Under the pieces are notes generated by a model. That model ran no database searches, was not told where the DNA came from, and worked only from the letters and a program-made list of their open reading frames with translations. Shown here in pieces: positions 1 to 64,000 of a stretch of DNA of 64,000 bases. Each line of letters opens with the position of its first letter. Positions within the stretch are counted from its first letter, which is position 1. The stretch is taken from the NCBI GenBank assembly GCA_030432235.1, contig JAUIHT010000001.1:1240001-1304000 (forward strand). The letters run 5' to 3'. The translations under genes were made by a program, and so were the position numbers. This DNA is from Verrucomicrobiia bacterium. Lineage in GTDB: Bacteria > Verrucomicrobiota > Verrucomicrobiia > Opitutales > Cerasicoccaceae.

Positions 1-1
1 G

Positions 2-361
2 ATTAGCCTGCTGGAAGCGGATGACGACAGCGCCTACATGATAGCCCAACTCGAGCCGCACAAGCCGGATGGTGGATTGGATATGCTCAACAAAGATTGT
101 CTCCGTGGACTGATCCACGCGAGATCAGCCGCCGCCCCTTTCTTGAGGCGCCGAGCGGAAGAGCTCTCTGGCGAGCAACAGAAAGCGGTTTTGGAAGCCG
201 CTGACCGCTACGAGGAAGTCGTCGTGGTGCTAGAGTCAGCTGGAGCCACTACCTGGGACTCGAAAGAAAGCCGTGCATTGCAGGCAGACGCTATGCGGAA
301 GGCCATGGCCCTGGAAGCAGAGGCCGCTAAGCTGCTGTCCAAAGCCACAAAGACAGGATAG
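2..361 (+). CDS. C-terminal part of an unrecognised protein (partial)
   Basis: The frame is open from base 2 to the stop at 359-361, so the gene very likely begins before the window and only about 119 residues are seen. The visible part is alanine- and glutamate-rich and mostly helical by eye, with no membrane segment and no motif I recognise. An internal ATG at 38 could start a 107-residue protein, but coding-like sequence continues upstream of it. No function is proposed. Confidence 0.5.
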   Translation: MSLLEADDDSAYMIAQLEPHKPDGGLDMLNKDCLRGLIHARSAAAPFLRRRAEELSGEQQKAVLEAADRYEEVVVVLESAGATTWDSKESRALQADAMRKAMALEAEAAKLLSKATKTG

Positions 362-678
362 GGCAAGAGGGAAGCTTCCACAGATAGCGGGCGATTTGCT
401 CAGGTGACTTTTTAATCGGAGAAAATGGAGTGCCAGATGTCTGATTTTGAATTGAGCGGTACCATTTTCATAACCTCGGCAGAGCCATACGGCTTATCAA
501 CTCTGCTAAAATAAGGCGAATGGGCTTAAATGGGCCCTGTGAAAACCCCTTCTAGAGGCTAGATTTAACGCTAAATCGGCCTTTGTGCTCATTCGCTCCT
601 GTAGATTTTCTGAAATTTTGAGGGATTTTCTTCACAAATGGCTTAAGATTTGTTAAAAAAGTGCGAAATACCATTACA
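362..678. other. Intergenic region upstream of exosortase substrate gene
   Basis: About 317 bases without a convincing gene, more AT-rich than its surroundings. It presumably holds the terminator of the preceding gene and the promoter of the gene at 679. A short inverted repeat, GATTTA/TAAATC with a 4-base loop, lies at 562-577. I see no consensus promoter that I would defend. Confidence 0.4.
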
Positions 679-1428
679 ATGAAAAAGACACTTTTGCTTA
701 CCGCTGTAGCTACTACGGCTTTTTTCGGGGCTGCACATGGCATTTCCTTGAACTTTGTTGACGCGCCGGGTGACGTTGCCAACGGCCAGTTATACGTACC
801 GTTCAGCACGGCGACCTCCGTTCTGTTTACAGATATCGGTGGCCAGGGGTTTGACCTACGCATCTCGCAGTCGAACTTTATCGGGGCCGGTCAGATCGGC
901 AGTTTTAACAATGTGGGACCTTTTCCCAGTGTGCTGGCGACCAACGGTAACCAGAACACTATTAACTTTGAGTTCTTCGTCAGTGGCACCAGCCAGTCGG
1001 TTCGCCAAGTGGTGGAAGGCATCGAGTTCCGCTTCGAGGACGTCGACGTGTCGAATGTCATCTCCAACTTCACTACCTACAGTGTGAACGGCGTTTCTAC
1101 CGTGCAGGACTTCACCAATGCCAGCATCTTTACTCCCGACGCGGGCATGACGGTGACGACGACCGAGTTTTATTATCCCGGTGAAGACTTCACCCTCAGC
1201 GCAGGGCGTGGTATGTCGGCTGACCTGACCAGCAACCAGATTTCCGGATTCTCCTTTGACCGCTTCGGTGGTGACTCCTTTATGGCTTTCGGCCTGGGTG
1301 ACGTTACCCCGATTCCATTCAACCCCAGCCCTTTCCTTGGCTTGGGATTAGTCGGCGGATTCTTTGCCTGGCGCGTGCGCCGGGCTAAAAAAGCCACTGC
1401 TGAACAGCCGCAGGCTCAGGCGGTTTAA
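679..1428 (+). CDS. Secreted protein with IPFNPS-type exosortase sorting tail
   Basis: About 249 residues. An N-terminal signal peptide begins MKKTLLLTAVATTAFFGAAHG, so I prefer the ATG at 679 to the GTG at 661. The body is Gly/Ser/Thr/Phe-rich and beta-like, with no known domain. The tail reads TPIPFNPSPFLGLGLVGGFF, then a short hydrophobic stretch and RRAKK. This tripartite signal resembles the PFE/PF-type tails of cyanobacterial exosortase substrates more than the VPEPE tails of the other surface proteins here. The stop overlaps tail-to-tail with the stop of the convergent exosortase gene, which suggests a dedicated enzyme-substrate pair. Role: probable surface or exopolysaccharide-linked protein; the pairing is inference. 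Confidence 0.7.
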   Translation: MKKTLLLTAVATTAFFGAAHGISLNFVDAPGDVANGQLYVPFSTATSVLFTDIGGQGFDLRISQSNFIGAGQIGSFNNVGPFPSVLATNGNQNTINFEFFVSGTSQSVRQVVEGIEFRFEDVDVSNVISNFTTYSVNGVSTVQDFTNASIFTPDAGMTVTTTEFYYPGEDFTLSAGRGMSADLTSNQISGFSFDRFGGDSFMAFGLGDVTPIPFNPSPFLGLGLVGGFFAWRVRRAKKATAEQPQAQAV

Positions 1429-2342
1429 ACCAGCAGAACCCCCACACCGCCCAGCAGGCCCAAACCTGCCGGGATCAAAAAGGCCAGAAGCTGCTTCGTT
1501 GAGAGGCTCGCTTCGGGCTTTTTTTCTTGGAGCATGCGAAGAAGTGGCGGCTCGATCTGATGTCGGCCCAGGATGGCGGTCCCCAGCAAGGCGGTAATCG
1601 TGAAAAGCTCCGACCCGGCGCCTTCGTGGAAGAAATGAAACCACTTAGGCGTGTCGATGCAGAAGACAATCAGGTCCACCCGCACGATACTGACCACGAG
1701 GCCCGTAAGCAGGGCCCAGCCTGCCAGTTGCAGCCATGGTCTCGGCTTCAGGCCCATGACCAGCCCATAGCACAGGACCAGCACCGCCAAGAGCAGCATC
1801 ATTTTCAGTCCCGAGCAGGCGCCGACAACCTGCAGCGCGCCTTGCTGGGTCACAATGGTATCACCGGTGACGCGCAGCTCGTAGCCGAAATAGTACAGCA
1901 GGAACCCGGAAGTCTTTGCGATGATAACCGAGTAGCCGAGCAAGTCTTCAAGGGCCTGCTCCAGTAGCTCCACCGGAAAGGCAGCGAGAAAGCCCAGAGA
2001 AAGGAGTGTCAGCCAAAACTGTCGCTCAACGGGTGAGGGCAGGATAAGGGCCACCGCAACCGGTATCAGCAGGAGTGAGAAAAACGAGGCGCCCGGTAGC
2101 CAGAGCGAGAGCACGCCCAGGCACACCGCGACCAAGGCCAGTGCGCCGCCTGGCAGCGGGCGATCTTTGGCGTCTTGTCCTGATGCACGGTAGAGGTACA
2201 GGGCGGCGGAGGCCAGCGCCACGAGCTTGATGACCATGCGTGCTTTTTCCACCACGGTGGTGGTCTCGACCAGCGCCGGAAAGGCCATGGCAAGGACGGC
2301 TCCGGTAAGTAGGGCCAGATACGTCAGCCCACGGACGTTCAC
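1425..2342 (-). CDS. Exosortase, cyanoexosortase-like
   Basis: A 305-residue integral membrane protein with many hydrophobic segments. The three expected catalytic positions are visible: Cys176 in GACSGLKMM, Arg221 in IVRVDLIV, and a His at 236 or 239 in FHFFHEGAG. Exosortases are membrane transpeptidase-like enzymes that process C-terminal sorting signals. The GCSGLK-type active-site context resembles cyanobacterial exosortases as I recall them and differs from the EPACAGMN context of the second exosortase at 61102. The start is GTG at 2342, overlapping the stop of the HpsJ-like gene by 4 bases (GTGA), so the two are translationally coupled. Family is confident; subfamily is inferred. Confidence 0.8.
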   Translation of the reverse strand: MNVRGLTYLALLTGAVLAMAFPALVETTTVVEKARMVIKLVALASAALYLYRASGQDAKDRPLPGGALALVAVCLGVLSLWLPGASFFSLLLIPVAVALILPSPVERQFWLTLLSLGFLAAFPVELLEQALEDLLGYSVIIAKTSGFLLYYFGYELRVTGDTIVTQQGALQVVGACSGLKMMLLLAVLVLCYGLVMGLKPRPWLQLAGWALLTGLVVSIVRVDLIVFCIDTPKWFHFFHEGAGSELFTITALLGTAILGRHQIEPPLLRMLQEKKPEASLSTKQLLAFLIPAGLGLLGGVGVLLV

Positions 2343-3235
2343 TGTGCGGGAGCTTCGGCGTTTTCAGGAAGGGTTTCGTCTTCCTTTTCTTCACCGCTAT
2401 CCTGGCCGGGCTTGCGCTTTATTTTACCTGAGCGGTCGGTCTGGCGGTAGTCTTTGCTGAGCACCCAGAACATCACATACATGATGCCACCAATCAGAGC
2501 GGTAATCGACCACTTGATGCCGTCGCGGATGGCGCCCTCGCGGTACCGCGAGGCCTCGTCCTTGAGGGTGACGCTGGTGCTGTCAGTGATTTCTACCAGC
2601 TTTTCTTTGAGTGCTTCGCGCAGGGCAACGGCGTTCTTTTCCTCGCGGTAAAGCTGATTGGACAGATTGAGCGGCTCCAGATAGGCGGCCATTTCCTGAG
2701 GCGTTTGCAGCTGGTCGAGGGTATCGATGGCTTCCTTCACGGCGCGATCACGCTCATGGATGAGCCCCGCCGCGCGGAACTCCGCCCAGTTGACGATGCG
2801 TACGGTATTGCGGACGCTCAGCGGTACCAGCAGCAGGAAAAAGATACCCAGGATCAGTGCGAGCCATGAGCACACGATGCGGACGCGCAGCATGCGCGCG
2901 CCAATGCTCGGCGAGAGTGGCACCAGGATGAGTGCCAGCCCGAAGGCAGGCCCCCACAGGTTATTGACCAGACGGCCCACGGTGAGCATTTCCCACTGAG
3001 TGTCCGTCCACTTCATCGGCGAGACGATGTAGGCCAGATCCAGCAGCCCGAGCACCAGCAGGGTGAAGCCCAGCATGGTCAGCACGCTCTGGAGGCGTGA
3101 GAAGTTCTCCGTGCGCAGACGTATCTGCTCGGGGACTTTTTTGCGCGTCGCGTCGGACCGCATTTGCGCACGCTCGCGGTTCTTACGCCATTTTCGGCGC
3201 AGCTTTTTAAAGGGACCACTTTTGGAAGAACTCAC
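2339..3235 (-). CDS. HpsJ-like exosortase-associated membrane protein
   Basis: 298 residues. A basic N-terminus is followed by hydrophobic segments at roughly residues 50-72, 90-110 and 118-142, a soluble helical region to about 220, a last membrane segment near 222-245, and a charged tail. The layout (a membrane domain with YIVSPMKWTDTQWEM, a helical loop, a final TM) resembles the HpsJ family found beside cyanobacterial exosortases. That match is from memory and was not searched. GTG start at 3235. It is coupled by a 4-base overlap to the exosortase downstream, which supports a partner or assembly role for it. Confidence 0.6.
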   Translation of the reverse strand: MSSSKSGPFKKLRRKWRKNRERAQMRSDATRKKVPEQIRLRTENFSRLQSVLTMLGFTLLVLGLLDLAYIVSPMKWTDTQWEMLTVGRLVNNLWGPAFGLALILVPLSPSIGARMLRVRIVCSWLALILGIFFLLLVPLSVRNTVRIVNWAEFRAAGLIHERDRAVKEAIDTLDQLQTPQEMAAYLEPLNLSNQLYREEKNAVALREALKEKLVEITDSTSVTLKDEASRYREGAIRDGIKWSITALIGGIMYVMFWVLSKDYRQTDRSGKIKRKPGQDSGEEKEDETLPENAEAPAQ

Positions 3236-3371
3236 AATAGGGAGAGCAATAAAGTCGACTAATTGTTCCTGAACTTAACATTTAATTTACGTTTGTCACG
3301 GTTTGACTTTGTGCTGCCGATAAACCTTTAGCTGCCTTGACAGGCTAGGCTTTCCAGCCTGAGTTGTGTGC

Positions 3372-4262
3372 ATGCAGTATCGCACATTGGGTTCAACCGG
3401 TTTGAAAGTAAGTGTCGTCGGGGTCGGTACTTGGCAATTTGGCGGGGAGTGGGGCCGCACTTACACCCAGCCTGAAGCCGACGCTATTTTCGACGCTGCT
3501 CGCGAAACCGGCATCAACCTCATCGACACCGCCGAGTGTTATGGCGACCACACCTCGGAGCGCTTCATTGGTGAGAGCATCAAACGCGACCGGGAGAAGT
3601 GGATCGTCGCCACGAAGTTCGGCCACAAATTCCACGAAAATTTCACCCGCGACGATATCGTCGACCCCGGCGGTGTGCTCAAGCAGCTCGAGGATTCTCT
3701 GCGTGCTCTGCAAACGGACTACATCGATCTCTACCAGTTTCACAGCCATAGCGATGAGCTTTTTCAGACCGAAGGGCTCTGGGAGATGCTTGCCAAGGAA
3801 AAGGAGAAGGGCAAAATCCGCCACCTCGGCATCTCCCTGCGTTCCAACACCAATCTCTGGCAGACAGAGCAGGCCAAGGTCGTCGACGCCGAGGCCATCC
3901 AGGTCGTTTATAACCGCCTGGACCGTGCACCGGAAGCGGAGGTCCTGCCGTGCTGTGAAAAGAATGACCTCGGCGTGCTCGCCCGTGTGCCGCTGGCCAG
4001 TGGCTACCTGAGCGGCAAGTACAAGGCCGGCGCTAAGTTTCCCGCCAACGATGTTCGCAACGCCTGGCATACTGATGAGCAGCGGGAAAAGGCACTCGCG
4101 GAAGTCGAAAAGATCCGCGCGGAGGAAGTCCCCGAGGGCGCGGATATGGCCTCGTGGGCGCTGGCCTGGTGCCTGCGTAATCCGGCTGTCACTACAGTCA
4201 TCCCGGGCTGCAAGGACCCCGCGCAGGTGAAGTCCAACGCCGCTGCCGTGGAGCACATGTAA
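3372..4262 (+). CDS. Aldo/keto reductase
   Basis: About 296 residues, a standard AKR TIM-barrel length. The start QYRTLGSTGLKVSVVGVGTW is the usual N-terminal strand. The catalytic tetrad is visible: Asp and Tyr in IDTAECYG, Lys in ATKFGHK and His in YQFHSH. It should reduce carbonyl compounds with NADPH; the substrate cannot be told. The ATG at 3372 is preferred over the GTG two codons earlier. It is a single gene, divergent from the HpsJ-like gene, with the O-methyltransferase 39 bases downstream. Confidence 0.88.
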   Translation: MQYRTLGSTGLKVSVVGVGTWQFGGEWGRTYTQPEADAIFDAARETGINLIDTAECYGDHTSERFIGESIKRDREKWIVATKFGHKFHENFTRDDIVDPGGVLKQLEDSLRALQTDYIDLYQFHSHSDELFQTEGLWEMLAKEKEKGKIRHLGISLRSNTNLWQTEQAKVVDAEAIQVVYNRLDRAPEAEVLPCCEKNDLGVLARVPLASGYLSGKYKAGAKFPANDVRNAWHTDEQREKALAEVEKIRAEEVPEGADMASWALAWCLRNPAVTTVIPGCKDPAQVKSNAAAVEHM

Positions 4263-4301
4263 GGGGCCCGTTAGCCGTAACCCAGTCCGATGCTGAGCGC
4301 T

Positions 4302-4913
4302 ATGAGTTCCTCACTCTTAACCGCACCCGTCGCGCAGGTCCTCGACGACCTCTTTGCCGATGCCGAGCGCCAGCAGGCTAAAATGGCCGGGAACCTCAAG
4401 GTTGCCCAAGAGGAATCACTCACGCCTTTCGAGCGCTTTTCGCGTATCAAGGACAGCTACATGCCCATTGACCGCCCTTTCGGCAACCTGCTGTATTCGC
4501 TCATCCGCAGCACCGGTGCGCGGACCGTGGTCGAGTTTGGCACCTCCTTTGGCATTTCCACCATCTATCTCGCCGCCGCGGTGCGCGACAATGGGGCAGG
4601 GCAGGTAATAACCTCGGAGTTCATTGAGGAAAAAGCCGCCAAGGCGAAAGACAATCTTACCCGCGCCGGGCTCGCCGACTGTGTGGACTTCCGCGTCGGC
4701 GATGCGATTGAAACCCTCGCGCAGCCGCTGCCCGGTTCGGTGGACCTGCTCTTCCTCGACGGTGACAAGGGAACGTACCTACCGATTCTCCAACTGCTGG
4801 AGCCGCACATGAAGCCGGGCTGCCTCGTCGTCTCGGACAACACCGATCTGCCCGTACTCACCACTGGCGGCGACAAGCCCAACAGCGGCCACGAGATTTC
4901 CCTGCGTTCATAG
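4302..4913 (+). CDS. Class I SAM-dependent O-methyltransferase
   Basis: About 203 residues. Motif I is TVVEFGTSFGISTIYLA, followed by an acidic position in ITSEF and the metal/substrate loop LLFLDGDKGTYLP, as in caffeoyl-CoA/catechol-type O-methyltransferases. After VVSDNTDLP the protein ends quickly with GHEISLRS. Relatives usually have a longer stretch (roughly 20 residues) before a GLEISLR-like end, so there may be a small internal deletion near the C-terminus. The ATG at 4290 four codons earlier is an alternative start. Confidence 0.75.
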   Translation: MSSSLLTAPVAQVLDDLFADAERQQAKMAGNLKVAQEESLTPFERFSRIKDSYMPIDRPFGNLLYSLIRSTGARTVVEFGTSFGISTIYLAAAVRDNGAGQVITSEFIEEKAAKAKDNLTRAGLADCVDFRVGDAIETLAQPLPGSVDLLFLDGDKGTYLPILQLLEPHMKPGCLVVSDNTDLPVLTTGGDKPNSGHEISLRS

Positions 4914-4989
4914 GACGTCTCTTGTCGTCTGGCTTCGGGCATTATAACAGTGACTTTTGGGGAATATTCTGCATGCTACTTGCATTGCT

Positions 4990-5472
4990 ATGCTCAAGAC
5001 GGATAAACGAATTTTTCGAATATTCTTCCTGGCTGCTTTGGCGTCGTGGATGACAAGTGCGCTGCACGCCGCCGCGCAAGCGGGTGACAGCACGGCGAAT
5101 CTCTACCAGAGCAATCCCGACGCTTACCTCAACGAGCGCGTCAATATCGAGATTTCCCACGTAGAAATTGTCCCGGCGGTCAAAGGCATCGAAGGGCTGA
5201 CCTTCATCTTCGCCAACACCTATGATTTCGATAATAACTGCTCCGGCGGCAAGATGCTCGTCATCGTGCAAGAGAAGGACGCCGAGCGCCTGCGCCGCAA
5301 GTACGGCACCATCATGGACAAGGACGGTAGCGGTCAGCCCGAGACCAAGCGCCTGCGTGGCACCTTGCGTATGGTCGGTGACAGCATGATCTATATCGAC
5401 TACTCGGACGAGATTTACAGCATCGTCGAGGCCCATTACGACAAGGTGAAGGCCGGCGTGAAGGGGAGTTAG
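4990..5472 (+). CDS. Hypothetical secreted protein
   Basis: About 160 residues. A basic N-terminus plus hydrophobic core ending ALHAAAQA is a likely signal peptide, which favours the ATG at 4990 over 4957. The mature part has alternating beta-like stretches (ERVNIEISHVEIVP, LRGTLRMVGDSMIYIDY) and one Cys. I do not recognise the family. The content of short strands could suit an OB-like fold, but this is only an impression. No operon partner. Confidence 0.6.
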   Translation: MLKTDKRIFRIFFLAALASWMTSALHAAAQAGDSTANLYQSNPDAYLNERVNIEISHVEIVPAVKGIEGLTFIFANTYDFDNNCSGGKMLVIVQEKDAERLRRKYGTIMDKDGSGQPETKRLRGTLRMVGDSMIYIDYSDEIYSIVEAHYDKVKAGVKGS

Positions 5473-5485
5473 TCGCCCGTGGCCA

Positions 5486-5914
5486 CTACGCCTTGACGTC
5501 GCCCAGCACCTCGGCCGTTAGCTTGTCCAGGTTCTGCTTGTTGGCCGGGACGATCACCCCGGCGATGCGCTGCGCGAGGTTGTCGTTTTCAAAGGTCTGT
5601 TCCCAGCCGACCCGCGTGCCACCCTCAAGGGGTTCCAGCGTGATAGTCAGCACGTAGTCGGGGTTGAAATGCTCGATGACGAGACGCTGCGGTGGGTCGA
5701 TTTCGCGAAAGACGCTCTCGTTGGGGAAGTCTTGGCCGTCCGGCCCGTGCATGGTGTACTTCCACTGCCCGCCCACCTGGAACTCGCACACTTCAAACGT
5801 GTTGGTGAATCCCGCCGGACCCCACCAGCGCGCCAGACGCTCCGCATCGGCAAACGCAGCAAAGATGGCCTCCGGCGAGGCGGCGATGTCACGGGCAGTC
5901 GTAAAGGGCGTCAT
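5486..5914 (-). CDS. SRPBCC (AHSA1-type) domain protein
   Basis: About 142 residues, the length of a single START-like helix-grip domain. The AHSA1 signature is clear: ASPEAIFAAFADAERLARWW near the N-terminus, then GGQWKYTMHGPDG, FREIDPPQRLVIEH and GGTRVGWEQTF. Such proteins bind hydrophobic ligands; no function can be assigned. The start at 5914 (MTPFTTARDI) is preferred to 5950 because the first 12 residues of the longer form are not part of the fold. Confidence 0.8.
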   Translation of the reverse strand: MTPFTTARDIAASPEAIFAAFADAERLARWWGPAGFTNTFEVCEFQVGGQWKYTMHGPDGQDFPNESVFREIDPPQRLVIEHFNPDYVLTITLEPLEGGTRVGWEQTFENDNLAQRIAGVIVPANKQNLDKLTAEVLGDVKA

Positions 5915-6063
5915 AGTGGGAGCATGGGTACCTTCTCGGACCCTTGGCAACTGGATATGTGACGGTCGATTGCGATCCCAATAACTTTGACTATAAGAGG
6001 ATTTGCCAATAGTGAATTCGCGTTCCGTAACTGGTTTTCGTTCTACTCAATCTTTACTCAACC

Positions 6064-6741
6064 ATGAAGCAAAACATACCCGCCAAGGCGGCTACCGCTG
6101 CCGGTACGCTCACTTCGCTCATCGCGGCTTCCTCGGCCCACGGGATCATCGTGGCCGGGCAGTCCTTCTTTTACGATGGCAGCGGGGTGGTCAACTGGAG
6201 CGTGGACGGCACGGATAGCGATTTTAAAATCGGCGTGGAAATCGAGAGCAGCGTGAGCCCGACGACGAATTACCATGCCGTTGTATCCATGGTGGGCGTG
6301 CTCTCCGGCAACCAGATGGCCGGGAACGCCCTCGCCATGGCCCGGCCTGCCAGTGGCGCAGTCATAGACAGTCTCTATGGGTTCAATGCGGCATCGATCG
6401 CCGCCACGCGCTCGACAACCGCCTCTTCGACGAACGTCAGTCAGACGTATCGGCTGGAGAAATTCACGAAGGCCGAACCCGGCAAGATAGGTTTCAAATT
6501 TACCCGCAATGGCGGTACGGAAACCTACTACGGCTACGCGGACTTCGTCTACGAGGTATCCTCCGGTCTGGGCAGTACCTTTGGTTACATCGGCCTGAGT
6601 AACGTTTACTACAACAACGAGGCCGGACAGGGCATCACCGTGGGCGCCGTGCCCGAGCCGGAAGTTGCCGTCACCGCCCTGGGCACGCTCGCCCTTGGCG
6701 CTGCGGGCCTGTGCCGCTGGCGCAAACGTAAGGCCGCATAA
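6064..6741 (+). CDS. PEP-CTERM sorting domain protein
   Basis: 225 residues. The N-terminal segment (AATAAGTLTSLIAASSAHG) serves as a signal peptide. The middle contains a YYGYADFVYEV beta segment shared in style with the neighbour at 6942. The C-terminal signal is VPEPEVAVTALGTLALGAAG followed by LCRWRKRKAA: motif, TM helix and basic tail. Exported and predicted to be processed by an exosortase, likely the one at 61102. Function of the mature domain unknown. A paralogue of the convergent gene 6942-7652. Confidence 0.8.
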   Translation: MKQNIPAKAATAAGTLTSLIAASSAHGIIVAGQSFFYDGSGVVNWSVDGTDSDFKIGVEIESSVSPTTNYHAVVSMVGVLSGNQMAGNALAMARPASGAVIDSLYGFNAASIAATRSTTASSTNVSQTYRLEKFTKAEPGKIGFKFTRNGGTETYYGYADFVYEVSSGLGSTFGYIGLSNVYYNNEAGQGITVGAVPEPEVAVTALGTLALGAAGLCRWRKRKAA

Positions 6742-6941
6742 AGGGAGTGTGAACTCTCGCGAAGCCGCCCCATTCGATGAACTCAGGGCTGGCAAGGTGC
6801 AGAGGGTAGGGCGCACCGGACTTTGCTGGAGAAAGTGAAAAACTCTCAGCGCTCTTGCACAGGATACATGCGTTGCCTCCCCCGTGTAGGGATGTCTTCG
6901 TGGCTTAACTCAGCCAGCGCTGCTGTCTTTAGGCTTCCAGT

Positions 6942-7652
6942 TTACGCGGTCTTGCGCTTACGCCAGCGGCACAGGCCAGCGGCCCCGAGGGCCAGTGCGC
7001 CCAGGCCGACGGCGGTTGTTTGTGCCTCGGGGATTTCACTCGTAGTTCCGGCCAGGATGCCGTCGCTGTCGGAATAGGTCACATTGGTGAAGCTTAGGCT
7101 GAAATCATCGGCTGTGCCTTGCCAGGTGGCGTTTGCCCACCCGTAGTAAGTGCCGGAGGCTCCGGCGAAGCGGAAGCCGATGATTTCATTGGTGCCACTA
7201 TTGACACCAAAGAGGTTGATCATCGCATAACTGGCAGCGCGTAGTGCCGCGAAGGACTGGCCAAAGGTGAGAAAGGAGGTGAAAGTGGTGGCAGTTGATT
7301 GGGCGTAGAAGCTACTCTTGAAGTTAAGCCCGGCGCTGGCAGACAGGGGATCGCCGGTTGCCAGCAGCTTCATTTTTCCAGCACTGGTGGCGAATGCTAT
7401 CGCTCCTGAGCTATTGTAAATGCTGACCGTGCCATAGGCCGTGATGCTGTAACTAGAGGTAGTGCCCGCCGTGGAAAGGCTACGGTTAATCCCAAAGCTG
7501 GAGTCATTTCCGTCCAGAGACCAGGTCGTGACATCGGAGGCATCGTAGGCCGTGATGCCGACATTCAGGTCCGGCCCTAACCCAATGGCGGCAAATGCGG
7601 AACTGGAAGCGCCCAGAAGCGGGGCGAGTGAAGTAAGGGCAGTTTTTTTCAT
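6942..7652 (-). CDS. PEP-CTERM-like surface protein with IPEAQ motif
   Basis: 236 residues. Signal-like N-terminus (LTSLAPLLGASSSAFA) and the same general layout as 6064-6741, including a TYYGWANATW segment and an identical LALGAAGLCRWRKRK tail. The sorting motif reads IPEAQ rather than VPEPE, so the second Pro of PEP is Ala. Whether an exosortase still accepts it is unclear. Probably a paralogue produced by local duplication and inversion. Confidence 0.75.
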   Translation of the reverse strand: MKKTALTSLAPLLGASSSAFAAIGLGPDLNVGITAYDASDVTTWSLDGNDSSFGINRSLSTAGTTSSYSITAYGTVSIYNSSGAIAFATSAGKMKLLATGDPLSASAGLNFKSSFYAQSTATTFTSFLTFGQSFAALRAASYAMINLFGVNSGTNEIIGFRFAGASGTYYGWANATWQGTADDFSLSFTNVTYSDSDGILAGTTSEIPEAQTTAVGLGALALGAAGLCRWRKRKTA

Positions 7653-8100
7653 AGTAGCTATCGGTTAGGAGTTTAAACTACTTTGTGCCAGCACGGTTTA
7701 GCGTCAAGGTTATTGGGGCCGCTAGTGGAATGGTTCCATTGGCCGTGGCACCCGCAATCTTTAGGCTATGGGAGCGGCTGCCATGGCGTACGGAAGGGGA
7801 TACGAGTGGAGAAGGGGTCTTAGTACGAAAATTTCTCGAGTGATGGAAGTTGCGGCGCTGTTCAAACCCCAACGGGGTTTCAGAACGGCGGTGCGTGCGA
7901 TCTATGCAACCCCGTTGGGGTTGGGTAATGGGTGGATGTCGATACCCAGGGTAGCGCTCGCTCTGCACCTTCGCCAAGCTCAGATGGGCTCGCTTCAACC
8001 CTGGGCTAAATTATGTAACGGCGTTGCCGTATTTTTTACTCCACAATACCGTTCACGGGAGAGTATCTCCTACAAACTAGCTTCTATTAATCTTCGAGGG
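7653..8100. other. Non-coding, repeat-bearing region
   Basis: About 450 bases between a PEP-CTERM gene and an AT-rich lipoprotein gene. Its right half is a REP-like element (see 7864-8029). An open frame on the minus strand (7678-7998) translates the repeat itself and looks like a repeat by-product, not a gene. Confidence 0.5.
7864..8029. repeat. REP-like palindromic element
   Basis: Two copies of a 15-base sequence in perfect inverted orientation, AACCCCAACGGGGTT at 7865-7879 and its reverse complement at 7908-7922, separated by 28 bases. Each arm is itself a CCCC-AAC-GGGG mini-hairpin. A second pair follows, CCCAGGGT at 7945-7952 and ACCCTGGG at 7998-8005, then ACGGC-GTT-GCCGT at about 8017-8029. 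Nested hairpins like this are typical of dispersed REP elements moved by RAYT-type transposases in PVC genomes. No transposase is in the window. Confidence 0.6.
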
Positions 8101-8817
8101 TTACGGTTCAGGTATAGAGTCGGCATTGACTTTAATAGTTTCCGAATCGCTCCAAGGTAAACTTGTACCTTCTTTATGAGATAAATCTATGATATCAATA
8201 CCTGCTAAAGCCACAATACCCAGTCTTTTCTTAAGAGTATCATCAGGGAAAAACAATACTACCCATGAGTCAGGAACCCGCGTGTGTGTGTGTAACGTAA
8301 TTACATCCAACGTGCAGTGCCTTTTAAGGAATGCTAGAATCCATTCATGATTTATGTTGGGGCTCTCAATGATGTTGAAGCCAGTCGTTCCCCATCTCGA
8401 ATAAATAGCCTCAAAAAGCAGGAATGCTTGTTCTTCTGTGGCTGATTCAAAAAAGTCTTTACTGACTTTCCATCCCCAAAGGTTGTCCGCGTCAAAATCA
8501 ATGATCCGATAAAGCTTCTCTTTTGCGCTCTTGGAAAAAACGAACGAACATCCCCTTTTGTCGGTACTGAGACCGTAATCATCTTGAATAATATTCTCTT
8601 TTTTAAGCTCGCTTAGAAGATTTAGCAGTTCTTGTGCTTGAAGATTTTCTTGCGGCCAAAATATACCAAGAGTGTCCGTTTCTCTGTCTCCGAAATAGGC
8701 GGTGTTTCCGAACTCACCAAGTAAACCAACGATTTTATAGAAGTAATCTGGATACTTTGGCTCTCCATAACACGAGCTAAATAAGCCGAACAGAATTATG
8801 ACTAAGCTTATCTTCAT
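8101..8817 (-). CDS. AT-rich hypothetical lipoprotein
   Basis: 238 residues. A type II signal peptide with lipobox LFSSC near residues 12-16 predicts a lipid-anchored protein. The rest is soluble, with aromatic-rich stretches (FWPQENLQAQELL, DADNLWGWKVSKDFFES) and no recognised domain. Base composition is clearly different: sampled lines are about 33-37% GC, against well above 55% in the neighbours. It sits next to a REP-like element. Composition and position suggest acquisition by transfer. Confidence 0.65.
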   Translation of the reverse strand: MKISLVIILFGLFSSCYGEPKYPDYFYKIVGLLGEFGNTAYFGDRETDTLGIFWPQENLQAQELLNLLSELKKENIIQDDYGLSTDKRGCSFVFSKSAKEKLYRIIDFDADNLWGWKVSKDFFESATEEQAFLLFEAIYSRWGTTGFNIIESPNINHEWILAFLKRHCTLDVITLHTHTRVPDSWVVLFFPDDTLKKRLGIVALAGIDIIDLSHKEGTSLPWSDSETIKVNADSIPEP

Positions 8818-8931
8818 TTTGGTTAAGTTTACCTAACTCACCCTGAATATTATGTAGTCTTTAGTAACTATATCGTCAAGGCAGGCTTTGGATGGACACT
8901 TGCCCACATGTTCCGACCAGCATAGGGACTC

Positions 8932-11757
8932 CTACGCCTTCGTCCTATACAGCCCCTTGTCGGCGACTCGGGCCATCGTTGCCACGTCCATGGTGCCTCC
9001 CAAAAACTCGCTGACCTTTTTCGCCACGGTGGCGGGGTCGTGGACGGCGTTGGTGAAATTTATGGGGAGGATATCGATTTTTCCACGGGCGGCGGCGAGC
9101 TGGTTGACGCCGGCGAGCTGGGCGGCGAAGACGCGGGCGAGGGCGTCGTCCTCACTGGCAGCCCCGGCCTTGCCGTCGCGTTCGAGCATGGTGCGTTGCG
9201 AGGTGACGAGCTCGGCGGGGTCGCGCTGCATGAAGACCACCTTGAGCGGGATGTCGCGGGGGATCATGCCCAGTAAGGGCGCGACGATCTTGATGGCCTG
9301 GCCCTGGCATTCGCGCAGCCAGGAGCGGTCCTTGGTGGCGGGAAGTTTTTTGACGCGCTCGTCTTCGTAGTAGCCCTTGGGATTGGAGTCGTCCGCTGTG
9401 CGTTGTTTATCCGTCACGACGGTTAGGCCGCCGGCCTCGAGCATCTGCATCATAAGCGAGGTGCCGGAGCGAGGCAGACCGGAGACGACCACGAGCGGCG
9501 CGCCGTCGGTCTCGCTGACGTTCCCGGTGGTTTCGGTGATAGGCGGGAACTCGGGCAGGGGCGTGGGCTCGTCGAGCTTGCCGGACTTGATGTCCTTGGC
9601 GCGCTGGCGGGCCTCCTCGGCCCACTGCTTGTGCTGCGCGGCCTTTTCGGGTTGCTTGAGGCGCTTGCTGTAGAGCTGGGCGAGGCGCTCGTGGGCCAGC
9701 GGGTAGCCGGGGTTTTGCGCGACGGCGGTGAGCAGGGTCTGCTCGGCCAGCTTGGGCTTGCCGATAGCCATGAGCGCGGTGCCGTAGACGGTGTGCGCCT
9801 TGGGGTTGTGGTAAATGAGCTCCAGCGACGCGAGCGCTTCCCCGGCGGCCTCGAAGTGGTTGCCTCTTTGTAAGCAAATCTGCGCGAGGCCGAGGTGGGC
9901 GTCGTGACTGTTGGGCGCGATTTCCAGCACTTTGTTGTAGCAGGCCTCGGCTTCGTCGAACTGCTTCAGCTCGAAATGGACATCGCCCATCTTGCTGTAG
10001 AGGCTGGGGCGGTTGGCGGTCTGGACCTCTTCGGCCTTTTTGAGCGATACGAGCGCCTCCTCGTTTTTGCCCTCGAGCGCGAGCACGCAGCCGTTCAGGT
10101 AAACCATGGCGTGGGGGTTGGTCCCGGCCTGGCCGCGCAGGCGCCGCATCTTCTGCTGGAGGTGGCGGGGCAGCTCCTCGGGCTTGTATTCCTCGCCCTT
10201 TTCCTCGGCTTCCTTTTTGGCCTTTTCCTGCTTCTCCTTCAGTTCTTCACCGAGCTTTTTCAGTTCCTCGCCCGCTTCCTGCACGGCGACCTTCTTGCGC
10301 TCGATCAGCAGGTCAAAGGTGGCGCGGGATTTCTCCGCTTCTTCGAGGGCGAGGTGACAGGATAGTAGCTTGGTTCCGAAGCGCGATTCGTTGGGCCAGC
10401 GGTCCCACTGCTTTTGCAAAATCTTGGCGGCCTCCGTGTAGCGTCCGCCATCCATGTAGGCTTGGGCGAGGTTGTACTGGAGTTCGCGGATGGTCTCGTC
10501 GATGGCCTTGCCCTGGTCGGGATTCGGCTCGTCGATGTAGCCGAGGTCGACAAGTTGCTTCAAACTCTCGCGGGACTCCGCGACGTCGAGCTGCGCGCCC
10601 TTGGGGTGGCGTCCGTCGCCATGTTCGCCTTCGACGTCCTCCCAGGAGTCGATGAAGGCGACTTGTTGCTCGTCCTCGAAGCAGTTGACCAGCACCTTGC
10701 CATCCATGTCGCGGCCGACGGGCAGGCCGTAGAGGTGGAGAATGGTCGGGGCAATATCCAGCAACGACGCGCCGTAGATGCGCTCGCCCTTCTGGATGCC
10801 CGGGCCGCGCAGGACAAAGATGCCGTAGGGGCTGTGCTCGGCGGCGGGCCCGGCGGGCTCGTTGGGGATGGACTGCGGGCGGAGGTTGCCGGGCTCGAAG
10901 CCGTGGTCCGAAATGAGCATGATGGTGGTGTCGTCCCCGGCGAGCTGCATGAGCACGCCGAGCATCATGTCGTGGAAGCGGTAACCGGACTCGATGACTT
11001 CTTTATAGAGCTCGAAGTCCTCCTCCTTGACCCACGGCTGGCGCGGCGGGTGGTACTTCATGAAGCCGTGGCCGAAGTGGTCGATGCCGTCGTAGTAGAC
11101 CGCCATGTAGTCCCAGGGTTCGAGCTGGATGCAGGCGGTGGCGGCTGCGTGGATGCCGGAAATCTCCGCGATGATTTTCGCGCAGGACTCCATGCGCTTG
11201 TCCTTGTCCTGATCGATTTCGGCGGCGCGCGGGATGAAGGGGAGGATGTGTTCGTTTTCCAGCTCGGCGGGGTGGATGCGCATCTCCTTCAGCGGCTCTT
11301 CCAGCTCCTTCGGGTGAACGGTGCCCGGGCGCATGGGCCAGTCCTCGTCGAGGTTTTTGACCGCCTGCTGGAAGTGGTTCGAGATCATCACGCCGTTGAT
11401 GGGCTCGGCGGGGTGGGAGGGCCACCAGCCGATGACGTTGCTCTTCCAGCCCTGCTGGTTAAAGATGTTCCAGACGGCTTTGGCGCGGCGGGATAAATTC
11501 GTAATGGGCCTAATGCCGCCGGTGGCCGGGCAGGGCTCGGAGAAGCCGTGGATGCCGTGCTTCCAGGCGCGTTTACCCGTCGCGATACTGGTCCAAAGCA
11601 TAGGCGAGAGCACCGGCCGGATGGTCGCCAGGTTGCCCCAGACGCCCTGGTCCATCAGGCGCTGGAGGTTGGGCATCTTGCCTTGTTCGATGAGGGGGCG
11701 GGCGACGTTCCAGTCGGCGGCGTCCCAGCCAATAAGCAGTACTTTGCGGGGTGGCAT
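8932..11757 (-). CDS. Phosphodiesterase/TPR/sulfotransferase fusion protein
   Basis: 941 residues in three parts. Residues 1 to about 390 are an alkaline-phosphatase-fold type I phosphodiesterase: metal and nucleophile region [11 protein letters not shown] and [12 protein letters not shown], then [11 protein letters not shown] and ISDHGFEPG. About 420-710 are TPR units ([58 protein letters not shown]) with a Lys/Glu-rich coiled coil inside. About 745-941 are a sulfotransferase domain with the PAPS-binding loop [20 protein letters not shown] and [11 protein letters not shown]. Such domains act on phosphoesters/nucleotides and on sulfate transfer from PAPS. The combination suggests modification of a glycan or other surface polymer. 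No signal peptide, so cytoplasmic. No operon partner. Confidence 0.85.
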
Positions 11758-11765
11758 GGGGAGGG

Positions 11766-11900
11766 AGTCAAAAGACGAAAGTCTAAAGTCGAAAGCTAAA
11801 AGTAGCTAAAGACAAAAGTCTAAAGCATACATTTAAAAGGGCCGTGATATTCACGACCCCGAAAACAATCCAAGCTTTGACTTTAGTCTTTCGACTTTTA
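11766..11900. repeat. AAAGTC(T/G) low-complexity repeats in inverted arrangement
   Basis: Left block 11770-11825 consists of variations on AAAGTCT/AAAGTCG/AAAGCTA units. The right block 11876-11903 is largely their reverse complement (TTTGACTTTAGTCTTTCGAC). The two blocks could pair into a long imperfect stem around the terminator hairpin at 11835-11859. Nothing codes here. Confidence 0.55.
11835..11859 (-). terminator. Rho-independent terminator of the 11902-12555 gene
   Basis: On the minus strand a GGG-T-CGTGA stem pairs with TCACG-G-CCC across a 3-base loop, with one internal mismatch, and is followed by TTTT. It lies about 45 bases past the stop of the PEP-CTERM gene. Confidence 0.6.
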
Positions 11901-11901
11901 G

Positions 11902-12555
11902 CTAGGTCGCTTGACGGCCATTGCGCCAGCGGCGCAGTCCGGCGACGCCGAGGGCTAGCCCGGCCAGACCGACGGCGGCGGTTTCAGGCTCGGGAACGGC
12001 GCCGGCCTGAATAGGAGCACCGGTGTCTTCGTAGGCCCAACTCACTACTTCGAAAGAGGAGCTATTGAGTTGAGCTGTAATGATGATTTTCGCCCAGCCA
12101 TACGCGGAAATGAAGTTCGAGCCACCCGTGTCGTAGTCAAAAGTGAAGCCAACAAAGCTGGGAACACCTGAGTCGAAGCTGGCACCAAGCCGCACCGCTG
12201 TATCCATCTGAGCATTACGCACGACAGTAGCGGTACCAATACCGAAATAATCGGTACTATTCACTGATGAACCTGAATTGACTTTAACAATAGGTCCAGC
12301 ACCGGGGCCTTCAGTGACAAAGAAGGTCCCGAAACCGAGTTGGACATTGTTACCGCTGTTGAAGACAGTGATGAATGCTTCGTTGCTGCCTTGGTTATCG
12401 ACATTCCAATCTACGCTTCCGCTCGCATCGACGACGGTGAAGCCGCTCAAGCCCAAATTAGTGTTGGTAACGATGGCTGCGGTGGCGCCCGAAGTGGCAA
12501 TGAGTGACGCAACGGAGCTACCGGCAATTTTACGTAGGTTGTTTGTATCAGACAT
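11902..12555 (-). CDS. PEP-CTERM sorting domain protein
   Basis: 217 residues. The N-terminus KIAGSSVASLIATSGATAA acts as an export signal. The mature part is beta-like, with TNTNLGLSGFTVVDASGSVDW, a segment closely echoed in the protein at 13963-14616 (TNTDLGLSGFKVGDGG), so the two are paralogues. The tail is VPEPETAAVGLAGLALGVAG then LRRWRNGRQAT. Surface protein predicted to be processed by exosortase; function unknown. It has its own terminator. Confidence 0.8.
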   Translation of the reverse strand: MSDTNNLRKIAGSSVASLIATSGATAAIVTNTNLGLSGFTVVDASGSVDWNVDNQGSNEAFITVFNSGNNVQLGFGTFFVTEGPGAGPIVKVNSGSSVNSTDYFGIGTATVVRNAQMDTAVRLGASFDSGVPSFVGFTFDYDTGGSNFISAYGWAKIIITAQLNSSSFEVVSWAYEDTGAPIQAGAVPEPETAAVGLAGLALGVAGLRRWRNGRQAT

Positions 12556-13019
12556 GTTCTTTAGCTCGCATGCCTCAACTGATGGGGCAACGGTAAAGTT
12601 TTAGGTGAGGGGGGGGATGACGCGTACTTTCTCCAGAAGCGGCGGTTTTGCTTTGTCTACTCAATCATTGCGGAGGAGAGTTTGCCATGAGGTGGTGGGA
12701 AGCCATTGGCATTCCCGCGCCATTGAGCGAGGAGGTATGACCTTCAGGCGTATTCGTTCACGCCGAGACTAGCGGTTTGAGGATGGCGCTGCTTGGTCGG
12801 ATACAATTTTGTCCAGTACGGGCAAAGTTTTTACTGCTGAAACTTTTTTAGAAAATTCCGTAACAATCAGACTACGAACAGGAAATGTGACTTTTATGGC
12901 CGGTGTTTCTCGTATGAGCGGACTTTGGGCTTTCTTATGAAATTTGTTGACTCGGAAAACGGTATGGTAAATCGTTATAGCAAGTTGCATATTTTGAAAC
13001 CCTGAGAACAACTACTGAT
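12556..13019. other. Intergenic region between divergent PEP-CTERM genes
   Basis: 464 bases holding the promoters of two divergent surface-protein genes. It includes an 8-base G run at 12609-12616. The right part is AT-rich. A minus-strand open frame at 12769-13011 has no coding character I would trust. A TTGACT at 12947-12952 could be a -35 element, but no well-spaced -10 follows. Confidence 0.35.
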
Positions 13020-13904
13020 ATGAGAAATACCCCCCTAAAACTCTCGTCCTTATTTTCGAATCATCTCTTCCCCGGATTGCTTGCCTGCGGTGCGATGCTG
13101 TTAGGCTTTGCTGGGCGAGCGGATGCGACCCTTTTGGCCTACGAAGGTTTTGATACTCCGGGTCAGTATACGGCTGGCGCAACGTTAGACACTGCCAATG
13201 GTGGCACAGGCTGGACTGGCGCCTGGAGTTCGGAAGCTTCAGTTACTACAGAGTTAAATTCTGTGGCCTATCCTGATTTGGTCGAAACGTCCGGTCACAT
13301 GCTCACGACCAATGGCGATCCTTCCTCGAGCCGCCGCAGCTTTGATGAAACCGGGTTCCAGAACCTTGGCGACGAGGTATGGTTTGCTTACACCTTTAAC
13401 CGGGAAAGCGGTTCGAACAATCACAACGTTTATATTACGTTGTCGGGTTCCTCGACTCGTTTCTTCGGACTACGGACCGAAAACAGTCCTTCCACCGAGC
13501 TGAATGCGGCCATTCGTTTTGCTGGATCGACGGTTGAGAAATCCAGCACCGCTTACACCATTGCGAACAGTACCGACTACTTCGTTATTGGTCGTATGAC
13601 CTTCGACGATGTTGGTAACGACCGCCTCGATGTCTGGGTCAATCCATCCGACTTCACTTCCGTCGCCAATCTAGGTGCGGAAAGCATGTTTGTTGAAACC
13701 GCCAATCCGACACCCGGTAATTTCACCGATGTCTGGATTGCAGATGGCAACGCAGCGTCTTATGCCTTCGACGAAATCCGTATAGGCAATACCTTGGGTG
13801 ATGTAGCCCCCAGTTCAGTACCGGAGCCGGTAACCTCTGCAATGGTGTTCGGCTTCGTGATTGCGCTCGGTGCGATTGCGTATCGCCGCCGGATGCGGAA
13901 ATAG
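13020..13904 (+). CDS. PEP-CTERM protein with concanavalin/LamG-like body
   Basis: 294 residues. Signal peptide region LFPGLLACGAMLLGFAGRADA. The mature protein starts LLAYEGFDTPGQYTAG and contains NGGTGWTGAWS and a late YAFDEIRIGNTLGDVAP, a pattern I associate with LamG/concanavalin-like verrucomicrobial PEP-CTERM proteins. The tail is VPEPVTSAMVFGFVIALGA then YRRRMRK. It may bind carbohydrate at the surface, which is inference. A good terminator follows at 13932. Confidence 0.78.
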   Translation: MRNTPLKLSSLFSNHLFPGLLACGAMLLGFAGRADATLLAYEGFDTPGQYTAGATLDTANGGTGWTGAWSSEASVTTELNSVAYPDLVETSGHMLTTNGDPSSSRRSFDETGFQNLGDEVWFAYTFNRESGSNNHNVYITLSGSSTRFFGLRTENSPSTELNAAIRFAGSTVEKSSTAYTIANSTDYFVIGRMTFDDVGNDRLDVWVNPSDFTSVANLGAESMFVETANPTPGNFTDVWIADGNAASYAFDEIRIGNTLGDVAPSSVPEPVTSAMVFGFVIALGAIAYRRRMRK

Positions 13905-13931
13905 ATCGGAGCCGAGACTTTTGAATTTGCT

Positions 13932-13964
13932 ATGCCGTGCAGCTTTGGCTGTACGGCATTTTTT
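13932..13964 (+). terminator. Rho-independent terminator
   Basis: The stem ATGCCGTGCAGC pairs with GGCTGTACGGCAT across a short loop and is followed by a run of T on the plus strand. It terminates the gene ending at 13904 and abuts the stop of the convergent gene at 13963. Confidence 0.8.
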
Positions 13965-14616
13965 ATGCTCTCCTTTTGCGCCAGCGACGCAGGCCCGCCG
14001 CGCCCATCGCCAGCCCGGCCAGGCCGAGGGCGGTGGTGGCGGGCTCGGGCACGTGGATGGGATCGCCGGAGTCGTCATAGGCCCATTCGAGCACTTCAAA
14101 GGTGCCAAAATTGCCCGGTGATTCGGTCAGGCGAATACGTGCCCAGCCGAAAAGCTCCGTGCCAAGCGGATTGAATTTGAACCCGATGTAGGCAGGCATG
14201 CCATCGAAGATATTCGAAACATAGCCCAGCGAGCCGCTGATCAGAATACCGGCGAACGAACTGCCGGTGAAAGCCAGCAGGCTATTGGAAACCGTTACGC
14301 TCTTAGGTAGGCCGACTACGTAACTCGCACTGTTGGTGTCGTTGACGAGCACCTTGAAGTCGTTCTGAAAGTTGTACAGATCGATGAACTTGGAGCCGCA
14401 GGTGCAGGTGAAGGTCTCCACCAAGAGCTCGGCGGCGCCACTGTTGTCAATGTTCCATGCCATGGAACTCAGTCCACCATCCCCGACCTTGAAGCCGCTC
14501 AGGCCCAGATCGGTATTGGTGATAATGGTTCCAGTGGCACTGGAAGCTGCCAGTAGGGACGTGATTGTGCCTATGGAGGCAGTGTGTTTGGTAGTAGTAG
14601 GGAATACGATTTTCAT
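13963..14616 (-). CDS. PEP-CTERM sorting domain protein
   Basis: 217 residues. N-terminal export segment SIGTITSLLAASSATGTII. The body has a CTCGS segment with two cysteines and the LGLSGFKV motif shared with the paralogue at 11902. The tail is VPEPATTALGLAGLAMGAAG then LRRWRKRRA. Predicted exosortase substrate at the cell surface; function unknown. Confidence 0.8.
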   Translation of the reverse strand: MKIVFPTTTKHTASIGTITSLLAASSATGTIITNTDLGLSGFKVGDGGLSSMAWNIDNSGAAELLVETFTCTCGSKFIDLYNFQNDFKVLVNDTNSASYVVGLPKSVTVSNSLLAFTGSSFAGILISGSLGYVSNIFDGMPAYIGFKFNPLGTELFGWARIRLTESPGNFGTFEVLEWAYDDSGDPIHVPEPATTALGLAGLAMGAAGLRRWRKRRA

Positions 14617-14699
14617 CGCCGCGCAAGCTTATCGCTGGCGAAAAAGAGGTCAAGGGACGAAAGTCCTGCTTGTGAAAAGTACCTCGCGAGGATGGTCGA

Positions 14700-15665
14700 T
14701 CAAACTGCCTGTTTGGCTTTTCGCCAGCGGCGTAGCCCGGCGACACCAAAGGCTAGCCCAGCCAAACTGAGGACGGCGGTTTCCGGCTCGGGGACAGTGG
14801 TGCCCTGCACGATGCGGAAGCCCAAGGTTTGTTGGGTTAAGCCGATTTGCGCGAGCCCTGCAGTGGAAGCCCAGGATTCCTGCGCGTTTTTCGTATAACT
14901 GCCACCCATGGTAAGGGTATTATTCGGAAACTCCACGATGATGGTTTCCGTCCACTCGAAGGCGTTACCCATTTGATCGTAAGTGCCGTAGTAATTGGGT
15001 ATCGAGTAGCCGACAGTGGCCAGTGCGCCAGGGTTCAGGTCATCTCCCGCGACGTAGTTGGACTCGTCGCCTGCGGGAGCGGTGTTACTGCTGGTGGCGT
15101 AGTCCCAGTAACCGTCGGTGTCGCCTCCGTCGCTGGCCGGTTGATAGAAGGCGGCCTTGTACCATTCATACAGCGTGGGGATGGCGTAGCCTCCGTTCTG
15201 ATAAGCGATGTTATTACGTGTAATGGAGCCGTGCTCGGGGGCAGCGACGCCATTCAGTGCATAGACGCCCGTCTCGGTGTCGCCGGTCGTGAGCCAGTTG
15301 ACGAAACGCATGGCGCTGTAGATGGAGATTTTCGTGACGGGCAGGTCCGGCGTGGTGGTTGAATAGGTGTAAGCCCCGTCCGACCCGCTTCGGGTAACGT
15401 TGATAGCGGTGCCGAGCGCGTAGGGATCGCTGGTTGCGACGGCGTTGAGAAACTCCACGTACTGGCCCACGGTCACCTCGTAAGTGCCGATGTTGTACTG
15501 ATAATTGACCGCTCCGGGCGTATAAGGATCCCAGGCAGGATTCGCATCGCCGGGATTACCGACGTTACCAATCGTGACCATCTGCATGTCGACGGCAGGA
15601 TAGGCGGTGGAGGCTGCTAAGATGCTTAAGGTGAGCGTAATGTATTTCGTGAGTGTTGGCTTCAT
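14700..15665 (-). CDS. SUMF1/FGE-fold PEP-CTERM protein
   Basis: About 321 residues from the ATG at 15665 (MKPTLTKYITLTLSILAAST is a signal peptide). The middle has the formylglycine-generating-enzyme fold signature: YNIGTYEVTVGQYVEFLNAV, LPVTKISIYSAMRFVNWL, YAIPTLYEWYKAAFY, DQMGNAFEWTET and a GFRIV end. No Cys pair of the kind used for copper and catalysis in true FGE is visible, so it probably uses the fold for binding rather than sulfatase activation. The tail is VPEPETAVLSLAGLAFGVAG then LRRWRKAKQAV. Confidence 0.8.
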   Translation of the reverse strand: MKPTLTKYITLTLSILAASTAYPAVDMQMVTIGNVGNPGDANPAWDPYTPGAVNYQYNIGTYEVTVGQYVEFLNAVATSDPYALGTAINVTRSGSDGAYTYSTTTPDLPVTKISIYSAMRFVNWLTTGDTETGVYALNGVAAPEHGSITRNNIAYQNGGYAIPTLYEWYKAAFYQPASDGGDTDGYWDYATSSNTAPAGDESNYVAGDDLNPGALATVGYSIPNYYGTYDQMGNAFEWTETIIVEFPNNTLTMGGSYTKNAQESWASTAGLAQIGLTQQTLGFRIVQGTTVPEPETAVLSLAGLAFGVAGLRRWRKAKQAV

Positions 15666-15839
15666 GTTGTCAGCTATTTGTTTTTTCCCGAGTATGCCAG
15701 TAAGTGGTCGCTTATTCGTATTCTTCATTTGAATCGGGACCATTTTAGCCGAGAGGAGATGACAATTTGATGAAAGCGGGATGGTGTTTTTAGTTTCTTT
15801 TCGGGCTGCTATCGGAAGTTTGCTTCAAAAAGTTGAACG

Positions 15840-15873
15840 CTTTCATGAAACTGTCATCTTTGGGCGGTATAAT
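15840..15873 (+). promoter_or_regulatory. Pho-box-like promoter
   Basis: Two 7-base direct repeats CTTTCAT (15840-15846) and CTGTCAT (15851-15857) are separated by GAAA, then after 10 bases comes TATAAT (15868-15873). A 7-4-7 repeat with a 10-base gap to -10 is the architecture of enterobacterial PhoB-activated promoters. It is 39 bases before the PepSY gene. The OmpR-family regulator encoded in the same operon could be the protein that binds it. Confidence 0.55.
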
Positions 15874-15911
15874 TAGACTGCTTTCGTTTCTATCTTCATA
15901 TTTCCAGACCT

Positions 15912-16388
15912 ATGAAAAACGTGTTCCTTTTATTTCTGTCTTTCCTATTCAGTGCGCCGGCCTTTGCTCAGAATGAGCGTGCCGAGCGTGCTTTTGCCGA
16001 ACTGCCGGAAGCCTGCCAGGCAATCGTCCATAGTTATAGTGACGATATCGTTTTGCAGGAGGTTGAGTTCGAACGCGAAGGCGGCGCTGACGTCTACGAA
16101 GTGGAGTTTCTCGCTGATGGCGTTCCGACAGAGCTGGAAATAACATCCGACGGGGAGATCGTTAAGGTGGAACAGATTGTTCGCTATGAAGATTTGCCGG
16201 AGGCGCTCAAGCAGGCCATTGATTGGTCACCAGACAGCAAGCGCCGGATAAAGATTACCAAGACTACTCGCATCATTTACGAGGTGCAGATCGAGGGGCA
16301 GCGCGGGCATCAAAGCTACAACGCCCTCGGTAAGCAGCGCGGCCATTCCGGCCACTCAAGAGAGGAAGAAGACGAGAAGGACGATTAA
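15912..16388 (+). CDS. PepSY-like periplasmic protein
   Basis: 158 residues with a clear signal peptide (VFLLFLSFLFSAPAFAQ). The body contains two repeats of about 50 residues in the PepSY-like/BLIP style: VEFEREGGADVYEVEFLADG with LEITSDGEIVKVE, then a second half with RIIYEVQIEGQ. The C-terminus is His/Glu/Asp-rich. PepSY-like proteins are often encoded with two-component systems, as here (regulator 17 bases downstream). It may act as a periplasmic input or inhibitor; that role is inference. Confidence 0.7.
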   Translation: MKNVFLLFLSFLFSAPAFAQNERAERAFAELPEACQAIVHSYSDDIVLQEVEFEREGGADVYEVEFLADGVPTELEITSDGEIVKVEQIVRYEDLPEALKQAIDWSPDSKRRIKITKTTRIIYEVQIEGQRGHQSYNALGKQRGHSGHSREEEDEKDD

Positions 16389-16405
16389 ACCCCGGGCATC
16401 AACCT

Positions 16406-17095
16406 ATGCGCATTCTGGTAGTCGAAGATTATTTACCCACGCTTAACTCCATTCGCAAGGAGTTGACAGCGGATGGCTTTCAGGTGGATTCCTCCACCGA
16501 CGGTATGGAGGGGCTTTGGTACGCGGAGAATAATCGCTACGAAGTCATCTTGCTGGACATCATGCTGCCCAATCTGGATGGATGGAGCATCCTCGATAAG
16601 TTACGCACACGCAGTCAGGACACCCATATTATCATCCTGACGGCCCGTGACAGTGTCGATGATCGCGTTCACGGTTTGGACCTTGGAGCTGACGACTACT
16701 TGGTGAAGCCCTTTGCCATGGAGGAGCTCAAGGCACGCATTCGCGCGGTGAGTCGTCGTCGGATAGGACAGAAGAATCCCCTTGTCGAGCTCCCCAACGG
16801 TCTTTGCCTGGATACGACGCAGCGAACAGTCACGTTGCACGGCGAGACCGTGGAACTAACCCCGCGTGAGTATGCGCTGCTTTTCTATCTGGTCAGTCAC
16901 CGGGATACCGTGGTCACCAGAAACGAGATATGGGATGGCGTTTATGAATTTCATTCCAAGGCCATGAGCAATGTCGTCGATGTTTACGTTGCCCGCTTGA
17001 GGCGCAAGCTCCACGTGGAGGGGCAAAGTCCCATGATTCGGACTCGTCGGGGGGCGGGATATATTTTAGACAGTACCCCACAACACACCGCTTGA
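16406..17095 (+). CDS. OmpR/PhoB-family response regulator
   Basis: 229 residues. Receiver domain 1-120 with the acidic pair in VVEDY, phospho-Asp in ILLDIMLPNLDG, Thr in ILTARD and Lys in DDYLVKPFAMEEL. Winged-helix DNA-binding domain about 128-225 with LTPREYALLFYLVSH and RTRRGAGYIL. It should bind direct-repeat sites such as the one at 15840 when phosphorylated by the kinase encoded next. The stop TGA overlaps the kinase ATG by one base. Confidence 0.92.
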   Translation: MRILVVEDYLPTLNSIRKELTADGFQVDSSTDGMEGLWYAENNRYEVILLDIMLPNLDGWSILDKLRTRSQDTHIIILTARDSVDDRVHGLDLGADDYLVKPFAMEELKARIRAVSRRRIGQKNPLVELPNGLCLDTTQRTVTLHGETVELTPREYALLFYLVSHRDTVVTRNEIWDGVYEFHSKAMSNVVDVYVARLRRKLHVEGQSPMIRTRRGAGYILDSTPQHTA

Positions 17096-18576
17096 TGTTC
17101 CACTCCCTCAAAGATCGATTGGCGGCGGGGGCCTTTCTGATTCTCGCAACGGTCCTCATTGCCTCTGGTGTGGTACTCTATTTTTGGCTGTCCGAGGAGC
17201 TGAACGATCAACTGCGTGAGTCGCTGCTGGTGGTGGCAAAAGGGGCGTCGGCCCAGGTGGCGGTCGAGCATGACTTTCTGGAAATCTACCATAATCGGGT
17301 TGACCACTATCTGGAGGATGGGCCCAGTCTGTTCCTTCAGGTACTCAATGCCCGCGGGGTTGTGCTTTACGGTCCTGAGGAAGGACTGGCTGGGTTTGAT
17401 TACCGGCCTGCATCTACGTCCGCCGAGGAATGGCGCACGTTCGACTGGAACGGAACCCCTGTGCTGGCACTCAAGTATACGTTTTCCGCGGTTCATGAGT
17501 ATGGCTATGGTTCGGAACAGGACACTCCCTACCATGCGGCGATTATCGTGGGGATGGATCGTACACCGGTATTGCATACTCTGGCGGGCTTTCGGACCAC
17601 TATCATCGTGGCCACATGCGTTGGCTCTGTTCTTGGTGCGGTACTGCTCAAGTTGCTTTCCTCACTGGCCACCCGGCCACTCGACGAATTGGCGCGTAAA
17701 ATCGATGCCATCGACCATCAGCATTTGACGCCTTTGGCTCCGGTTCGTCATTTGCCCAGCGAGTGCAATAGTGTCTTTGACGAACTCAACCTGCTCATCA
17801 ATCGCGTCGAGCAGGAGCTGTTGCGAGAGCGGACCTTTACCTCGAATATTTCCCACGAGCTGCGCACGCCCTTGACCGGATTGCGAAGCACTCTGGAGGT
17901 ATCGATGGGGCAGGATAAGCGCCCCGAGGACTTTTTTAAGTCGCAGGAGGTCTGCCTGCAAATCGTCCTGGAGACACAATCGCTGGTCGATACCTTGTTG
18001 CGCATGCGGAGGTTGGAATCCGGCAACTTTACGCCTGAAAAAGAGGAAGCCGCTCTGCAGGAATGTGTTCAAGCGTCCTGGGACAATTTCTCGGAGCGCG
18101 CCGGGCAGCGAAACCTGATCTGTGAGTGGGAGGTTCCCGACGATATTCCTTTGCACGTGCCCCTCGATCTGTTTCTGACCGTCCTTAATAACCTCATCGA
18201 AAACGCGGTCGAGTACGCTATCGCCGGGGGCATTTTACGGATACAAGCTACTCGTGCCAGCGACACCTGGACGTTGAGTATTGCGAATTCCCAGACGGGC
18301 CTGAACCAGGAAAACCTTCAACAAATGTTCGAACCCTTTTGGCGTGGAGACCAGTCCCGCGCGGCGACGGGCACGCATGCAGGTTTGGGGCTGTCCATTG
18401 TGCAATCCATGGTCAAATACTGCGGGTTGACCCTTGAGTCTGCCTTAAAGGGGGACTTGCTGATCATGACGCTCCAGGGGCGTTTGGCGGAATCGACCAA
18501 CGTGATCCCGAACACAGCTCAACCAATCGCCACGGGGCCACTCGAGTCCGTGACCGGTATGGCAAAGGCGCGCTAA
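17095..18576 (+). CDS. Membrane sensor histidine kinase
   Basis: 493 residues. TM1 about 10-30, a periplasmic sensor of about 125 residues, TM2 about 163-187, HAMP, then HisKA with phospho-His in [15 protein letters not shown] and an HATPase domain with [10 protein letters not shown] and a late [13 protein letters not shown]. Partner of the upstream OmpR-type regulator (overlap TGATG). The periplasmic sensor lacks a domain I recognise. Start set at ATG 17095 instead of the TTG one codon earlier. Confidence 0.9.
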
Positions 18577-18689
18577 ATCGGGTCCGCTTGCGCCTGACGT
18601 GTTTTTCGCGTAAAAATGAAGCTGGAGGCTGGTTCGGTCTTCCAGCCTTGCCATTGGGGCGGGTATCTCTACTTTCCGCCATTTACACG

Positions 18690-20150
18690 ATGGCAAAAGA
18701 CTGGCTGGAAGGCGTCGAGGGGCGCTATGATGTAGTGGTAATCGGCAGTGGGCTGGGTGGCCTGACTGCCGCCAACACCTTGGCGAAGCTGGGTCGTAAG
18801 GTGCTCTGCCTGGAGCATCATTACCAGTACGGCGGCCTTGCCACTTGGTTCAAGCGCCCGGGGCGGCACATTTTCGACATTTCCCTGCATGGCTTTCCCG
18901 TGGGCATGATCAAGAGCTGCCGCAAGTACTGGACCAAGGAAATTGCCGACAGCATCCGTCAGGTCAAATCGGTGCGTTTCATCAACCCGCAGTTCAGCAT
19001 CGATACCACCTTTGACAAAGAGGACTTCACTAAAATCTTTGTTGAAAAATTCGGCATCAGCCGTGAGCGCGTGGAGGCGTTTTTCGACCATCTGCGGCAG
19101 ATGAACTACTACGACCGCGACGAGCGTACGACCAAGGAGATGTTCGAGGAGTTCTTCCCTGGCCGTAACGACGTGCATCGTCTGCTGATGGAGCCCATCG
19201 CCTATGCCAACGGCTCCACCTGGCACGAGCCCGCCATCACCTACGGCATCGTATTCTCCAACTTCATGAGCAAGGGCGTCTACATCTACCAGGGCGGGAC
19301 AGATCAGCTCATCGAGCGCATGGATGCCGAGATGACCAAAAACGGCGTCACCTTGCGCAAGAACTGCCTGGTGGAAAAGGTCCACGTCGAGGAAGGTCCC
19401 GAAGGCCCGCGTGTCACCGGGGTGACGGTCAAGCCTCGCACGGGCGAAACGCGTTTCATCGCCTGCGACGGGGTGGTCTCCAACTCGAACATCAAGAACA
19501 CCATTTTCGAACTCACCGGCGAGGAGCACTTCCCGCCCGGCTTCGTCGAAGAGGCGAGGGCGGTACGGCTCAATACCACCTCCTGCCAGGTTTACATCGG
19601 CATTCGCAAGGGCGAAAGCATTCCCGACATCGGCGAGCTGGTCTTTACCTCGGACGCGCCGGAGTTTTCCAGCGAGGAGCTGACGAGCTTTGAAACTTCC
19701 AGCCGCACTTTCTCGGTTTACTACCCCGAGACGCGCCCGCACACAGATGAACCCCGCTACGCCATCGTGGCCTCGCTCAACGCCCAGTGGGCCGACTGGA
19801 AAGACCTCTCCGACGAGGACTACGAGGCGGCCAAGAAGCGCCTCTGTGAGGAGGCCCTCGACGGCCTGGAGAAATTTATCCCCGACATCCGGGAAAAGGT
19901 GGACCACCTTGAGGCCGCCACCCCGCGCACGGTCAAGCACTACGTCCGGCACTTCGGCGGTACGTCCTTCGGTACCAAGTTCGAGGGCCTCAAAGTCTCG
20001 ATGGAGCTGCCCGACCAGGTGAAGGGGCTCTACCACGCCGGCAGCGTCGGCATCATTATGAGCGGCTGGCTCGGCACCATCAACTACGGCGTCATCGTCT
20101 CCGCCAAAGTCGACAGTTTCCTGCATACGCGCCAAGCAGTGGAGGCATAA
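18690..20150 (+). CDS. FAD-dependent oxidoreductase of the phytoene desaturase/retinol saturase type
   Basis: About 486 residues. The FAD-binding Rossmann motif is [20 protein letters not shown] followed by an acidic strand end VLCLEHH and YGGLATWF. The C-terminal second FAD motif is around [15 protein letters not shown]. This is the CrtI/NAD(P)-binding amine-oxidase-like superfamily, acting on polyenes or fatty-acid-type substrates. The FabZ-like gene 9 bases downstream hints at a lipid or polyene product. The ATG at 18690 is preferred because the upstream 34 codons are unlike the family. Confidence 0.82.
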
Positions 20151-20159
20151 TTTCCTATC

Positions 20160-20588
20160 ATGCAAACCGTACTCGATTCCATTCCCCATCGCCCCCCCTT
20201 TCTCTTCGTCGACACCGTCGTCGAGATGCGTGAGGACGGCCTCACGGCGCGGCGCACCTGGCGCGCGGAAGAGTCCTTCTACGAGGGCCATTATCCGGGC
20301 AACCCCATCACGCCCGGCGTGCTGTTATGCGAAGCGGTCTTCCAGGCTGCCGCGGTCTACCTCTCGCGCAAGTTCTCCGATGAGACCGGCAAGACACCCG
20401 TACTCTCGCGCATCCAGGACGCCAAGTTCAAGCGCATGGTCAAGCCCGGCGATGTCGTCGACATTGAGGTGACCTACAAGGAGTCGGCCAAGGGCTTTCA
20501 TTTTCTGCGCGGACGCATCCTCAAGGACGGTAAAGCCTGCGCCATGCTTGAGTTCGTCCTCGCGATGGTGGCCGAGGGCGGGGAATAA
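20160..20588 (+). CDS. FabZ/FabA-type 3-hydroxyacyl-ACP dehydratase
   Basis: 142 residues, a single hotdog fold. IPHRPPFLFVDTV is the usual N-terminal strand and EGHYPGNPITPGVLLCEAV carries the active-site His, with Glu in the LCEAVFQ helix. It dehydrates 3-hydroxyacyl-ACP. It lies directly behind the desaturase-type oxidoreductase, so it may serve a specialised lipid pathway rather than being the housekeeping FabZ. Confidence 0.85.
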   Translation: MQTVLDSIPHRPPFLFVDTVVEMREDGLTARRTWRAEESFYEGHYPGNPITPGVLLCEAVFQAAAVYLSRKFSDETGKTPVLSRIQDAKFKRMVKPGDVVDIEVTYKESAKGFHFLRGRILKDGKACAMLEFVLAMVAEGGE

Positions 20589-20634
20589 GCGCTGGACACA
20601 GCGGAGCGCAAAATTACCTTACGCAATAACCATT

Positions 20635-21732
20635 ATGACGTTTTCCTATCCCATCCGTCGACCCCTTTTCGCTGTCCTGCTGGTGTGTCTTACATTTATG
20701 GGGGTACCCCTCGCTCAGGCCATCGAGGCGGGCATGCCCAATCCTCCAAGCACCCCGACCAAGGTCAGACTGGGCGTCTTTCTGGCGGACATCATCGACA
20801 TGGACGAGATGGAGGAGAACTTCCAGATCGAGATGGTGCTGGTGGCCAAGTGGGACGATCCGAGTTTGGCCTTTGATGCTGAAGCGGAGGGAACCAGCCA
20901 GAAACTCTTTCAGGGGCAATTCCAGTTCAACGAGGTATACGCCGCCTGGTGGCCGCAGCTTCTTATCATCAACGAGGTGGGGACCGGCGATATGAATGCG
21001 GTTCGCATAACAATAGCGCCATCCGGTGAGGTTACCTACATGGAGCAGCGCAACGTCACGCTGGAAACGCCGATGGCGCTAAAGCGATTCCCCTTCGACG
21101 TACAGACTCTGGATGCGATTATTATTCCCTTTGGCGAGTATAGCGATCAGGTGGAGTTCGATGTGGACCCCGCCATTCTCGAGGCTTCTGAGGAATACGC
21201 CGAGGTCGACAAGCGCGTGAACATCGCGCAGTGGGAGTTTGTCGATTTGTCGCTTAAGGTGGACGACTCCGCCACCGCTTTTCTCAACGACAGCAAGCGT
21301 ATTTCCAAGGCTGTGCTGAGCATCACGATCAAGCGCGTCTCCACGAGCATCATCTGGAAGGTCATCCTGCCGCTGGTCATTCTGGTCTCGCTGATGTGGG
21401 CTGTTTTCTGGATGGACGTCACGGATCTATCCGACCGCTTGAATATTTCCTTTATCGGCATCCTGACCATCGTGGCCTACCAGTTCCTCATTGATGGGGA
21501 GATGCCGCGCATCTCGTATTTTACCTTTACCGATTCGGTATTGCTGTTCTCGTTCCTGGTCATGTGTTGCACCATTTACGAGAGCCTTATTGTCTGCTCG
21601 CTTTATCAAAAAAATCGAGAAAAGCTGGCCTTGCGTATCGATAAAATGGCGCAGTGGCTCTTCCCGGTAGTGTACTTCGCGGGGCTGGCCCTGAACTACT
21701 ACTACTATCTGTATCTCACCAAGCCCGTCTGA
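20635..21732 (+). CDS. Prokaryotic pentameric ligand-gated ion channel (Cys-loop family)
   Basis: 365 residues. Signal peptide ending PLAQA, then an extracellular beta domain of about 210 residues with the family motif KRFPFDVQTLDAIIIPFGEY. In place of the Cys-loop there is no disulfide pair, as in bacterial members such as GLIC and ELIC. Four membrane helices follow: TM1 around IIWKVILPLVILVSLMWAVF, TM2 around LNISFIGILTIVAYQFLI, TM3 around DSVLLFSFLVMCCTIYESL, TM4 near the C-terminus. It should form a homopentameric channel in the inner membrane; ligand and ion choice cannot be read. ATG at 20635 chosen for the signal peptide. Confidence 0.88.
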   Translation: MTFSYPIRRPLFAVLLVCLTFMGVPLAQAIEAGMPNPPSTPTKVRLGVFLADIIDMDEMEENFQIEMVLVAKWDDPSLAFDAEAEGTSQKLFQGQFQFNEVYAAWWPQLLIINEVGTGDMNAVRITIAPSGEVTYMEQRNVTLETPMALKRFPFDVQTLDAIIIPFGEYSDQVEFDVDPAILEASEEYAEVDKRVNIAQWEFVDLSLKVDDSATAFLNDSKRISKAVLSITIKRVSTSIIWKVILPLVILVSLMWAVFWMDVTDLSDRLNISFIGILTIVAYQFLIDGEMPRISYFTFTDSVLLFSFLVMCCTIYESLIVCSLYQKNREKLALRIDKMAQWLFPVVYFAGLALNYYYYLYLTKPV

Positions 21733-21748
21733 GCTTTGTCACACGCCC

Positions 21749-22549
21749 ATGTCCCTGCTTGAATTAAAAGGCCGCCGCTACCTGATCTTCGGGGTGGCCA
21801 ACCGCAAATCCGTTGCTTGGGCCATCGCTCAGGCTTTGGAAAAAGAAGGCGCGGAAGTAGTCTTCAGCGTGCGCTCGGAGGCGCGCAAAGAAAGCCTGGA
21901 GAAGCTCCTCGATGAGCGTCCCTGCTATGTTTGCGATGTGGAATTTCCCGAGCAGATCGAGGCCCTGGCCAAAGAGGTGGGTGCTGAGCATGGTCCCTTC
22001 GACGGCTTGGTGCACTCCATCGCTTTTGCCAACTTCGAGGCGGGCTTCCTGCCGTTTCATGAGACGCGTCGTCAGGACTTCCTGCAGGCCACCGCTATCT
22101 CCAGCTTTTCACTGGTGGAAATCGCCAACGCCTTCAAGCCGCACCTCAAGCCCGACGCTTCTGTGGTGGCTATCAGCATCTCCGCGCAGGTGACGGCGGA
22201 GAACTACGGCTACTTGTCGCCGATCAAGGCCGCGCTGGACAGTAGCACGCGCTTCCTGGCGAAGTCCTTCAGTAAGGACACGCGCGTGCGCTTTAACACC
22301 GTCAATGCCGGTCCTTTAAAAACGAGCGCCTCGGCTGGCATACCGGGCTATCTGGAGAACTACCTCTTCGCCGAGAAGCTGACCTTCCGCAAGCAGGCCA
22401 TCACAACGCCGGAGGTGGCCAACACCGCTGTCTTCTTGCTCAGTCCCGCCTCCAGCGGTATCAATGGCCAAGGCATCGTCGTTGACCAGGGCATATCGCT
22501 GAACTACTTCGACGCTGAAGTCGTCAAGGCCGCCACCAAACCGGGCTGA
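21749..22549 (+). CDS. fabI: Enoyl-[acyl-carrier-protein] reductase (NADH)
   Basis: 266 residues. FabI features: the N-terminal nucleotide loop FGVANRKSVAWAIAQALEKEG, LVHSIAFAN, and the catalytic Tyr-x6-Lys in ENYGYLSPIKAALD with STRFLAKS. The C-terminal VFLLSPASSGINGQGIVVDQG is typical of the family. It reduces the enoyl-ACP double bond in fatty acid synthesis in the cytoplasm. The segment before the Tyr differs from E. coli FabI but the spacing is kept. Confidence 0.88.
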   Translation: MSLLELKGRRYLIFGVANRKSVAWAIAQALEKEGAEVVFSVRSEARKESLEKLLDERPCYVCDVEFPEQIEALAKEVGAEHGPFDGLVHSIAFANFEAGFLPFHETRRQDFLQATAISSFSLVEIANAFKPHLKPDASVVAISISAQVTAENYGYLSPIKAALDSSTRFLAKSFSKDTRVRFNTVNAGPLKTSASAGIPGYLENYLFAEKLTFRKQAITTPEVANTAVFLLSPASSGINGQGIVVDQGISLNYFDAEVVKAATKPG

Positions 22550-22579
22550 GGCTTTCCGTTACGGTATTGTCCGCTTTGC

Positions 22580-24145
22580 CTATTGAATCCAGGAGGCGTC
22601 GTGGACGACAAATTGCGGCTTGCCGTTGTATTCACCCAGTTGCCCGTAGAATTTTAGCGTTCGGCCCTTCTTGACCTTTTTCAACTGCTCACGGGCCTCC
22701 GGATCGTAGCTGTAAACCTCCATATCGCGGTCACCCAGGCGGATGGTGAGCGGCTTGTAGTCGACGACCTTGGCTTCGACACAGTAGACTTCCCCAAAGT
22801 GGGTTACGAGGGTATCGTCATTCATGCCGATGAGCGTGCTGGCGGAGGGTTGCTGGGCCAGGTCCAGCGCGGAATAATCGATGGAAGGCACCCAAGCCGG
22901 CGCAGCGGCCTCCATACTGGGATTTTCCAGCTTGATGTAGTTGCCGGGCTCGCCCGCGCCGATGACGACAAAGTCGGCTGCCACGGGCAGGTGATCGGAA
23001 TAGCCGGCGCCTTTGGTACCGGTGAATAGCCACTCGCGGGGCGCGCCCCAGGTGGTGTCCACGGTTTCTCCGGGGATTTCCAGACGACGGAAAGAGCCGT
23101 CCTGATACTGGATGCCACTGTTGTCGTAGAGCCCGCGGGTGATGAGCATTTGCATGAGCGTGCCCCAGGAGCCCTGATAGAGTTCACTGCGGCGCTCCTC
23201 CTTGGGGAGCTCGAACCAGAGGTTGTAAAGGACCGGGCCGTTCACATCGCGGATGGCAAGCTCATTGCCCTGGGAGCCGAGCACGGCGATGGCGTATTCG
23301 TCGCGATCCCAGCCCTGTGTGGGGAAGTATTCCGCGGCGTTGTAGTAAGTATTCAAATCTCCGGCGATAATGACATCCGCGTACGGATTCTGCGCGAGGA
23401 TAGCATCCAAGGCGGCGCGTACATCGGTGGCGTTGGCTACTCGATGGTTTTCGGTGCGGCTGCTGGAGGCACCGGATTTCCAGTGGTTGTTGATCAGCAC
23501 GAGCGGATTGCCCTGGACGTCGAGTGTGGCCACCTGGATCGGCCGGGCGTTTTGCGTCGGGATAGCCTGCATGTCCACGACGGGAAAGCGGCTGAAAATG
23601 ACGTTATTGTGGGCTTTGTCTTCGTCCACACCTGGTTCGGACATGGCCACGGAGACTTCATAGCCAGGCAGGCCATTGTCCTCAAAATATTTCAGGACCA
23701 GTGCGTCGGCGGACAGATCGGCGATCTTGTCGTTGAAGCCAGTGGTCAGCATTTCCTCAACAGTGGTGTCTTTGTATTTCTCGAGAAAGACCGTATAGTC
23801 GAAGGGAAGCTCACCCGGAGTGCGGTCCTGCTCGAACTCCTGGAACATAACGACCATCGGGCCAGCGCCGTTGTTGAGCTGACCGACGTTACGGGCGACA
23901 TGCTGGATTTTGGTCAGTAGCTTGGCCGGGGAGTAGGGCGAGGGATTTTTTCCGGAAGCGGGATTGTAGTCGTCGTAGATGGCGATTTCGTCGACGTCGA
24001 AGAGGTTTTCCACATTGTAGACCATCACCGTAAAGGTGGCCGGGACGGTCGCTTCTTGCGTGGAGGCGGGTTCTTCTTCAGCGGAGCAGGCGGTGGCCAG
24101 CAGGCAGCACAAAGGTAACAATAGAAGGCTTTTCAAAAAAGACAT
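22580..24145 (-). CDS. Endonuclease/exonuclease/phosphatase-fold lipoprotein
   Basis: About 521 residues from the ATG at 24145, chosen because SLLLLPLCCLLATAC is a lipoprotein signal. The EEP domain spans about 35-370: FTVMVYNVENLFD, FQEFEQDR, NVIFSRFP, INNHWKSGA, VIIAGDLNTYYN and GYSDHLPVAADF supply the catalytic and metal residues. A C-terminal domain of about 120 residues (VEAKVVDYKPLTIRLGD, KGRTLKFYGQLGEY) looks like an OB fold. Likely an outer-membrane or periplasmic nuclease/phosphodiesterase. Confidence 0.82.
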   Translation of the reverse strand: MSFLKSLLLLPLCCLLATACSAEEEPASTQEATVPATFTVMVYNVENLFDVDEIAIYDDYNPASGKNPSPYSPAKLLTKIQHVARNVGQLNNGAGPMVVMFQEFEQDRTPGELPFDYTVFLEKYKDTTVEEMLTTGFNDKIADLSADALVLKYFEDNGLPGYEVSVAMSEPGVDEDKAHNNVIFSRFPVVDMQAIPTQNARPIQVATLDVQGNPLVLINNHWKSGASSSRTENHRVANATDVRAALDAILAQNPYADVIIAGDLNTYYNAAEYFPTQGWDRDEYAIAVLGSQGNELAIRDVNGPVLYNLWFELPKEERRSELYQGSWGTLMQMLITRGLYDNSGIQYQDGSFRRLEIPGETVDTTWGAPREWLFTGTKGAGYSDHLPVAADFVVIGAGEPGNYIKLENPSMEAAAPAWVPSIDYSALDLAQQPSASTLIGMNDDTLVTHFGEVYCVEAKVVDYKPLTIRLGDRDMEVYSYDPEAREQLKKVKKGRTLKFYGQLGEYNGKPQFVVHDASWIQ

Positions 24146-24183
24146 GGGGTTGCTATGGAGAATCATACCCCCTTGAGCAAGAT

Positions 24184-24783
24184 TCATTCCGTGCTATTGC
24201 CAGAGAGCCATTTTTTTAGGGAGGCGGCCGCAGCGGCGCGGTGGCTGATGGTGTTTTTTATGTCGGGGCCAAGCTCGGCGAGGGTCTGCTCGTAGCCTTT
24301 GGGTATAAAAAGCGGGTCGTAGCCAAAGCCCTCCGTGCCACGTGGGGCATCCGCGATACGGCCGAGTAGCTCGCCTTGAAAAAGATGCTCGCCATCGGTG
24401 CTCAACAGGCAGAAGACGCAAACGAAGCGGGCCAGGCGCTTCTCCGAGGGGACGATTTTCAGGGCGTCGAGGAGCTTGGCGTTGTTATCGGCGTCGGTGG
24501 CGTTTTCCCCGGCAAAACGAGCCGAGCGTACGCCGGGCGCCCCAAAGAGTGCCTTGACGCAGAGCCCGCTGTCGTCGGCCAGCACCCACGCATTTGCGGG
24601 GGCCAGGGCTAGAAGTGCCTGCGCCTTGAGCCGCGCGTTACCGGGCATATCGGGAGCGTTTTCGTCCACATCCGGCATACCGCCCAGACTGTTGGCTGAG
24701 TGCAACGTTATCGGCAGACCGTCCAAGAGCGCCTGGATTTCCTCGAGCTTGTGGGCGTTGCCGCTGGCCAGATAGATGTCCAT
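24184..24783 (-). CDS. rdgB: RdgB/HAM1 family XTP/dITP pyrophosphatase
   Basis: 199 residues. Family motifs: IYLASGNAHKLEEIQALL, DENAPDMPGNARLKAQALL, VLADDSGLCVKAL with PGVRSARFAGENATD, and the C-terminal GFGYDPLFIPKGYEQTLAEL followed by ISHRAAA. It hydrolyses non-canonical purine nucleoside triphosphates to monophosphates and keeps them out of DNA. ribD lies 2 bases upstream in the same direction, suggesting co-transcription. Confidence 0.92.
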   Translation of the reverse strand: MDIYLASGNAHKLEEIQALLDGLPITLHSANSLGGMPDVDENAPDMPGNARLKAQALLALAPANAWVLADDSGLCVKALFGAPGVRSARFAGENATDADNNAKLLDALKIVPSEKRLARFVCVFCLLSTDGEHLFQGELLGRIADAPRGTEGFGYDPLFIPKGYEQTLAELGPDIKNTISHRAAAAASLKKWLSGNSTE

Positions 24784-24785
24784 GA

Positions 24786-25901
24786 CTACGGTTTGGAGAG
24801 AAAGCCGCGCACAAGGTGGTCCTCGCCGAGGATGGCGTGGCGTACGTCGGTAAGGCGGAAGGCCTGATTGATGTCATCGAATTCCTGCCCTGTGAAGCAA
24901 CCGGGGGCGTCCTCGTCGGCCAGGAGTTTGGGGGCCTGATAGGCAAACAGGTAGTCGAGTTTTCCAGCCGCCAGCATCGCGCTCAACAGGCGCGGGCCAC
25001 CCTCGATAAGCACACCGGTGATGCCCTCGCTGGCGCACCGCTCCGTGAAGGATTCGAAGAACACGTTGTCGGGTTCCGCGGGCAAGGTCCAAACCGCGAT
25101 GCCTTGGCCTTTGAGCCGGGCGACACGCTCCGGCGCGACGTTTTCCCAGGTGACAACGGTGGTGTGCTCGCGGAATTCGTCGGTGTAGACCTTGGCGGTC
25201 AGGTTCCCGATTTCCGCCAGGCTGCGGTCAAAGATGAAACGGCGCGGACAAAATACAGGCCCTCCCTCCGGGCGTGAGGTGAGGCTGGGGTCGTCGGTTT
25301 GGACCGTGCCGCTGCCGCAAGCGATGGCGGGAAAGAGTTTTCGCCAACGATGGGCGTCGGCCCGGGCGGCGGGTCCGGTAATCCAGCGGGAGTGCCCACT
25401 GCGCGCGGCGATCTTGCCGTCGAGGGTGGTGGCGATCTTGGCGGCCATGAAGGGCTTGCCGGTGGTTATCCAGTGGTTGAATAAGATATTGAGATCACGG
25501 CATTCCTCCTCGCGTATGCCGCTAATCACCTCGATGCCTGCCTGGCGGAGAATGTCGAGGCCGTGTCCGGCGTGCGCTGGGTTGGGGTCGGTGGTGCCGA
25601 CTACTACACGCCGGATACCACTGCGGATGATTGCTTCGGTGCAGGCTCCGGTGCGGCCTTGCGTGGAGCAGGGCTCCAGCGTGACGCAGAGCGTGGCATC
25701 CTTGGCCGGTGGGCGGGCCAGCGTCTCCAAGGCGGCGATTTCAGCATGGGCTTCACCGGCGGCACGGTGCCAGCCTTCGGCCACGATCTCTCCGCCTTCG
25801 AGGATGACGGCGCCGACCATGGGGTTGGGATGGGTATCCCCCCAGGCACGCCGGGCCAGCTCAAGTGCCCGGCCCATGGCTTCGTGAAGATCAGCCTCCA
25901 T
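24786..25901 (-). CDS. ribD: Bifunctional riboflavin biosynthesis deaminase/reductase
   Basis: 371 residues. N-terminal deaminase with zinc ligands in GEAHAEIAAL and EPCSTQGRTGACTEA, preceded by HPNPMVGAVIL. C-terminal reductase from about 150 with KPFMAAKIATTLDGKIAA, GHSRWITGPAAR and VLIEGGPRLLSAML. It carries out the deamination and side-chain reduction steps of riboflavin synthesis. In a run with the MIF-like gene (17-base gap upstream) and rdgB (2-base gap downstream). Confidence 0.93.
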   Translation of the reverse strand: MEADLHEAMGRALELARRAWGDTHPNPMVGAVILEGGEIVAEGWHRAAGEAHAEIAALETLARPPAKDATLCVTLEPCSTQGRTGACTEAIIRSGIRRVVVGTTDPNPAHAGHGLDILRQAGIEVISGIREEECRDLNILFNHWITTGKPFMAAKIATTLDGKIAARSGHSRWITGPAARADAHRWRKLFPAIACGSGTVQTDDPSLTSRPEGGPVFCPRRFIFDRSLAEIGNLTAKVYTDEFREHTTVVTWENVAPERVARLKGQGIAVWTLPAEPDNVFFESFTERCASEGITGVLIEGGPRLLSAMLAAGKLDYLFAYQAPKLLADEDAPGCFTGQEFDDINQAFRLTDVRHAILGEDHLVRGFLSKP

Positions 25902-25918
25902 AAAGGAACGTGGGCTAC

Positions 25919-26266
25919 CTATTCAAAAGTGTTGCCGTTCCAGCCCCACATGGAGCGCTGGGCGTCGTTGAACTTCACATAAACGCGGTCGCCCGGAATC
26001 CCCAGCTCTTGGCTGACAAATTCGCAAAAGGCGCGGGCAAATTCCTTGGTGCGGGCTGCCTGCAGGCCGATCGACTTGAGCTCCAGATAGGCGAGGGGAT
26101 CCGCGCTGCCGGCAAAAAGCATCGGCTCACCGTCTTTGAGCGCGACCATGACGTAGTCTTCAGGTTTGCCCAGGACCTCGGCGACTAGGGCGGAGGAACG
26201 CGCCATGAGCGTTTGCCGCTGCTCGGCGCTGAGGGTAAGGTTGGTTTGAAGATTCAGATAAGGCAT
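25919..26266 (-). CDS. MIF-family tautomerase-like protein
   Basis: 115 residues, the exact size of macrophage migration inhibitory factor homologues. MPYLNLQTNL supplies the catalytic Pro after the initiator Met. KPEDYVMVALKDGEPMLFAG, AYLELKSIG and DRVYVKFNDAQRSMWGWNG match the family pattern. It should act as a phenylpyruvate/keto-enol tautomerase, though the physiological substrate in bacteria is unknown. The start is fixed by the conserved MPYL at 26266; it lies 8 bases behind the hybrid kinase gene. Confidence 0.85.
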   Translation of the reverse strand: MPYLNLQTNLTLSAEQRQTLMARSSALVAEVLGKPEDYVMVALKDGEPMLFAGSADPLAYLELKSIGLQAARTKEFARAFCEFVSQELGIPGDRVYVKFNDAQRSMWGWNGNTFE

Positions 26267-26274
26267 GGAAGCAT

Positions 26275-29118
26275 TCAATCGCTCCTGGCTTTGTGGAGCG
26301 AGGCCTTTCTGAGAATATTCACGAGCGACTTGGTCAGCAGGGGCTTGCCCAGGTGGTCGTTCATGCCGGCGTCGAGGCAGCGCTGACGGTCGTCGCCTTC
26401 GTCGTAGGCGGTGATGGCACAGATAAAGATGTCCTCGTGCTTTTCGCCGCCTTGCCCTTCGCGGATCAACTGGGTGGCCTCGATGCCGTCGATATCGGGC
26501 ATGGCCACGTCCATGAAGATCAGATCGTAGGAGTTGTTCTGCAGGGCCTCGATGCACTCCAGGCCACCGCGTGCGATATCCGGATCGTAGCCCATTTCGC
26601 GAAGCATGTCGCCAAGCAAGCGGCAGGTGTCCTCCTCGTCGTCAGTGATGAGGATGCGGCTTGGGTAGGCCTCGGCATATTCGGAAAGGTTGTCCGGTTC
26701 CAGCGCCATCTGGATGGGTGGCTGGGAGCGGCCCCGGTTGGGCACGGCTCCGGCATTGAGCTCAACAAAGAATGTGGAGCCTTTGCCCGGCTCGCTTTGC
26801 GCCCAGACGCGCCCACCTAGAAGTTCGCAGATGCGGCGGCAGATAGCCAGCCCCAGCCCGGTGCCGCCATAGCGGCGTGTGGAGGAGGAATCCACCTGAC
26901 TGAAGCTCGAGAAAATACGCTCCAGGTGCTCGGAGGCGATGCCGATGCCGGTATCCTTGACGGCGAAGGTCAGCTCCCATTGGCCGGGGCTCTCGGATGT
27001 GGATACGTGGTTGCCGGTAACGGTCAACTCGACGGAGCCTTTCTGGGTAAACTTGATGGCGTTGCCCACAAGGCTGAGCAGGACCTGCCGCAGCTCCAGG
27101 TAGCCGGTGTGGATGTAGCGTGGCAGGATCGGATCGCAAACGGTGCGAAAATCAAGGCCTTTCTGGCGTGCCTCCGCACTCATGGACTCTTCGACCTCGA
27201 AGAGCAGGGCGGGCAGATCCAGGTCCCGCTTCTCCAGGATGACATGCCCGGAGTCCAGACGGCTGAAGTTGAGCACGTTGTTGATCAGGTCGAGGAGCTG
27301 GTAGGCGTTGGACTTGATGATTTCCAGGTTGTCGCGCTGGCTCTCGTCGACCTGGGTTTCCAGGAGCAGATCCGCGAAGCCGATGATGGAGTTCATGGGC
27401 GTGCGAATTTCATGGCTCATGACGGCGAGAAACTCGTCCTTGCTGCGATTGGCGCGTGCGGCGGCCTGCTCGGATTCGCGAAGCTTTTTCTCGTAGGCGA
27501 TGCGCTCACTGATGTCGTCCACCAGGGAGGCGACACCTACGACTTCGCCTTTTTCGTTCAGCAGGGCAGTGTTGTGCCACTCACAGGTGATGACTTTGCC
27601 GTCCTTGCGGACGTTTTCGTTGGTGCTGCGCTCGCCGCCTTTGCGCGCCATCAACTGTTTGAAGATTTCCTCACATTCTTGATAGAAGGAGGGCAGGATA
27701 ATGGTGCTGGCGGGCTGCCCGATGATTTCCTCAGCCGTGTAGCCGTACATGCGCTCGGCAGCTTCGTTCCAGGCGGTGACTTTGGCATCCATGTCCCACT
27801 CGATAAAGGCGAGCGAGGTGTGCTTGAGGTGGAGGGACAGGCGCTGCTGGGCCTCGTGCTGCTTACGGACAGCCTGGCGCCTTTCGGTGATGTCACGGCA
27901 GCAGGCGATGATGCCCGTGATTTCTTCCTTGGGGCTCTTTTCCAGTGAGAAGGTAATGGCGGCCTCGAACTCCGAGTCGTCCTGCTTGCGCATGTTGGTT
28001 TCGACGCTCAGGTGTCCTTTGATCAGGAGCGGCTCCAGCACGTTGGCGCTGAGTTTTTCGGGACTCATGCCGGGCAGGACGGACTCGATGGACTTGCCCA
28101 GAATTTCGGAGCGGGAAAAGCCCAGCAACTCGGCGGCGTGTTGGTTCCAGCTCTTGATTTGCCCGTCGGTTTCCGTGCAGATGATGGCCAGTCCGATTTG
28201 GTCCAGCATGCGTGCCTGGATTTCCATGGCCTCCTGAATGCGCACGCGCTCCATCTCTATTTCGGCCCGTGCGGCGAAGAGTTTCAGTGCCGCCAGGACC
28301 GTTTCGGAATTTTTCAGCGGCTTGCGGTCCAGGATGGAAAGGATGCCGCGGATTTCGCCGCGGTTGTCGTGCAGGGGCACGCCCGCGTAGCTCTCCATTT
28401 TCATATCCTGCAGGTAGCCGTCCTTGGGAAATTTATCCCTCAGGCCGCTGGCGATGATGCAGGGGCGTCCCTCGATGATGTCTTCGCTGGGGCGATCAGC
28501 CGCGAGGTACTCGAAATTGGCCTGGGTCACGCCGCGATCACTGGCCGCCAGGGTGCGGACTTTTTTCCGGCGCATACCACGGATTTCGCCGACGAGGGCG
28601 TAGTCGACATGCAGAGCTTCGGAGAGCCGGAGCGTCAGTTGCCGGAAGAACTCTTTGCCCGAAGCCTGGCTGAGCGCCTCAGCGATGGAACTGAGGGCCG
28701 CCTCGGCCTCGGCGCGGGCCTGGGCCTCGCGTTTGTGTTCGAGGATGCGCCGGAGGCTGTGCGGGAGAAAATCCAGATAACGCCCCTCGCGATCTTTTTC
28801 GATCAGCTCGTCGATGCCGGAGGAAAGCGCATGCAGGACCTTTTCCCGGGGCGTTGGACCGCACAGAAACAGGGTGGCGATACCGGAATTCGACAGGATG
28901 TCGTTGTAGAATTGCAGGGCCGGATCGATGTGGTCGTTTGTGTGCAGTACACAGGCGCTGAACTCCGTGTTGTTGGCCGTCATGGCAGCCTCGGCCTTTT
29001 TCAGGTCACTGAAAATATCCAGCTTTGCCGAGGGTTCCTGCTCGGACAAGGCAGCCTGCAGGGAGTGGGTCGCCTGTTCATCCAGCGCGACCACAGCGAT
29101 GTGTAGTTCGGAAGCCAT
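26275..29118 (-). CDS. Cytoplasmic hybrid histidine kinase (pseudo-receiver, GAF, PAS-PAS, HisKA, HATPase, REC)
   Basis: About 947 residues without membrane segments. The first ~125 residues look like a receiver lacking the normal acidic pair and phospho-Asp (IAVVALDEQATHSL, FSACVLHTND). Then GAF (~145-290, YALVGEIRGMRRKKV), two PAS domains (IICTETDGQIKSWN; AFIEWDMDAKVTAWN), HisKA with [19 protein letters not shown], HATPase with NAIKFT and GGTGLGLAICRR, and a C-terminal receiver with LIFMDVAMPDIDG. The internal phosphorelay needs an HPt partner that is not obvious nearby. Input unknown; cytoplasmic redox or small-molecule sensing is possible. Confidence 0.88.
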   Translation of the reverse strand: MASELHIAVVALDEQATHSLQAALSEQEPSAKLDIFSDLKKAEAAMTANNTEFSACVLHTNDHIDPALQFYNDILSNSGIATLFLCGPTPREKVLHALSSGIDELIEKDREGRYLDFLPHSLRRILEHKREAQARAEAEAALSSIAEALSQASGKEFFRQLTLRLSEALHVDYALVGEIRGMRRKKVRTLAASDRGVTQANFEYLAADRPSEDIIEGRPCIIASGLRDKFPKDGYLQDMKMESYAGVPLHDNRGEIRGILSILDRKPLKNSETVLAALKLFAARAEIEMERVRIQEAMEIQARMLDQIGLAIICTETDGQIKSWNQHAAELLGFSRSEILGKSIESVLPGMSPEKLSANVLEPLLIKGHLSVETNMRKQDDSEFEAAITFSLEKSPKEEITGIIACCRDITERRQAVRKQHEAQQRLSLHLKHTSLAFIEWDMDAKVTAWNEAAERMYGYTAEEIIGQPASTIILPSFYQECEEIFKQLMARKGGERSTNENVRKDGKVITCEWHNTALLNEKGEVVGVASLVDDISERIAYEKKLRESEQAAARANRSKDEFLAVMSHEIRTPMNSIIGFADLLLETQVDESQRDNLEIIKSNAYQLLDLINNVLNFSRLDSGHVILEKRDLDLPALLFEVEESMSAEARQKGLDFRTVCDPILPRYIHTGYLELRQVLLSLVGNAIKFTQKGSVELTVTGNHVSTSESPGQWELTFAVKDTGIGIASEHLERIFSSFSQVDSSSTRRYGGTGLGLAICRRICELLGGRVWAQSEPGKGSTFFVELNAGAVPNRGRSQPPIQMALEPDNLSEYAEAYPSRILITDDEEDTCRLLGDMLREMGYDPDIARGGLECIEALQNNSYDLIFMDVAMPDIDGIEATQLIREGQGGEKHEDIFICAITAYDEGDDRQRCLDAGMNDHLGKPLLTKSLVNILRKASLHKARSD

Positions 29119-29560
29119 CAAGCAATCAGAATCTGTAAAAAGTCAGTATTGAGTTAAGTAACTGTCAGTGGGGCAGGTAGCAAATCAAGTCAGTCAAATT
29201 TTGCTACCTAACGGTCAGATACATTCTAATAATGGGTATATGTGGAAATAAACAGGACCAGGGGCCCATGTGCAATGAATATTCATGTGCGGCATATGGC
29301 CTAGGCGATAGATAAATATTTCCCTGTTCGCAGATTTATCTAAAGGGTGGCATGAGCTATGCTTAAATCTTCTCAGTTATATCCTGCATGTGTGAGCCAC
29401 GGTTCGTACTGTCAGGATAAGACGAAAAATGTGGGGTTCGGCGTTTCGGGGTTTCCGCCGGCCCCTTTTCGTTTGGTAATGGGGAAAAGTCCCGATGGGT
29501 GGCGCGAAATTGGAAAAATACGCTCGCCCCGGAGGCGTTGGAGGCTTTGGTGTGGCCCTC
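29119..29560. other. Divergent intergenic region with several dyads
   Basis: About 440 bases between the hybrid kinase and menG, AT-rich on the left. Three inverted repeats stand out: AGGTAGCAAA/TTTGCTACCT at 29175-29209, the perfect palindrome ATGAATATTCAT at 29275-29286, and GATAAAT/ATTTATC at 29311-29340. The palindrome lies between two direct copies of CATGTGC. These could be regulator sites or RNA hairpins. No riboswitch class is recognised. Confidence 0.4.
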
Positions 29561-30250
29561 ATGCCGGAAGGAAATGCCGTCAAGGCCATGTTTGCGGAGG
29601 TCGCCCCGCGTTATGATGTCGCCAACCACCTGCTCAGTGGCGGGGTGGATTTCTACTGGCGCCGGAAGTTGACCGGGCTGGTGCGCGCGCATCAACCGCA
29701 GACGGTGGTCGACCTGGCCACAGGCAGCGGAGATGTTGCCTTCGCGCTGCGGCGGGCCTTGCCGCAGAGCACGGATATCACGGGCATGGACTTCTGTGAG
29801 CCCATGCTGGACTCCGCCCGGGCCAAGCAGGAGAAGGCTGGCGCGGCACTGACATTTGAGGTGGGCGATTGTATGACCCTGCCCCTGGAAGACAACTCTG
29901 TCGACGCGGTGACTATCGCCTTCGGCGTACGTAATTTCGAGGACCGGGATCGCGGGCTACGGGAGATGCGCCGGGTACTGCGTCCTGGGGGTGCGGCTTT
30001 CGTGCTGGAGTTTTCCCAGCCCTTTGGCTGGTTCCGTCCGATTTACTACGTTTACCTGAAGGGTCTGCTGCCTCTGTTTGCCCGCTGGATTTGCGGTCGC
30101 CGCGACGCCTACGATTACCTGGCCGGCTCCATTGAGGAATTCCCCGCCGCTCCGGATTTTTGCCGGGAGTTTGAGCAGGCCGGATTTTCCAAAGTAAACG
30201 CCTTCCGGCTGACGCTCGGCATCGTCGCCATTCACCGCGCCGTGAAATAA
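29561..30250 (+). CDS. menG: Demethylmenaquinone/2-polyprenyl methyltransferase
   Basis: About 229 residues from the ATG at 29561 ([20 protein letters not shown]), the normal N-terminus. An upstream ATG at 29495 would add 22 atypical residues. SAM motif [19 protein letters not shown], acidic MDFCEPML, and the UbiE signature [20 protein letters not shown] with LRPGG. It performs the last C-methylation in menaquinone (or ubiquinone) synthesis; menaquinone is more likely in this phylum. It converges with the cyclase gene with only 2 bases between them. Confidence 0.9.
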
Positions 30251-30252
30251 GC

Positions 30253-30705
30253 TTAAACGTCCGGCTGGGCACCCATCGCCGATTCGAGTGTCTCCGAGAC
30301 GACGAAGCCGCTGCCCGGAAGCAGGAACAGCTCGTTGACGGCGGCGCCGACGATATCGATTTGCGCAAGATGGCCTAGTTTCCCGACACATACCTCGCCG
30401 ATGTGCAGCTTCATTGTCAGGGTAAGCTCGGGGAGTAGCTGCTGCAGCTCGGCGGTCATGTCGGCGTGAATCTGACGCAACGCCTTCAGCGCATCGGGGG
30501 TGTCCGGCTCCAGCACAAACAGGATGCAGTCGCCCATGTACTTGATGATGGTGCCGCGCACAGACGCCAGGTCCTGCCCAAACAGCTTGTAGTAGGTGTC
30601 GAGGAAGGAAAAGCCCGAGGCCGCGGAACTCCTCTTGCCGATATGCTCATGGAAGCCGGCGATGTCGACGGTGCCGAGTAGGTATGTTTTACTTCCCGGC
30701 TCCAT
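30253..30705 (-). CDS. Minimal class III adenylate/guanylate cyclase domain protein
   Basis: 150 residues, essentially one cyclase homology domain. The two metal-binding Asp are visible in GTVDIAGFHEH and KYMGDCILFV. The back half has LHIGEVCVGKLGHLAQIDIVG and AAVNELFLL, matching the HxGxxxGxxG...D..G..VN pattern. It may therefore be catalytically competent, although no N-terminal regulatory domain is present. Encoded 7 bases behind the MlaF-like ATPase gene, so probably one transcript. Substrate (ATP or GTP) is not settled. Confidence 0.75.
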   Translation of the reverse strand: MEPGSKTYLLGTVDIAGFHEHIGKRSSAASGFSFLDTYYKLFGQDLASVRGTIIKYMGDCILFVLEPDTPDALKALRQIHADMTAELQQLLPELTLTMKLHIGEVCVGKLGHLAQIDIVGAAVNELFLLPGSGFVVSETLESAMGAQPDV

Positions 30706-30712
30706 CCTGCGA

Positions 30713-31498
30713 TCACCCGTTGTCGCGGAAACGTGGGTTGGCGGTATCGATTTTTGGGGAAAGGAAATCCTGCACTCGGGGATCGGTCGAGGCCTTCAGA
30801 CCCTCGGGGGTGTCGATGGTGATGAGGCTGCCGCCCTCCAGGAGCGCCACGCGGTCACCGATGGACAGGGCGAGGTCACGGTCGTGTGAGACCACGATGC
30901 TGGTGACGTCGAATTCTTCCTTCAGCGTTCCGATGACCTCGGCGATGTTGGCCGCGGAAATGGGGTCGAGCTCGGAGGTCGGCTCGTCATAAAGGAGCAG
31001 TTGCGGCTCCATGATGAGTGCGCGCGCGATGGCCACGCGCTTGCGCATGCCACCGGACAACTCCGAGGGGTGCTTGTCGGCGGAACCTTCGAGGTTGAGA
31101 ATCTCCAGGGTGCGGTAAACCTTTTCGCGGATGGTGGCCTTGTCCGCCAGGCGATGTTCGCGCGGATAGAAGGCCAGGTTGTCGAAGACGCTCATGGAGT
31201 TGAAAAGAGCGCCTGCCTGAAAAACGAGAGCGGTGCGCACGCGCTCGTGGGTCTCGGCTACGCCGGCGTCCCGTGCGCCAATCAGTGCTTCGCCCGCATC
31301 GGGCTTTTCGAGCCCGGCCAAATGCCGCAGCAACACGCTTTTGCCTGCGCCGCTCGGCCCCATGATGACAAAGACTTCGCCTGGCTCCACGGACAGGCTG
31401 ATGTCCTTGAGGACTGAAACCCCGCCGTACTGCTTGCTCAGGTCACGGATTTCCACCGGGACGGCCCGGCGCGGCTTACTCTCTGCTGCATTGCTCAT
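30713..31498 (-). CDS. MlaF-type ABC transporter ATP-binding protein
   Basis: 261 residues. Walker A GPSGAGKSVLLRHLAGLEKP, signature LSGGMRKRVAIARAL and Walker B LLLYDEPTSELDP, in the style of MlaF/TtgA ATPases for lipid transport across the envelope (FQAGALFNSMSVFDNLAF is characteristic). No permease or MCE-domain gene lies beside it, so it is an orphan here; the partner must be elsewhere. The downstream gene is a cyclase. Confidence 0.85.
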   Translation of the reverse strand: MSNAAESKPRRAVPVEIRDLSKQYGGVSVLKDISLSVEPGEVFVIMGPSGAGKSVLLRHLAGLEKPDAGEALIGARDAGVAETHERVRTALVFQAGALFNSMSVFDNLAFYPREHRLADKATIREKVYRTLEILNLEGSADKHPSELSGGMRKRVAIARALIMEPQLLLYDEPTSELDPISAANIAEVIGTLKEEFDVTSIVVSHDRDLALSIGDRVALLEGGSLITIDTPEGLKASTDPRVQDFLSPKIDTANPRFRDNG

Positions 31499-31617
31499 CG
31501 TTTCTCTTGGGATGGAGCTAAGCGCGCCTGCCGCGCCACCGCAAGCGGCATTCGCTGCCTCCGTGTTTTTTCTTGCCGGTTGAGGGGCTTTACGATCTAC
31601 TGAAGTTTTCCTTGTTT

Positions 31618-31693
31618 GGGGCTGTAGCTCAGTTGGAAGAGCGCGTCGTTCGCAATGACGAGGTCGTCGGTTCGATCCCGATCAGCTCCACCA
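31618..31693 (+). tRNA. tRNA-Ala (anticodon CGC)
   Basis: A 76-base cloverleaf. The acceptor stem GGGGCTG pairs with CAGCTCC and includes the G3-U70 pair diagnostic of alanine tRNA. D arm GCTC/GAGC, anticodon loop TTCGCAA with CGC, T arm GTCGG-TTCGATC-CCGAT, discriminator A and an encoded CCA. Confidence 0.97.
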
Positions 31694-31697
31694 AAGA

Positions 31698-31714
31698 ATG
31701 CCGAAGTGCGGCAT
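31698..31714 (+). other. Hairpin behind tRNA-Ala
   Basis: ATGCCG and CGGCAT form a perfect 6-bp stem with a 5-base loop, 4 bases past the tRNA CCA. No T run follows, so it may be a processing or weak termination structure. Confidence 0.4.
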
Positions 31715-31727
31715 GTGAAGTTTCTGG

Positions 31728-31759
31728 TCGAGGTAGAGTTTTATCGAGGTAGAGTTTTA
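31728..31759. repeat. 16-base perfect tandem duplication
   Basis: TCGAGGTAGAGTTTTA occurs twice head-to-tail with no spacer (31728-31743, 31744-31759) in the gap between the tRNA and the kinase gene. Probably a slippage product. Confidence 0.9.
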
Positions 31760-31963
31760 TCTTGCCCCAAAACCAAAGCAGGGGATGTGCGTGCCTTGAG
31801 CTGTATGCGTGTTGCGAGTGTGCCCGGGGATAATGAATTTCTTGTCCTCTGAACAGGTTTATCGTCGGTCGAATTGAGGGTTCGTCACCGAGATGATGAA
31901 AAGAATCTATAGAAATTGAATCAATTTGATTGAATTACATAAACATGAGCATAGCTTTGTACT

Positions 31964-34324
31964 ATGTTACCTGCTGTCCCTCAAACCCAGGGCAAAATCA
32001 GCTATCAATGGTTGGCCTGTGGGGCGAGTTTGCTTTCGGTCTGTTTCGCAGCAGTTGTCATGGGGGGGTGGTGGCTTGACATTGAGTATGTCAGGAATCT
32101 GGGCAGCGGCTATGCCACGATAAAGTTCAACACCGCTTTGTGTTTTCTGTTTTCGGGCTTGGCGGTTTTCTTTATCTCCCGGAAACGCCCCAGGACTATT
32201 GGCAGGTTTATGGCGGGACTTTTGCCCTGGTTGGTCCTGGCTCTATCGGTAAGTACTTTCGTGCAGTATTGGGGAGGGTTCAACCTGGGCATTGATGAAT
32301 TGTTTGCATCCGACCCGCAAACGGATCCGGAAGCCTATCCGGGCCGAATGTCGCGGGCGACAGCCTTCAGTTTCTTCTTGCTCAGCCTGGGCATGGTGAC
32401 CGAGCGGATTTTTGGAAGGAAAGGCGGACGGGGGAGCCAGATTCTGGCGCTGATCGTCCTGGTGTGTTCCCTGATTGGTATCTGTGGCTACGTGCTGGAG
32501 GCCGACGCACTCTATGGCATTCCCTGGTTCAGCTCTTATTCTTTGCCCACGGCTCTGCTCTTCTTCCTCTGCTCCAGCGCGTTCTTGTTCGCCTTTCCCG
32601 ATTATCCTGTCATGCGGCCGGTTACCTCCGCCCTTTTAGGTGGTTTTTTGGCAAGGTGGTTGTTGCCAGTGGCAGTGCTGTTGCCGGTATTTTTTGCCTG
32701 GGGCCTCCTTCAAGCGATTAAAGCGGGGCATCTCAGTGCGGCATCGGCGGAGAATCTTTTCGTCGTGCTCATCGCTTTTGTGCTCAGCCTGGTTATCTGG
32801 CTGCTGGCGCGAACCATGAATCAGATCCATGGCCGGTTGCTTGAGCAGAATGTCAGCTTACGCGAGGCAGAAGAGAAAAGCTCATTACTGGCGGCTTTTG
32901 TCACTTCGTCGGTGGACTCCGTGATCGGCCTGGACAACGAGGGCAGGGTGATTGCCTGGAATCAGGCGGCTGAAAGCTATTTTGGCGCTAAAAAGGAAGA
33001 CATCGTCGGTACGTCCATCTACGAGAGTAAGCTTTCCGGGCAAATCACTGAGGAGCTCATTCAGAAAGTCACCCAAGGGGAGATTCTGGAGCCGCTCGAC
33101 ATGATCTTCGAACGTAAGGACGGCTACACCATGGATTTTTCGCTGTCCATGTCTCCCGTACGTAATAAGGGCAGCGGGATAATCGGGGTGGCGATTATTG
33201 CGCGGGACATGACGTCCCATTACTCGGTCAAGCGCCAGTTGGAGGATACTCTGTATGAACTAGGGGAGTTCAAGTCCGCGCTGGACGAACATGCCATTGT
33301 GGCAACCACGGATGCACGCGGGCGCATCACCTATGTGAACGATAAGTTCTGCGCGATTTCCAAGTACAGCCGGGAGGAGCTCATCGGGCAGGATCACCGG
33401 CTTGTGAATTCCGGCTACCACCCGAAGGAGTTTATCCGGGACTTATGGAAAACCATTAGCGCGGGTCAGGTGTGGCATGGGGAGATATGCAACCGGGCCA
33501 AGGACGGCGCGGAGTATTGGGTAGACACCACCATCGTTCCCTTCAGGGACAAAGAGGGTGATATCCGGCAGTACATCGCGATTCGGGCGGACATCACCAA
33601 ACGGGTTATCACGACCAGGGATCTAGCCCGGCAGACCGATGAGCTCAAGCGCTCCAACGCAGACTTGGCGCAGTTTGCTTATGTGGCCTCCCACGACCTT
33701 CAGGAGCCCTTGCGTGGGGTGAGTGGGTGTATTGAGCTGCTCCAGCGCCACTATGAGGCCTCTCTGGATGAACGTGGCCTGGAGTATATGCAGCACGCCG
33801 TAAATGGCATTCATCGCATGCAGAACCTCATCCGGGATTTGCTGGCCTACTCCAAAGTGGGAACGCGCCCAAAGGAATTCCAGTCCTTCGAATTGAGGGA
33901 GGCCCTGCTTGATGCGACGAAAAACCTTTCCGTGGCCATAGAGGAGTCCGGAGCGGAAATAAGCATCGGCGAGATGCCGGCTATTTTCGGCGATAGATCA
34001 TTGATAGTTCAATTGCTGCAAAATCTGGTCGGGAATGCCATCAAGTTTAGCGGGGAGGGAAAGCCGTCCATCAAGATAACCTCCCGTGAGCTACCCGAGT
34101 ATTGGGAAATCTCAGTTGCGGATTCCGGCATCGGAATCGAGCCACAGTTTTACGAGAAAATCTTCGTCATCTTCAAGCGATTGCATACCCGTGATCGGTA
34201 CTCGGGCACGGGTATCGGATTGGCTCTATGTAAACGAATCGTGTTGCGCCATGGGGGTAAGATCTGGGTGGAGCCCAATGAGGAGGGCGGCAGTATTTTC
34301 CGTTTCACCGTAAAGCGAAAATAG
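31964..34324 (+). CDS. Membrane PAS sensor histidine kinase
   Basis: 786 residues. The first ~285 residues hold seven or eight hydrophobic helices (MASE-like, not further named). Then two PAS/PAC units (SVIGLDNEGRVIAWNQAAES; AIVATTDARGRITYVNDKF), HisKA with FAYVASHDLQEPLRGVSGCI and HATPase with [33 protein letters not shown]. The HDLQEPLR kinase class is the one found in cyanobacterial phytochrome-type kinases, often paired with Rcp1-like receivers such as the next gene (about 190 bases downstream). ATG at 31964. Confidence 0.88.
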   Translation: MLPAVPQTQGKISYQWLACGASLLSVCFAAVVMGGWWLDIEYVRNLGSGYATIKFNTALCFLFSGLAVFFISRKRPRTIGRFMAGLLPWLVLALSVSTFVQYWGGFNLGIDELFASDPQTDPEAYPGRMSRATAFSFFLLSLGMVTERIFGRKGGRGSQILALIVLVCSLIGICGYVLEADALYGIPWFSSYSLPTALLFFLCSSAFLFAFPDYPVMRPVTSALLGGFLARWLLPVAVLLPVFFAWGLLQAIKAGHLSAASAENLFVVLIAFVLSLVIWLLARTMNQIHGRLLEQNVSLREAEEKSSLLAAFVTSSVDSVIGLDNEGRVIAWNQAAESYFGAKKEDIVGTSIYESKLSGQITEELIQKVTQGEILEPLDMIFERKDGYTMDFSLSMSPVRNKGSGIIGVAIIARDMTSHYSVKRQLEDTLYELGEFKSALDEHAIVATTDARGRITYVNDKFCAISKYSREELIGQDHRLVNSGYHPKEFIRDLWKTISAGQVWHGEICNRAKDGAEYWVDTTIVPFRDKEGDIRQYIAIRADITKRVITTRDLARQTDELKRSNADLAQFAYVASHDLQEPLRGVSGCIELLQRHYEASLDERGLEYMQHAVNGIHRMQNLIRDLLAYSKVGTRPKEFQSFELREALLDATKNLSVAIEESGAEISIGEMPAIFGDRSLIVQLLQNLVGNAIKFSGEGKPSIKITSRELPEYWEISVADSGIGIEPQFYEKIFVIFKRLHTRDRYSGTGIGLALCKRIVLRHGGKIWVEPNEEGGSIFRFTVKRK

Positions 34325-34517
34325 GGTGAATTTTCTGTGACTAGGGTCAGTACAGTAGAGCCCTACCTAAATGATTGTACTTTTTTCTCTTTAAATTCTC
34401 TTTGTTGCTATTTTTATGTTCTATAAGGAATTGCAATATATAGACTCATGGCTATATTTGCTTTAATAAGCTATTTAGTCCGGACGGCATACCACCGATA
34501 TACAAGCTCCACGCTCA

Positions 34518-34955
34518 TTGAATAACCCCCTTCAGATTCTACTCGTCGAGGACGACCCAACTGACTTGCTGATCGCCAAGGAAGCTTTGGAGAGTTCTGG
34601 CATTCAGTATGAGCTGCATACCGTAGGAGACGGGGAGGCTGCACTGAACTTTCTTAAGCATGCGCCTCCTTATCAGAAGGCGCCGCGCCCCCATCTGGTT
34701 TTTCTTGATATGAATCTACCACGCCTGGATGGCCGTGAAGTGTTGGCGGAAGTGAAAGCAATTCCCCAGCTGAGTAATATTCCTTTCATTGTGTTGAGTA
34801 CCTCGGATTCCGATGATGATGTCACCAAGGCCTATTGCCTTCAGGCGAGTTGCTATCTGGTAAAGCCCTGCAATTTGGAAAGCTTCACCGATATGTTTGC
34901 AGGTTTATTCAGGCTGTTTACGAAAAGTTTGAGACTCAACTATGAGCCCGCCTAA
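34518..34955 (+). CDS. Rcp1-like stand-alone response regulator
   Basis: 145 residues, receiver only. ILLVEDDPTDLLIAKEAL, GDGEAALNFLKH, LVFLDMNLPRLDGREVLAEV, IVLSTSDSDDD and CYLVKPCNLESF are the Rcp1/CheY-like pattern. The start is TTG at 34518. It should receive phosphate from the HDLQEPLR-type kinase upstream. It overlaps the next gene by 14 bases. Confidence 0.88.
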   Translation: MNNPLQILLVEDDPTDLLIAKEALESSGIQYELHTVGDGEAALNFLKHAPPYQKAPRPHLVFLDMNLPRLDGREVLAEVKAIPQLSNIPFIVLSTSDSDDDVTKAYCLQASCYLVKPCNLESFTDMFAGLFRLFTKSLRLNYEPA

Positions 34956-37233
34956 GAATCTATCGTTACTGCTTGTTGAAGATAATCCTACTGATCGCCT
35001 CCTGATTCGGGAGACGTTGATGGATTCTCTGAATGCTCCTCATCATTTAAGCGAGGCATCCAGCCTTGCGGAATGTCTAGAGATTCTGGGGCAAAAGAAT
35101 ATCGATGCCGTGCTTCTGGATTTGGGGCTTCCGGATTCGGAAGGGGAACGAAGCTTTTTAAAGATACTGGAAATGGCTCCGGATGTATCCCTTCTGGTCC
35201 TGACCGGATTGGAGGATGAAGAAGCGGGAGTCAGTGCCATGCGGCACGGTGCTCAGGATTACCTGATAAAAGGACAATGCGATGGGCCGACGCTGGCGCG
35301 GGCGGTTTTGTATGCGGTTGAGCGTCACCGTATCTCCTCGGAATTGCGGGATCTGGCTACTCGCCTTGGGGAAACCACCCGGCGGTTACGTGACAGCGAG
35401 GCGCGTACACGCGAGATTATCGAGGCTAATGAAGATGCCATGCTGGTGATCGATGAGAATAATATTGTCCATTTCGCCAATAAGTCGTCGTGCCAGATGC
35501 TTGGTATGAAGATGGATAAGCTGCTCGGCCAGCCTTTCCGTTATTCGTTCGACAGGTTGCGAAGTGGCGATTTGGAGATACGCCGTGAGGACGGTACCAC
35601 CTGCCAGGTCGAGGTGCGTATTAGTCAGACCGTCTGGGACGATAATAAAGCCCATCTGATTACGCTCCGCGATGTAACCAAGAGAAAGGAGTACGAGCGC
35701 GAGTTACGGCTCTTCCGTACCTTGATCGATCATTCCTCGGATGCCTTGGAAATCCTTGATGCCCAGACCGGACAATTCCTTGATATGAATAAGACCGGTT
35801 GTACCCGCCTTGGCTATACACTGGAGGAGGTGAAGCAACGGCGCATCCATGATGTCGATACGATGCTCAATGATGAGAATTGGTTACTCAGGAGTGGTTT
35901 GATTGCCAAGGGTGAAGTCCACACGCTTGAAGGCATCCATCGCACAAAATCCGGAAGCACCTTTCCGGTTGAAGTGAACCTGAATTACGTCGAGTTGGAT
36001 CGTCCCTATTTTGTGGCTGTCGTCCGTGACGTGACGGAGCGCAACTCGCTTGAAGAGCAGCTTCGGCAGGCGCAGAAAATGGAGGCTATCGGCACCCTCG
36101 CCGGCGGCATTGCCCACGATTTTAATAATATCATGGGGGCAATCCGCGGCTTTACGGAGCTGGCCCTGAGGCGTAGCCAGGATGACCAGGTAGGTAAATT
36201 TCTTGGGACGGTGGTTACTTCCTGCGAACGGGCCACGAAGCTAATCAACAAGATACTGACCTTTTCCCGTATGCAGCCGGATTCACGTCAGCAGATTAAG
36301 CTGAACGAGATCATTGAGGAATCCGCGGACTTGTTGCGTGCGACTATTCCGTCCACGATTGAGATAGAGGTGGACGTGTCCCCGGATCTGCCCTGCATAC
36401 TGGCTAGTGCGGGCCAGATTCAGCAAATAATCCTGAACCTGGGAACCAATGCGATGCATGCCATGGATGATGGAAAAGGTAAAATCCGCCTCTGCATGGG
36501 AAGCGTCTATCTGGACGAAGATTTTACCTCCAAGCATAACAACATCAAGCCGGGCGACTATGTGTTTCTATGCATCAGCGATACGGGGAGCGGTATTCCC
36601 GCGGAGGTACTGGAGCGTATTTTTGAGCCGTTTTTCACCACCAAGGAACAAGGTAAGGGGACCGGGTTGGGGCTTTCCATGGTTCATGGTATTGTCCAGC
36701 AGCACGACGGCGTCATCACGGTAAAAAGCACGCCCGGGGAAGGGACCACTTTCAAGTGTTATTTCCCGGTGCATAACGAGGAGCCGGATGAAGCCCCCAA
36801 GACCAATCAGGAGGAAATTCCCGGGCACGGGGAAACGATCCTGCTGGTCGATGATGAAGAGTCGTTGCTTCACTTAGGTCGTGAATCTCTCAGCCTGCTG
36901 GGTTACAATGTCGAAACATGTGCATCCGCTACTCAGGCTCTGGAAAAGGTGCTTTCCGGAGACAACAAATATGACGTTATCCTGACCGATCAGACGATGC
37001 CGGAAATGACAGGGCTTGAGTTGGCCCGTGCGGTTATTGAGCGGTTCCCTGAGCAGCGCATCATTATTTCGACAGGTTACTCGGCGTTGTTGACGCAGGA
37101 GGTGGCAACGGAAGCGGGCGTGCGGGCTATTATTCGTAAGCCGGAGGGTATCGTTAAATTGAGTCAGATTCTTCACAAGACTCTCAAGCAGGATAAATCC
37201 ACTCCCGATATGTTTATGGTGCATTCCGAATGA
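34942..37233 (+). CDS. Hybrid histidine kinase (REC-PAS-PAS-HisKA-HATPase-REC)
   Basis: 763 residues, soluble. An N-terminal receiver ([28 protein letters not shown]), two PAS domains ([37 protein letters not shown]), an NtrB-like HisKA with [19 protein letters not shown], HATPase with [10 protein letters not shown] and [11 protein letters not shown], and a C-terminal receiver with [13 protein letters not shown]. With the two preceding genes it forms a three-gene signalling cassette. Target unknown. Confidence 0.88.
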
Positions 37234-37249
37234 TCGGGGCCATTTCCGG

Positions 37250-38488
37250 TCAGTCCGTTTGCTGTGCCAGTACATGCGTGAGGAACTGCTCTATCTGCGC
37301 GGAAATGGGTTCCAGGTCGTAACGGCGCTTCACCTCTTCGATGGCGGTATCCGCGATGGCCTTCCTCAGCTTTGCATCCTGCATCAGGGAGCGAATACCC
37401 TCCGCGACGGATTGCGGATTGGCGGTCTCGGCGAGAACGCAGTTTTCGCCATCGCGTCCCAGTTCGGCATCGCCGCCATCCGGACACAGAATGACAGGGA
37501 GTCCGGCCGACATGGCTTCCAGCGGGGTCAGCGCAAAGGGCTCGCCCCAGTTGCTGGTGAAAAGCAGCGCATCGTATTGGGCATAGATGGCGCGCATTTT
37601 CTCCGGTGGGGCGGAGAGAAACCGAATGTGGTCCGCCACTTCAAGCGCCTCTGTTTCGCTGTGGAGTTTTGCCACGTAGGTGTCCTCTCCTTTGCCAAAC
37701 AGATCCAGCGTGACATCGAGGCCCTGTCTGCGCGCTTCAGCCAGGGCGCGAATAGCAGTCAGCGGATCCTTGTCCTCGCTCAAGCGTCCGACAAAGAGCA
37801 GGCGCTTAAAAGCTGAGTAGTCGCTCTTCTTTTCAAAAGCGCCGGTCTCGACCCCGCAGTAGATGACCTCCCCGTGCTGAACTGTGAACCCGGCATCGGC
37901 TGTCAGTTGGCGCAGGAATTCACTGCAAAAATAGATGTGCTTCCAGGCAAGTGCCTCCCACGACTGCGTGGGGACCCGGCGATCGAAGTGCGTTCTGATG
38001 CCCAACGTTTGGGCCGCGCCGCGCAGAATGCCCGATAGGCCTCTGGCAGGGCGGTTCCACCAGTCCAGCCAGACATCGGCCCGGAGGCTGCGGGCGATCC
38101 AGTGGTCCGATACGTCATAGACGACCGGTATCCGGCCGGCCTCCAGGCGATGCAGGAGGGACTTGGAGAGCCCACCCATATTCCAGATGTGTATGATGTC
38201 CGGCTGGAATGCTTGAATCGTTTGTTGCAGGACGGTGTGGTTTTCCTGCTCCAGTCGATAGAGCGATTTCAAAGGCAGCCAGGGATGGCCGAAGAAACCA
38301 TGGATGCGGAGTTTACGGACGATACCGGCTTCCTCCGATTCGGGAACGCCTTCGCGCCGGTGATTTGAAGTCAGCACAAGGATGTCGTGGCCGCGAGCCC
38401 TCAGGCGATCCATGACCTGCTGACAGCGGACCTCATAGCCGCCCACCATATGCGGAGGGTACAGGTTGCTGATGGTTAGAATCTTCAT
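37250..38488 (-). CDS. GT4-family glycosyltransferase
   Basis: About 412 residues. MKILTISNLYPPHMVGGYEV is the usual first strand and glycine loop of GT-B enzymes, so the start is 38488, overlapping the GT2 stop by 4 bases (ATGA). The C-terminal nucleotide-sugar half has LLFVGRLSEDKDPLTAI, and EPFALTPLEAMSAGLPVI carries the EX7E-type motif. Last gene of the leftward exopolysaccharide operon. Donor and acceptor unknown. Confidence 0.88.
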   Translation of the reverse strand: MKILTISNLYPPHMVGGYEVRCQQVMDRLRARGHDILVLTSNHRREGVPESEEAGIVRKLRIHGFFGHPWLPLKSLYRLEQENHTVLQQTIQAFQPDIIHIWNMGGLSKSLLHRLEAGRIPVVYDVSDHWIARSLRADVWLDWWNRPARGLSGILRGAAQTLGIRTHFDRRVPTQSWEALAWKHIYFCSEFLRQLTADAGFTVQHGEVIYCGVETGAFEKKSDYSAFKRLLFVGRLSEDKDPLTAIRALAEARRQGLDVTLDLFGKGEDTYVAKLHSETEALEVADHIRFLSAPPEKMRAIYAQYDALLFTSNWGEPFALTPLEAMSAGLPVILCPDGGDAELGRDGENCVLAETANPQSVAEGIRSLMQDAKLRKAIADTAIEEVKRRYDLEPISAQIEQFLTHVLAQQTD

Positions 38489-39366
38489 TGCGATTGGGCT
38501 CGCGCTGCCGTGCCTTCCCGGTAGCCGTCCACGCGCCCGCGGCGTTGGTTCCAGCGAACCGCGGTGGCATAGGGGAGTTCCAGAAGTTTGCCTTCCCGCA
38601 GGCAATAGCGCGCGTCGGCGATCGTGTCTTTGAGGGTACCGGCCAGCATGAAGCGGGCGGGGTTGCCGACCGGATTGGCATGGCCCGCCTTGGCGACGGC
38701 AAGGGCGTCACCGCGAGCCCGCTTGTAGGCCTGCGCCAGCGTGTAGTTGTGTGAGTGGGTGGCGATGGATTTCTCAGCCAGTACTATCGATTTGCCGCCG
38801 TCGCCCATGCGGCGCGACCATTCGTCGTCCTCAGCGTATTGCAGGTCTTCGCGGAAGGGAAACTCCTTCCAGACGGTCTGCGAGGTCACGCAGCTGACCA
38901 TGCTGAAGAAGTTGGGCCAGTGGACGCTTTCCCGGTTCGGCCCAAAGCAGCGATCGTAATCGTGGGCGTAAACCGCGCGACAATCGGGGCGGGGAACTTG
39001 TCGGCTAAAGGCGGAGCCGATGTCCGGCGTTTCTAAGGCGACCTTCAGCAGCTCGCTCAGCCACTGCCGGTTGGCCGGTGTGGCATCGCTGTTCAAGAAA
39101 ACGACCCACTCGTTTTCGGCCAGTGTCATTCCGCGATTCAGCACCTTGCCGGGGACGTAGGTGCCGGGCTCAAGGATTTCAAAGGCACTGGGATTAAGGC
39201 GCCGAATGATCTCGTGCGAGCCGTCGGTCGACGCGCTGTCGATGACGATTAGCTGGATGGTGCCGGGGAAATCCTGATCGAAAACGGCAGTCAGAGTATC
39301 GCCGATGGCCCACGCTTCGTTGTAGGAACGCATGACCAGGCTGATGGATTGAGGAAGGTCGCTCAT
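38485..39366 (-). CDS. GT2-family glycosyltransferase
   Basis: About 293 residues from the ATG at 39366 (MSDLPQSISLVMRSYNEAWA). The GT-A elements are LIVIDSASTDGSHEII and VVFLNSDATPANRQWL (DxD-like), then YAEDDEWSRRM as the acceptor-side ED motif. The first 260 residues of the longer open frame are a shadow of the neighbouring gene. ATGA overlaps on both sides couple it to the two GT4 genes. Confidence 0.88.
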   Translation of the reverse strand: MSDLPQSISLVMRSYNEAWAIGDTLTAVFDQDFPGTIQLIVIDSASTDGSHEIIRRLNPSAFEILEPGTYVPGKVLNRGMTLAENEWVVFLNSDATPANRQWLSELLKVALETPDIGSAFSRQVPRPDCRAVYAHDYDRCFGPNRESVHWPNFFSMVSCVTSQTVWKEFPFREDLQYAEDDEWSRRMGDGGKSIVLAEKSIATHSHNYTLAQAYKRARGDALAVAKAGHANPVGNPARFMLAGTLKDTIADARYCLREGKLLELPYATAVRWNQRRGRVDGYREGTAARAQSQ

Positions 39367-40610
39367 GCTCGGATATGGGCTTCGGCTTGTTGGTAGATGT
39401 TTTCCTGAAGCTCGCCTATTTGCTTCCAGGTATAGTGACTGTGGACCTCCTGTCGGCCCGCTTCCGCCGCACTTTCGCGTAGCCGCACATCGCGAATCAT
39501 GCGCAGCATGCAGGACGTCAGCGCTTCGGTGCTGTCGGGTGCGAATTTCAGGCCGTTGCGTTCGTGGTCGACCAGCCGCTGTAGGCCGCCGACATCCGCT
39601 GCGATCACGGGTTTTTTCGCGGCCCAGGCCTCCAGTATAACAATGCCGAAGGGCTCGTGACGCGAGGGCAGGACAAAACAATCCAAGGCCGCCAGCAAAT
39701 CCCGGTGCTCCTGGCTTTCCGCTTCGACTGCCGGTAGCAGATGGATCTGTTGCTTGGCCGGACTTTCCTCGATTTGCCGTTTTATCAGTTCGGCGTAGCG
39801 CGGATTCGTGGTCGGGCCGCAGAGGATTAAATGCGCCTGTTTGTGTTGCAGGCTGAGATGCTCGAAAGCCTCCACCAGCAGCGATTGGTTTTTCTGCGGG
39901 TCGAGGCGACTGATGCAACCGAAGCAAAAGTCGTCCTCGGCGATGCCCAGTTGTTTCCGTGCGGCAATGCGGTCTCCACCGGCCAGTGCGTCCGGGTCCA
40001 CGCCGTTGGGCAGGTGGTATATGCGCTGATGCGAAAGGTGTTTTCGGGCGGCCTCGAATTCCGAATGCCCGACGCAGATGACGGCATCGGCGCGCTGGAG
40101 CAAATGACGGCTGCCGAGCAGCAGGCCGAACGGTCGCCCCCACTCGAAGTGCCCCTTCTGCGCGGCAACCAGCGAGTCCGCTTCCGCTTTAGGCACGTCG
40201 AACATGTTGCCGTGCAGGGTCACCACGAGCGGTTTCTTTTTGAGTCTCGCAACCGTACCGACCGTCGCCCCCATGCGCTTGGTCACATGGGCATGAAACA
40301 GGCGTACGTTCCTCAGTCTCAACAGGCGGGCGAAAAGGGAAAAGGAAAGCAGATTGCCGCCCTTCTTATCGAGGGCCTGTTTTTCCTCATGGCTGAGCCC
40401 AGTGAACGGATAGGTGTAGCGGTAGCGATGGATGGGGATGTCGCGCCAGACTTCGTGCGGCTTTTTGGCGAGGGCCTGAGAGGTATGAATTTCGGGTTGG
40501 AAACCGGCGTTCCTTTGCTCCTGACACAGATGGGCAATGACCGATTCCGTCCCGCCCCATTCATTGAGGGCGAAGCGTCGCGGGACATGCACGATGACGG
40601 CCGGTTTCAT
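39363..40610 (-). CDS. GT4-family glycosyltransferase
   Basis: 415 residues, GT-B. N-terminal VIVHVPRRFALNEWGGTESV, middle HAHVTKRMGATVG, nucleotide-sugar domain GCISRLDPQKNQSLLVEAFE, and EPFGIVILEAWAAKKPVIAA. Four-base overlaps with the pyrophosphatase upstream and the GT2 gene downstream. Probably transfers a hexose onto the growing lipid-linked repeat unit; specificity unknown. Confidence 0.88.
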   Translation of the reverse strand: MKPAVIVHVPRRFALNEWGGTESVIAHLCQEQRNAGFQPEIHTSQALAKKPHEVWRDIPIHRYRYTYPFTGLSHEEKQALDKKGGNLLSFSLFARLLRLRNVRLFHAHVTKRMGATVGTVARLKKKPLVVTLHGNMFDVPKAEADSLVAAQKGHFEWGRPFGLLLGSRHLLQRADAVICVGHSEFEAARKHLSHQRIYHLPNGVDPDALAGGDRIAARKQLGIAEDDFCFGCISRLDPQKNQSLLVEAFEHLSLQHKQAHLILCGPTTNPRYAELIKRQIEESPAKQQIHLLPAVEAESQEHRDLLAALDCFVLPSRHEPFGIVILEAWAAKKPVIAADVGGLQRLVDHERNGLKFAPDSTEALTSCMLRMIRDVRLRESAAEAGRQEVHSHYTWKQIGELQENIYQQAEAHIRA

Positions 40611-42217
40611 GGCTTCATTTGGTTAAGAATGTAGGGAACCAGTTGCTTTTTGCGGGACACGAAGTTCTCGGCGAACCAGGCGTGGCCATTGACTGTGTTC
40701 TCCGACGGCAGGATTTTGCCGAGCCAGCGTTTGTCCTTGGTGACGACGCTTAGGCGGCTGTTCTGTTTCAGCACATCCGTGATCATCAGGATGCCGAATG
40801 CCGCAGGCCCCAATTGAGTCAAGAGCACCTTTTCAAGTTCGCCGGTGCGTTCATCCGTTAGGGCGGAGAGGTCTACGGTTTCAATTTGGGAAACCAAAAA
40901 TTGGTCTTCGCCATGCGTGAACGCCTTGCAGTCAGCGAGGGCGAGCGATTCCGCGTCCTCGCTGAGGAGACGGTCGTTGCGGCGCAGAACCTCGTAGCCG
41001 AAACTATCCAGATCGACGCCGGCGATCTCGGCCAACTCCCGGGCGATGCGGCGGTCCTGGTCGCGGGTCGTCGGCGATTGCAGGAGTAGAGTGTCCGAGA
41101 TGAGGGCTCCCAGTAGCAGGCGGGCCTTGGAGGCGGGCAGGTCGAAATCCAGCTCTTTCCATCGCGCGTACAGGATGCTAGCGGTCGAACCCCAGATGCG
41201 GCAGTCGATCTCGACGGGCTCGGTTGATTCGATGTCACCGATGCGATGGTGATCGACTATTCCGCGGATTTCGGCTTCCTCCAGCCCGCGTATGCTTTGG
41301 GCCCGCTCAAAATGGTCCACTAGGATTACCTTCGGGCGCTCCGCCTCGGCCAGCTCCTGTGGGGTTAGGATGCCGTGGAGGGTTCCGTCGTCATCCATGA
41401 CGAGCAAGCCGTAGCTGGAGTCCGCGATGCGCTTGCCGGATTCCGAGAGGACCTCCTCCGGATGGATGGTATCGAACCGGGGGTCCATGGCTGACGTGCA
41501 GGGGATGCACCCTCCCAGGCTGGTGCACAGGGCGAAGGCGCTTCCGTGGTAGGCGTAAACCGGTACCTGGTTTTGCCGGGACAGTGCCGGGCAGGGGTGT
41601 GGCCCGAAGACGATGATGGCCGCGGGGTTCTTGGCCAGCAGGGCCTGTGGGTCAGGGATGGCCGGGCCGCAGATGACGACATCGGCCTCGTCGAGCTCGT
41701 CGGCGTCGGAGAAAAAGCGCAGGCGTCTGGGTTCGCAAGGTAGGGGAACGGTATTGGCCTGCTCGATCGGCAGGTGCTCGACCAAGTGATACCAGTGCAG
41801 CAGCGTGCCGAGCATATCCTCGATGTTGGCGCTGAGCAGGTAGCTGATGCGTGGCATGCGATCACTGATGATGCCTTGCACCCGCTGGTTGACATCACGC
41901 ACCACCACCAGGGGCGCCTGACTCTCCCGTAGGATGCGCATGGCCGTCTTCAGGGGCGTTTCCGAGGAGACACTCGGGACGCTGGCGCAGGCCTCTCCGG
42001 CTTGTGGCCGACAGTCTTCGCGCAGCAGGGGGAGCGGCTCGCCGGAAGATTCGAAAAGCCATTGGCTTTGCGGATTGGGTTCGCCCAGACGCACGGGAAC
42101 CGCAGGCGCATCGGGATAGACCTTGGTGTGCATCCACGCCAGGACATGAGCGGACGCCAATGAGTCTGTATCGGGATTCCGATGGCCGGTTACGTAAATG
42201 GGATTGGGTTGGGGCAT
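40607..42217 (-). CDS. Manganese-dependent (family II) inorganic pyrophosphatase with CBS and DRTGG domains
   Basis: 536 residues. DHH domain motifs: YVTGHRNPDTDSLASAHVL at the start, and after the insertion ILVDHFERAQSIRG and GIVDHHRIGD; DHHA2 domain at the C-terminus with LITDVLKQNS-like ITDVLKQNSRLSVVTKDK. The roughly 250-residue insertion between the DHH parts holds a CBS pair (MRILRESQAPLVVVRD; YGLLVMDDDGTLHGIL) around a DRTGG-like region. CBS domains in this family bind adenine nucleotides to regulate hydrolysis. Pyrophosphate removal would pull sugar-nucleotide synthesis forward in this operon. Confidence 0.88.
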   Translation of the reverse strand: MPQPNPIYVTGHRNPDTDSLASAHVLAWMHTKVYPDAPAVPVRLGEPNPQSQWLFESSGEPLPLLREDCRPQAGEACASVPSVSSETPLKTAMRILRESQAPLVVVRDVNQRVQGIISDRMPRISYLLSANIEDMLGTLLHWYHLVEHLPIEQANTVPLPCEPRRLRFFSDADELDEADVVICGPAIPDPQALLAKNPAAIIVFGPHPCPALSRQNQVPVYAYHGSAFALCTSLGGCIPCTSAMDPRFDTIHPEEVLSESGKRIADSSYGLLVMDDDGTLHGILTPQELAEAERPKVILVDHFERAQSIRGLEEAEIRGIVDHHRIGDIESTEPVEIDCRIWGSTASILYARWKELDFDLPASKARLLLGALISDTLLLQSPTTRDQDRRIARELAEIAGVDLDSFGYEVLRRNDRLLSEDAESLALADCKAFTHGEDQFLVSQIETVDLSALTDERTGELEKVLLTQLGPAAFGILMITDVLKQNSRLSVVTKDKRWLGKILPSENTVNGHAWFAENFVSRKKQLVPYILNQMKP

Positions 42218-42228
42218 GGTGTAGAAAT

Positions 42229-43371
42229 TCAGTTTGCGGCGGCGTCTTTCATCACCGGGAATATGTCCTTCAATTCTTTGACGCCCCGGGTTTCATGCGT
42301 GGCCAGCCAACTGGCGGCACTGTCCGCCTCGGCGGGGGCATAGCCATGCATGCCTTTGACGAAGCCCATGTTCATGAAGGAGGGCACAAACAGGCTGCCC
42401 GACGGCAGCAGGTAGAACAGTTCGCCGTAACGGTGGTCCGGGAAAAAGCAGCCACCGCGCTCCAACTCCTCATCGGATAAGATGCGCCCGTCGGGTTGTT
42501 CGCCCAACCAACGCATGGCATCCTCACGCACCTTCTCGGAATGGAACCAGAACCTGGCCATGGTCGAATCCCAAACCGCGATGTAGTCACGTCCGTATTG
42601 AAAGGGCAATGTCTGCCAGCGCAGCATCATATCCGAAGCTTGTGAAACTTCTGCCATGCCATGATCGCTGAACAGATGGATGCGCACGTCGTGGTATTGT
42701 TTGGAGGCGATGGCATGCAGCTCGCGTACGGACTGGGCAAACCGCTCGAAACCTGCCTCCGCCTCGGGAGCGTGTGGGCCGTAGCGGTGCATGGTGGCAT
42801 CCAGCCCTGCGGTGAACAGGTAGAGAAGCTCAACATCGCCACGGGATAGCGCGTCCTTGGCTTGGGCGAGATTCTCGGCATCGCCGCGTCGCCAGTCCGA
42901 CCGCATCCAGGGTTTTCCGGAGGCACGCCAATGCTCAAAGATGGTGTCCTGACCCCCGATAATGCCGCCGGGTTCGTAGATGTCTTTTTTCTCGGTATAG
43001 TCGAGGAGGGGCAGGTGCTTGAAAGGCACGCTATAGAGCTGGAAATAGCCGGTGTACTGAAGCTTTTTAGCCAAGTGTCGGCTGACCCTGTTCCGGACGC
43101 GATGGTGCCCGGCTATGCGCTGTGGCAGAAAGGACCACTTGCCCAGGGACTTGAAGGGGGATTCGTTGCCGGCCTTTACGAAGAAGGAAAAGTGTCCGTG
43201 CTGGCAGGGAAGCTCGCCGGTCAGGATGGTCGGGTCGCATGTCGAGGAGTAGCCGAGCAGGGTTTCGCAACGGTTTCGGACAGGCAGCAGGTCCTCAAGA
43301 ATGCCATGCCGGGAAACCAGTTCCCAGCCGAGGGCATCCGCGAAGATGAAGCAATCGACCCGTTTTTTCAT
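42229..43371 (-). CDS. Alkaline-phosphatase-fold phosphodiesterase/nucleotide pyrophosphatase
   Basis: 380 residues, no signal peptide. Metal and nucleophile sites: CFIFADALGWELV, nucleophile Thr region STCDPTILTGELPCQHG, AGLDATMHRYGPHAP, LFSDHGMAEV and KGMHGYAP. This is the type I phosphodiesterase branch, often acting on glycan or nucleotide phosphoesters. Overlaps the upstream receiver gene by 4 bases; 11 bases before the pyrophosphatase. In this operon it may trim a lipid- or sugar-linked phosphate; substrate not known. Confidence 0.85.
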   Translation of the reverse strand: MKKRVDCFIFADALGWELVSRHGILEDLLPVRNRCETLLGYSSTCDPTILTGELPCQHGHFSFFVKAGNESPFKSLGKWSFLPQRIAGHHRVRNRVSRHLAKKLQYTGYFQLYSVPFKHLPLLDYTEKKDIYEPGGIIGGQDTIFEHWRASGKPWMRSDWRRGDAENLAQAKDALSRGDVELLYLFTAGLDATMHRYGPHAPEAEAGFERFAQSVRELHAIASKQYHDVRIHLFSDHGMAEVSQASDMMLRWQTLPFQYGRDYIAVWDSTMARFWFHSEKVREDAMRWLGEQPDGRILSDEELERGGCFFPDHRYGELFYLLPSGSLFVPSFMNMGFVKGMHGYAPAEADSAASWLATHETRGVKELKDIFPVMKDAAAN

Positions 43372-43736
43372 GATTTGGGCAGGTAGTTCTCGATTTGTTT
43401 GACGAGGTTCGAAGGGCTGAACGGTTTCGATATGACCGTATCGGCGCCGGACTCCTTGATTAGGGGCAGCAAATCGCTGCTGGTCCTGGCGGTGAAGATG
43501 AGCACCGGAAGATTTTCCATCCCGGGCAGGTCACGCAGATCACGCATGAGCAAGGTGCCTTTGGTGTCGGGGAGATCGTAGTCCAGCAGTGCGAGTACCG
43601 GCTGGATGGCTGGGGCTGCCTGCAGGCAGTCCTTCCCGTTCTGAAAGAAATGACCTTTCACTCCGAGCCGACGCAGGTGCAGTTGGACCAGCCTCAGCAT
43701 CGTAATGTCATCATCGACTATGATTATACTAGACAT
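43368..43736 (-). CDS. Stand-alone response-regulator receiver
   Basis: 122 residues, receiver only: IIIVDDDITMLRLVQ, phospho-Asp in LALLDYDLPDTKG, IFTARTSS and TVISKPFSPSNLV. It overlaps the RsbW/SpoIIE-type gene upstream by 8 bases and the phosphatase-fold gene downstream by 4 bases. It is a likely phosphate acceptor from one of the kinases in the same operon, passing the signal by protein contact since it has no output domain. Confidence 0.88.
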   Translation of the reverse strand: MSSIIIVDDDITMLRLVQLHLRRLGVKGHFFQNGKDCLQAAPAIQPVLALLDYDLPDTKGTLLMRDLRDLPGMENLPVLIFTARTSSDLLPLIKESGADTVISKPFSPSNLVKQIENYLPKS

Positions 43737-45453
43737 CGGGATTTCGAAGAAAGAGCAGGGTTATGTCGTCCTGGAGCACTTTAGGATCGTCGTGGGATTT
43801 CATCAGGGCGCGTAAGTCGGACCACAGTTCGTCGCCCGTGGCGAAATTCCCTTCGCGTATGAAATTGCAGAATGCATCCCAGCCATAGAAGCCGTTTTGG
43901 TAGCGCCATTCGTAGCAGCCATCGGTAACGAGTATCACCCGGTCCCCACGGCCCATCTCAAAGGAACTGCTTTGGTAAGGATAATCGGTGATTAATCCAA
44001 TAGGCGGCCCTGACGGGAGGAACTCCTGCAAGTTGCCGTCGCCCTTCAGCAATAAGGTCGGGCAGTGGCCCGCGTTTACCTGCTCAATGGTGGTTTCGCC
44101 ATCACGCCAACGCAGGATGGTGGCGGTGATAAACATGGTTAGATCATCGAGCATATGCCTGAGTAGATTGCCAATGGAGCCGATGATATCCGTCAGCTCA
44201 CGCGGCTTCTTAAGCAACAGCTCAAACGTAGCCCGGTAAATGATGCCCAGCATGGCGGCGGAGACACCTTTGCCCATGACATCAATCAGGGTGAGGTAAT
44301 GGCTGCCGTCCGGGGCCTGGAAGTATTCGACATAGTCGCCGGCGACTTGCAGAGCCTCCTCCTGGAAGAGCAGGATTTCCCGGCCTCCGGCTTGCTTGAG
44401 CTTAAACCTGGGCAGGAGGTGCTTCTGGATGTCGGCGGCAATTTCGTATTCGCGCAAATCCTTTTCGGCTTCGTTGCGAATCGTGGTGGAGATGTGGTTG
44501 GCAATCGATATGCCGTAAATGTCGGCAAAGGTGCGCAGGTTACTGACCTCGGAAGACAAGATGCCGCGTTGCTCACTCTTCCTGGCGGCAGCGAGCATCC
44601 CGTAAATCTGGTCCCCCGAGACGACCGGGAGCAGGCAGCCGGAGCTGTAAGCTTTCAGGGACTCGATATCGGCGCCTAGCTTTATACGCCCGGTATGGCT
44701 TTCCCAAACGATCTCGTTTTTGCTATCCATCAACTCCCGGATGCCCTCGGGAAGATTCCCGCGCGGATGGATGTTGGGCCTGTCCTTCAATTCGGATAAG
44801 ACAAACTCGGGCAAACCCGGCGAGGGATACAGTTTGAGCAGGTCAAAGTCGTTGCTCTCGGCGGTTCTGCTCAGGCTGTTGTCGATGAAGCTGCCGACGG
44901 AATTGGAGAGCATCATGCTTTCATTGAGCTGGTAGAACGCGGCCAGCCCTTCATAGCAGACTGACAGCTCGTCGAGGATTTTTTGCATCTCCTCGGAGGG
45001 CGGGTCCATGCCGGGAGTGGAGGATGCCAGCTTGCATATCTCAATTTTATACCCGCACTCGCCTCGCCATTCCTGGATGTGATCGCAGAACGTCGAGATT
45101 AGGAAAATACCGCGCCCATGGGTCTGCTCCTGTTCCTCCGGAAGGCGACTGTCTTTGAATGCCTCCGGTTCTGGTCCCGAGCCGGGATCCTGCACACTGA
45201 CACAGATGCGGTTGTTGCGAAAACACCACTCCAGCGAAACCTTTTGTTCTGGATCATTGTCTGCCCCGTGCAGGATAGCGTTGTTGAGCAGTTCGGTAAA
45301 TACCAGCTTCCATCCGGCGATTTCATCAGGAGGTATTTCCAGAATGGTTAGAAAGTCGGTGAATTCCTGGCGAACGGAGGCAACCAGATTTAGATCCGCA
45401 GGCAGCTCCAGTTGATGAACCGAGGTGATGCTATTGGATAAGACAGCGGGCAT
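43729..45453 (-). CDS. RsbW-like kinase / GAF / SpoIIE-type PP2C phosphatase (SypE-like)
   Basis: About 574 residues from the ATG at 45453 (MPAVLSNSITS); the longer open frame runs through the upstream kinase. Residues ~15-130 are an anti-sigma-factor-type HATPase: LVFTELLNNAILHGAD (N box), VSVQDPGSGPE and THGRGIFLIS. About 190-345 is a GAF-like domain. About 365-574 is a SpoIIE/PP2C phosphatase: VAGDYVEYF, LIDVMGKGVSAAMLG, VILVTDGCYEW and LQDDITLLFLR supply the metal Asp residues. Kinase plus phosphatase in one protein resembles Vibrio fischeri SypE, which acts on the STAS protein SypA to control syp polysaccharide. Here STAS proteins are encoded on the other arm of the locus. Confidence 0.85.
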   Translation of the reverse strand: MPAVLSNSITSVHQLELPADLNLVASVRQEFTDFLTILEIPPDEIAGWKLVFTELLNNAILHGADNDPEQKVSLEWCFRNNRICVSVQDPGSGPEPEAFKDSRLPEEQEQTHGRGIFLISTFCDHIQEWRGECGYKIEICKLASSTPGMDPPSEEMQKILDELSVCYEGLAAFYQLNESMMLSNSVGSFIDNSLSRTAESNDFDLLKLYPSPGLPEFVLSELKDRPNIHPRGNLPEGIRELMDSKNEIVWESHTGRIKLGADIESLKAYSSGCLLPVVSGDQIYGMLAAARKSEQRGILSSEVSNLRTFADIYGISIANHISTTIRNEAEKDLREYEIAADIQKHLLPRFKLKQAGGREILLFQEEALQVAGDYVEYFQAPDGSHYLTLIDVMGKGVSAAMLGIIYRATFELLLKKPRELTDIIGSIGNLLRHMLDDLTMFITATILRWRDGETTIEQVNAGHCPTLLLKGDGNLQEFLPSGPPIGLITDYPYQSSSFEMGRGDRVILVTDGCYEWRYQNGFYGWDAFCNFIREGNFATGDELWSDLRALMKSHDDPKVLQDDITLLFLRNPDV

Positions 45454-45454
45454 T

Positions 45455-46555
45455 TCAGGTATCAGCTTTGGGGAGATAAAAGGTGAATATGGCGCCGCCT
45501 CGTTTGCTGTTTTTCGCCTGTATGCTTCCGCCCAGTCGCCGCAGGATTCGTTCGACGATGGAGAGCCCCAGGCCGCTGCCTTCGCGCCGGTTATTCTGGC
45601 CTTTGTTAAAGGGCATGAAGAGCGGGTTGGTATTCTTCGGCAGGCCCCGGCCGTTGTCTTCCACCGAATAGGCGTTGGTGTTCGCCGGGGTGTTATGCGA
45701 AGCAATCGTGATGACGGGTGGTTTGCCGCCGTACTTCACCGCATTGATGATGAGGTTGGACCAGACCTCCTTGATCCAGGGAGCGAAGCCAATCGCGTCG
45801 GGCAGGTGGCCCTCGATGTTTACCCGCGCCTGGTTCTGCTCAAGATACGATTTCAGGTCCCGTAGGACTTCGCCGGTGAGTGCCTGCATGTCGATCGGTC
45901 CCAGCGGTGCTTCGGATTGCCGGTGTTGCGCGAAAGCCAACAGGCTATGAACAATACTCAGGCATTGATGGACCCCGGTGTAGATTAGGTCGGCGATTTC
46001 CTCGACTTCCTCGGGGCTGAGGTCGTGGAAGGTTTTAAAAGACTCGGCGGAGTTGAGAATGATGCCCAGCGGATTTTTCAGGTCATGGGCCACCGTCATA
46101 TCATAGGCTTCGAGCTCCTTGATAAGCTCGTCCTTGCTTTCGTTTTCTTTGTGGAGTGCCTCGCGAAGGCGATGTATTTCAAGGTGTGTTTTGACCCTGG
46201 CCAATAACTCGGTGTGCTGAATGGGCTTGGTGATGTAATCGACGCCGCCGGACTCGAATCCCTTCAATTTATTTTCGGTGTCGTTCAGGGCGGTCATGAA
46301 AATCATGGGAGCGCCGTTGTAATCTTCGCGTTGCCTGATGGCGTTCGCCAACTCGAACCCGTCTATTTCGGGCATCATCACGTCCAGCAGTATTAAGTCC
46401 GGCTTGATTCGATCCAGCCGGCGCATGGCGACGTTTCCGTTTTCCGCCGTAAGCAGTCGGAACCCGCATTGAGTCAAGTGAGCGCACACAACCCCAAGGT
46501 TGGTGGGGTTGTCGTCGACGACCAGTATGGTGGCATCTGTTGATGGGAAGTTCAT
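45455..46555 (-). CDS. Receiver-histidine kinase protein
   Basis: 366 residues. An N-terminal receiver (ILVVDDNPTNLGVVC, LILLDVMMPEIDGFE, YITKPIQHTELL), a short coiled coil, HisKA with MTVAHDLKNPLGIILNSA and HATPase with NLIINAVKYGG and GSGLGLSIVERIL. The layout suits a relay in which an upstream hybrid kinase phosphorylates its receiver and controls its own kinase activity. Start overlaps the PAS-hybrid kinase stop by 4 bases; the SypE-like gene starts 1 base after its stop. Confidence 0.88.
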   Translation of the reverse strand: MNFPSTDATILVVDDNPTNLGVVCAHLTQCGFRLLTAENGNVAMRRLDRIKPDLILLDVMMPEIDGFELANAIRQREDYNGAPMIFMTALNDTENKLKGFESGGVDYITKPIQHTELLARVKTHLEIHRLREALHKENESKDELIKELEAYDMTVAHDLKNPLGIILNSAESFKTFHDLSPEEVEEIADLIYTGVHQCLSIVHSLLAFAQHRQSEAPLGPIDMQALTGEVLRDLKSYLEQNQARVNIEGHLPDAIGFAPWIKEVWSNLIINAVKYGGKPPVITIASHNTPANTNAYSVEDNGRGLPKNTNPLFMPFNKGQNNRREGSGLGLSIVERILRRLGGSIQAKNSKRGGAIFTFYLPKADT

Positions 46556-48969
46556 GTTTGGTTCTCCAATTCCTTCTGTTCCATGGAAGCACTCAGGACG
46601 GCCTCAAGCTCGTCACTACGAAATTCCGAGGCCAGAACCTCCAGCTTGCTGTAGAAGGCATGGTGTGCCGGGGTGGCGTTTTTAACGGCTTCCAACTGCT
46701 GCTGAAGAGTGAGTATGTCTCCATCGGCTGCCAGATGGTGAAGGTCCTGGATGATTTTCAGCGAGGGTAGTTCGATGGAGTCTAAATCGATCTCCCTGTG
46801 TTCTTCTCCCTCGGCTTCTTTCTGGGACTCCAGTTCCAAATGCAGGATAGATTCCAGGATTTCAAATAACTCACGCGCTTTCACCGGTTTGGAGACGAAG
46901 GCATCGAAGTTCTTGAGGCGTTCGGCATTCTCTCCATTTTGTATCACGCTGGCGGATATGGCTATTACCGGGGTGTGACTGGTGTGGTCTGTGTTTTTCA
47001 GGTGGTAGCAAAGTTCAAATCCATCCATGCGCGGCATAAGCAGGTCGGTGGCAACCAGGTCAGGCTCGCAGGACTTGGCCATCGCTAGCCCTTGCTCGCC
47101 GTTTTCCGCTACTTCAACCCTGAAGCCTGCAGGAATGAGGAGTTCCTTCAGGACGCAACGGCTATAGTCGTCATCCTCGACAACCAGTATCGTTTTGGAT
47201 GGGCCTGCATACTTGCGCACTCTGGGGGCGAGGCTTGGGGCTTTTAAGGGAGTGGTGTCAATTGGCGGTATGTAGGGGATCTCAAACCAAAATCGCGTAC
47301 CTTTGTTGTGGGTGGACTCGAAATCGATCTCGCCATGCATGAGCTCGACGAGTTTGCGGCAGATGGGCAAACCCAGACCTGTGCCTTCGGCCTTATGCTT
47401 TGTTGTGGCCGACTGCTCGAATGCCTCGAAGATGAGAGCGCGTTCATTGTCCGGAATGCCGGTGCCGGTATCAATGATGTCGAAATGCATGGACGACTCG
47501 CGATGGCCGGCGCGCAGGTATACGCTTCCCGTTTTGGTAAACTTGATGGCATTGCCGACCAGATTGAGCAGTACTTGTCGCAACGCACGGCCATCGGAAC
47601 GAAAACGATAGTCCAGCGAATCAACGGGCTCGTCGGTTTCGTAGTCCCATAGTTGTACCTGAAAATCGAGCGACTTGAGTTCGGCTGTGGGCCGGAACAT
47701 ATCCTCCAGGTCCCGGAGCAGATCTGACAGGCTAAGGTCCTCGGATTCCAGATCGAACTTGCCGGCTTCGATTTTCGACAGATCCAGGATATCGTTGATC
47801 AGATTCAAAAGGTGTTCGCCGCTCCGTTCGATGGCGCCTATCATTTCGAAGGCTTCCTTGGGGAGATCTTCACGCATGCGAAGCACCTGCGTATAACCGA
47901 GTACTCCATTGAGCGGGGTGCGGATTTCGTGGCTCATGCTGGCGAGGAAGCGGCTCTTGGCCTGGTTCGCTCGGTTGGCATCCTCGGCGGCTTCCTTGGC
48001 CTGTTGGGAAGTTAGCTTGAGGGCGATTTCGGTGTCCTTCTGCCGGGTGATGTCTGTCTCAATGCCGATAAAGTTTGTCAACTGACCCTTGTCGTCAAAA
48101 AGCGGATTGATATCCAGGCGAAGCCAGTAGGTCTGTCCGTTTTTATGATAGTTGAGCAGCTCGGCCGTTAAAGGCTCTTTACGGCTCAGCTTCTCGCCGA
48201 TTTCGTGAACGGTTTGTGTGTCGGTCATGGGCCCTTGCAGTACTTGTCCGGGCTTCTTGCCCCGCATCTCATCAAGCGTGTAGCCGGTGATGTGCTCAAA
48301 GGCCTCATTGATCCAGAGGATGCGACCGCTCTCGTCCGTGATGACGACCCCGTTCATGGTGTGACTGGCGACAAGCGAGAGGCGGCGGATTTCCGCTTCG
48401 GCTTTCTTGATTTTCGTGATGTCCAGCATCACGCCGTTGAAGATGACCTCTCCGCCACCGCCTTTGGCCGGCCGGCTCGTACCGCGCCACCATTTTTCTT
48501 CACCAGAGGATGTTATCAGGCGCCCTTCGAAGTGCCAGTCGCTGAGCTGCTGGACGGACTTCTGAATGGACTCCTTCCAGCGCTCGGCGTCGTCGTGGTG
48601 TATCTGAACAACGCGCCAGTTCTTGAGTGCTTCCTTGGCGGAAAACCCAAAAAACTCTTCGCTGCGAGGACTGACATAATAAAAGCCACACTCGCCATTG
48701 GGACGCTCGTACCACTGGTAGATGACCCCGGGGAAACTGTGGGCGAGCGCGGACAGCCGTTGCTCTTCCTCGCGTAATTTGCTGACTGAGTATTTCAGTT
48801 CTTCGGTCCGGCGCTCGACGGTCTTGGAAAGCTCGTTACTGAGTTTCTCCAGTTGTTTGTTTTTTTCGTAGAGCTGCAGCGACTTGGCTTCGAGCAGGCG
48901 CTCAGACTCCTTGCGGGCTGTACGTTCGCGCTCGTAGCGCTTTTTCCACTTTTCCGCTTCCTCGCTCAT
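46552..48969 (-). CDS. H-NOX-associated hybrid histidine kinase (coiled coil-PAS-PAS-HisKA-HATPase-REC)
   Basis: 805 residues, soluble. The N-terminal ~80 residues are a coiled coil ([20 protein letters not shown], then [17 protein letters not shown]), a feature I associate with kinases encoded beside H-NOX genes. Two PAS domains follow (~80-320), HisKA with [18 protein letters not shown], HATPase with [10 protein letters not shown] and [13 protein letters not shown], and a receiver with [14 protein letters not shown]. The last ~85 residues are helical and may be a diverged HPt. The H-NOX gene is 26 bases upstream, so this is the predicted partner whose autophosphorylation the haem sensor would control. 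Confidence 0.9.
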
Positions 48970-48995
48970 GCTCGGTGAAATCAGTATAACCGGGA

Positions 48996-49532
48996 TTAGG
49001 CATGTGTCAGGCGAAAGGTCGTTTTATTTTCGCCTTGGGGAATTCTGGTAATCTCGGCATCCTCATTAAAGTGCTGGAGGCATCCACGTATGAGCCCTTC
49101 CGCGAAATCTTCCATATGTCGCCCGGACTCATAATGCATGAGCAGGGTGTTTTCGTCCGGCTGTTCACAGTCAAATTTCGGCAGCTCGGCATCTGGATAC
49201 AGCTTGCGCACTTCGACATGGATATACTGATCTATTTCGCCCAGAAATGCGAAGGCATCGGTTGCCCCTTCGAAAAAGCCGGGGTATAGCTCATGGAACC
49301 GGGAGAAGAGATGCTCCCCGTAGATTTTCAGCAACTCGTTCGGGGGAATCCCGGAGTGCTTACTCAACTGCATCACCAGGGAGACTATCTCCTCGTGGGG
49401 GTAGGTGCCGACGGCCGTGTACGCGCCTTTGGAGACAGGCAACTCGGCATCCTCAAGGATCTGGTCCACCATATTCATGCCGAATTTATTTTCTACCATG
49501 TCGAGTAGCTCCGTAAATACCATGCCTTTCAT
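48996..49532 (-). CDS. H-NOX haem-based nitric oxide sensor
   Basis: 178 residues starting MKGMVFTELLDMVENKFG, the canonical H-NOX N-terminus; this fixes the start at 49532. Proximal haem ligand His105 (in DQYIHVEVRKLYP), Pro118, and the Y-x-S-x-R propionate-binding motif as Tyr134-Ser136-Arg138 in HYESGRHM. Counting from that motif, the distal position that is Tyr140 in the oxygen-binding Thermoanaerobacter protein is Phe143 here, which predicts NO selectivity over oxygen. The ATG overlaps the stop of the beta-helix gene by 4 bases, placing the sensor inside the exopolysaccharide operon. Confidence 0.93.
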   Translation of the reverse strand: MKGMVFTELLDMVENKFGMNMVDQILEDAELPVSKGAYTAVGTYPHEEIVSLVMQLSKHSGIPPNELLKIYGEHLFSRFHELYPGFFEGATDAFAFLGEIDQYIHVEVRKLYPDAELPKFDCEQPDENTLLMHYESGRHMEDFAEGLIRGCLQHFNEDAEITRIPQGENKTTFRLTHA

Positions 49533-50695
49533 AGAGGGCCTTTCATTTGGGTTAGGTTTTTTAAAAAAAACGCGCATTGGGGACGCGTCCGCTCGGGGTG
49601 GGTCACTTGATACACTGCGTGCAGTCCCTCCATGGGGTCGTCCGGGCTGTGGCAGTCCATGCAGTCGCTATAGGCGATGGCGCCAGGCATGGCCTCGCGC
49701 AAAATATCCTGCCAGTCGGCGGGCAGGTTCTCCAGTTGTTCCCGACTGCGAGGCAGCGGCCCATACAACTGCATGCGGCCCCGTGCGGCCTCCCAGAGCC
49801 AAGGCAGCCTTTGAGCCCAAAGCGGGCAGCGGCCCAGCCCGGGATAGGTGGTACCACTTGGGCTGGGAATGCCAGGTTGGGTTGGCAGACCGAAGGCCAG
49901 CTTTAGCCTCAGGCGTAGCCACCAGTACAGCGCGAGGAGTCTTTCGCCAAGAGGCGGCTTCTTGGCTTTGAGGCGCGTGGAATCGGCCAGAAAGGAATCG
50001 ATGCGATTTACCCGCGCGCGATGCTTGCAGTTGTAAAGCACGCCGCCATTCAGTATGGCGTTTTCCAGGGTCAGTTCAGCTCCGAGGAAACTGTGGTCGA
50101 TCAATCTCGCGTTGCGCACGATGGACCCTTCCGCGACGAGGCTGTTGGTGCCGAGCACAGCGTTGGGCCCAATGGTGGCGCCTGGACCGACGGAAACCTG
50201 GTCGCCAATGAAGTAGGGGGGCACCAGGTTGGCTTCCGGATGGATGTTGCACAGCCTACCGATGGAGAGTGCCTCATTGTATTGACTGCCGGCCTGCTGC
50301 TTCAGCCATTGCTTGTCCATTTCCAGCCAATGGCTCAAGAGGTCCCATCCGTTGGCCGGGGCTGTCAGGGGAGGGCACTCCGGCAGGCCGTGAATGCATA
50401 GGCCACGGTCTGCATCGACTCGCGAAGTGGTAACGCATTCGATTTGCAGGGGCCATAGCGTGGCCCGGTTGACGGCCCGGCGAACCCTATCCGGCCGGTC
50501 GGTGGTCCGCACTTGCACTTTTTCGTATCCTTGGTCCTGCGCGTAGTCGAACCAGTGGTAAAGCAGAGGTTGGTCACCTACCGGCCAGAGGACAAAGGGG
50601 TTGGGCAGTTGTAGGGGCAACTCCAACTCCAGCCAGTCCGGGCAGACCAGAATCAAGGTGTCGCTGCGGTGGTTCTGCGGAGGTAGCGAGGACAT
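49529..50695 (-). CDS. Left-handed beta-helix protein with nucleotidyltransferase-like N-terminus and degenerate sugar-transferase-like tail
   Basis: 388 residues. About 1-130 resembles a sugar-nucleotidyltransferase fold (FVLWPVGDQPLLYHWFDYAQ) but lacks the GxGTR-type loop. About 148-232 is a hexapeptide left-handed beta-helix (VGPGATIGPNAVLGTNSLVA). About 296-345 parallels the end of bacterial sugar transferases: LPWLWEAARGRMQLYGPLP here against FPQFYNVLRGDMSLVGPRP in the gene just upstream, without its DE catalytic pair. It sits 5 bases behind that sugar transferase gene. It may help or scaffold the initiating enzyme; this is inference. Confidence 0.7.
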   Translation of the reverse strand: MSSLPPQNHRSDTLILVCPDWLELELPLQLPNPFVLWPVGDQPLLYHWFDYAQDQGYEKVQVRTTDRPDRVRRAVNRATLWPLQIECVTTSRVDADRGLCIHGLPECPPLTAPANGWDLLSHWLEMDKQWLKQQAGSQYNEALSIGRLCNIHPEANLVPPYFIGDQVSVGPGATIGPNAVLGTNSLVAEGSIVRNARLIDHSFLGAELTLENAILNGGVLYNCKHRARVNRIDSFLADSTRLKAKKPPLGERLLALYWWLRLRLKLAFGLPTQPGIPSPSGTTYPGLGRCPLWAQRLPWLWEAARGRMQLYGPLPRSREQLENLPADWQDILREAMPGAIAYSDCMDCHSPDDPMEGLHAVYQVTHPERTRPQCAFFLKNLTQMKGPL

Positions 50696-50700
50696 CGTCT

Positions 50701-51429
50701 TCAGTAGGCGCCTTTACCAAGGATAACGGCGGGAACGGTTTTGAGCAAAATGAGGATATCCTGTTTCAGGCTTTGGGCCCGGATGTATTCGAGGTCCAGG
50801 CGCACCTGGCCTTCGAAGTCGATGTCGGCGCGGCCTCCGATTTGCCACAGGCAGGTGATGCCGGGCTTGGCCATCAGGCGACGCAGATGAAAGGCTTTGT
50901 AAAGGGCGACTTCCTTCGGTACCGGAGGGCGGGGGCCGACCAGGGACATGTCTCCCCGGAGCACATTATAGAACTGCGGGAACTCGTCCACGGAGAGCTT
51001 GCGGATGTATTTGCCGACCTTGGTGATGCGTGGGTCGTCCTTCATTTTGAAGGTTACGCCGGCTTCATGCTGATTCTGTTCGGCCAGCTTGTCCTTAACC
51101 GCGTCGGCATTAACTATCATCGAGCGGAACTTCCAGCAGGTGAAGCTTCTGCCCTCCAGGCCGACTCGCTTTTGGCCGAAGAAAACGGGGCCGCCGTCCT
51201 CCAGCTTGATGAGTGCCGCGGTGATGGCAAATATCGGCGAAAACGCCAGCAATGCCACCAACGAACCCAGCACATCCACTCCGCGTTTGGAGGCCTTGCT
51301 GAGAGCCACGGTTGTCTGCCAAAACCAAATCTTTCGCCGCATACGACGGCGCCACTTATTTACTTGGACTTGTCCGTCAGCAGAGGACCAGTAGGTAGAG
51401 GGATTGTCATCGGAATTCAGAGTAGGCAT
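50701..51429 (-). CDS. Polyprenyl-phosphate sugar transferase (initiating, monotopic PGT)
   Basis: 242 residues. One membrane-embedded hairpin helix (VDVLGSLVALLAFSPIFAIT), then KLEDGGPVFFGQKRVG, FTCWKFRSMIVNAD, the catalytic pair in SVDEFPQFYNVLRGDMSLVG and PRPP. This family transfers a sugar-1-phosphate to undecaprenyl phosphate and starts repeat-unit assembly. It is the first gene of the leftward operon, facing the STAS gene across a 97-base divergent promoter region. It lacks the long N-terminal membrane domain of WbaP-type enzymes. Confidence 0.9.
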   Translation of the reverse strand: MPTLNSDDNPSTYWSSADGQVQVNKWRRRMRRKIWFWQTTVALSKASKRGVDVLGSLVALLAFSPIFAITAALIKLEDGGPVFFGQKRVGLEGRSFTCWKFRSMIVNADAVKDKLAEQNQHEAGVTFKMKDDPRITKVGKYIRKLSVDEFPQFYNVLRGDMSLVGPRPPVPKEVALYKAFHLRRLMAKPGITCLWQIGGRADIDFEGQVRLDLEYIRAQSLKQDILILLKTVPAVILGKGAY

Positions 51430-51526
51430 GGCCGCTTTCCGTTGCAGCTAACTTAATTCACTCAAACAGTACTTGCCAAGTCTGAATCATTGATAAATAA
51501 TCATTACTAATCCAACCCCATGAAAT
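51430..51526. promoter_or_regulatory. Divergent promoter region of the exopolysaccharide locus
   Basis: 97 AT-rich bases between the two operons must hold both promoters. A small dyad, TGAT-AAATA-ATCA, lies at 51491-51503, within 25 bases of the STAS start. I cannot define -10/-35 elements with confidence. Confidence 0.5.
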
Positions 51527-51838
51527 ATGTCTTTATTTGAAGTATTGTCGGAGTCTGAATTATACACCCTAAGACTTTCGACCCAGACGCTCGAAGCAAC
51601 GAATGCAGCCGAGTTTAAAAGTAGTGTTGGTGAGCTTGAATTGCCGGATTCCGGTCGCGTTGCGGTCGATTGTGAAACACTTGAATTTATAGACAGCTCT
51701 GGTTTGGGGGCTCTCCTGCATTTGAATAACACATTGTCCAAAGCATCACGTCCACTCATTCTGAGAAATCTCAGTCCGGAGGTTCTTAGTGTGGTGGAGC
51801 TGCTCCGGCTAAACACCGTATTCGCCTTGGAAAGCTAG
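51527..51838 (+). CDS. STAS-domain protein (anti-sigma-factor antagonist type, SypA-like)
   Basis: 103 residues, a single STAS domain. VAVDCETLEFIDSSGLGALL is the conserved strand-turn with the phosphorylatable Ser (Ser57 or 58). LRNLSPEVLSVVELLRL is the usual C-terminal helix. No sigma factor is nearby. It opens the rightward operon, 4 bases before the nucleotidyltransferase-like gene. The matching kinase and phosphatase are fused in the protein at 43729-45453, so this is the expected substrate of a partner switch. Confidence 0.88.
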   Translation: MSLFEVLSESELYTLRLSTQTLEATNAAEFKSSVGELELPDSGRVAVDCETLEFIDSSGLGALLHLNNTLSKASRPLILRNLSPEVLSVVELLRLNTVFALES

Positions 51839-51842
51839 TTCA

Positions 51843-52937
51843 ATGAGCGAATACTTCAACGGGCATTACCCGGCCCTGTTGGAGGCCATCGAACAGCATT
51901 TTGAACGTGCCCGTAGTGTCTTTGAAAAAGAATCCGCGGGACATATCCACGCGCTCATCCTGGGTGGTGGCTACGGACGCGGAGAGGGTGGCGTCTGCGA
52001 GCGGGACGGGGTTCAGGCTTTGTACAATGATTTAGACTACTTTCTCTTCTGTGACCAGCCCGAGGATACTGAACTGCTGAATACTGTGCGCGAGTTTGAG
52101 GCGATCGAAAGCCGCACACTGGGTATCGACGTTGAGATAACCTGCCTGCGTCCCGATACGCTCAAGGATGTCACCGAGTCCATGATGTTTTACGACCTGA
52201 TTTGTGGTCATCATGTGGTTGTGGGGCAGTCTGACTTCCTGGCCAAGTATCGGGACGGCCTGGATGCTGCCAAAATAAAGCCTTTGGAGGCGACGCGTTT
52301 GCTTTGGAACCGGGGCAGTGGACTGTTCTTTGCCCGTTGTCGCCTTGAGGACGAGGAGGCGGCGGGCTTTATACACCGGCAACATCAGAAGCTGGCCTTG
52401 GCTCTTGGAGATGCCATCCTCTGCATCAACGGCCTGCATCATGCGCTTTGTCGTGTGCGGGGCGAACGCTTGCAGGCACTGGAAGACCCTCTCCTCACCG
52501 ACGAGCTGCGCGCGCTTCATGCAGAAGGGGTGGCTTTTAAAGAGCGGCCTTTGCCGCCACCCCGAAATAGCGACGAGCTGACTACGCGCAACGGACGGCT
52601 GCGTGCCCTTTGGCAGGAGGTCTACCTGGCCTTGGAAGCGAGGCGTCTGGGCCGGGGCTTTCCTGATGCGATAAGCTATGCGAGGTATCCGGGCCGACTT
52701 TTTCCTGATGAACCTTGTTGGCGTTGCCTGCTCCTGGCGGTACGTGACCGACTGCGGCGCGGCGGCGCTTTGAGGCCGGTGACGGACTACCCACGAGGCG
52801 CGCTGATGCGTGCTCTTGTCATTCTCAATGGGGAAACGCCGGACCTTAACCGGGTACGCAGATATCTGCCCTTAAAGGAAATTTCGCTAAATGTGACTCA
52901 CCGGGTTTACGAGACATGGTGGGGCTATTATAGTTAA
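51843..52937 (+). CDS. Nucleotidyltransferase-fold protein of unknown function
   Basis: 364 residues. The N-terminal half has a Pol-beta/MNT-type signature: LILGGGYGRGEGG, then NDLDYFLF with a D-x-D metal pair, and later DVEITCL as a possible third acidic strand. The C-terminal ~200 residues are helical and Arg-rich with no known domain. It lies between a STAS gene (4 bases upstream) and a glycosyltransferase gene (4 bases downstream), so a role in polysaccharide control or activation is likely, but the target is unknown. Confidence 0.65.
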   Translation: MSEYFNGHYPALLEAIEQHFERARSVFEKESAGHIHALILGGGYGRGEGGVCERDGVQALYNDLDYFLFCDQPEDTELLNTVREFEAIESRTLGIDVEITCLRPDTLKDVTESMMFYDLICGHHVVVGQSDFLAKYRDGLDAAKIKPLEATRLLWNRGSGLFFARCRLEDEEAAGFIHRQHQKLALALGDAILCINGLHHALCRVRGERLQALEDPLLTDELRALHAEGVAFKERPLPPPRNSDELTTRNGRLRALWQEVYLALEARRLGRGFPDAISYARYPGRLFPDEPCWRCLLLAVRDRLRRGGALRPVTDYPRGALMRALVILNGETPDLNRVRRYLPLKEISLNVTHRVYETWWGYYS

Positions 52938-52941
52938 ACAC

Positions 52942-54156
52942 ATGGAACGGCTACTGGTTATACTGCCCTATGTTCCGTTTCCTTTGCGCAGGGGGACATT
53001 CCAACGGGTGTTTCATCTCACGGAGCAACTGGCCAAAGCCTTTGCGGTCGATTTGTTCTGCCTCTCCCACGAGCGCGAAGACAGCTATTCCCTGCCGGAA
53101 TTCGAGTCCCGGTGTGAGCGCGTGGTATTCAGTCCGTTTCGGCATCCTCCCTGGCCTTCTTTCTGGACCAACCGTTTGTGGCATCCCTGGCCGACGACCA
53201 TCCGGCACTGGTATTGCGCGGGGGCCATGTCCCAGTTGGGAGAATTTATTCGGGGCAGGAGCTATGACGGTATCTATTGGTTTGACCTGGTCATGTGGCC
53301 GTACATCGAGCGTTACTTTGGCAATCACCGTAATCGGATTATGGATCGGAGTCGGGTGGACTGGCTGTTCCAGACCGAGGAGCTGGCCACGCTTGAGGAC
53401 ACGGCGTGGGGGCGGTTCATGCGCCGTGAAAACCTCTGGAAGATTGCGCGCTATGAGCGCCGCGTTATGAGCAGCGTCTCTTTAGAGGTGGTGTGTGGCG
53501 TGGAGGATAAGGAGTTTCTGGATAAGCGTCTGGAGGCGTCGGAAAAGGTCTATGTGCTGCCAAACGGCGCCAATGTTGATTTCTTCAATGCGGAGCAGTG
53601 GCCCCCGAAGCCGACTGCGCAGCCAACGGCTCTTTTCTGCGGAGCTCTGGACTACACTCCCAATACCGATGGGCTGAAATGGTATTTCGAGTATATCCAC
53701 CAGCGCATCCTGGAGCGTTGTCCACAATATTCCATCATCCTCGTCGGCAAGAGTCCGACGCCGGAAGTAGCAGCCTATGCGGAGCTGCCGGGAGTCGACT
53801 TTCAGGGAGAAGTGCCCGACGTGCGCCCGTTTTACCAGAAGGTCTGGTTTCAGGTGGTGCCCTTGCGCATAGGCGGAGGCACTAGGCTGAAAATCTCCGA
53901 GGGCCTGGCGATGGGAAACCCCGTGGTTTCGACGACCTTGGGGGCGCAGGGGCTGGATTTGGAAGGTGGTAAAGATCTGCTGCTGGCTGATTCAGCGGTG
54001 GACTTTGCCGAGGCCTGTTTACGTTACGTGGAAGAACCGGGTATGCGCCGGAAACATGCCGAGAGTGGACGGCGCAAAATCATCGACGCTTATTCCTGGG
54101 AGGCGCTCGGGCAAAAGCTCGTCCATAAGATCCAAACACTGGGGGTGATGCCATGA
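52942..54156 (+). CDS. GT4 glycosyltransferase, PEP-CTERM/exosortase-locus type
   Basis: 404 residues, GT-B. N-terminus LLVILPYVPFPLRRGTFQRV and the middle NRIMDRSRVDW are reminiscent of the sugar transferase family associated with PEP-CTERM/EpsH1 loci (TIGR03087, from memory). Sugar-nucleotide half: FCGALDYTPNTDGLKWYFEY, FQVVPLRIGGGTRLKISEGL and GNPVVSTTLGAQGL. It overlaps the WecG-STAS gene by 4 bases (ATGA). Confidence 0.87.
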   Translation: MERLLVILPYVPFPLRRGTFQRVFHLTEQLAKAFAVDLFCLSHEREDSYSLPEFESRCERVVFSPFRHPPWPSFWTNRLWHPWPTTIRHWYCAGAMSQLGEFIRGRSYDGIYWFDLVMWPYIERYFGNHRNRIMDRSRVDWLFQTEELATLEDTAWGRFMRRENLWKIARYERRVMSSVSLEVVCGVEDKEFLDKRLEASEKVYVLPNGANVDFFNAEQWPPKPTAQPTALFCGALDYTPNTDGLKWYFEYIHQRILERCPQYSIILVGKSPTPEVAAYAELPGVDFQGEVPDVRPFYQKVWFQVVPLRIGGGTRLKISEGLAMGNPVVSTTLGAQGLDLEGGKDLLLADSAVDFAEACLRYVEEPGMRRKHAESGRRKIIDAYSWEALGQKLVHKIQTLGVMP

Positions 54157-55619
54157 ATGCGGAAACGACTGATAACAACACAGAGCAGGAGCCGCCCATT
54201 GCTGTGCTTCTGGGATTGCCGTTTCACGACTTGACCAACGATGAGGCTTTGGAGGAGTGCCGTCGCGCCCTAAAGGGGGAAATTCCCGGCTACTTCGTGA
54301 CCGCTAACGTGGACTTCGCCGCGCAGGCTTACGGGGATCCAAACCTGCGTACGATTCTATTCTACGCCAGGCGGGTTTTCTGTGACGGCATGCCCTTGAT
54401 CTGGATATCAAAAATTCTCGGGCATCCCTTGCGGGAGCGCGTTGCCGGATCGGACATTACCCCGAAGCTGTTGGAGGAATGCGCCAAGCTGGGCAAGCGC
54501 GTGTATTTGTTTGGCAGTGATGAGAGCACCTTGGAAAGGGTCGTACAGGTCCTCGGTGAGCGTATGCCCAAGCTGGAAATCGCCGGCTATGAGTCGCCGC
54601 CCATGGGGCAGATACAAAGCTGGAGAAACAGCGACATCGTCGAGCGCGTTCGCAACTCACGCACGGACCTGTTGCTGGTCGCCCTGGGCTGCCCAAAGCA
54701 GGAGAACTGGATTTACCAATACGCGCATGAAACCGGCGCTCAATTATCTATCGGTATCGGTGCGTCTCTCGACTTTATTGCCGGCAAGCAAACGCGCGCG
54801 CCGGCCTGGATGCAAAAAACCGGCATGGAGTGGTTTTGGCGTATGGCCACCAATCCCAAAAGGTTATTCGGGCGCTATGCCCGGGATTTTATCTTCCTCG
54901 CGCTGGTTACCTTCAAGCAGCGGATGACCTTGCGCCGTCGGGCGGTGCGACCCGCCGAGGCTGCGTCGGAACAGGGACTTGATGAGCAGGCGATATGTAA
55001 GCTGTCCTGGAGCGGTTCGGCGGAACGCGCCAACATTGATACGCTGGCCAAACCTCCGGACTGGAGCCGTCCCGTTCTGCTGGATTTAAGTGCGGTTGAT
55101 TTTATCGATAGCGGTGGGATGGGCGCGCTGGCCGGTATGGCCCGGCAGGCACGTGAGAACGAGCAGGTTTTCGCTCTGTGCGCTCCCTCGGATATTGTGC
55201 GCGGCGCCCTCAAGGCCATTCGCATGGATACCTTGCTGGTGATGCTTGAGAGCGAAGCGGACTTTGCCGCGCTGATCGCGGAAAGGCAGACGGTTTCCCA
55301 GCCCAACGATGATCCTTCCATCGTGAAGATCATTTTGAGCGGCTATCAGGATGCTTCCAACGAGGATCAACTGAAGGCGCTGCTGGCGGTCACCCTGGCC
55401 GTGCACAAAGACTGCCGCACGCTGGTCATCGATTGCGCCGAGGTTACTTTCATGGACAGCCGCGCCATCTGCGCGTTGTTGTCCGCGGCCCGTAAACTCA
55501 ATGAGCGACAGGGCCGGGTCGAGCTGCAGGGTATGAAGCCGCAGGTTCGTGAATTGATTCGCATGCTGCGCCTGGACACGGTACTGCCGGACAGGAAGCA
55601 GAAAGGAGAGGGCCATTAA
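54153..55619 (+). CDS. WecG/TagA/CpsF glycosyltransferase fused to two STAS domains
   Basis: 488 residues. Residues ~15-260 form a complete WecG/TagA domain: FVTANVDFAAQAY, the catalytic Asp78 in VFCDGMPLIW, GSDITPKLLEEC, VALGCPKQENWIYQY, IGIGASLDFIAG and the C-terminal appendage WFWRMATNPKRLFGRYARDF. A linker leads to STAS 1 (~281-378, DLSAVDFIDSGGMGALAGMA, Ser320) and STAS 2 (~388-482, DCAEVTFMDSRAICALLSA, Ser436). WecG/TagA enzymes add a UDP-activated aminosugar to a lipid-linked sugar at the membrane. The STAS domains suggest that activity or membrane contact is set by phosphorylation. I do not recall a described enzyme of this design. Confidence 0.9.
   Translation: MNAETTDNNTEQEPPIAVLLGLPFHDLTNDEALEECRRALKGEIPGYFVTANVDFAAQAYGDPNLRTILFYARRVFCDGMPLIWISKILGHPLRERVAGSDITPKLLEECAKLGKRVYLFGSDESTLERVVQVLGERMPKLEIAGYESPPMGQIQSWRNSDIVERVRNSRTDLLLVALGCPKQENWIYQYAHETGAQLSIGIGASLDFIAGKQTRAPAWMQKTGMEWFWRMATNPKRLFGRYARDFIFLALVTFKQRMTLRRRAVRPAEAASEQGLDEQAICKLSWSGSAERANIDTLAKPPDWSRPVLLDLSAVDFIDSGGMGALAGMARQARENEQVFALCAPSDIVRGALKAIRMDTLLVMLESEADFAALIAERQTVSQPNDDPSIVKIILSGYQDASNEDQLKALLAVTLAVHKDCRTLVIDCAEVTFMDSRAICALLSAARKLNERQGRVELQGMKPQVRELIRMLRLDTVLPDRKQKGEGH
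55603..55617 (+). promoter_or_regulatory. Strong ribosome binding site leading to an ATT start
   Basis: AAGGAG at 55603-55608 is followed after six bases by ATT at 55615-55617, which overlaps the TAA stop of the WecG-STAS gene. No ATG/GTG/TTG sits at this distance in the frame of the next gene. Confidence 0.5.
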
Positions 55620-56745
55620 AGTCCTGCTGTCAGCGGGCATGATTCAAGGTGGCCTGTCAGGAGTTGGCCGTTATGTGATCGCGTTGGCCGGCGCACTCGT
55701 TGAACGGGGTATCGATTTGCATGTGGCCGGGCTCGAGGCTGACCGAAGACACTTTCCACGCATAGGGGAATCCAACTGGGTGACGATTCCTGATTCCGCC
55801 TCTTCGGGTTTGAAAAACCTGATCTGGCACCAGCTAAAGCTTCCGGGGATATTGAAAAAGGGAGGCTACGACCTCGTGCATATCCCCAGCTACCGGCGTA
55901 TGATCATCCGCAGCCCGGTGCCCCAGATTGCGACCATCCACGATTGCGCGCCCTTCGTCCTGGCTCACAAATACGATTTTTTCCGTGGCTTGTTTGGCCG
56001 GCGACTCGTCCCCTGGATGGCGCGTCGCATGGACCGCGTGATCGCAGTCAGCCAAACCACGGCCGCCGATATTGAAAAATACCTGCGGGTCGATTCCGGG
56101 CGCGTGCAGGTGGTTCACAACGGCATCGATCACCGACATTTCAAGCCTGCCGAAGCCGTCGCTCTGGAGGCTTTCCGGCTGCGTCACCACCTCGATAAGC
56201 CATATCTGGTGTACATTGCCCGCTTCGAGCATCCGGCCAAGAATCATGTGCGGTTGATTCAAGCCTTCAGCCAATGGCGGAAAGAAACCGGTTGGGACTG
56301 GCAACTGGTTCTGGGCGGTGCCCCCTGGCATGGCAGTGAGGTGATCGACGCTGCCATCGAGCGATCACCGGTCCGTGATGAGATTCGCCTGCCGGGGTTT
56401 ATCGACGATGCGGAGCTGCCCCTCTGGTACGCCGCGTCCAAGGCGCTCGTTTTTCCGTCACTGATGGAGGGATTCGGCTTTCCCGTCATCGAGGCGCAGG
56501 CCTGCGGTGCCCTGGTGCTCACTTCGGATAGCACCAGTCTTAAGGAGGTGAGGGGACCGGCCTCGCTGTGTTCTGACCCCATGAGCGAGGCGTCCATGGC
56601 GGAGGCGTTGAAGTCGCTCAGTGGCCTGTCGGAGGCGGAGCGAGCCGAGCGTATCGCAACGGGGTTGGAGTGGGCATCGCAGTTTAGCTGGGAGCATGCC
56701 GCTGAAGCGATGGAAACGCACTACCGGGAGGTGCTGCATGGATAA
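55615..56745 (+). CDS. GT4-family glycosyltransferase (probable ATT start)
   Basis: 376 residues if begun at the ATT at 55615, or 368 from the ATG at 55639. The longer form reads KVLLSAGMIQGGLSGVGRYV, which supplies the first beta strand of the GT-B fold that the ATG form lacks. C-terminal part: LVYIARFEHPAKNHVRLIQA, ALVFPSLMEGFGFPVIEAQA with the EX7E motif, TSDSTSLKEVRG. A mannosyltransferase-like type of GT4. Its end overlaps the flippase start by 8 bases. Confidence 0.85.
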   Translation: MKVLLSAGMIQGGLSGVGRYVIALAGALVERGIDLHVAGLEADRRHFPRIGESNWVTIPDSASSGLKNLIWHQLKLPGILKKGGYDLVHIPSYRRMIIRSPVPQIATIHDCAPFVLAHKYDFFRGLFGRRLVPWMARRMDRVIAVSQTTAADIEKYLRVDSGRVQVVHNGIDHRHFKPAEAVALEAFRLRHHLDKPYLVYIARFEHPAKNHVRLIQAFSQWRKETGWDWQLVLGGAPWHGSEVIDAAIERSPVRDEIRLPGFIDDAELPLWYAASKALVFPSLMEGFGFPVIEAQACGALVLTSDSTSLKEVRGPASLCSDPMSEASMAEALKSLSGLSEAERAERIATGLEWASQFSWEHAAEAMETHYREVLHG

Positions 56746-58237
56746 GCCGGAATGGAAGCGGCGGTTCTGGGCCAACACGGGTAGCAGCTACGTGCAGATG
56801 TTGCTCCGCCTGGTCCTGGGGCTGATTCTGTTTCGCGCGCTTTTCAGCTCGCTCAGCGAAGAGGCCTTCGGATTCTGGTCCCTGCTGTGGTCGCTCTTCG
56901 GGTACGGCATCCTGTTGGATTTCGGCTTTGGTTTTACCGCGCAGAAGGCAGTGGCGGAAAAGACCGCGCAGGGAGACACCGAGGGCCTGAATCGTTTACT
57001 TGCCACCATCTTCTGGACCTTTATCGGCCTCGCGGTGCTACTGGCGGTAGTCTTCCTTTCCATCCGGCCGTACTTCCTTGAGGCCGTCTCGGTTTCACCC
57101 GATGACTGGCAGCCCTTCGGTAAGGCTTACCTGATTTTCTTTGTCGGGATGGCCCTGACTTTTCCGCTGGGGCTCTTTCCCGAAATCCTGCGCGGCAAGC
57201 AGCGCATTGACCTTGCGAACTGGGTCGGGGTCGCCAACACCTTGCTGCACTTTGCCGCCATCATCACGGCACTGTCCCTGGATTGCTCGTTCCCCGTGCT
57301 GATGGCCATCAGCATTATTTCCAGCCTCATTCCCAACGCCTTTGCGGCCTTCTTCGCCTTCCGGTTGCTGCCCAAGCTTTCACTTAAGCCCGGCTTTTTT
57401 GAGTGGAGCTCGGTCAAGGCTCAGATGGGGTTTTCCATCGCTGCCTACCTGATCACCTTCAGCAATCTCATCATGGCCAAAAGCGATCAGATGGTCATCA
57501 GCCTGACCGTGGGCGTGGCGGCGGTGGCCATCTACCAGGCGGGTTTCAAAATGGGGGAGATGCTGAACATGTTCAGCGTGCAACTGCAGTCGGCACTGTC
57601 GCCGGCAGCGGCGCATTTGAAAGCCAGTGGCGACGAGGCGGGGTTGCGCGAGCTGCTCTTGCGCAGCTCTCGGCTGACCTTTGTTGCGGTAACGCCGGCG
57701 TACGTGTTGTCCGCGGTCTATCTGGATGGGCTGATCCGCTTGTTGACCGGCCTGGAGACGGTGCCGCCCGAGGCCTTCTGGGTCGGGCAGGCGTTGCTGT
57801 TGGCCATATACAGCTCCCAACTGACGAATAGTTGCACCAAGCGTATTCTGATGATGAGCGGCCACGAAAAGGCGCTCCTGAAACTATCGTTGCTCGATGC
57901 CGGGTGCAACGTGGCGATCAGCCTCGCGCTGGTTTTCCCCTTGGGGATATTGGGTGTGGCGTTGGGTACCTTGATACCGACGGTTCTCGTGGGCTGGCTT
58001 CTGGTTATTCCGCTCACCTTGCGTTCGGTGGAGCTCGGGGCAGGGGAGTTCTTGAGATTTCACACCAGGGGTACGGTATTCCCCCTGGGCGGTTTTGCCC
58101 TGGTGTTGATAGTCTTGCTGATAATTGCGCCGATGCCGCCTGAAGGTGGCCTGCTGGATTTAGCCTGGCGTGGTGCCCTTGCGGGAGCGCCCTGGCTGTG
58201 GTATGTTAAAAACCTGTTTAAGGAAATGACTGCCTGA
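56738..58237 (+). CDS. Wzx-like oligosaccharide flippase
   Basis: About 499 residues from the ATG at 56738 (MDKPEWKRRFWANTGSSYVQ), which overlaps the previous gene by 8 bases. Twelve or more hydrophobic helices of the MATE/MVF superfamily; FGYGILLDFGFGFTAQKAVAE, AKSDQMVISLTVGVAAVAIY and the late GILGVALGTLIPTVLVGWLL are typical of RfbX/Wzx proteins. It should move lipid-linked repeat units across the inner membrane for polymerisation by a Wzy-like protein; the ligase-like gene at 62964 is one candidate. Confidence 0.88.
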   Translation: MDKPEWKRRFWANTGSSYVQMLLRLVLGLILFRALFSSLSEEAFGFWSLLWSLFGYGILLDFGFGFTAQKAVAEKTAQGDTEGLNRLLATIFWTFIGLAVLLAVVFLSIRPYFLEAVSVSPDDWQPFGKAYLIFFVGMALTFPLGLFPEILRGKQRIDLANWVGVANTLLHFAAIITALSLDCSFPVLMAISIISSLIPNAFAAFFAFRLLPKLSLKPGFFEWSSVKAQMGFSIAAYLITFSNLIMAKSDQMVISLTVGVAAVAIYQAGFKMGEMLNMFSVQLQSALSPAAAHLKASGDEAGLRELLLRSSRLTFVAVTPAYVLSAVYLDGLIRLLTGLETVPPEAFWVGQALLLAIYSSQLTNSCTKRILMMSGHEKALLKLSLLDAGCNVAISLALVFPLGILGVALGTLIPTVLVGWLLVIPLTLRSVELGAGEFLRFHTRGTVFPLGGFALVLIVLLIIAPMPPEGGLLDLAWRGALAGAPWLWYVKNLFKEMTA

Positions 58238-58277
58238 TCCGATGTAGTAGTCGAACCCCTAATCCTGATACACAGTC

Positions 58278-59111
58278 ATGAAAACCTACCCGATTCTAAT
58301 GACCGTATGCTGCCTGGTTGGCGGCGAATTGTTGGCCCAGACCGAGCTGAAGGTGCAGTCCGATGCGCGCCCTTACGATTTGGATATTGTTGCCCCGGTG
58401 ATGCAGGCTGGTTCCGATGAGGCCTCGGCGGAATTTCAGGCAGAAGTGCTGCCGGATATGCTGGATTTCATCGATGCCAACTTGAGTGAAACGCAGACCG
58501 TATCGAATCTATCATCGATCACGCTCGACCCCTCCAAGCTCTATCTGGCCAACGACGCCAACGTTCGGGTTTACTTCCTCGGGGAAGGCGCGGGTTATCA
58601 CAATACCCTGGGGTTCAACACCGATGGTGCTTCCATTTACGACGGCGATCCGTTCCTGATTTTTCCCGACGCCTCCAGCATCGACAGTTACTATCCTTAC
58701 GGAGACAGCACGACCTGGCGCAACCGGAGCGCCCCGCTGTTGCCGGGCGACTTCGTGGACTTGGGAACGTTTTCCGCAGGCACGCAACTGGACTTCTTCC
58801 TGATTGCGGATGGGGCCAACGGCGGCTCCAACATCTGGTCCACTGATGCTTCCGTCAACGCGGACGGGCTCGTGCATACCGTCAGTCTGGCCCAGCCGGG
58901 CAGTCCGTATTTGCTCATCGGGTTTGAGGACCTCTGGGGCGGCGGTGACAAAGACTACAACGACCTGCTGTTTGCCGTCGATATCGGTGCGGCCAATGTC
59001 TCCTACTTGGCCAATCCCGAGCCCTCGACCTGGCTCATCATGGCACTATTGGCCGCCGGGGTCGTTTATGCATCCCGGATGCGTCCCCAGTCGGTGCCGG
59101 TCAGCGCCTGA
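58278..59111 (+). CDS. DUF4114 PEP-CTERM protein
   Basis: 277 residues. Signal peptide MKTYPILMTVCCLVGGELLA. The C-terminal half carries a DUF4114 domain: DFFLIADGANGG and the hallmark FEDLWGGGDKDYNDLLFAVD, a likely calcium-binding turn. The tail is NPEPSTWLIMALLAAGVVYA with SRMRPQ. It lies inside the exopolysaccharide operon, so it is the best candidate for a substrate of the exosortase at 61102 and for a protein that meets the polymer outside the cell. Confidence 0.83.
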   Translation: MKTYPILMTVCCLVGGELLAQTELKVQSDARPYDLDIVAPVMQAGSDEASAEFQAEVLPDMLDFIDANLSETQTVSNLSSITLDPSKLYLANDANVRVYFLGEGAGYHNTLGFNTDGASIYDGDPFLIFPDASSIDSYYPYGDSTTWRNRSAPLLPGDFVDLGTFSAGTQLDFFLIADGANGGSNIWSTDASVNADGLVHTVSLAQPGSPYLLIGFEDLWGGGDKDYNDLLFAVDIGAANVSYLANPEPSTWLIMALLAAGVVYASRMRPQSVPVSA

Positions 59112-59162
59112 ACGCGAGTTTATTTCATGACATTTTCCTACACGGAAACTGTAGGAACATGG

Positions 59163-59189
59163 TTGCCAGATGACCTGAATGGATATAAT
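59163..59189 (+). promoter_or_regulatory. Possible internal promoter giving a near-leaderless mRNA
   Basis: TTGCCA at 59163-59168 and a perfect TATAAT at 59184-59189 are separated by 15 bases, slightly short. The ATG of the TPR gene is at 59198, so a start about seven bases past TATAAT would leave almost no leader. A TCCTACA/TGTAGGA inverted repeat lies just upstream. Confidence 0.35.
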
Positions 59190-59197
59190 ATAACTCC

Positions 59198-61105
59198 ATG
59201 TCGAAACTGCTCCTCCGGCTATCTGTCGCGTTACTGATATTGGTAGTTCTGGTTGGCGCGCTGTGGGGCTGGAGAGAGCATACTTTAAAACGCCTGAGTG
59301 AGAAAACACAGGCTGAGCTTGCCACCGCCTGGGAGAATGGAGACCTGGCCAAGGCACGGATTCTGGCGGGCCATTTGGAGGATCCGGAGCAACAGTATGC
59401 CTGGGGGCAGAAATTACTGGAAGCCGAAGCAGCCAAGGCAGTCGAGCGTAATGACGCTGCTGCGCTGCGTCAGATAATCAGTCAGAATCCACAACGAAGC
59501 CTTACCGAAGATGAGGCGCTGCTACTCGCACGGGCAGCCATGCATGAGCGCGATGCGCGTACTTATGAATCGATGACCGCATCCTGGCGTGACCGGCAAT
59601 CGCAACCGGCGCAGTGGGTATTTCTGGAAGCTGCTGCGCTCACCATCCAGGGCCAAGCGGCCGAAGCAAAAGCCGTTCTGGAGGCTCAAAAATTCCAGGG
59701 GCGGGATGAATCCAATCGCCTGTTGAGACTGGCCTTGCTTTCGACGGACCAACCACTGGTGAGTATGGAACTGGTGAACGAGGCCATTGCCGTGGCGCCG
59801 GAGCATGCCGATGCGCTTTCATTCCGCGCCCAGATATTGGAGCGGTTGCGACGCTGGCCGGAGGCGCGGGCGGATTACGTACGCGCGGTCGCGCTCGATT
59901 CCACCAGTCCGCTTTTCTGGGATCAACTGGCCGGCTTTTATCAACGACGTCAGCAATACCTCGATGCGGTGCAAACCTGGCAGGACGGTTATGAGAAAAC
60001 CGGTGTCGCGGAATTCTGGCTGAAAGCCTGGTTCTGGAAAAAAGTAACCGGGTATGGGGAAAGCATGTCGCCACCGCCCGAACACGGTTTTTATGCGGAA
60101 TTTGCCGGGTACCTGAATCGACTCGAGCCTGGCCTCTGGTGGGATGAGGCGACGTTTTCCAGCGTCGCCTTTGCCAGCCGTATCCTGGAGCAGCGGCAGG
60201 AAACGTTCTGGCTGCGTCTGCTGCAATGGCTGCAGGATGATCAGGATGCCGAGGCGATGCGCCTGCTCTCCAGCGATCCATTTGCGCGCAAGTCGTGGGC
60301 GCCGTGGCTGAAGGATGCCTTGCGAACGATCCTTCTCTGGCGGGCGGAACAGATTCCGTTGAATGCCGGATCGTTGTCCTCGGGTGAGGAGCGGCATCAG
60401 TTCTATGGATTGCTGGCCCGGCTTGGTGATGTCCAGGAGCCGTACCCCGCGATGAAACATCTGCTGGAATCCCGGAACGCCTGGGCGGCGGCGTTTTTGG
60501 CGGAGGGCTGGCTGGCCGCGGCCATTCAGTTTGACCAGCCGGACGGTGCGGCGCTGCCGGGTTGGTATGACTATGGTCAGGTGCAGGCGCGGCGACTGGT
60601 GGAAACCAATACCGCCGCATTAGAACGCCTGCCGAGAATACTCAACAGTGACGAAATCCCGTTGCTGGCGGTGGAGATTTATTTGGCGGAGGGCCAATTG
60701 GCAAAGGCGGAGTCTTCTCTGGTTGCGTTAGCAGGCGAGGAAGGCGCCGTCGCCGAGCGCGCGGCCTGGCTGTTGGCCCAACTGCTGTATGAGAGCAACC
60801 GGCTTGACGAATTGCGGGTGCTTCTCTCCGAAAACGCCGCTCTTGCTTCCAGCCTAGCAGGGCAACAGCTGCAGGCTCGCCTGGCATTGCTGGATGGCCG
60901 TTTTCAGGAGGCGGTCGGCATTTACGAAACCATTGCGGACGAGTCGTTCGAGGCGAAGGTATTCTTGTCACGGCTGGCTTTTCAACAAAAGCAGTGGGAG
61001 CGCGCTCGTGAGTTGACCGAGCAGCTGATCGCGCTCCAACCGGACGAACCTATTTTCTATCGTAACCTCAGAGCCATCAACGAGGCGGAAGGGCTGCAAC
61101 CATGA
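59198..61105 (+). CDS. TPR-repeat membrane-anchored protein of the exosortase locus
   Basis: 635 residues. An N-terminal TM helix (LSVALLILVVLVGALWGW) is followed by a long all-alpha, Ala/Leu/Glu-rich region with TPR-like units (ALSFRAQILERLRRWPEARA, DQLAGFYQRRQQYLDAVQTW, FLSRLAFQQKQWERARELTE). TPR proteins of this kind are common beside exosortase genes and are thought to scaffold polymer export. The stop overlaps the exosortase ATG by 4 bases (ATGA). Confidence 0.8.
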   Translation: MSKLLLRLSVALLILVVLVGALWGWREHTLKRLSEKTQAELATAWENGDLAKARILAGHLEDPEQQYAWGQKLLEAEAAKAVERNDAAALRQIISQNPQRSLTEDEALLLARAAMHERDARTYESMTASWRDRQSQPAQWVFLEAAALTIQGQAAEAKAVLEAQKFQGRDESNRLLRLALLSTDQPLVSMELVNEAIAVAPEHADALSFRAQILERLRRWPEARADYVRAVALDSTSPLFWDQLAGFYQRRQQYLDAVQTWQDGYEKTGVAEFWLKAWFWKKVTGYGESMSPPPEHGFYAEFAGYLNRLEPGLWWDEATFSSVAFASRILEQRQETFWLRLLQWLQDDQDAEAMRLLSSDPFARKSWAPWLKDALRTILLWRAEQIPLNAGSLSSGEERHQFYGLLARLGDVQEPYPAMKHLLESRNAWAAAFLAEGWLAAAIQFDQPDGAALPGWYDYGQVQARRLVETNTAALERLPRILNSDEIPLLAVEIYLAEGQLAKAESSLVALAGEEGAVAERAAWLLAQLLYESNRLDELRVLLSENAALASSLAGQQLQARLALLDGRFQEAVGIYETIADESFEAKVFLSRLAFQQKQWERARELTEQLIALQPDEPIFYRNLRAINEAEGLQP

Positions 61106-61911
61106 GCTCCCGGCTGGCTAGAACACTGACCGGGCTTGTGCTTGCGGGGCTGCTCCTTGTCGTTTGGACGCGGCCCTACCTGCGAGCAATACCGTACGCT
61201 GACAGTCTGCCACTTTTGGCGGGAGCCGTTTTCGCCTGGTGGATTGGCCGCCCGTGGTGCGCGCAAGAGCGTGACGAAAAAGCCCCGGCGGGCTTGCTGG
61301 TCGCGGGCTTGCTGGTATTTGTGGCCGGATTGATCGGACAGCTACTTGTTCTACTGGCGGCGGGCTGGTCGCTGCTGCTTTACGCCTGGGTGAGTCACTA
61401 TTGGGGCAGGCCTCGCTACGGGCCCCAGTGGCTGTTGTTGGTTTTCTTTTCCTTTCCCTGGTTGGCGGTCGATTTCTCTGCGCTGGGATGGTGGTTTCGT
61501 CTTACAGGAGCCCGTGTGACCGAATGGTTCTTCGGTGGCCTGGGTTTTTCAATCTTGCGGGATGGCACGATGCTGAACCTGCACGGGTTGCCGATTGCCA
61601 TTGAGCCCGCCTGCGCCGGAATGAACCTGCTGCCGGCGTTACTCCTGGCCGGGACAGCTGTGGGCCTGCTGGCCTTGGGAGGGACAAACCGCTTTTGGTT
61701 TTTCCTCCTGCTCCTACCTGCACTGGCCTGGCTGGCCAACACCGTTCGCATCGTGGTTATCAGTGCGGTCGCGCTGACTTGGGGGGCAACCTTTGCCAGC
61801 GGTTTCTTCCATACCTGGGGCGCACTGCTCGTACTCGGCGCCATGTTTTGCGGATGCCTCGTACTCGCGCGAGTCTTCCAAACCAAAACCGCTGCGGCCC
61901 TTCATGAGTGA
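61102..61911 (+). CDS. Exosortase
   Basis: 269 residues with about eight hydrophobic helices. Catalytic Cys171 in IEPACAGMNLL, Arg216 in LANTVRIVVIS and His237 in SGFFHTWGALL, exactly the exosortase triad order. It should process the VPEPE-type tails of the PEP-CTERM proteins in the window. It lies in a tight run TPR-exosortase-small membrane protein-EpsI-ligase, and overlaps the next gene by 8 bases. Confidence 0.93.
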   Translation: MSSRLARTLTGLVLAGLLLVVWTRPYLRAIPYADSLPLLAGAVFAWWIGRPWCAQERDEKAPAGLLVAGLLVFVAGLIGQLLVLLAAGWSLLLYAWVSHYWGRPRYGPQWLLLVFFSFPWLAVDFSALGWWFRLTGARVTEWFFGGLGFSILRDGTMLNLHGLPIAIEPACAGMNLLPALLLAGTAVGLLALGGTNRFWFFLLLLPALAWLANTVRIVVISAVALTWGATFASGFFHTWGALLVLGAMFCGCLVLARVFQTKTAAALHE

Positions 61912-62383
61912 AACAGGTGCAGCCCGTTTGCAGAACAGGATTCCGGGCCTGCTGGTTCTGGCTGTTGCCGTTCTGTCGGCCTGGAATCTATGGGCCATCT
62001 GGTCGTCGGATGTGTACGCACGTGGAGGCGCTATCTTTATGCTGCTGTGGCTAGTGCCGCTTGTGTATGTGGTGATCAAGGAGTCGCGGTCTACCCGCGA
62101 ATCATCGGATTTTTTCCTGTTGGTGCTTTCCCTGCTTGGCTGCCTGATTGGATGGGTGGGCTCTTTGAATGTGGCCAAGCATGTAGGGCTGGCCTTGGCC
62201 TTTGGCGGGCTGGCCAGACCACATCTTTTTAAATACGCGTGGTTGCTGGGTGCTTTCGCCTGGCTGCCGGCCACCGGATGGCTGGCCCACGCGACGCCGG
62301 TGAACGGCTGGCCGCTCAGGACAGTATTGCTGGTGCTGAGCCTTGGCATCTCATGGCCCTGGTGGAGGCGGGGGCGCGCATGA
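61904..62383 (+). CDS. Small exosortase-associated membrane protein
   Basis: 159 residues from the ATG at 61904, with four or five hydrophobic segments (LLVLAVAVLSAWNLWAIW, GAIFMLLWLVPLVYVVI, FLLVLSLLGCLIGWVGSL, LLVLSLGISWPWW). I do not recognise a family. It overlaps the exosortase and EpsI genes (8 and 4 bases), so it is part of the machine's operon. An accessory role is inferred from position only. Confidence 0.65.
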   Translation: MSETGAARLQNRIPGLLVLAVAVLSAWNLWAIWSSDVYARGGAIFMLLWLVPLVYVVIKESRSTRESSDFFLLVLSLLGCLIGWVGSLNVAKHVGLALAFGGLARPHLFKYAWLLGAFAWLPATGWLAHATPVNGWPLRTVLLVLSLGISWPWWRRGRA

Positions 62384-62973
62384 AGTCATGGCAACGAAAC
62401 ACCCTCTGGGGAGGCAGTGTGCTGGTTATTCTGCTGGCACTGGCGGTGGAATTTATTCCGCGTGAGGATGCACGGGAGCGCCTGCTGGCCATCCCGGATC
62501 AGGGACCGGGATTCACCAGCCGGATGACGCCGCTGAACGAACAGGAAGTGGAGCTTCTGGGAGATGCGTCGGCGGTGAAGCGTGTTGTCCTGCCCGAGGG
62601 GGAACCGCCTTTTCTGTTTTCCGCCATCGACGGATCGCGCAACCGGCACGCGGTTCACGATCCGAGGTACTGCTTCGTCGGGGCGGGATGGGAGATAACC
62701 AAGGCCGTGCCTATCGAGACTCCGCGCGGCGAAATCATGGCGCTGGAGCTTTCCCGCGATGGCGAAAGGCGGCAGGCCCTGTATTGGTTCAGCGACGGTG
62801 ATGCCTGGTTTGTCGCGCCCACGGAATATTGGATGAAGGCGACCCTGCGACGCTTGAGCTTCGGCCTCAGCGGCGAAGAGCCGGTTCTGTTCATTGTGCA
62901 GACACTGGAGCCTGGGAGCGTGGATGATGAGGTGGATGTTGACCTGCTGGAAAGGCTGGACCCATGGAAGTAG
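62380..62973 (+). CDS. EpsI-like exosortase-associated protein
   Basis: 197 residues. One N-terminal TM (LWGGSVLVILLALAVEFIP) and a soluble domain on the outer side. The EpsI hallmark is HDPRYCFVGAGWEI (H-x-P-x2-C-x2-G-x-GW pattern). EpsI/DUF3485 domains occur next to or fused with exosortases and are needed for exopolysaccharide production. ATGA overlap with the preceding gene; 10-base overlap with the ligase-like gene. Confidence 0.83.
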   Translation: MKSWQRNTLWGGSVLVILLALAVEFIPREDARERLLAIPDQGPGFTSRMTPLNEQEVELLGDASAVKRVVLPEGEPPFLFSAIDGSRNRHAVHDPRYCFVGAGWEITKAVPIETPRGEIMALELSRDGERRQALYWFSDGDAWFVAPTEYWMKATLRRLSFGLSGEEPVLFIVQTLEPGSVDDEVDVDLLERLDPWK

Positions 62974-64000
62974 TCAAACTGCTCATCAAGGTCGGCATCA
63001 TCCTGATCGGCATGTCCGTGATTCCGCTGGCCGTGGCTTGGCTGGCCAACCGTGCGGCGGTTTGGCGGCGCCTCATCCTGGCGGGTACGGTCCTGATGCT
63101 GGTGCGCCCTCCGGGTAACTTCACGCTGATGCTGTACTCCATCGATTGGTATCGCGGGCACACGAAAGGATTCGAGTTCAACATGCTCTGGATGGTCGGA
63201 GCCGGACTCATCCTGGCGGCGATGTTGAGGGGCAGGCGTCCCTGGCTGTTGCTGCCTGGAGTATTGGCGTACTCGCTATATATCGTGATGGGTTCCTTGT
63301 CGATATTCGGGGCCTACGAGCCGCTATACGGGCTCATGGCATTGTTCAAATTTTCCCTGGTGTTCCTCATTGCCATGGGCGTGTGCCTGTCGATTGAGGA
63401 CAGCGAAGACATTCATTGGATACTGCGGGCCTTTGCCGTCGCGCTGGTGATGAATGTGTTGGTTTGCCTGAAGATGCGTTACCTGGAAGGGCGTTACCAG
63501 ATTCCGGCCTGGTTCGAGCATCAAAACCCCATGGCGATGTGGTGTTACTTCACCGCGTTGCCGCTCTTGGCGGTGGCATTGGCGAAGGATGTCAGGCTGC
63601 GGGACTCGCTTTGGTATTTCATCGGCTTCGGTACTGCCGGACTGAGCATCGTGCTCTCGGTTTCGCGTGCATCGCTGGCGGCTATCGGAGCTGGGTCGCT
63701 TTTCCTGCTGGGGGCCAGTTTTCTGCGCGGGGTAACACCTCGCCGGATGGGTGTGCTGCTGGTGATGGGGTCCGCTGGAGGCATCATCTTGCTCATGGCC
63801 ATGGATACGCTCATGCACCGGTTCGAGTCTTCCGAGGACACCGGGCCGGAGAACGATTTACGCTGGATTCTGAACTATCAGTCCAAGGCGATGCTCGACG
63901 ACCATTTCTTCGGGGTGGGGTGGAACAGTTTCGGGATTGCCAACAGCCGCCCGGAAGGCACCGAGTACAGTCAGCTCCTCGAAAAATGGAATGCCAACCG
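62964..64000 (+). CDS. O-antigen ligase/polymerase-like protein (partial)
   Basis: About 345 residues are visible before the window ends; no stop is reached. Many hydrophobic helices, VLSVSRASLAAIGAGSLFLL (the SR-A motif region of Wzy/WaaL proteins) and the late loop DDHFFGVGWNSFGIANS typical of this superfamily. Related proteins in exosortase loci have been annotated as O-glycosylation ligases. It could polymerise repeat units or ligate glycans. Start at the ATG overlapping the EpsI stop. Confidence 0.85.
   Translation, partial: MEVVKLLIKVGIILIGMSVIPLAVAWLANRAAVWRRLILAGTVLMLVRPPGNFTLMLYSIDWYRGHTKGFEFNMLWMVGAGLILAAMLRGRRPWLLLPGVLAYSLYIVMGSLSIFGAYEPLYGLMALFKFSLVFLIAMGVCLSIEDSEDIHWILRAFAVALVMNVLVCLKMRYLEGRYQIPAWFEHQNPMAMWCYFTALPLLAVALAKDVRLRDSLWYFIGFGTAGLSIVLSVSRASLAAIGAGSLFLLGASFLRGVTPRRMGVLLVMGSAGGIILLMAMDTLMHRFESSEDTGPENDLRWILNYQSKAMLDDHFFGVGWNSFGIANSRPEGTEYSQLLEKWNAN

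Follow-up and report, generated by a model that had tools for sequence, protein, structure and literature searches.

The three genes at positions 679-3235 of the window, that is, of the whole 64,000-nucleotide stretch that was analysed, probably constitute a dedicated protein-sorting module of the cyanoexosortase-A type in which the HpsJ-like protein would serve as a cargo partner. The PFE-CTERM name and the link of HpsJ with cyanoexosortase A (CrtA) are already in NCBIfam, and what is new is the form seen in Verrucomicrobiota, in which HpsJ copies are linked to cargo. The substrate gene on the forward strand and the exosortase and HpsJ-like genes on the reverse strand were all confirmed (Table 1), in agreement with the earlier note, which had described an exosortase with GACSGLK, a coupled HpsJ-like gene and a convergent tailed gene. 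The HpsJ gene lies upstream of the exosortase gene, and its stop codon overlaps the exosortase start by 4 nt (GTGA at 2339-2342), which is the usual sign of coupled translation.

Table 1. Coordinates of the sorting locus and of the contrasting features in the window.
Feature	Positions	Strand	Details
PFE-CTERM-type substrate	679..1428	+	249 aa; PFE_CTERM 22.8 bits as protein, 25.7 in genome scan
PFE-CTERM tail	1309..1392	+	PFE_CTERM match at G000:C37:1241309-1241392
CrtA-like exosortase	1425..2342	-	305 aa; PF09721 75.2 bits; C176/R221/H239
TTAA common to the stops of the two convergent genes (substrate, exosortase)	1425..1428	.	sequence
HpsJ-like membrane protein	2339..3235	-	298 aa; HpsJ_like_A 142.1 bits; model pLDDT 85.8
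Other exosortase of the window, outside this system (contrast)	61102..61911	+	outside CrtA clade in tree
PEP-CTERM-like proteins	6064-6741, 6942-7652, 11902-12555, 13020-13904, 13963-14616, 14700-15743, 58278-59111		tail motifs

The substrate, read from the ATG at 679, had a signal-peptide-like start, MKKTLLLTAVATTAFFGAAHG. Its C-terminal tail was IPFNPSPFLGLGLVGGFFAWRVRRAKK and the protein ended in IPFNPSPFLGLGLVGGFFAWRVRRAKKATAEQPQAQAV; within the tail, IPFNPSPFLGLG was followed by a membrane helix and basic residues. The two PFE_CTERM (NF050011) scores in Table 1 lay on either side of the cut-off of 24 (E=1.1e-4 as protein). The consensus of the tail was [VI]PF-x(6)-G[LMI], followed by a short transmembrane helix and a basic cluster. 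The motif, the helix and the basic end at the C-terminus were those of PFE-CTERM, with a score at the curated cut-off, whereas N followed PF here (D, G or H in relatives) instead of E, and most PFE genes in these verrucomicrobial genomes had an adjacent HpsJ. In the single-sequence structure model of the substrate (pLDDT 34), the C-terminal helix at residues 218-238 was the only usable part. An all-against-all comparison of 23 PFE proteins gave at least four unrelated body families, and outside its own family the similarity of a protein was mostly limited to the last 30-40 residues. The window substrate grouped with an unlinked (orphan) PFE protein of genome G004, with 36% identity over the full length. 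Judged from these comparisons, the PFE tail is probably a signal rather than a family; it is common to unrelated bodies, as expected of a sorting signal. Ten PFE substrates were searched with Pfam, and no match was above the cut-off. One cargo family (III; L049, L053, L055 and L056) resembled thioester domains below threshold (PF08341, 18.2 bits, cut-off 22) and carried the motifs FC.E and AFQLALWELTHD. Another PFE-tailed protein (L059 4895-6382, G017) consisted mostly of Asp-rich DDDGKDG repeats and adjoined HpsJ.

The exosortase passed the Exosortase_EpsH model (PF09721; gathering cut-off 25.7, E=6.8e-21), and the three catalytic-type residues in Table 1 were invariant in a six-sequence alignment. 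Its best NCBIfam model was cyanoexosortase A (TIGR03763), with a score of 48.5 bits that was far under the cut-off of 150; the exosortases of the verrucomicrobial relatives reached 62-130 bits. A careful maximum-likelihood tree was calculated for 45 exosortases, with the seventh match of this genome (G000), of 184 aa, left out. The window exosortase, the enzymes of five relatives and all cyanobacterial CrtA sequences formed one clade (support 100/97). The 61-kb exosortase of the window and four other enzymes of the genome fell outside it, as did two further cyanobacterial clades that were read as CrtB- and CrtC-like by tree position, without an HMM. A topology constrained to unite the window exosortase with the 61-kb enzyme and the ortholog of the latter was rejected (p-AU 0.003). 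The phylogeny called for in the earlier note placed the two exosortases of the window in separate subfamilies, so the grouping in one subfamily that would have spoken against the note was not seen. Moreover, the window exosortase branched outside canonical CrtA and had about 35% identity even to its nearest relative. The enzyme counts as a deeply branching relative of cyanoexosortase A, not as a member by cut-off.

The other exosortase of the window is indeed distinct from the CrtA-like enzyme, as had been noted earlier, but the genome carries seven exosortase matches and not two. None of the other six had a cyanoexosortase as its best model. The five matches outside the window (G000:C42:292842, C7:182501, C37:252124, C3:402210 and C3:510964; L060-L063 and L066) included XrtA-like with an EpsI-like C-terminus, XrtW-like, XrtK-like and other types. 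The window also encodes seven PEP-CTERM-like proteins, whose tails read VPEP or similar; in one of them, IPEA takes the place of PEP. The PEP-CTERM/exosortase (EpsH) arrangement, for example that at 58-62 kb of the window, shares the superfamily and the overall plan with the CrtA-like system and differs from it in exosortase clade and tail motif. Alongside the CrtA-like system, the genome carries the six remaining exosortases and the proteins with VPEP tails, and two systems may operate in parallel.

The HpsJ-like protein passed HpsJ_like_A (NF050013) narrowly (cut-off 140, E=1.9e-41) and HpsJ_fam (NF038305) clearly (99.1 bits, cut-off 60), while three other HpsJ copies scored 133-139 bits with HpsJ_like_A, just below the cut-off. 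With HpsJ over its threshold, CrtA as the best exosortase model and PFE at its cut-off, the HMM searches were in line with the families that had been proposed. The structure model (pTM 0.72) predicted a basic cytoplasmic N-terminus and four transmembrane segments, with some 100 residues (approximately 143-240) forming a helical hairpin in the periplasm. A Foldseek search of the model against the PDB gave no match at E<=0.001. The comparison neither assigned nor excluded a fold: everything retrieved was a generic helical bundle or a pore toxin, the best with a Z of 9.5, which is in the uninformative range for helical proteins. The one mention of HpsJ found in the literature was its name in a table of genes; none of the papers found gave it a biochemical role, and none covered both exosortase and PFE-CTERM.

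The gene neighbourhoods of HpsJ were explored in six genomes, which contained 18 HpsJ genes. Six of these were directly upstream of a CrtA-like exosortase, one per genome. Ten others, one or two per genome, immediately followed a PFE cargo gene in the same orientation; no exosortase match was found at these pairs, and the gaps ranged from -59 to 200 nt, depending on the start codon. The remaining two had neither partner. Conversely, the 18 PFE genes of the six genomes, counted by scan and reading, comprised 11 with an HpsJ neighbour (one gene away in the window) and 7 without. Elsewhere in the present genome, another PFE protein is paired with an HpsJ of its own (G000:C39:350611-352294; locus L043 6612-8295); this pair has no exosortase match nearby and adjoins yidD/yidC-like genes, as in a related genus; the pair of cargo family II and HpsJ lies beside such genes, named by sequence reading, in two genera. 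The convergent PFE gene that the earlier note had taken as the exosortase's own substrate is present, but it is not the sole substrate candidate. When the copies in the HpsJ tree were labelled by partner (exosortase, cargo II or cargo III), only two label changes were needed, which is the minimum, and these partnerships thus seem to predate the divergence of the species that have them in common. The occurrence of one enzyme-linked HpsJ per genome, together with HpsJ genes behind distant cargo genes, points to HpsJ as a cargo partner. Hence, HpsJ looks like a cargo-dedicated membrane partner. A lineage with one CrtA-like exosortase and several cargo-tied HpsJ genes makes this idea directly testable.

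HpsJ may alternatively be a general accessory, such as a stabiliser of the exosortase or a link to polysaccharide export, with the cargo adjacency as a remnant of duplicated operons. This explanation is a serious contender, though a somewhat doubtful one. HpsJ accompanied the exosortase in 41 of the 49 cyanobacterial loci recovered with the exosortase profile, its name derives from the hps polysaccharide genes of Nostoc, and orphan PFE genes without HpsJ exist. However, extra HpsJ copies accompanied cargo and not the exosortase in all six genomes, and the partner-specific HpsJ clades persisted across species.

The association of HpsJ with PFE tails was evaluated across Verrucomicrobiota, with the tails counted by profile search only. 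HpsJ occurred in six of 54 relatives, and PFE tails over the cut-off occurred in the same six (Fisher 3.9e-8, a value that treats related genomes as independent). The CrtA-like exosortase profile gave strong matches (>385 bits) in these six and 37 bits for the next best; as it was built from the same six exosortases, only the negatives carry weight in that search. Its weak matches in 9 of the other 48 relatives were ordinary exosortases. Every relative found with a CrtA-like exosortase thus had PFE tails, and the absence of such tails that would have spoken against the earlier note was not seen. In an even sample of the phylum (n=288), HpsJ over the cut-off and PFE tails were again found in the same four genomes. 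This distribution also bears on the possibility that the PFE tail is a degenerate PEP-CTERM tail processed by ordinary exosortases. The two tails have the same tripartite plan, six other exosortase matches occur in the genome, and canonical cyanobacterial CrtA adjoins VPEPLTILGS tails. Nevertheless, the explanation is unlikely: the weaker PFE-model matches in the genome, PEP tails included, fitted in the helix and basic part only (11-16 bits), and PFE tails over the cut-off were absent from all 48 relatives without HpsJ, even though nine of these have the weak matches to other exosortases. The pairing of PFE tails with the CrtA-like exosortase, as one of seven matches in the genome, is putative, and so is its exclusivity.

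When 84,980 species were scanned with this profile of the exosortase, 51 loci were recovered, of which 49 were cyanobacterial and two verrucomicrobial; the scan requires short motifs, and other phyla may hold loci too. With the verrucomicrobial lineage, a sorting theme best known from cyanobacteria is extended to another phylum. In cyanobacteria, CrtA usually came first and HpsJ last; a gene of some 220 aa, putatively TIGR04153-like by its position, often stood between them, and PEP-tailed cargo often lay upstream. Compared with the cyanoexosortase A (TIGR03763) locus with HpsJ-like A and TIGR04153, the window locus has the same exosortase clade, the same HpsJ family and the same close gene linkage. 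It differs in that HpsJ is upstream of and overlaps the exosortase, in that no TIGR04153-like gene was seen adjacent in the locus gene list, and in its PFE tail in place of VPEPLTILGS. PFE tails over the cut-off were present in only 4 of 44 CrtA genomes. The earlier reading as the cyanobacterial exosortase/HpsJ/PFE-CTERM theme is supported, with corrections: HMM searches, the tree and co-occurrence agreed with it, but the exosortase scored far below the CrtA threshold and canonical CrtA loci lie beside PEP tails. Layouts similar to the verrucomicrobial ones were found within cyanobacteria, namely, a PFE substrate-HpsJ pair without an exosortase (G359), an HpsJ-exosortase pair beside PFE substrates (G356) and, in Nostoc linckia, HpsJ beside VPEPLTI cargo without an exosortase. 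The sole exosortase match (L225) of the first of these, a PFE-bearing cyanobacterial MAG, had six in-frame stops in the genome scan.

Three exosortases from PFE-bearing cyanobacterial genomes, that of Nodosilinea and that of the verrucomicrobial G017 lay outside the canonical CrtA group (99/93), and the Nostoc linckia exosortase branched near its base. The tree is compatible with the PFE form being older, with the root of the CrtA clade not fixed. A single clade of all six verrucomicrobial exosortases was not in the best tree and was not rejected (p-AU 0.089), so that there may have been one transfer or several. Tentatively, each HpsJ might be a membrane adaptor dedicated to, and inherited along with, one PFE cargo, which it would hand to an exosortase common to all; specificity would then reside in the adaptor as well as in the tail, and the PFE arrangement, in which HpsJ lies upstream, might predate the canonical cyanoexosortase A system of PEP type. 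It is very unlikely that the locus was recently acquired from cyanobacteria by horizontal transfer or that the assembly is contaminated with cyanobacterial DNA. The nearest non-verrucomicrobial relatives found were all cyanobacterial and the system is rare in the phylum (4/288), but it was present in six genomes, one of them of two contigs only, the exosortase diverged deeply, the verrucomicrobial HpsJ sequences formed one side of a branch (88/83) and the yidD/yidC-like neighbourhood of the substrate-HpsJ pair was kept in two genera. Furthermore, the contig that carries the window is 1.7 Mb long in a genome of 5.7 Mb. On these grounds both were rejected, and recent acquisition from cyanobacteria is not supported.

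In the proposed mechanism of the cargo-partner module, PFE-tailed proteins, which carry a signal peptide, would be exported by Sec, after which the helix and the basic residues at the C-terminus would keep them in the inner membrane. The CrtA-like exosortase, in which Cys, Arg and His are present, would cleave at or near the [VI]PF motif, by analogy with exosortase/archaeosortase models. HpsJ may recruit or escort particular PFE cargo to the one exosortase, and the cleaved body may be passed to the envelope or to exopolysaccharide. Alternatively, the tail might simply fix the protein in the membrane and stay uncut, for which a hydrophobic helix with a basic end would suffice. This is most unlikely, given that unrelated bodies carry the conserved [VI]PF-x(6)-G motif in company with a single exosortase type, as expected of a recognition signal. 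A fate of either release or attachment, to the envelope or to polysaccharide, has been proposed for CrtB and PEP-CTERM proteins (PMC12188702). The cyanoexosortase B of Nostoc punctiforme (PMC12188702) is a cyanobacterial exosortase tied to surface and polysaccharide functions, but the sequences read as CrtB-like are in another clade, and genetics exist only for CrtB. Against the module stand the exosortase score (48.5 versus 150), the PFE score that straddles its cut-off, the lack of a visible TIGR04153-like neighbour, the 7/18 PFE genes without HpsJ and the 2/18 HpsJ genes without a partner.

The exosortases encoded at L052 4944-6563 (G017), L105 and L137 were about 530-540 aa long and extended at the C-terminus. 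The extension of the G017 exosortase matched TIGR04153 with 54.4 bits, under the cut-off of 100.
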